Virus record (IMG/VR): IMGVR_UViG_3300010883_006602
Span: 1 to 20,639 of that record
Strand: one strand, 5' to 3'
DNA from: a virus
DNA length: 20,639 bases
Each line of letters opens with the position of its first letter. The stretch's first letter is position 1. Positions 1 through 20,639 of the stretch are shown here, piece after piece. A program made the translations under genes and the position numbers. The notes under the pieces were generated by a model, which was given only the letters and a program-made list of their open reading frames with translations, ran no database searches and had not been told where the DNA came from.

Positions 1-1062
1 GAACTCATTGCAGATTGCCAGAATGAGATCAAAACTCTCAACGGAAAGAATACTGAACTAAGTGATAGCATTCAACAGTATCTTCCTTTCGCTGATGAAG
101 AGAAAGCAAAACGTGAAGGTGAAATAAAATCTCTTGAAAAGTATAAGACTAAGTTTGGCACAGAAATAAAGAAGCTTGTGAAAGAAGTACAGTTCTTTGA
201 GACTAATGATATATGTCCTACTTGCACTCAACCTATCACAGAAGATACTAAAAAAGATCATGTGTTTAAAGGTAAGGAAAGAGCCAAAGAACTTCAGACT
301 GCATCTAGTAAGGCTGACGAAGAACTATTATCAGCCCAATCAGCATTAGTATCTGCCGCTCAAATAATAGAAACTTGTAGACAGAAACAAAATGAACTAG
401 CAGTAAACAATCAATCTATATCACAGTTTCAATCTTCTATTGATCGCACTCAAAAAGAGATTGGTAAACTTGATCACAACATAGATATGGATGAAGCTAA
501 TAGTGAGCTTACAACTCTTTCAGACAATCGTGATTCTTTGGTGGAAGAGAAACTAATATTAAATGAGCAATCCAATTATAATATTGTTATAGGTGAAATG
601 CTTAAAGACACTGGTATCAAGACTAAGATTGTGAAAGAGTACTTACCAGTTATTAATATGCTTGTCAACAGGTATTTACAGACACTAGACTTCTTCGTGT
701 CCTTTAACCTAGACGAATCATTTCAAGAAACTATTAGATCTAGACACAGAGATAACTTCTCATATCAATCATTCTCAGAAGGTGAGAAGTCACGTATAGA
801 TCTATCATTACTATTTACATGGCGGCACATAGCCAAGATGAAGAATAGTGTTGCTACTAATCTACTCATACTTGATGAGACATTTGATTCTTCTTTAGAT
901 CATGAAGGGGTTGACAATCTCATGAAAATCATATATAGTTTAGACAACGATACCAATGTATTTGTTATATCACATAAAGGTGAGATGATGGAGAATAGGT
1001 TCGAGAATAAAATAGAAATATACAAAGACAAAAACTTTAGTAAGATTAAGGAAACTTTATAA
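1..1062 (+). CDS. 46: Recombination endonuclease subunit gp46 (Rad50-like), 5' end missing
   Basis: The reading frame is open from base 1, so this is the C-terminal part of a gene starting upstream. It looks like T4 gp46, the SMC/Rad50-type ATPase that works with nuclease gp47 in DNA end resection, recombination-dependent replication and host DNA breakdown. A CPTC zinc hook lies at 214-225 between charged, coiled-coil-like stretches. The ABC signature FSEGEKS starts at 772, Walker B (LLILDETFD) at about 862-888, and an H-loop (VISHKGE) follows. The N-terminal Walker A half is outside the window. A GTG at 178 is in frame but is only an internal codon, since similar coiled-coil sequence continues upstream of it. 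The stop overlaps the gp45 start by one base (TAATG), suggesting translational coupling. Confidence 0.93.
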   Translation, partial: ELIADCQNEIKTLNGKNTELSDSIQQYLPFADEEKAKREGEIKSLEKYKTKFGTEIKKLVKEVQFFETNDICPTCTQPITEDTKKDHVFKGKERAKELQTASSKADEELLSAQSALVSAAQIIETCRQKQNELAVNNQSISQFQSSIDRTQKEIGKLDHNIDMDEANSELTTLSDNRDSLVEEKLILNEQSNYNIVIGEMLKDTGIKTKIVKEYLPVINMLVNRYLQTLDFFVSFNLDESFQETIRSRHRDNFSYQSFSEGEKSRIDLSLLFTWRHIAKMKNSVATNLLILDETFDSSLDHEGVDNLMKIIYSLDNDTNVFVISHKGEMMENRFENKIEIYKDKNFSKIKETL

Positions 1063-1736
1063 TGGAAATCAGTGCAGAAACAGTAAATGTGCTAAAGAAC
1101 TTCTCAGGTATAAATGCTAATATAGTTATTAGACCGGGGAATAAGATAATGACTATATCTGAAGCTAAGAACATCTTAGCGGAAGCACAAGTAAAAGAAA
1201 CCTTTGATGATGTTGTAGGCATTTACGATCTATCTGAGTTTCTAAATATGCTAGGACTAGTTGATACCCCTAGTGTTAGGTTTGAAGATAACTTTATGAA
1301 TATCAATGGTCAGTCTGGTAGAGAACTTATTAAGTACTACTATGCTGATACAGAGATGTTGACAAGTCCTACTAAACCAATCGAAATGCCAGAGGCAGAT
1401 GTTTGGTTTGACTTGGATATGAATACACTCAATGGTCTAAAACGTGCGGCAAGTATCTTTGGGCATGGACAAATGGTTATTGAAGCAGACGATGGTGCTA
1501 TCAAGTTATCAGTGAATGATCCTGAGAATAGCACTGCTAACACTTATGCAGTAGTAGTAGATGGGGGATACAACAAAGACGTATTTAAATTCGTTATAAA
1601 TATCAACAATCTTAAGATGGTCTCTGACGATTACAAGGTTAAAATATCATCAAAACTTATTTCTGAGTTTAGTAACTCAGACGCAACTCTAAAGTATTGG
1701 GTTGCATTAGAAAAGTCATCAACTTACGGAGAATAA
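1062..1736 (+). CDS. 45: DNA polymerase sliding clamp gp45
   Basis: This 224-residue protein (T4 gp45 has 228) is the trimeric processivity clamp loaded by gp44/62 and bound by polymerase gp43; in T4 it is also the activator of late transcription. Resemblance to T4 gp45 runs end to end: the N-terminus (TVNVLKNFSGIN against TALLKNFATIN), an IYDLSEFLNMLGLV segment matching IYDLNGFLGILSLV, a central PTKPIEMP matching PNKPIPFP, a C-terminal FVININNLKM matching FIINMANMKM, and the ending WVALEKSST matching YVALEADST. The ATG overlaps the gp46 stop. As a late-promoter coactivator it fits the TATAAATA sites seen further downstream. Confidence 0.93.
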   Translation: MEISAETVNVLKNFSGINANIVIRPGNKIMTISEAKNILAEAQVKETFDDVVGIYDLSEFLNMLGLVDTPSVRFEDNFMNINGQSGRELIKYYYADTEMLTSPTKPIEMPEADVWFDLDMNTLNGLKRAASIFGHGQMVIEADDGAIKLSVNDPENSTANTYAVVVDGGYNKDVFKFVININNLKMVSDDYKVKISSKLISEFSNSDATLKYWVALEKSSTYGE

Positions 1737-1739
1737 AAA

Positions 1740-1970
1740 ATGGCTAAAAATGAAGACGAAGTGAAGTTGGCGCATGAATCTCATGCTCCAGTATACGATA
1801 TGGCAAGTCGAGTATGCCGTTCAACTGTAGCAGTGATTGATACTATGGTCCAACGTGGTGCCGTTAAAGGTGAAGAGTTGTCCACACTAGGTCAACTACG
1901 TGATCAGTCAGTGCAACTTATTCAGATGGCTGAGACGTATCAGCAAGATGCGGCGGCAGACTCTGATTAA
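1740..1970 (+). CDS. Small acidic protein of unknown function
   Basis: This 76-residue protein starts three bases after the gp45 stop, with a GGAG ribosome binding site a few bases upstream. Its stop overlaps the next start by one base. It is soluble-looking and mostly helical, with an amphipathic middle region (about residues 18-65, rich in V, L, I and Q) and an acidic tail (DAAADSD). No family is recognised. Its place between clamp and clamp-loader genes makes a replication-linked role possible, but that is position only. Its reality is supported by tight packing and an ATG with a good ribosome binding site. Confidence 0.75.
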   Translation: MAKNEDEVKLAHESHAPVYDMASRVCRSTVAVIDTMVQRGAVKGEELSTLGQLRDQSVQLIQMAETYQQDAAADSD

Positions 1971-2491
1971 TGAACAAAGAACTTCTTGCCTTTGATTTAA
2001 ATTTTGACCGTAATAAACTTTTAAAATTATGGTATAAAAAATACGAATCAAAGGCAAAAAGTTGGGGTAAAGATTATGATATTGATACATTAAAAAGTCG
2101 GGGTGGTGTAACCAACATCGAATCTTTTGACGGAGATAGAGACGCATTCAAAGTGTCTAAAGTAGATCATGAAGAATATCCTCAGATATTAATGGAGTTG
2201 TTTGGTATAAAAGCTAATGCTAGTATTTTTTTTCTTAAGGCCAACGCTGTTTTACCTTATCATGTTGACACCGATCTTACTTGTGGAATAAACTTTATCT
2301 TATCAGATAACCCTGCCCCAATTAGTTTTGAGAAGTCTGGTAATACTTATGAATATAAAACAGCATTACTGAATCTCAGTTTACCTCATGGTGTATGGAA
2401 TAGTAGTGAAGATAGAATACTTTTTAAGTTGTCGATAGTTGACGAACCTTATGAAGTAGTATATAATAAAATTATGGATTTGATGGGGTAG
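1970..2491 (+). CDS. Aspartyl/asparaginyl beta-hydroxylase-like 2OG-Fe(II) oxygenase
   Basis: A 173-residue protein with the pattern of a small double-stranded beta-helix oxygenase. H98-V-D100 (in LPYHVDTDLTCGINFIL) and H140 (in LSLPHGVWN) would form the iron-binding HxD...H triad. R149 (SSEDRILFKLSI) sits where the 2-oxoglutarate-binding arginine is expected. The LPHGVWNSSEDRI arrangement is closest to aspartyl/asparaginyl beta-hydroxylases. Substrate is unknown; protein side chains or a small molecule are possible. It sits between the small gene at 1740 and gp44, four bases before the gp44 start. It is one of three oxygenases of this general kind in the window, each with different spacing, so they are not recent duplicates. 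Confidence 0.72.
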   Translation: MNKELLAFDLNFDRNKLLKLWYKKYESKAKSWGKDYDIDTLKSRGGVTNIESFDGDRDAFKVSKVDHEEYPQILMELFGIKANASIFFLKANAVLPYHVDTDLTCGINFILSDNPAPISFEKSGNTYEYKTALLNLSLPHGVWNSSEDRILFKLSIVDEPYEVVYNKIMDLMG

Positions 2492-2495
2492 TAAT

Positions 2496-3431
2496 ATGAA
2501 TGAATTTTTATGGGTAGAAAAGTATCGCCCACAGACTATAGATGAATGTATACTACCAAAAGAATTAAAAGATACCTTTAAGGCTGTGGTATCTACCAAA
2601 GAACTTCCCAATATGCTTTTCACTGGAACGGCTGGACTTGGTAAGACCACTGTAGCCAAAGCCTTATGTAAAGAACTTGGCCTTGACTACATTCTAATCA
2701 ACGGATCTGAAGAAGGCAACATTGATACCCTACGTGGTAAGATCAAGCAGTTCGCATCTTCTATATCATTACAAGGTGGCTACAAGGTTGTCATTCTAGA
2801 TGAGGCCGACTATCTGAACCCACAATCAACTCAACCAGCCTTACGTGCTTTTATCGAAGAGTTCAGTAATAACTGTAGGTTTATACTTACTTGTAACTTT
2901 AAGAACCGTATCATAGAACCACTTCACTCACGCTGTGGTGTGTATGAGTTTAATACAACCAAGAAAGGTCTTGCTCAACTTGCGGCACAGTTTCACAAGA
3001 GGTTCTTAAACATACTATCAGAAGAAGGTGTGAAGGTAGATCAGAAGGCTTCTATAGATTTAGTTATGAAACACGCTCCTGATTGGCGTAGAGTTCTCAA
3101 CGAAGCACAGAGATTATCCATAGGCGGTAGCGGTAACATTAATGCTGTATCAAGTACTAGTGGAAATGATATATCAGGTCTAGTCTCTTCACTTAAAGAT
3201 AAAAACTTTAAGGCTATGCGGCGTTGGGTTGTAGACAACATGGACATGGATACCAATGCAATCTTTAGGGCATTGTATGACAACGTTAGTGAATATGTCG
3301 AGCCTCAAAGCATCCCGCAACTTATTCTTATTCTCGCAGACTACCAATATAAGGACGCATTCGTTGCTGATCACGAGCTAAATATAGTTGCATCGATGAC
3401 AGAGATAATGTCTCAAGTGAGGTTTAAATGA
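2496..3431 (+). CDS. 44: Clamp loader large (ATPase) subunit gp44
   Basis: This 311-residue AAA+ ATPase (T4 gp44 has 319) opens the gp45 clamp and loads it onto primer-template DNA, normally as a 4:1 complex with gp62. It opens with the family hallmark WVEKYRPQTIDE. Walker A is at residues 44-52 (GTAGLGKTT), Walker B with the DEAD box at 98-105 (VVILDEAD), and the arginine-finger SRC motif at 145-147. The C-terminal part matches the clamp-loader collar. It ends in an ATGA overlap with the next gene, which here is not gp62 but an accessory oxygenase; gp62 follows only 4.8 kb later. Confidence 0.95.
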   Translation: MNEFLWVEKYRPQTIDECILPKELKDTFKAVVSTKELPNMLFTGTAGLGKTTVAKALCKELGLDYILINGSEEGNIDTLRGKIKQFASSISLQGGYKVVILDEADYLNPQSTQPALRAFIEEFSNNCRFILTCNFKNRIIEPLHSRCGVYEFNTTKKGLAQLAAQFHKRFLNILSEEGVKVDQKASIDLVMKHAPDWRRVLNEAQRLSIGGSGNINAVSSTSGNDISGLVSSLKDKNFKAMRRWVVDNMDMDTNAIFRALYDNVSEYVEPQSIPQLILILADYQYKDAFVADHELNIVASMTEIMSQVRFK

Positions 3432-3973
3432 AATCATATAATAATTTAGGGTGGGCTACGGATGTTTTATCACAGTCTGCCAGAACATATCTTATAGACT
3501 ATTTTGAAGAAGATAGAAGGTATCTTGAACAAAACCATAATCTTATGAAGACAACTCAGAGAACTACAGATTATAGCGATCCTATGCAAGTAGAAATACA
3601 AGCTAGGATTCAAAAGGCCGCAGAGACTACTATGAGAATGAAACTTTTACCATCCACTAATGGTGTCCTTGTTGAATACGTAAAAGGTTCTTATGCGATG
3701 GGTCATAAAGATGCGGAAGATCAATCTGCACTATCTGTTATTACTATGATAGATTTAAGTCAGGATTTGATGGGCGGTGAAGCATATTTTTCTAAAACTG
3801 AAGACGGGATAAGTGATGGGATGATCTCTGATAGTCATTACAATAAAATGATCCCCGGACCAATGGACAATGGAGATAGTTTAATGTACGGTTCCAAAAT
3901 GTGGCATGGGGTTGAAGAACTATTCTCAGGAAGAAGACTTGTTTTAGTAACTTGGTTTAAGGAAGACGTGTGA
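3428..3973 (+). CDS. Prolyl-4-hydroxylase-like 2OG-Fe(II) oxygenase
   Basis: This 181-residue protein shows the P4H-type core: H93-K-D95 in YAMGHKDAED, a hydrophobic strand ending in GGEAYF, a GDSLMYGSKMWHGVEE strand with the distal iron ligand H160, and R170 (GRRLVLVTWF) as the likely 2-oxoglutarate-binding basic residue. The GEAYF and W-H-GVEE spacing is typical of phage P4H-like proteins. The first 75 residues are helical and not recognised. It opens the accessory block, overlapping gp44 by ATGA and the halogenase by four bases (GTGA). That coupling to the halogenase suggests, but does not prove, that both act on the same substrate or pathway. Confidence 0.78.
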   Translation: MKSYNNLGWATDVLSQSARTYLIDYFEEDRRYLEQNHNLMKTTQRTTDYSDPMQVEIQARIQKAAETTMRMKLLPSTNGVLVEYVKGSYAMGHKDAEDQSALSVITMIDLSQDLMGGEAYFSKTEDGISDGMISDSHYNKMIPGPMDNGDSLMYGSKMWHGVEELFSGRRLVLVTWFKEDV

Positions 3974-5646
3974 AAAAACCAATTAATAGTATTATAGTTT
4001 TAGGTGGTGGTGTGGCTGGTTGGTTTACTGCCGCATACTTAAAAAAATTTAATAAACATTTAGATGTGACTTTAATCGAATCTCCTAATGTTCCTATTTT
4101 AGGTGTAGGAGAAAGTATGGTCCCACAACTAGGGGATATGCTTAAGTGGTTAGATATAGATGAAAATAAATGGTTAGCTGGAGTACATGGTATTCACAAG
4201 ATGGGAAATCATTTTGTAGGATGGAACACAGAAACCCCCATGGAAACCGTTCACGATCATTGGAATGCTAAAAAAGAACATCAACACTATTATACTTTTA
4301 GTTTTACAAACAGAAGTAATGCGTTTAGAAAAACTTTGTATCACAATAGAAGTAAAAACGATTACTTCTATGATAACGATAATAAATTTGGTATTGATAA
4401 TAAAAGCAGAGACTACTGGTATCATTTAGTCAATACTGGCAAGTATGATTGGCATCAACAGGGTGAGTATACGATGGCTCAATACTACCCTTCAATGAAT
4501 AATAGGGCGGCCCGTTATGATGATGGTCATACTGTAGTAGGAGATTATGGATCTTATACGTGGCATACTGATGCCAGCCGATTCCCTAAAATGATAAGAG
4601 AACTATCTGCTTTACCATTAGGAGTAAAATGGAAAGAAGATCATGTTAAAGGGATACATAAAGACGATGATGGTTATATAAGAGAACTAAGTTTAGAATC
4701 AGGTGAAAGAGTATCCGCTGATTTATACTTGGATGCTACTGGTTTTAATAAAGTGTTAATGAAAACCATGGGTGTTAAATGGAAAAGTATTAAGCAACAG
4801 CCAACTCAGAGTGCTTGGGTAGCCCCTGTTAAGTATAAAGATCCTTATAAAGAAATGAGACCATACACTCAAAGCTATGCCCGTAAAGCTGGTTGGCAAT
4901 TTATTATAACTTTGTTCAGTAGAATGGGAACAGGTTACATATTTGACGCTAACAGTTATGATAAAGATCAAGCCAGAGAAGATTTTATAAAGTATTGGGA
5001 TGGGTATGAGTTTATGGCTGAACCTAGATTCTTATCTTGGGACCAAGGCTACTATGAGAAGTCATGGGAAAAGAATGTAATGGCTATAGGAATGTCTGGT
5101 GGATTTGTAGATCCAATGGAAGCCAATGTTATATACGTTGCTCAAGCTGGTATGCAGATGCTCAATCAAGTATTAAATAAAAATAAAGGCAGAGTAGTAA
5201 AAGAAAATACTAAGAAAGCTGTATCAAGAGAACTTCATAAACTTCAAAATCAAATAGACGATTTTATATGCTACCATTACACATTAAGTAAAAGAAGAGA
5301 TACTGACTTCTGGCGTAAGTGGGGTCAGTATGGTATTGACAATAATCATAGAGAGAAGAACTGGAAAGAGTATAGAAGTGCAAGAGGCTATCTAGGATCT
5401 AATTTCTTTTTAGATTATCAGTGGGCTGATCAACAGATGTATATGGATCAGTGGGATACGGACTTGTGTAAATTAAATATCGATCCCACTCTCGTACCTT
5501 TGGCTGAAATGGATTATAACTATATAAAGGATAAGGGGTTATATACATCCAAGATAGCACCTCATGTGTATGATTGGAGTAGTAAACATCTGTATGGTGG
5601 TAGAACTCATAATGAAGTATTAGAAGAGGCGATAGCAGAAAAATGA
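3970..5646 (+). CDS. Flavin-dependent halogenase (tryptophan-halogenase family)
   Basis: At 558 residues it matches the family length (PrnA has 538). It would use FADH2, oxygen and halide to halogenate an organic substrate. The FAD-binding GGGVAGW is at residues 12-18, followed by IESPNVPILGVGES. K77 (GIHKMGNHFVGW) aligns with PrnA catalytic K79. E384 (FVDPMEANVIY) aligns with PrnA E346. The usual WxWxIP motif is degenerate (GW at 308-309, then QFIITL), and the PrnA halide-binding Thr-Gly after the glutamate is replaced by Asn-Val. Cyanophages carry related enzymes; one, VirX1, was reported to iodinate diverse substrates, so free tryptophan need not be the substrate. No flavin reductase is visible here. 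The GTG start overlaps the upstream gene and the stop overlaps the ligase, so all three are probably co-translated. Confidence 0.88.
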   Translation: MKKPINSIIVLGGGVAGWFTAAYLKKFNKHLDVTLIESPNVPILGVGESMVPQLGDMLKWLDIDENKWLAGVHGIHKMGNHFVGWNTETPMETVHDHWNAKKEHQHYYTFSFTNRSNAFRKTLYHNRSKNDYFYDNDNKFGIDNKSRDYWYHLVNTGKYDWHQQGEYTMAQYYPSMNNRAARYDDGHTVVGDYGSYTWHTDASRFPKMIRELSALPLGVKWKEDHVKGIHKDDDGYIRELSLESGERVSADLYLDATGFNKVLMKTMGVKWKSIKQQPTQSAWVAPVKYKDPYKEMRPYTQSYARKAGWQFIITLFSRMGTGYIFDANSYDKDQAREDFIKYWDGYEFMAEPRFLSWDQGYYEKSWEKNVMAIGMSGGFVDPMEANVIYVAQAGMQMLNQVLNKNKGRVVKENTKKAVSRELHKLQNQIDDFICYHYTLSKRRDTDFWRKWGQYGIDNNHREKNWKEYRSARGYLGSNFFLDYQWADQQMYMDQWDTDLCKLNIDPTLVPLAEMDYNYIKDKGLYTSKIAPHVYDWSSKHLYGGRTHNEVLEEAIAEK

Positions 5647-6635
5647 TTCATATTGATGGCGTAGAATATCTTAAAAGCGATAATGATCATGTTAGATCGT
5701 CAGTCATAAATTATTTAGAAAATTGGAATATAACTGTAAGCACTAGTGGAACAACTGGTAAGCCTAAGACGTTTAAACACGATAGTAAACTTATGCATAA
5801 GATTGCAGAGTACAATGCTGAAGCATTTGGTTTAAGTTCAAACAGCACTATGATGGCTCTGTATAATCCAAGAGGTATTGGCTTCTCCTCTATGAGTTTA
5901 TATCCTTGTGCGGTAGCAAACTGTGATGTTTTTATAGAGACTACAGTATCAGATTATCCTAATAGAATACGAGAAATAAATCCAACTCACTCTCTTATGT
6001 TACCGAATGTGTGGAAGACTTGGCACAGACATAAGGCGTGGAAGAGTTTAGACTTAAGTGGGGTTCAACAACTTCAAGTAGGAAGTGATGTTACTCCCAA
6101 TGGTATGATGGAAGATCTAAGGTCTAAAGGAGCACGACAAGTTAACACGGCTTATGGAAGCACAGAGGTTCCACCTTTAATCATGTCCACTGAACAGCAA
6201 GATATTTATCACTTCAATGATATAAATCCTATGATAGACTATAAGAATATTAATCATGAAGATGGTTCTATAGAGTTTGCTTGTAAGTATAAAGATCAAG
6301 ATGAATGGTGGAATAGTGGAGACCTCATAGAATATAATAGTAAAGGCGAGTTCTTCTTTGCAGGGCGGCAACACAACGTATTTAAGATGGAGAACTGTGG
6401 TGATAGAGTATATCCAGAACAGATAGAAAAGGTTGCTATAGAAAATGGTGCGAGTTTAGCACTGTGTAGAAAAGTGAGTAAGCAATGTATAGTTTATTTC
6501 ACGGGTGATATGAATATTAAAAACTTTATCAAAGATCATGTTTGTGGTTATGAGGTTGTTCCAAAGAAAGTCGATAGTATTGCTATTGATGATAATCTAC
6601 GTAAGGTAAAAAGGAATCAAATCATTGCTACGTGA
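5643..6635 (+). CDS. Compact ANL-superfamily adenylate-forming ligase
   Basis: This protein would activate a carboxylic acid with ATP to an acyl-adenylate, possibly passing it to CoA or another acceptor. The phosphate-binding core STSGTTGKPK is at residues 33-42, the A5 motif AYGSTEVP begins at 170, and the A7-type WNSGDL (D227) is followed by FAGRQHNVFKMENCGDRVYPEQIE, the hinge and C-terminal subdomain signature. A basic LRKVKRNQI near the end sits where the catalytic lysine of A10 is expected. At 330 residues it is much shorter than usual acyl-CoA ligases (about 450-600). Most of the N-terminal domain before the P-loop is absent, with only 32 residues there. The start overlaps the halogenase stop (ATGA). 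No carrier-protein gene is seen nearby. Confidence 0.85.
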   Translation: MIHIDGVEYLKSDNDHVRSSVINYLENWNITVSTSGTTGKPKTFKHDSKLMHKIAEYNAEAFGLSSNSTMMALYNPRGIGFSSMSLYPCAVANCDVFIETTVSDYPNRIREINPTHSLMLPNVWKTWHRHKAWKSLDLSGVQQLQVGSDVTPNGMMEDLRSKGARQVNTAYGSTEVPPLIMSTEQQDIYHFNDINPMIDYKNINHEDGSIEFACKYKDQDEWWNSGDLIEYNSKGEFFFAGRQHNVFKMENCGDRVYPEQIEKVAIENGASLALCRKVSKQCIVYFTGDMNIKNFIKDHVCGYEVVPKKVDSIAIDDNLRKVKRNQIIAT

Positions 6636-7212
6636 AAAAAGTAGGAGTGGATATGAGCTATACATTACAGACAATCCCAGAGATGATTACCTTGACGAGT
6701 TTATGTGGAGTATTGAAACTGACTATAGAAATACGAATAGTCTAGTAGACGATCCGTTTACTTATTCTAAACTTTCAGCATTTAAATTTAAATACGCTAT
6801 ACTTTGGTTAAAAGATGACGTACCGTTCATGGGATGGTTTTTAACTCAGTATAAAAATCTGCCTTCAAATGTAGTTAGATGTTTTTGTAGGTGGTATAAG
6901 TTAAGTACGTCTAAAGATATAACTATGAGATTTTTGCAAGAAGAGCATCAAATGTATGCTAAACATCTTCAACCTCTTTTAGATGCTGATAGTATTGATA
7001 CAGTGTTTTTTACTAGGCATCTATCTACCAAAAAAGATATGGGAAAATGGAAAAATAAAAAACGTGTTAAGATTGGCATGGGCGAAAGAGCCGATATTAA
7101 ATGGACTGAAAGTAAATTTAGAAATATTGAACAAACTATATACTACTTTAGCACATGGAAGTTTTATGATAAAATGGATGAAGGTTTTTTATCAAAGTTA
7201 GATAAGGCATGA
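6625..7212 (+). CDS. Protein of unknown function in the halogenase block
   Basis: A 195-residue protein, not recognised. The likely start is TTG at 6625, with AAGGA nine bases upstream (6611-6615) inside the end of the ligase gene. No in-frame ATG occurs until 6703. The first half alternates beta-like and aromatic segments (YAILWLKDDVPFMGWFL, then NVVRCFCRWYKL); the second half is lysine-rich and helical. The strand-turn-strand feel is loosely GNAT-like, but no acetyl-CoA loop can be pointed to, so this is only a guess. It overlaps the ligase by 11 bases and the desaturase by four, so it belongs to the same transcription unit. Confidence 0.7.
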   Translation: MLREKSRSGYELYITDNPRDDYLDEFMWSIETDYRNTNSLVDDPFTYSKLSAFKFKYAILWLKDDVPFMGWFLTQYKNLPSNVVRCFCRWYKLSTSKDITMRFLQEEHQMYAKHLQPLLDADSIDTVFFTRHLSTKKDMGKWKNKKRVKIGMGERADIKWTESKFRNIEQTIYYFSTWKFYDKMDEGFLSKLDKA

Positions 7213-7931
7213 ACTATGGCACTAAATTAAGATTGCTGTGGATCAGTAGTCATTTAACTGTCTTGTATAGTTTTTTAAGTGTATCCTCTTATGCTATCAT
7301 AGTATCTTTAATATGGTCTGTTGTCGTTGTAGTAGTAGGCGGTTATGCTGGATGGCATAGACACTTTATCCATAGAAGTTATGAAACGGGTAGGATTAGA
7401 AAGTTTATTCTATTATGGTTGGGGGCTATTCAAGGTATTGGAAAGCCTCTTACTATTTGTGCTATTCATAGATGGCATCATGCACATAGTGATACTGAAG
7501 AAGATATACACTCACCAACAACATTGAAGTGGTGGCAAATATTACTAGGGTTTTATAAAGAACCAAAATTACACAGAAGACTGATTAGCGATCTCATACA
7601 AGATAAAAATATAAAGTTTTGTCAGAGGCATTACTTCAAAGTTATACTAACACTAAATGTAATATTGTTTATTATTGATCCAGTGTTGCCCGGACTTATT
7701 ATGGGTATTGTAAACTTACACGCTTTTTACTCAACAGGTATTATTATAAACTGGTTAAATCATTTGGGCGGTAAACCTAATAATAATATTTTATGTGCCA
7801 TACTTACCTTGGGAGAAGGTTGGCATAAAAATCATCACGAAGATAGCACTAGGTATTCTAATCAGGTTAAATGGTATCATCTAGACCCTACTGGTTGGAC
7901 GATAAAATATTTTTTAAAACTAGGAGATTAG
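7209..7931 (+). CDS. Membrane fatty-acid desaturase (delta-9 type)
   Basis: This 240-residue integral membrane di-iron enzyme would introduce a double bond into an acyl chain. All three histidine boxes are present: H50RHFIH55 (HxxxxH), H87RWHHAH93 (HxxHH) and H206KNHHED (HxxHH), with the stearoyl-CoA/DesC-type contexts GYAGWHRHFIHRSY and GEGWHKNHH. Hydrophobic membrane spans precede box I (about 16-48) and lie between boxes II and III (about 143-185). It is somewhat short for the family. Its place after an acyl-activating ligase makes an acyl-linked pathway plausible. The ATG overlaps the upstream stop by four bases, and the next gene starts directly after its stop. Confidence 0.9.
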   Translation: MNYGTKLRLLWISSHLTVLYSFLSVSSYAIIVSLIWSVVVVVVGGYAGWHRHFIHRSYETGRIRKFILLWLGAIQGIGKPLTICAIHRWHHAHSDTEEDIHSPTTLKWWQILLGFYKEPKLHRRLISDLIQDKNIKFCQRHYFKVILTLNVILFIIDPVLPGLIMGIVNLHAFYSTGIIINWLNHLGGKPNNNILCAILTLGEGWHKNHHEDSTRYSNQVKWYHLDPTGWTIKYFLKLGD

Positions 7932-8237
7932 ATGGAACATGAAATAAGACTTTATACACAACCTCTATGTGGCTATTGTGATATTATAAAAGAAATGCTG
8001 GACAAAGCTGGGTATGTGTATTATACTATAGACATAACTAAAGTAGATGGATCTAAACGTTTTCTGAAAGAGCGTAACCATAAGACTGTACCTCAGTTGT
8101 ATGTCGGTGATACTCATGTTAACAAAAAGGATACTCTTGAGTATAGTATAGAAGAACTATCGAATATTATAAATGAAGCAAGACTTGGTGTATCATCTAC
8201 TGATTGGCCTGAGGGTAATGGAGAACAAGAATTTTAA
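7932..8237 (+). CDS. Glutaredoxin
   Basis: A 101-residue thioredoxin-fold protein with the dithiol active site C13-G-Y-C16 (TQPLCGYCD) and the glutathione-site cis-proline motif TVP in HKTVPQLYVGD. It probably reduces disulfides using glutathione; in T4-like phages glutaredoxins serve ribonucleotide reductase. The C-terminal tail (GVSSTDWPEGNGEQEF) is a short acidic extension. It starts directly after the desaturase stop and overlaps gp62 by one base. It may serve nucleotide metabolism rather than the neighbouring halogenase block. Confidence 0.88.
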   Translation: MEHEIRLYTQPLCGYCDIIKEMLDKAGYVYYTIDITKVDGSKRFLKERNHKTVPQLYVGDTHVNKKDTLEYSIEELSNIINEARLGVSSTDWPEGNGEQEF

Positions 8238-8617
8238 TGCCAAAACTTTTTGATTATGTTACAAGCATAAATACTTCTAAGGTAGATCTTATGAAGGACG
8301 ATAGAGATGCAAATGTCTATAACGCTTTCTATATTAATCGTTCTCTTAGTTATTTTGCTGATACTGTTGGCCTTGCAAATGTGGTAAACCAATACCACCA
8401 CCTTGACAAAAAACTACAATATCATTTTCTTATAAATATCATCAGGAAGCGGAAACGTTTTTCTAAATGGATGAAAGCCGAAAGTGAAAGTGATATTGAT
8501 GCGGTTCAAGAATACTATGGTTATAGCAAAGAAAAAGCCAAACAAGTTCTCCCCCTATTATCACCTGATCAAATAATAATAATAATAAAGAAGGTGAGCA
8601 AAGGTGGAAGAAAATAA
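8237..8617 (+). CDS. 62: Clamp loader small subunit gp62
   Basis: This 126-residue protein fits the non-ATPase clamp-loader subunit that joins gp44. The central IIRKRKRFSKWMK corresponds to the PRGKRYGKWAK region of T4 gp62, and HFLINIIRKRKRFSKW plus EYYGYSKEKAKQV resembles the short gp62 of marine T4-like phages. T4 gp62 is longer (187 residues). Its position just before regA is the canonical T4 order. The 3' end holds a run of AAT triplets encoding five isoleucines. Its stop lies 14 bases inside the regA reading frame if regA uses the GTG at 8604. Confidence 0.82.
   Translation: MPKLFDYVTSINTSKVDLMKDDRDANVYNAFYINRSLSYFADTVGLANVVNQYHHLDKKLQYHFLINIIRKRKRFSKWMKAESESDIDAVQEYYGYSKEKAKQVLPLLSPDQIIIIIKKVSKGGRK
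8572..8586 (+). repeat. AAT trinucleotide run, five copies
   Basis: Five uninterrupted AAT units lie in the last codons of gp62 and read as Ile codons (ATA) in frame. They sit just upstream of the ribosome binding site and start of regA. Loss or gain of one unit keeps the gp62 frame. Confidence 0.8.
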
Positions 8618-9017
8618 CATTGTAAAATGGGTGCCAAGTGATATGCTTGAAGTCACTCTGAATGAGCCAGATGATTTTTTAAAAATAAGAGAAACGCTTA
8701 CACGTATTGGTGTGGCTTCCCGCAAAGATAAAAAACTATTTCAATCATGTCATATATTACACAAGCAAGGTAGATACTTTATAGTTCACTTCAAAGAACT
8801 ATTCATGCTTGATGGTAAGAAAGCTAATCTAGAACAGAGCGACTTAGAGCGCAGAAACACAATCGCTACATTGTTAAGTGATTGGGGTTTACTTGATTGG
8901 GCAGTAAAGGATGCTGAACATCCTTGTGCTCCTCTACGTCTGATTAAGATTATTCCCTTTAAAGAGAAGAGTGAATGGGAGCTTTGTCCTAAGTATAATA
9001 TCGGAAACAAGCAGTAA
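8604..9017 (+). CDS. regA: Translational repressor RegA
   Basis: RegA binds early phage mRNAs near their start codons and represses translation, including that of its own cluster in T4. Similarity to T4 RegA is strong: ETLTRIGVA, YQSCHIL-like FQSCHILHKQGRYFIVHF, DWGLLDW and the ending WELCPKYNIGN. T4 RegA (122 residues) aligns from residue 14 here (MLEVTLNEPDDFL), so the true start could be ATG 8643. GTG 8604 is kept because AAGGTGAG lies at a good distance upstream and because it overlaps gp62 in the style of the operon. The stop overlaps the next gene by one base. Confidence 0.92.
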   Translation: MEENNIVKWVPSDMLEVTLNEPDDFLKIRETLTRIGVASRKDKKLFQSCHILHKQGRYFIVHFKELFMLDGKKANLEQSDLERRNTIATLLSDWGLLDWAVKDAEHPCAPLRLIKIIPFKEKSEWELCPKYNIGNKQ

Positions 9018-9538
9018 TGATTCCTGAGGAACTAAGAGAAGCCATAACCAACAGGAAAGCTCTTCACAGTAAATCTAATATACCAGAGAGTGCTTTTCCT
9101 GATTGGAATAATTTAGTACCATACTTTGACAGATCGTTTCTTAATGGTAACAAAAGAGCAAGAGATCCGCACAAAATATTTTGCGATGTTTCATCCGAAG
9201 ATTTTCCTATAGTTCGACAGATAAAAGTGTTGCTTGGAACGCTGATCAATAGTGTCGATATATCTTGCCATTGTTATGCTGGCTTTAGTCCTAATGCCGT
9301 AGCATCTCCACCTCATTGTGATCCAATGCACGTATTCTTTTTTATGATACAAGGATCTATGCCTTGGAAGATATTTGAGGATGGGTGTGACTATAATGAT
9401 AAGACGCAGACTATGACAAGTAAATCCACATTCTCTAAAAGATTAGTTCAAGGCGATTTTGTATATGTGCCTAAGGGAGTTTATCATTGTGCAATACCTG
9501 ATAGTTCGAGAGTAGGTTTTTCTTTTGGTTGGGTGTAA
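9017..9538 (+). CDS. Cupin/JmjC-like 2OG-Fe(II) oxygenase
   Basis: A 173-residue protein with a cupin barrel pattern: H100-C-D102 in SPPHCDPMHVFFFMIQG, then GDFVYVPKGVYHCAI with H157 as the distal ligand. The GDFVYVPKGVYH motif is typical of JmjC/ROXA-like hydroxylases, which modify protein side chains, but the substrate here is unknown. The N-terminal half (PDWNNLVPYFDRSF) is not recognised. It overlaps regA by one base and closes the replication operon, followed by 59 bases without a gene that contain a late promoter. Confidence 0.72.
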   Translation: MIPEELREAITNRKALHSKSNIPESAFPDWNNLVPYFDRSFLNGNKRARDPHKIFCDVSSEDFPIVRQIKVLLGTLINSVDISCHCYAGFSPNAVASPPHCDPMHVFFFMIQGSMPWKIFEDGCDYNDKTQTMTSKSTFSKRLVQGDFVYVPKGVYHCAIPDSSRVGFSFGWV

Positions 9539-9555
9539 GTTTTTAGTTTTACTTG

Positions 9556-9563
9556 TATAAATA
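9556..9563 (+). promoter_or_regulatory. T4-type late promoter (TATAAATA)
   Basis: An exact match to the T4 late-promoter element TATAAATA in the short intergenic space before the synthetase-like gene. Transcription would start about six to eight bases downstream, giving a leader of about 25-30 bases. AAGG at 9587-9590 is the ribosome binding site for ATG 9598. Confidence 0.75.
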
Positions 9564-9597
9564 ACCTCAATGTGAGTCAGGCAATGAAGGAAAAATA

Positions 9598-10428
9598 ATG
9601 ACGCAACTAATAGACCCCCAAAAATTTACAGACACAGTTGGCCTTTTAAGGTCATTTTTTTTGTCTAAAGGATTTTTAGAAGTACACACGCAGAATAGAT
9701 TGAGTATCCTAGCCGCTTGTGAAGACCCGTTTAATGTGGCAACGTATAATTATGCAGGGGAAACGTGGCCCCTTCCCCAAACAGGCCAGATGTGGCTAGA
9801 ACATGAGTTACTCACCAAGCCCTCTTCGCAGGGCTTTTTTTGTGTCTCCACGTCATATAGACAAGAGCCAAACGCAATCCCCGGACGCCATGACATAATC
9901 TTCCCAATGTTTGAGTTTGAAATGCCCGGTGACATAAATGATCTTAAGGCAATGGAATATGAGTTATGCGAATACTTAGGTTTCAAAGAGCCTACAGAAA
10001 AAACATATCGTGAATGGCAACAGCATTATGGTGTTCATATCAATTCAGAACTTACAGCACAACATGAACTAGCAATGGGAAATTTCTTTGGACCCACACT
10101 AATCACAGACTTCCCAGAGATGACTAGTCCATTCTGGAATATGAGTAGGAATGAAGGTGGAGAGACCAGTAAGAAGATTGATGTTATCTTGGGTGGCATG
10201 GAAACAATAGGTAGTGCTGAACGTAGTTGTGACGTAGATATGATGAGAGATACATTCTACAGCATAACCGAAGGGGCTTACTCAAAGTTGTTGTTCGAAC
10301 TATTTGGTAAAGAGAGAGTAGAGGCAGAACTAGAAGAGTTCTTTAAGTTTGACTTCTTTCCTAGAGTTGGTGGCGGTATCGGTATTACTAGAATGATACC
10401 AGCACTTCAAGCTATCAAAACAATATAG
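9598..10428 (+). CDS. Class II aminoacyl-tRNA synthetase core, AsnRS/AspRS-like, no anticodon-binding domain
   Basis: At 276 residues this is a class II catalytic core only. AsnRS and AspRS normally carry an N-terminal OB-fold of about 100 residues that reads the anticodon, and it is missing here. Motif 2 spans about 84-107 (STSYRQEP, then GRHDIIFPMFEFE, with R88, E90, R97, H98). Motif 3 is GGGIGITRMIP with R265. The Asn/Asp-type RHxxEFxxxE pattern is recognisable with changes. Archaeal AsnRS-like cores of about 290 residues act as asparagine synthetases (known for Pyrococcus abyssi), and PoxA/EpmA-type cores modify proteins, so tRNA charging is not assured. It follows a late promoter and ends six bases before a tRNA with an Asn anticodon. 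The first third is visibly more GC-rich and holds terminator-like hairpins. Confidence 0.78.
   Translation: MTQLIDPQKFTDTVGLLRSFFLSKGFLEVHTQNRLSILAACEDPFNVATYNYAGETWPLPQTGQMWLEHELLTKPSSQGFFCVSTSYRQEPNAIPGRHDIIFPMFEFEMPGDINDLKAMEYELCEYLGFKEPTEKTYREWQQHYGVHINSELTAQHELAMGNFFGPTLITDFPEMTSPFWNMSRNEGGETSKKIDVILGGMETIGSAERSCDVDMMRDTFYSITEGAYSKLLFELFGKERVEAELEEFFKFDFFPRVGGGIGITRMIPALQAIKTI
9640..9662 (+). terminator. Terminator-like hairpin inside the synthetase-like gene (first)
   Basis: A short stem GGCCT/AGGTC with one G-T pair and a TTTA-sized loop at 9640-9653 is followed by A and eight T (9655-9662). The stem is weak, but the T-tract is unusually long for coding sequence. It lies at codons 15-22 and could cause partial termination shortly after translation starts. 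Confidence 0.35.
9757..9778 (+). other. GGGGAA/TTCCCC hairpin in the synthetase-like gene
   Basis: GGGGAA at 9757-9762 can pair perfectly with TTCCCC at 9773-9778 around a ten-base loop. It sits between the two terminator-like structures in the same coding region. A regulatory role is not shown; strong G/C stems are unusual in this AT-rich genome. Confidence 0.4.
9817..9841 (+). terminator. Terminator-like hairpin inside the synthetase-like gene (second)
   Basis: A perfect 7-bp stem, AAGCCCT (9817-9823) with AGGGCTT (9830-9836) around a six-base loop CTTCGC, runs into a T-tract (T from 9835 to 9841). This is the textbook layout of an intrinsic terminator, yet it lies in frame in codons 74-82 of an apparently intact gene on the coding strand. 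Confidence 0.55.
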
Positions 10429-10434
10429 TAATAA

Positions 10435-10519
10435 TCTGGGGTGGTGAAACTGGTAAACACGCACGACTGTTTATCGTGTGGCGAAAGCTTTGAAGGTTCG
10501 ACTCCTTCCCCCAGAGCCA
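10435..10519 (+). tRNA. tRNA with GTT (Asn) anticodon and long variable arm, CCA encoded
   Basis: The cloverleaf folds without mismatch. Acceptor TCTGGGG (10435-10441) pairs with CCCCAGA (10509-10515). The D-stem GTG/CAC has a loop containing TGG. The anticodon stem CACGA/TCGTG encloses CTGTTTA, giving anticodon GTT at 10469-10471. The T-stem GAAGG/CCTTC has loop TTCGACT. Discriminator G (10516) and CCA (10517-10519) are encoded. The variable region (10479-10491) is 13 bases with a mini-hairpin closed by a GAAA loop, which is a class II (Leu/Ser/Tyr-type) feature not found in normal tRNA-Asn. The D-arm also resembles tRNA-Leu. U1-A72, G73 and GUU are all asparagine-type. Position 37 is U, where a purine is almost universal. 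Isotype is therefore uncertain although the fold is clear. Confidence 0.88.
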
Positions 10520-10537
10520 GTTTTTTCATATGGGGTA

Positions 10538-10566
10538 TTGACAAATAGCATAACTAGTGTTATATT
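10538..10566 (+). promoter_or_regulatory. Sigma70-type promoter upstream of hsp20
   Basis: TTGACA (10538-10543), a 17-base spacer and TATATT (10561-10566) match the bacterial housekeeping promoter closely. It lies in the gap between the tRNA and hsp20 and would give early, host-polymerase transcription of the hsp20 group. Confidence 0.75.
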
Positions 10567-10572
10567 ATATGT

Positions 10573-10580
10573 TATAAATA
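10573..10580 (+). promoter_or_regulatory. T4-type late promoter upstream of hsp20
   Basis: An exact TATAAATA lies seven bases after the -10 box of the sigma70-type promoter, in non-coding DNA. Early and late promoters in tandem would let hsp20 and its followers be expressed throughout infection. Confidence 0.65.
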
Positions 10581-10640
10581 ATGTTGTAGTGCAGATAATC
10601 TGGCTACGACATAATCTTGCTTGATCAAAAGGAGATACAA

Positions 10641-11132
10641 ATGACAGGCTTACATCAACTATTCCCACGTTCATCTTTTGTTGGATTTGACCATCTGTTT
10701 AGTGAACTAGAATTTACTGCTAAACACGCTCAAGACCACTACCCACCACATAACGTTATAAAGCATGGAGATGATCAATACCTCATCGAACTTGCTGTGG
10801 CTGGGTTTACACAAGATGAGATATCTGTAGAAGTTAAAGATAGAACTTTAACAATCACAGGGGAACACGTCTCTAAAGGTAGAGAATTTATCCATCGTGG
10901 CATTTCAACAAAGAAATTTAAACGAACCTTTAGGCTGTCCGAACACGTAAAAGTAAATGGAGCAGATATTCAAGATGGTATTCTGGCAATAGACTTGCAG
11001 TATAACATCCCAGAAGAAATGCGTCCTCGTAAAATCAATATTGGTCAAACGAGGAAACAAAATGACACAACTAATACTAAGCAACTACTTACCGAAACTG
11101 ATGGTAATCACCCCGGTCGGACAACTCTTTAA
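10641..11132 (+). CDS. hsp20: Small heat shock protein Hsp20 (alpha-crystallin domain)
   Basis: This 163-residue protein is an IbpA-type holdase chaperone that would keep unfolded proteins soluble. The alpha-crystallin domain spans about 36-135: YPPHNVIKHGDDQYLIELAV, GFTQDEISVEVKDRTLTITG, and the LSEHVKVNGADIQDGILAIDL strands. A short C-terminal tail ends in NHPGRTTL. The start is ATG 10641, preceded by AAAGGAGATA, an excellent ribosome binding site; an in-frame TTG at 10617 lies upstream of it and is rejected. Hsp20 genes are common in marine T4-like phages. The last 71 bases overlap the following DUF1127 gene in another frame. Confidence 0.9.
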   Translation: MTGLHQLFPRSSFVGFDHLFSELEFTAKHAQDHYPPHNVIKHGDDQYLIELAVAGFTQDEISVEVKDRTLTITGEHVSKGREFIHRGISTKKFKRTFRLSEHVKVNGADIQDGILAIDLQYNIPEEMRPRKINIGQTRKQNDTTNTKQLLTETDGNHPGRTTL

Positions 11133-11349
11133 GGCTGTATTAAGCCCATTGAAGTCACTTCATAGATCGCATCAACGTTCCCGAAAGGCTCACGAAACTA
11201 TTCGTGAACTGAACAAATTAAGTAACTATGAATTAAAGGATATCGGTCTTTCACGAGGCGATATCTATTCAGTAGCTCACGATCACTTTTCTGATTACTC
11301 AGTCAAGATAGTTACTAGTTCTAATTTGAATCTAAAGGGATGGGTCTAA
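11062..11349 (+). CDS. DUF1127-domain protein
   Basis: A 95-residue basic protein. Residues about 41-72 (RKAHETIREL, then LSNYELKDIGLSRGDI) match the DUF1127/YjiS pattern of arginine-rich helix, 'LS..EL.DIG.SRGDI'. In bacteria, DUF1127 proteins are small and have been tied to RNA-related regulation and stress or phosphate responses; a phage role is unknown. The start is ATG 11062 with GAGGA at 11051-11055; an upstream in-frame TTG at 11041 is less likely. The gene begins inside hsp20 and its stop overlaps the next start (TAATG), so the three genes appear coupled. Confidence 0.78.
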   Translation: MTQLILSNYLPKLMVITPVGQLFKAVLSPLKSLHRSHQRSRKAHETIRELNKLSNYELKDIGLSRGDIYSVAHDHFSDYSVKIVTSSNLNLKGWV

Positions 11350-11516
11350 TGACAACTTTAGTAGGCAACTATATATTCTCGCCCTTGTCGGGTTTGTGGT
11401 CTTCATTAGAACGCTACATTCTGATAATGGGTTACAGAAGAGCGGAAGCGGAACTCGCAAGGATGGGGTTTCATACTCAATCCAAGATTTGTACGTTAGA
11501 GCTTAAAAAACTATAA
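11349..11516 (+). CDS. 55-residue protein, possibly a second degenerate DUF1127 member
   Basis: A short frame from ATG 11349 to TAA 11516, coupled to the DUF1127 gene by a one-base overlap. It has a hydrophobic N-terminal half (YIFSPLSGLWSSLERYILIM) and a basic GYRRAEAELARMG helix resembling the first helix of DUF1127, but it lacks the usual DIGISR part. Gene reality rests on the tight coupling and lack of any other content here. Function is unknown. Confidence 0.6.
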   Translation: MTTLVGNYIFSPLSGLWSSLERYILIMGYRRAEAELARMGFHTQSKICTLELKKL

Positions 11517-11521
11517 AAAAT

Positions 11522-11556
11522 AAAGGGGGCAAAGGTGTTGACATTTTTGCCCCTTT
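11522..11556 (+). terminator. Hairpin after the hsp20 group, overlapping a promoter
   Basis: AAAGGGGGCAAA (11522-11533) pairs with TTTGCCCCTTT (11546-11556) with one bulged G and a 12-base loop. It directly follows the last gene of the hsp20 group and may end its transcript, although no T-tract follows beyond the stem. The loop contains most of the -35 box of the next promoter. Confidence 0.55.
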
Positions 11557-11566
11557 AGTATATTAT
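11538..11566 (+). promoter_or_regulatory. Sigma70-type promoter for the radical SAM/gp43 operon
   Basis: TTGACA (11538-11543), a 17-base spacer and TATTAT (11561-11566) give a near-consensus promoter. Transcription would start a few bases before ATG 11576, so the leader is very short. It would drive the radical SAM gene and probably the polymerase genes behind it. Its -35 box lies in the loop of the preceding hairpin. Confidence 0.72.
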
Positions 11567-11575
11567 AGAGGTTAT

Positions 11576-12325
11576 ATGAACTTTCCAATCTGCATAGAAC
11601 TAAACGTAACAGAACTGTGCGATATGACTTGTTCATTTTGCCCAAGAAGTGTGGGGTATCCAAACTCTAATTTAAACATGAGCCTAGACACTTTAGATGT
11701 TATAATAAATCACGCAGAGAACTTAGACAGAGATATCGAATTCCATCTATCTGGAAGAGGTGAGCCTACTCTACATCCTAAGTTTTCAGATCTCTTGGAT
11801 AGGTTAGACAGATTTAAAGTTAAGTTATCTACAAATGGTAACAGAGTAGATAGATACCTAGACAAGATAAACAAGTTGATGAAAGTAGACTACAGCATCT
11901 ATGATCAGAGTAAGTTAACTTCAAAACAAATATATTCCAAATACAACTTTCATGTTGTTGACAAAAGAACTAATACTAAAAATATATACAATAATAGGGC
12001 TGGTTCTATAGTAAGTCAACAGACTGAACAGAATCCTTCTCATCCTAAATATAAGTTGATGTGTGAAAAACCTTTTCATGTGGTCTACATAAACTACAAC
12101 GGCGATTACAATCTATGTTGTAATGAATGGTTTAACCCCACTGTTCTAGAGAATGTTCATACTCAATCTATAAAAGAATATTTAAACGATAATGTTATTT
12201 TAAAATCATTTCAAAAGGACTTGATGAAAGGAGAAAGAAAGCAGTCTCCATGTAAAGGTTGTAATAAACAAATGCATCCAAAGGCTGTTGACTTTCTTGA
12301 TAGAATAGGTTACAATATAAGCTAA
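11576..12325 (+). CDS. Radical SAM protein with SPASM-like C-terminal cysteines
   Basis: A 249-residue protein. C15-x3-C19-x2-C22 ([13 protein letters not shown]) binds the 4Fe-4S cluster that cleaves S-adenosylmethionine, followed by the '[10 protein letters not shown]' motif and 'LSTNGN' of the radical SAM barrel. C-terminal cysteines at 163, 181-182 and 226/229 (C-KG-C) resemble a SPASM or twitch auxiliary-cluster region. SPASM enzymes often modify peptides or mature other enzymes, but no precursor peptide is evident here. It starts just after a strong promoter, with GAGG close upstream, and lies 19 bases before gp43. The substrate cannot be assigned from sequence. Confidence 0.85.
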
Positions 12326-12344
12326 GTGTAAGTTTGGAGGATAT

Positions 12345-14834
12345 ATGAACTTTTATACTAGCGTGAATCGATACGGCAATTCCATCTTGTATCGTGGCGT
12401 AAACAACTATGGAAAACGAATAGAAGCCAAGTACAAGTTTGAGCCAAAGCTCTACCTTCCTTCTAATAAGATAACAGCAAAGCACAAGTCTATAGACGGT
12501 GCTCAGTTAGAAGAGATAAAGTTTTCTTCTATGTCTGAAACAAAAGACTTCTTAAAAAGATACAAAGATGTTGATAACCTAGATGTGTATGGTAATCAGA
12601 ACTTCATACATCAGTTTATCGCTGACAAGTTCCCCACAGAAATAAAGTTTGACAGTAGCAAAGTCGATGTATGTTACATTGATATTGAGGTAGCATCTGA
12701 TGAAGGCTTCCCGTTTCCTGAGGATGCCGCTCACCCTGTTATCTCTATCGCTCTCAAGTCTAGTCTTAGTAATGTATATCATGTCTGGGGTTTAGATGAG
12801 TATGATGCTGAAAAGGTTTACAGTGATAAACTTATTGTGCAGTATCGCCACTGTAAGAGTGAGGTAGAACTACTTGCCAAGTTTGTAGAGTGGTGGGGCA
12901 AAAACTGTCCTGATGTAATCACAGGCTGGAACGTGCGACTATTCGACATTCCCTATCTTGTCAATCGTATCAGACGTATTGGATCTGAGGAAGCAGTCAA
13001 GCGACTATCTCCATGGGGGCTAGTGTCTCAACGTGAACTTCATATCAAAGGTAAACGTATGGATGCCTATGAGATCACTGGTGTTCAGCAACTTGATTAC
13101 TATGATCTGTTTCAGAAGTTTGGCTATTCGTATGGAGCACAAGAGTCCTACAAGCTAGACCATATTGCTTACGTAGTTCTTGGGGAGCGTAAACTGTCTA
13201 TCGAAGAACATGGTAACTTGTACACTCTATACAAAGAAGATCATCAGAAGTTCATTGACTATAACATTCGAGACGTAGAACTTATTGAGCGACTAGAAGA
13301 GAAGATGGGTCTGATTACCCTTGCTATAACTATGGCATATAGAGGTGGCGTGAACTATGCGGATACCTTTGGCACTACAGCCATATGGGATTCAATCATC
13401 TATCGGGAACTGAATGCTACTGGCACTATTGTTCCACCCAACAAACATAAGATGAAATCACCATACCCCGGCGGGTATGTCAAAGAACCTATGGTTGGCT
13501 CTCATGATTGGGTAGTATCTTTCGACTTGAACAGTCTGTATCCTAATCTCATTGTCCAATACAATATGTCACCAGAGACAATACTTCCTAACAAATCTTT
13601 TCCTCATGGGGTAGACTACTATCTTAACAAGTCTTGCGACACAGAGGGCGTCTCCGTAGCCGCAAACGGCTCTGCATTCACAAAAGAGTTCCAAGGTATT
13701 GTTCCAAAGATTATTGAGAACTATTATTCTGAGCGTAGTGTTATTAAGAAGTCCATGCTTATTGCTCAACAGGCATATGAGAAGACGAAGACTATTGAGC
13801 TTGAGCGTGAGATCAACCAACTAGAGAATAGGCAGATGGCTATTAAGATCTTGCTCAACTCTCTCTATGGTGCGCTGGGCAATCAATACTTCAGATACTT
13901 TGATATGCGTGTGGCAGAGGGTATTACTTTATCAGGGCAACTATCAATTCGTTGGGCAGAGATTGCCATGAACAAAGAGATGAATAAGTTGCTGGGAACT
14001 GTAGACAAAGACTATGTTATCGCTATCGATACTGACTCATTATATGTCAACTTTTCTCCACTTGTTTCCAAGTTAAACCCAAAAGATCCTGTCAAGACAC
14101 TTAGCAAGATATGTGAAGACCACTTCGAAAAGGTATTGGAGAAGTCTTACTCTGAACTGTTTGACAAAATGAATGCCTTCAAACCTCGTATGGTTATGGG
14201 TCGTGAGGTGATTGCTGATCGTGGTATATGGGTAGCCAAGAAACGATACATCCTAAACGTGCATAACAACGAAGGTGTTCAATACGCAGAACCCAAACTC
14301 AAGATGATGGGCATTGAGGCTATCAAGTCTTCGACACCTGAGGTTGTTCGTAATAAGTTCAAAGAGATCTTTCGTGTGATCATAGAAGGAACCGAACTGG
14401 ATGTTCAGAAGTTCATAAGGGATTTCAGAACAGAGTTTAAGTCTCTACCACCAGAGTCTGTAGCATTTCCTAGAGGTGTGAGTGATGTGGGTAAGTGGGA
14501 GTCTAAACAAGATATATACTTAAAAGGAACACCAATACACGTGCGTGGGTCTTTACTATACAACAAAGCTATCAAAGACAACTCACTTGAACGCAAGTAC
14601 GAAACTATCAAGAACGGTGAGAAGATTAAGTTTATCTACTTACGCAAGCCAAACCCTATTAAGGAAAATATAATATCCTTTCCAGCGGTTTTACCTACAG
14701 AAATGCACTTGCATAAGTATGTAGATTATGATATAATGTTTGGGAAGACATTCGTAGAACCCTTAAAGTTTATTCTAGACGCTATAGGGTGGAGTGTAGA
14801 ACCAAGAGCAACGCTAGAAGACTTCTTTGGATGA
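12345..14834 (+). CDS. 43: Family B DNA polymerase gp43
   Basis: The 829-residue replicative polymerase (T4 gp43 has 898) is intact. The proofreading exonuclease shows Exo I D113-I-E115, Exo II in [12 protein letters not shown] and Exo III in YNIRDVELI. The polymerase domain shows motif A with D394 ([12 protein letters not shown]), motif B starting at K501 ([14 protein letters not shown]) and motif C D562-T-D564-S. The thumb region carries KKRYILNV. The C-terminal end would bind gp45. The start is ATG 12345 with GGAGG at 12335-12339. The stop overlaps the next gene. No intein or split is present, unlike in some T4-like phages. Confidence 0.97.
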
Positions 14835-15781
14835 TGTATTCAGTAACTATATTTGAGAGTCAATATGATAATCAGACTCATCGTACATTAGATTTCGATG
14901 AGTGGGATAAGTTTGAGAAGTTTCTATATAAACTATCAGAAAGACCTCTGGAAGGAAAGAAAAATGCTGAACTTATTTCACCCGCTATATATCAGGATGG
15001 CACGACTAGATCCAATAAAAATGTATTGCGGTGGGCAAGTTGGTGTGCTGTTGACGTTGATGATCACACATTTGAAGGGGATCTAAAAGATGAACTTATT
15101 AGGCTTTATGGTGACTACTATTTTGTTTGCTATTCTACTGCAAGCAGTAAGCATGGTTTACCAAAGTTTAGGTTATGCTTCCCAACTAGAACGCCTATCG
15201 AAAAAGAGTCTATCAAACATTTCTGGTTTGCACTCAACTCCGAACTCAATTCGATTGGAGATAAACAAACTAAAGACTTATCTAGAATGTATTATGTCCC
15301 TGCTACGTACAATGGTGCTTTCAACTTTATTTTTACTAATACTGGCGGTAGCCACATAAATCCTACAGAGCTAATGTCCAAGTGGGAGTATAGCGAAAAG
15401 AAAGATAGCAAGAACTTCATGGATCGTCTACCTGAGGAATGGCAGAGACAGATCCTAGACTATCGTAAAGATAAAATGACTAACACTAATGTTGTCTGGT
15501 CAGGGTATGAGGATTGTCCATTCGTTAACAAGAGACTTGTAAAAGACTTTAAGAACATTGCCCATATTGACAATAGCGGTAGATATGCTATGATCTATAA
15601 GATAATGGTATCGATAGCAAGCAACGCTGTTGGTAAACAGTATGCTATTACTGCCAATGAAATCGAAACATTGTGTAGGCAGTTAGATTCTGAAACTGGT
15701 AATCGATATGAGAGTCGGCCTCTTCATGTAGAGGCTAATAACGCTTTAGAGTATGCGTATAAGAATGGAGTTATATCATGA
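14831..15781 (+). CDS. Primase-like protein of the archaeo-eukaryotic primase (AEP) type
   Basis: A 316-residue protein starting at ATG 14831 or 14834, where ATGATG overlaps the gp43 stop. Residues 71-160 show the AEP arrangement: a hhDhD motif (D75, D77 in WCAVDVDDH), an S-x-H motif (S106-K-H108 in STASSKHG), and a DLSR motif at 149-152 followed by MYYVPATY. The C-terminal half is helical ([28 protein letters not shown]) and could be a PriCT-like or helicase-coupling region. It might prime DNA synthesis or bind nucleotides. T4 uses a TOPRIM primase (gp61), so this would be a second type. The assignment rests on motif spacing only. Confidence 0.6.
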
Positions 15782-16047
15782 GCACTTTACTTGAGTTCTT
15801 GGACTCAGACAATGATAAGGTAGGAAACTTTCCAGAAAAGGAATGGGTCAATATGCCTGAGTTCGTATCTGAAAAGGTAGAGCCATATGCGAAGGTCATT
15901 GTTCGTTTTGATAATGAACAGGACTTGAAAGAGTTTTCTGAAATGATTGGTCAGAAGGTTAATGTTAAAACAAAAAGTATCTGGCACCCACAACTAGATC
16001 GTGGTAAGAACGGTGGCTTACGTTGGGTAGAAAATGACAAGTCTTAA
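15778..16047 (+). CDS. Small phage protein of unknown function
   Basis: This 89-residue protein starts in an ATGA overlap with the primase-like gene and ends 14 bases inside the next gene. It has an acidic N-terminus (EFLDSDNDKVG), then a compact alpha/beta segment (YAKVIVRFDNEQDLKEFSEM) and KTKSIWHPQL near the end. I recall similar 'V.F....D...F....GQ......SIW.P' segments in other phage hypothetical proteins, but no function is assigned. Tight coupling on both sides supports a real gene. Confidence 0.78.
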   Translation: MSTLLEFLDSDNDKVGNFPEKEWVNMPEFVSEKVEPYAKVIVRFDNEQDLKEFSEMIGQKVNVKTKSIWHPQLDRGKNGGLRWVENDKS

Positions 16048-16540
16048 CATACTTAAACAACTTAGCAATACCGCTGAGAGTGATGAGTGTTATACCCCGT
16101 CTGATCAGGTCCACCCTTTGTTGGAATACTTGGACAAGGATAAGACTTACTACGAAGCAACCAGTGGAAAGAGTTCTAACATACTTGACGGTTTCAACAA
16201 ATACGGTTATAATATAGTTGGATCGGATGAGAAAGACTTCTTTGATTGTACGGTAACCGATGTATACGATGGCATCATAACAAATCCACCATACAGTTTG
16301 AAAGACAAGTTCATCAAGTACTGCTATGATCTAGGTAAGCCATTCGCATTGTTCTTACCTGTTGCGTCATTCCAAGGTAAAAGACGTGGACAAATGTTTA
16401 TGGAGCATGGTATGTCTGCACTGGTTTATAATAATCGTGTGGACTTTACTGGTGGTGGTTCTCCTATGTTTGGTAACGCTTGGTTTATACATGGGTTCCT
16501 ACCACCGAATACAATCTATTGGGTAAATAATCCGAAATGA
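16034..16540 (+). CDS. Small Rossmann-fold methyltransferase-like protein (NPPY)
   Basis: A 168-residue protein with a motif-I-like YYEATSGKSSNILDGF near residues 38-53, a GSDEKDFFD acidic strand, and the catalytic-type motif TNPPYSLKDKF (motif IV). These order as in N6-adenine methyltransferases (I then IV), but motif I lacks the usual FxGxG form and the protein is short, so it may be a divergent enzyme or a catalytically altered relative. Substrate (DNA or other) is unknown. It overlaps the genes on both sides by a few bases and precedes the HNH gene. Confidence 0.65.
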   Translation: MTSLNILKQLSNTAESDECYTPSDQVHPLLEYLDKDKTYYEATSGKSSNILDGFNKYGYNIVGSDEKDFFDCTVTDVYDGIITNPPYSLKDKFIKYCYDLGKPFALFLPVASFQGKRRGQMFMEHGMSALVYNNRVDFTGGGSPMFGNAWFIHGFLPPNTIYWVNNPK

Positions 16541-17172
16541 GTTCCCTACAAAAACATCACATAGTTCCCATATACAAGTGTAAAGAACTAGGACTGACAA
16601 CCAGTTATAAGATTGGTTGGAAAGAGTTTTATTTCAAAGAAAACATGGTAGAAGTATCAATACTAGATCATGCTTACATACATAATGGATATGGAAATAG
16701 TGACCTAGAACCATTGCTAAAAGTATGTAATCCACCACAATGGGTAATAGACATGATACCACTAGGGGATAAGAGAGATCGGCTAGCCGCAGTAATCCTT
16801 GCAAAAGGAGAGATGGATGGAATAGATATATCTGGTGAGAATAATCCAAGGTGGAAGGGTGGTGTATGGGCTAATGATCCAGTGGCATGGAGAAAGGCAT
16901 ATAGAAAAACACCAGAGCAAAAAGCACAACAGAAGGTATATAAGCAAACACCAAAGTATAAAGCACAACAGAAAGCATATAATGATGCACGTAGAGAAAC
17001 ACCAGAATATAAAGCACGACAGAAAGCATATATGAGGGTTTATGATAAGAAACGTAGAGAAACACCAGAGTATAAAGCACGAAAGAAAGCATATCAAAAG
17101 GCATATAAGCTTAGAAAGAAGTTAGAGAAAGAAAAAGGGACAGGTGATTTGTCGGCGTTTTATGAAAAATAA
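16537..17172 (+). CDS. HNH endonuclease with repeat tail, likely homing-type
   Basis: A 211-residue basic protein. The HNH core is KHHIVP (H7, H8), then N-x8-H-x3-H in ENMVEVSILDHAYIH. It is followed by GENNPRWKGG, a motif common in phage homing endonucleases. Residues about 123-190 are four imperfect repeats of the type RETPEYKARQKAY, probably a helical DNA-binding tail. It would cut DNA at a specific site and promote spread of its own gene. It overlaps the upstream methyltransferase-like gene by ATGA. The last residues (LRKKLE, then DLSAFYEK) resemble the end of the methyltransferase at 18748 because both lie in the direct repeats flanking the restriction-modification cassette. Confidence 0.78.
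   Translation: MSSLQKHHIVPIYKCKELGLTTSYKIGWKEFYFKENMVEVSILDHAYIHNGYGNSDLEPLLKVCNPPQWVIDMIPLGDKRDRLAAVILAKGEMDGIDISGENNPRWKGGVWANDPVAWRKAYRKTPEQKAQQKVYKQTPKYKAQQKAYNDARRETPEYKARQKAYMRVYDKKRRETPEYKARKKAYQKAYKLRKKLEKEKGTGDLSAFYEK
16903..17106 (+). repeat. Four imperfect in-frame tandem repeats in the HNH gene
   Basis: Units of roughly 42-60 bases share a core reading TPEYKAxQKAY at protein level, with spacer codons between (NDARRE, then MRVYDKKRRE). The later copies are closer to each other than to the first. They explain the long antisense open frames on the minus strand here, which are low-complexity shadows. Confidence 0.8.
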
Positions 17173-17207
17173 ATATCCCATATATGTGGTCTCAAAGAAT
17201 CGTTGGG
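17110..17207 (+). repeat. Left direct repeat of the restriction-modification cassette
   Basis: This segment matches 18701-18790 in the same orientation. The first 18 bases are identical, the middle diverges and is eight bases longer, and the last 46 bases (17162-17207) differ at one position. It covers the 3' end of the HNH gene and a copy of the first 15 codons of the glycosyltransferase gene. Confidence 0.9.
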
Positions 17208-17224
17208 GGTTGACATCAAGTTAA
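17162..17224 (+). pseudogene. Duplicated 5' fragment of the glycosyltransferase gene
   Basis: From ATG 17162 the frame encodes the same first 15 residues as the intact gene at 18745 (MKNKYPIYVV, then SKNRW), then runs into unrelated sequence and stops at 17222-17224. The start lies in the last codons of the HNH gene, just as the intact copy starts in the last codons of the methyltransferase gene. Confidence 0.88.
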
Positions 17225-17238
17225 ACTTATGATATCTT
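17210..17238 (+). promoter_or_regulatory. Sigma70-type promoter of the restriction-modification cassette
   Basis: TTGACA (17210-17215), a 17-base spacer ending in TGA (an extended -10 element) and TATCTT (17233-17238). It begins three bases after the left repeat ends, so it belongs to the inserted DNA. It lies 33 bases before the nuclease start at 17272. Confidence 0.65.
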
Positions 17239-17271
17239 ATAAGAATAACAAGACAGAAAGCGAATCGTATT

Positions 17272-17787
17272 ATGAATAGTATCGAAAAAATTATTACTCC
17301 ACTGTTGGAAAAACTTGCTGGAAGAGTTGAAGACAAATGGTATGGATCTAAATATGAGGTAGTTAAAGCGGCGGCAATGACACCTAAAGGTGATTTTGGA
17401 GAAGAGGTTACTGCTACATTGATAAAAGAACTCATTGGTATGAGTGCTAAAATCATCAACGGTGGTAAAGGAGAATTTGATATCATCACTAATTCTGGTA
17501 TTAAATTTGAGAACAAACTTGCTACTGAAGATACTAGTGGTGGGTTTCAGTTCAATGGAATAAAAAAAGATGTAGTATATGATTATGTATTTGGTCTTGG
17601 TGTTTCTCCAAATGATTTATGGTTTGGTATTTGGAGTAAAAAAGAGACAGAAAATTTAACCGTTTCTATGACCAAAGATGGTTCTGATAGCTTTAAACTA
17701 TCTGCAAGAAAAGCTTCTGGTGCTAAATATCCTTTACTTCCTTTAACACCACAAAACTTTAAAAGAGAGGTATCAAAAATTGTCTAG
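17272..17787 (+). CDS. Putative type II restriction endonuclease, PD-(D/E)XK fold
   Basis: A 171-residue protein. The nuclease core is visible as D70-x9-E80-N-K82 (GEFDIITNSG, then KFENKLATED), preceded by a helix with E44-E45 (DFGEEVTATLIKEL) that often completes the active site. A short GGKGEFD turn leads into the first catalytic aspartate. The size fits a small homodimeric restriction enzyme. The direct eight-base overlap with a DNA methyltransferase gene is the main reason to call restriction. Recognition sequence is unknown. The ribosome binding site is weak (GAAAGCGAA region). The start at ATG 17272 is supported by the promoter position. If not a restriction enzyme it could be another phage nuclease. 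Confidence 0.75.
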   Translation: MNSIEKIITPLLEKLAGRVEDKWYGSKYEVVKAAAMTPKGDFGEEVTATLIKELIGMSAKIINGGKGEFDIITNSGIKFENKLATEDTSGGFQFNGIKKDVVYDYVFGLGVSPNDLWFGIWSKKETENLTVSMTKDGSDSFKLSARKASGAKYPLLPLTPQNFKREVSKIV

Positions 17788-18748
17788 TGCATGGGATGGA
17801 TTGGTAAATAACAAACAAAAAACTGAGTTACCACATTATGCAATAAATAAAAGTTTACCCGCTGATAGTTATTTCACTTCATCGAAAACGGCTAAAAGAT
17901 GCATTGATATTGCAAATTTGGTAATACCAGATAATACTTTTACCTATATCGAACCATCTGCTGGCGAAGGATCGTTCTATAACCTATTACCAAATAGTTC
18001 TCGTATAGGTATAGAATTGTATGATCGTAAAAGACCAGAATATATACAAGCAGATTACTTAACATGGTATCCCAAAGAAAATAATAATTATGTTGTTATA
18101 GGTAATCCACCTTTTGGTGTTAGGGGCGCAACGGCTCTCGCATTTATTAATCGTTCTCTATTATTTGCAGACTATGTAGCATTTATTCTACCCATGTCGT
18201 TTCATAGTAATGGTAAAGGTAGTAACATGAAACGAGTCACAAATGGTCATTTGATTCATTCAGAAGTCCTTTATGGCGAATCATTCTTTTCCCCAGACAA
18301 TAATAAAGAAATTAAAGTCAACACGCTATTTCAAGTATGGAAAAAGGGAGAAGGGGAAGGGATATTCCCAGATTATGATATATCAGAGTATGCCGATATA
18401 TATACTGTCTGTTCGTCACCAAATAGGTTATGCGGATTAGAAAAAATAGGGACATATGATTTTTATGTTTCATCATCATATTTTGGCGAAACTCTTCCAA
18501 CAGTATATGATTTTACAGATGTAAAATATGGTTCTGGTTATGGTGTTATCTTAAAAAAGAGTAAAAAAGATATTATTAATAAATTAAAAGATATGGAATG
18601 GAATAAGTATGCTTCATTAGCAACTAACAGTTGCAAACATATTCGTAAATATTCTATAGAGAAATGTTTACATGATCTTGGATATGGTAGCATTAGAATA
18701 CTTAGAAAGAAGTTAGAGCGACAAGGTAATCTGAATGCGTTTTTATGA
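17780..18748 (+). CDS. Adenine- or cytosine-N4-specific DNA methyltransferase
   Basis: A 322-residue protein. SAM-binding motif I is E58PSAGEG64 in TYIEPSAGEGSF, the following acidic strand is GIELYDRK, and the catalytic motif IV is N109PPF112 in VVIGNPPFG. Motif I before IV, with a C-terminal region of about 150 residues (likely target recognition), fits the gamma-type order of M.TaqI-like enzymes. TTG 17780 overlaps the nuclease stop by eight bases with GAGAGG upstream; no nearby in-frame ATG competes. It would protect DNA from the partner nuclease. The last residues (LRKKLERQGNLNAFL) lie in the right direct repeat and overlap the glycosyltransferase start by four bases. Confidence 0.85.
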   Translation: MSSAWDGLVNNKQKTELPHYAINKSLPADSYFTSSKTAKRCIDIANLVIPDNTFTYIEPSAGEGSFYNLLPNSSRIGIELYDRKRPEYIQADYLTWYPKENNNYVVIGNPPFGVRGATALAFINRSLLFADYVAFILPMSFHSNGKGSNMKRVTNGHLIHSEVLYGESFFSPDNNKEIKVNTLFQVWKKGEGEGIFPDYDISEYADIYTVCSSPNRLCGLEKIGTYDFYVSSSYFGETLPTVYDFTDVKYGSGYGVILKKSKKDIINKLKDMEWNKYASLATNSCKHIRKYSIEKCLHDLGYGSIRILRKKLERQGNLNAFL

Positions 18749-18790
18749 AAAATAAGTATCCCATATATGTGGTCTCAAAGAATCGTTGGG
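18701..18790 (+). repeat. Right direct repeat of the restriction-modification cassette
   Basis: Partner of 17110-17207. It covers the 3' end of the methyltransferase gene and the first 15 codons of the intact glycosyltransferase gene; similarity stops at base 18790, in mid-gene, which shows that this copy is the original for the coding part. Confidence 0.9.
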
Positions 18791-19650
18791 ATCAATGTAA
18801 GACCGCTGAACTTCTTGACAGACTTTCGGTGGACTATCATATTGTGGTTGAGGAAGATCAACTAGATAAGTATGCTGAATACCATGACAGAGACAAACTC
18901 CTAACCCTTGATGGAAGTTACTTAGACTATTACGATACGTGTGATGATCTGGGTCAGAGTAAGAGTAAGGGTCCGGGAGCGGCTAGAAACTTTGCGTGGG
19001 AGCATTCTACTACAACGTATGGTGCCAAGTGTCATTGGGTTATGGATGATAACATCTACGACTTTCACAGACTAAACAATAATGTAAAGGCCGCTGTAAG
19101 AACTATGGCATGGTTCAGAGCCATGGAAGACTTCTGTGACAGATACTCCAACGTAGCAATCGCTGGTCCTAACTATAGTAAGTTCTGTAAGGCAACCGAT
19201 AAGGTTCCACCACTTATCTTCAATACAAGAATATACTCATGTCTCCTAATCCGTAATGATATTCCTTACAGATGGCGTGGACGATATAATGAAGATACTG
19301 ATTTATCTTTAAGAGCATTGAAAGATGGTTGGTGTACAATACAGTTCAATGCATTCCTAGCAGACAAGGGAACAACCCAACGAACTATTGGTGGTAATGA
19401 TAAAGAGTTTTATGCTGAAGAAGGCACACTACCTAAGTCAGAGATGCTAAAAGAAATGCACCCTGATGTTACTGAGGTTGTTTGGAAGTTTAATAGATGG
19501 CACCACCATGTGGACTATAGACCATTTAAGAAGAACTATTTAAAAGAAGTTGATAATGTCTTGTATGCTAAAGATCCAGAGTATGGAATGAAGCTTATAG
19601 ATATTGGCAGAGAGAACATTGGTAGACGTGCTATTGATGATAGAATATAG
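18745..19650 (+). CDS. TET-associated-type DNA glycosyltransferase
   Basis: A 301-residue protein resembling the phage TET-associated glycosyltransferases, which add sugars to hydroxymethylated cytosine in DNA. The N-terminus IYVVSKNRWDQCKTA, the GPGAARNFAWEHS segment, the DxD-like D101-D-N103 in HWVMDDNIYDF, the VAIAGPNYS strand and the strongly conserved-looking RWRGRYNEDTDLSLR at about 177-190 with GWCTIQFNAFLADK all fit this group. No TET enzyme or hydroxymethylase is visible here, so the modified base would have to be made elsewhere in the genome. The product would be protected DNA. It follows the restriction-modification cassette, and its first 46 bases are duplicated at 17162. Confidence 0.78.
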   Translation: MKNKYPIYVVSKNRWDQCKTAELLDRLSVDYHIVVEEDQLDKYAEYHDRDKLLTLDGSYLDYYDTCDDLGQSKSKGPGAARNFAWEHSTTTYGAKCHWVMDDNIYDFHRLNNNVKAAVRTMAWFRAMEDFCDRYSNVAIAGPNYSKFCKATDKVPPLIFNTRIYSCLLIRNDIPYRWRGRYNEDTDLSLRALKDGWCTIQFNAFLADKGTTQRTIGGNDKEFYAEEGTLPKSEMLKEMHPDVTEVVWKFNRWHHHVDYRPFKKNYLKEVDNVLYAKDPEYGMKLIDIGRENIGRRAIDDRI

Positions 19651-19661
19651 GGAAAACAATA

Positions 19662-20111
19662 ATGCCGTATGATCCAGATGCTAGTTTATTTCAAATGGGA
19701 GATTTTACTAGCCACGCAGGGCTACCACTCAAATGGAAACTAGAGTGTGATGCTATTACAGACGAAGAGTGGCGGTGCCTAGCAAAGATGATTATGGATT
19801 ATCAGGATCGTCCATTTAGTAAGGCAGTCGGCATACCACGTGGTGGAGTTAAACTAGCAGAGGCACTGAACGAATATGCTTCTGGTGATGATACCGACTT
19901 CCCATTAATATGTGATGATGTGTTCACTACTGGAACTAGTATGATAGATTTCATTAAAGAAAAATTTCCTACTTTTACTCAAGGTATGGGTTATAGGTGG
20001 GTAGTGTTTGCACGTAAACCTAGTAACGTTCAACCTTTTTATACACGTGCTTTATTCACGATGCCTGAGATTACGGCAGAAAGATATAAGATAGTTGATA
20101 AGAAGAAGTAG
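19662..20111 (+). CDS. Phosphoribosyltransferase-like protein
   Basis: A 149-residue type I PRTase fold. The PRPP-binding loop is C84DDVFTTGTSM94 (two acidic residues followed by TTGTS). The VGIPRGGVKLAEAL strand-loop at 57-70 is the pyrophosphate-loop region. The layout is orotate-phosphoribosyltransferase-like, but the protein is short and the hood region is minimal, so the base is not assigned. It might act in nucleotide salvage. It starts 12 bases after the glycosyltransferase and runs to a stop just before a small gene. Confidence 0.78.
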   Translation: MPYDPDASLFQMGDFTSHAGLPLKWKLECDAITDEEWRCLAKMIMDYQDRPFSKAVGIPRGGVKLAEALNEYASGDDTDFPLICDDVFTTGTSMIDFIKEKFPTFTQGMGYRWVVFARKPSNVQPFYTRALFTMPEITAERYKIVDKKK

Positions 20112-20112
20112 C

Positions 20113-20307
20113 TTGACTAAACTGAAAAAACGTGTTACACTATTTAAAGGACATTACCTTCAGTTAAGAAAAGAAGGTGTTAGATTATACGGCAGAGACC
20201 AATCGCACTTAGCATACTATTCAAAGTATAGTAAGTTTAACTGCTTTTGGTGGGCCGTTTCAAACTCTCGTACTCACGAGTTAGATGGAAGATATAGACA
20301 ATGGTAA
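20113..20307 (+). CDS. Small basic aromatic protein of unknown function
   Basis: A 64-residue frame from TTG 20113, preceded by AGAAGAAG; a TTG at 20095 inside the upstream gene is a less likely start. It is rich in K, R, Y and W (HLAYYSKYSKFNCFWWAV). It fills the gap between the phosphoribosyltransferase and kdsA and overlaps kdsA by seven bases. No family is recognised. The unusual start and short length keep confidence moderate. Confidence 0.55.
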   Translation: MTKLKKRVTLFKGHYLQLRKEGVRLYGRDQSHLAYYSKYSKFNCFWWAVSNSRTHELDGRYRQW

Positions 20308-20639
20308 GGATTATTGCTGGCCCATGCCAACACGAATCTCTTGAACAATCTTTAGAGATAGCAAGACACTGTGCTGATGTGTGCTACAAGTATAGCGTAG
20401 ACTATGTATTCAAGGCTAGTTATGATAAGGCTAACAGAACTCATATTTCTGGAGAGCGTGGATGGGGTATTTGTGATACTCTTATAGATTTCTTTACTAT
20501 GAAAAAAGAAATGCATGATCTTAAGATACTCACTGATGTTCATGACAAACTAGACATAGATCAAATCAGTGATGAGAAGTGTGTTGATATCTTACAGATA
20601 CCAGCATTTCTAAGTAGACAGACAGATCTTATTCAAAGA
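20301..20639 (+). CDS. kdsA: KDO-8-phosphate synthase KdsA, 3' end missing
   Basis: The first 113 codons are in the window and the frame is open at its end. The enzyme condenses phosphoenolpyruvate with arabinose-5-phosphate to 3-deoxy-D-manno-octulosonate-8-phosphate, a precursor of the lipopolysaccharide inner core. The start IIAGPCQHES matches the IAGPC.IES motif of KdsA, and VFKASYDKANRT, LTDVHD and DILQIPAFLSRQTDL all match family-defining segments. The phosphate- and PEP-binding KASxDKANR is intact. The ATG at 20301 overlaps the previous stop. As a phage gene it may alter the host surface or boost LPS synthesis. Confidence 0.93.
   Translation, partial: MVRIIAGPCQHESLEQSLEIARHCADVCYKYSVDYVFKASYDKANRTHISGERGWGICDTLIDFFTMKKEMHDLKILTDVHDKLDIDQISDEKCVDILQIPAFLSRQTDLIQR

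Follow-up and report, generated by a model that had tools for sequence, protein, structure and literature searches.

Gene block between the clamp-loader genes

The window analysed here is a stretch of 20,639 bases (positions 1 to 20,639 of the IMG/VR virus record IMGVR_UViG_3300010883_006602) from a T4-like marine phage. Phage C48C1 has the most similar DNA polymerase and gp44 (58% and 66% identity, respectively), followed by cyanophages and marine methylophages. Six genes on the + strand (3428-8237) separate the clamp-loader genes gp44 and gp62, and the gene set and positions proposed for this interval in a first-pass annotation were all confirmed. The coupling it described was also recovered, as the six genes form an unbroken chain of overlaps or abutments from gp44 to gp62.

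Table 1 Genes of the clamp-loader region in the window
Feature	Position	Strand	Basis
gp44 clamp-loader large subunit, left border of the slot	2496..3431	+	phrog_168 E 9e-113
2OG-Fe(II) oxygenase (P4H-like), optional member	3428..3973	+	phrog_61 E 4.5e-6
Flavin halogenase-like protein (HAL), core member, GTG start	3970..5646	+	PF04820 E 8e-83
Compact ANL-type AMP-forming ligase (LIG), core member	5643..6635	+	PF00501 E 3e-13
Predicted GNAT-fold acyltransferase (earlier "unknown protein"), core member, TTG start	6625..7212	+	predicted structure
Membrane acyl desaturase, delta-9 type, optional member	7209..7931	+	PF00487 E 1e-9
Glutaredoxin (CGYC), independent slot resident	7932..8237	+	PF00462 E 4e-13
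gp62 clamp-loader small subunit, right border of the slot	8237..8617	+	phrog_225 E 1e-40, PF16790 E 4e-10
regA, downstream of gp62	8604..9017	+	

The junctions at 3428, 3970, 5643 and 7209 are overlaps of 4 bases. Those at 6625 (the TTG start), 8237 and 8604 are overlaps of 11, 1 and 14 bases, and the glutaredoxin gene directly abuts the desaturase gene at 7932. The window also encodes a TET-associated glycosyltransferase (TAGT). A defence system was considered and rejected, PADLOC returning no match except a generic 2OG entry.

A survey of 80 loci around gp62 revealed that the gp44/gp62 interval is a common cargo site. The two genes are directly adjacent in many relatives, for example in L084-L091, L096-L099 and phage C48C1; other cargo is present in others, and cyanophage S-T4 has three other genes between them. 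The split of the clamp loader, noted in the first-pass annotation, is not meaningful in itself, as the slot is empty, holds only glutaredoxin or holds other cargo in relatives. In 15 loci (L069-L083, not dereplicated) glutaredoxin is the only gene separating gp44 from gp62, which marks it as an independent occupant of the slot and not as part of the pathway.

Travelling unit, genomic settings and reassortment

Marine viral contigs from 15 dereplicated groups carry the block in the gp44/gp62 slot, so the arrangement is not due to chance. The order HAL-LIG-GNAT is fixed in these groups wherever the contig is uncut, and the optional companions are the first oxygenase, the desaturase, a second oxygenase and an AhpD-like protein. 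Loci were dereplicated by single linkage on shared 200-base words; they were retrieved with cassette genes as queries, and the counts given below describe neighbours, not abundance. All cassette loci are metagenomic fragments.

Across all settings, the HAL clade was found with LIG in 21 of 21 dereplicated clusters and with GNAT in 21 of 21. LIG was accompanied by GNAT in all 29 determinable clusters and by HAL in 21 of 26; the five clusters with LIG and without HAL are all from one setting, next to a tail-fibre-like gene. The travelling unit in marine viral contigs is thus halogenase, ligase and GNAT. The desaturase and the oxygenases are optional members. Of the clusters in which its presence could be determined, the desaturase is absent from 9 of the 17 with HAL and 16 of the 25 with LIG; where the neighbours of its subfamily are readable, they include LIG (9/9), GNAT (9/9) and HAL (8/8). 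Neither the ligase nor the desaturase therefore occurs without the halogenase as often as with it. The first oxygenase is cleanly missing from L002, with a gene-sized absence in its place.

Besides the clamp-loader slot, three further settings contain the trio. In the tail-fibre setting, a tail-fibre-like structural gene is immediately followed by LIG and another GNAT, usually without HAL, with glycosyltransferase-like and radical-SAM-like genes as neighbours; one such locus (L197) has a halogenase between LIG and GNAT. In the ThyX setting (L150/L161), HAL and LIG lie close to a thyX gene and are preceded by a small ORF that is labelled GNAT-like by inspection only, with no Pfam match. The third setting lies between genes for a MoxR-type ATPase (phrog_1297) and a VWA protein (phrog_1314), with the arrangement LIG-HAL-(DES)-GNAT-(DES)-KS, where DES is the desaturase and KS a FabF-type ketoacyl synthase (PF00109/PF02801; NCBIfam FabF E 1e-75). 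This slot contains LIG, HAL, GNAT and KS in 12 clusters, no cassette gene in 15 and remnants in a few. Two contigs of the MoxR/VWA type encode a 78-aa ACP with GIDSLDS; a search of gp44/gp62 phages for an ACP turned up none. A small DUF6356 protein adjoins the ligase or GNAT in the tail-fibre, ThyX and MoxR/VWA settings.

A search for gp44 in the contigs of these three settings found none, and models for T4 portal, capsid and Terminase_6N had no match in the contigs of the non-T4 settings, whose viral status rests on IMG/VR and phage-type genes. psbA was not found in 14 contigs, which is weak evidence against a cyanobacterial host.

To compare the histories of the two main enzymes, HAL and LIG trees were built with IQ-TREE. 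They are strongly discordant, with strong support. The HAL of L007 groups with those of L014/L046 (100/100), and its LIG groups with that of the window (100/100). L007 is 96-100% identical to the window in its gp44 fragment, gp62 and regA and 97% in LIG, versus 53% in HAL and 26-27% in GNAT. The tail-fibre LIGs are nested inside the clamp-loader LIGs, and the HALs of L150/L161 inside the clamp-loader HALs. Parts have been swapped and the set has been retained, which argues for a joint function.

Protein families of the core and optional genes

HAL matches PF04820 at 279 bits (curated cut-off 21). The glycines of the GxGxxG FAD site (G12, G14 and G17) and the catalytic K77 and E384 are invariant in all 44 unique HAL sequences. 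All 44 also read W-x-F-x-I-[P/S/T/G] in place of the WxWxIP motif, with Phe for the second Trp, and EAN or EGN follows the catalytic Glu instead of EST. Because of the departure from WxWxIP, we refer to the protein as halogenase-like and not as a canonical halogenase. The nearest PDB sequences are tryptophan-type halogenases (LooH, RebH, Thal and VirX1, the last as 6qgm at E 3e-45), while the best NCBIfam matches include QhpG, LodB and GoxB, all far below cut-off and mostly in the FAD-binding part. Halogenation is thus a putative activity of HAL, judged from its sequence. The flavin reductase PF01613 was not found in the 16 cassette contigs searched, and reduced flavin would accordingly come from the host.

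LIG matches PF00501 at 49.7 bits (cut-off 29.9), with a match beginning at profile position 170, so that about 170 positions of the N-terminal subdomain are absent; a 350-aa relative of solved structure (4gs5) is similarly compact. The ANL motifs (P-loop STSGTTGKPK, YGSTE, SGD, GR and the C-terminal Lys) are invariant or nearly so in a 19-row alignment, and the predicted fold is that of ANL enzymes, with matches to MenE, McbA, PltF and 4CL. At 456-467 aa, the MoxR/VWA ligases exceed the compact LIGs in length and are only remotely related to them; where their C-terminal domain is missing, HAL and KS have mostly been lost from the cassette too. The ligase ORF of L047/L145 and L050 is clean, 215 aa long and devoid of P-loop, A8 and A10. 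HAL is intact beside this ORF in L047/L145, thus adenylation cannot be essential everywhere. A single scan of 84,980 species genomes gave one poor match to LIG (24% over 94 residues), and a cellular origin was set aside for want of a convincing relative at the sensitivity of that scan. Among 50,697 phage records no close relative was found, with one match at 24%.

The product of gene 6625-7212 is predicted to be a GNAT-fold acyltransferase. An AlphaFold2 model built from a 12-member alignment had a mean pLDDT of 85.5, and the top PDB matches listed by Foldseek are GNATs (E about 4e-5 to 5e-4), with the AHL synthase LasI (1ro5) among the structure matches; GNAT-annotated proteins of a viral structure library match the model as well. 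The assignment is by fold, as no sequence family reaches significance and no Pfam GNAT match was obtained for any of the 12 family members. Monogalactosyldiacylglycerol synthase (Pfam E 0.04; best 0.0024) was rejected given the predicted GNAT fold. No match to the window GNAT was found in the 50,697 phage records. Profile comparisons of the window GNAT with the GNATs of the other settings were not significant, and we do not claim common homology of all cassette GNATs. Those of the tail-fibre and MoxR/VWA settings are related to each other (profile comparison, E 2e-5), and the best Pfam match of the tail-fibre GNAT is a weak one to FeeM (E 0.03). With an acyltransferase present, the acid-activating ligase gains a natural acceptor step.

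Among the optional members, the desaturase matches PF00487 at 39 bits (cut-off 29.7) and contains the His boxes HRHFIH, HRWHH and HKNHH, the key His residues being invariant in 5 of 5 aligned sequences; its PDB matches are the acyl-CoA desaturases 4zyo and 4ymk. The first oxygenase has the HxD motif (GHKD) and a distal H...R (WHGVEELFSGRR), and is backed by PHROG 2OG families only, not by Pfam.

Proposed pathway, alternatives and known systems

The first-pass annotation suggested a pathway producing a modified, possibly halogenated acyl or aromatic acid. A recurring phage operon does exist, and activation and halogenation are reasonable roles; the transfer step by GNAT had been missed. We give about an even chance to the reading that the block is a mobile phage metabolic cassette, the core of which is a three-enzyme pathway in which an acyl group would be activated, halogenated and passed to an amine. 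What the contigs show directly is which genes are present, how they are coupled, that the set recurs while its parts are swapped, and that catalytic residues are conserved. From there we infer the chemical steps, with a putative order, substrate and halogen introduction and a presumed benefit of the product to infection. LIG would adenylate a carboxylic acid to give an acyl thioester (CoA or ACP) or an acyl-adenylate, HAL would halogenate the activated acid, most likely at an aromatic or electron-rich part, and GNAT would move the acyl group onto an amine, releasing an N-acyl product. The desaturase, 2OG oxygenases and AhpD-like proteins could be interchangeable tailoring parts, and in the MoxR/VWA version the FabF-type ketosynthase may lengthen the acyl chain via ACP. 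The product may act as a signal, as a toxin against competitors or as a modifier of a host or virion component.

The evidence counted for this pathway comprises the recurrence of the trio, the invariant Lys and Glu (44/44), the LIG motifs and ANL fold, the GNAT fold, the KS and the ACP, together with the degraded MoxR/VWA ligases occurring mostly where HAL and KS are lost too. Counted against it are WxFxI, EAN/EGN, the failure to find PF01613, the 215-aa ligases, the LIG-GNAT pairs without HAL and the failure to find an ACP in the gp44/gp62 phages searched. As in natural-product clusters, contiguous genes for activation, tailoring and release travel together, with enzymatic roles assigned from their families. 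A more tentative possibility is that the cassette is a modular biosynthetic gene cluster specific to viruses, carried by lytic marine phages and built from ligase, halogenase, GNAT and interchangeable desaturases and oxygenases, with a ketosynthase and a phage-encoded ACP in one version. It would yield a halogenated N-acyl metabolite during infection, and selection for diverse products would favour the reshuffling of its modules between phages, much as in antibiotic or signal pathways of bacteria.

The motif changes in HAL would also fit a flavin monooxygenase of the same superfamily, as the LodB/GoxB/QhpG maturases are, hydroxylating a substrate that ligase and GNAT then acylate, with no halogen involved. 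The Phe in 44/44 sequences, the EAN or EGN, the NCBIfam matches (far below cut-off as they are) and the failure to find a flavin reductase in 16 contigs agree with this; we nevertheless consider it unlikely, as K77 and E384, which are central to halogenation, are invariant and the nearest PDB sequences are tryptophan-type halogenases. Similarly doubtful is that the cassette makes no free metabolite and decorates a macromolecule (a virion protein, surface glycan or modified phage DNA) via GNAT. LIG and GNAT do adjoin a structural gene and glycosyltransferase-like genes in the tail-fibre setting, and the window encodes TAGT, but in the three remaining settings the cassette lies among genes of replication, of nucleotide metabolism or of the MoxR/VWA pair, and the ketosynthase better suits a small acyl metabolite. 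DNA hypermodification in particular was rejected: TAGT is encoded in 2 of the 19 cassette contigs searched and TET/JBP dioxygenase in 0 of 19, the latter by a search without a working positive control.

A lipid-remodelling operon appears improbable; here ligase and desaturase would adjust the fatty acids of the host membrane, with lipids as substrates of the flavoenzyme and GNAT too. It would account for a delta-9-type desaturase beside an acyl-activating ligase, and phage desaturases are known from Pelagibacter phage Mosig and from cyanophages (Roitman 2018, cited in PMC11480375). However, the desaturase is missing from more than half of the determinable HAL and LIG clusters (see the counts above), the constant partner of the ligase is GNAT and not the desaturase, and the halogenase-like enzyme is left without a role. 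The varied contents of the slot in relatives and the discordant HAL and LIG trees could instead indicate a permissive site that gathers unrelated metabolic genes with no joint function. This is very improbable and largely refuted by recurrence, as LIG and GNAT accompany HAL in every one of 21 clusters, the set turns up again at other, unrelated sites and, unlike independent cargo, it is retained despite the swapping of its parts.

The three-enzyme pathway has parallels among bacterial natural-product pathways. In PltF/PltA-type pyrrole and bmp-type phenol clusters, for example, a flavin enzyme halogenates an acid that an ANL enzyme has activated. The fold of PltF is one of the closest to that of LIG; the cassette differs from these clusters in its predicted GNAT release, viral location, compact ligase and, in the clamp-loader version, lack of an ACP. 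LasI-type AHL synthases and FeeM are N-acyl amine synthases that share the GNAT fold with the cassette protein, although the sequence match is not significant.

In viruses, single tryptophan-halogenase-like (prnA) genes of cyanophages have been known since 2010 (PMC2984593, PMC3037559), with a further record in PMC10452541, and VirX1 is biochemically active (PMC8407142). These proteins belong to the same superfamily as HAL and conserve the catalytic Lys and Glu, but they are only ~24-29% identical to it, and HAL forms a separate clade (100/98) with the WxFxI and EAN signatures and with coupling to a ligase and GNAT. In the four isolate halogenase neighbourhoods that were read, no ligase or GNAT of the cassette families lies beside the halogenase. 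No description of these genes combined in one viral operon was found in the literature searched; the enzyme kinds are known and, as far as searched, the viral operon is undescribed.

For more than a decade phage halogenases have been recorded as solitary genes to which neither a pathway nor a role was attached, antibiotic protection being the only suggestion in the literature (PMC2984593). The constant partners of the HAL clade point to an acyl substrate and a GNAT release step, making the role testable. That this enzyme set travels and is inserted between unrelated housekeeping genes suggests that infecting viruses produce a small molecule of their own, which may be halogenated. Should such a product exist, some marine phages are makers of specialised metabolites with consequences for competing bacteria, for superinfecting phages or for signalling in the host, and the ocean virome becomes a place to look for enzymes that halogenate or transfer acyl groups. 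The exchange of individual parts while the set stays constant also clearly exemplifies how pathways evolve by modules in viruses.

The cassette desaturase, like the cyanophage lipid desaturases, is a phage-borne enzyme of the membrane fatty-acid type, and differs from them in always lying inside the cassette. Its nearest isolate genes, from Pelagibacter phage Mosig and an Acinetobacter phage record, are 28-31% identical.

Reduced ligases and a recurrent small protein

At two loci on marine viral contigs, L047 and L050, the compact ANL ligase is cut down to a clean 215-aa ORF, and the adjoining acyltransferase (GNAT) gene is intact in both. The flavin halogenase-like gene is likewise intact in L047 and L145. 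The shortened product of L047 and L050 is perhaps a non-catalytic binding protein. In L234 a degenerate ligase is accompanied by a second mini-ligase (227 aa) with its P-loop intact. The DUF6356 protein was a recurring neighbour of the ligase or the GNAT, in three different settings.

Features of the window and related loci
Feature	Locus	Positions	Details
215-aa ligase ORF	L047	2910-3557	without P-loop, A8, A10
215-aa ligase ORF	L050	38-685	without P-loop, A8, A10
Degenerate ligase, GNAT, DUF6356 protein, second mini-ligase	L234	10266-12780	no halogenase
DUF6356 small protein	L031	3860-4108	
DUF6356 small protein	L150	11688-11951	
DUF6356 small protein	L161	12770-13054	
DUF6356 small protein	L234	11838-12116	
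Distant relative of window GNAT	L220	10214-10846	E 9e-5
Acyl carrier protein, phage-encoded	L205	1444-1680	78 aa
Class II aminoacyl-tRNA synthetase-like domain, D/K/N type	window	9598-10428	PF00152; free-standing, 276 aa
ORF with NPPY/NPPF motif	window	16034-16540	upstream of glycosyltransferase gene
ORF with NPPY/NPPF motif	window	17780-18748	upstream of glycosyltransferase gene
TET-associated glycosyltransferase	window	18745-19650	PF20691, E 3e-45
Major capsid gp23 match	G002	27295-28304	two separate pieces

Isolated relatives and the acyl carrier protein

The L220 contig is 246 kb long, and its GNAT relative stands by itself, with MoxR and VWA genes on either side. The L205 acyl carrier protein gene adjoins a radical-SAM-like gene; its contig also carries the ketosynthase cassette, ~34 kb away.

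Other genes of the window

The synthetase-like gene, flanked by a JmjC/cupin gene and hsp20, was missing in most relatives' maps. The glycosyltransferase and the two NPPY/NPPF ORFs possibly form a DNA-base modification module, and the L014 and L047 contigs also carry a TET-associated glycosyltransferase. The gp23 match on the L014 contig (G002) is split.
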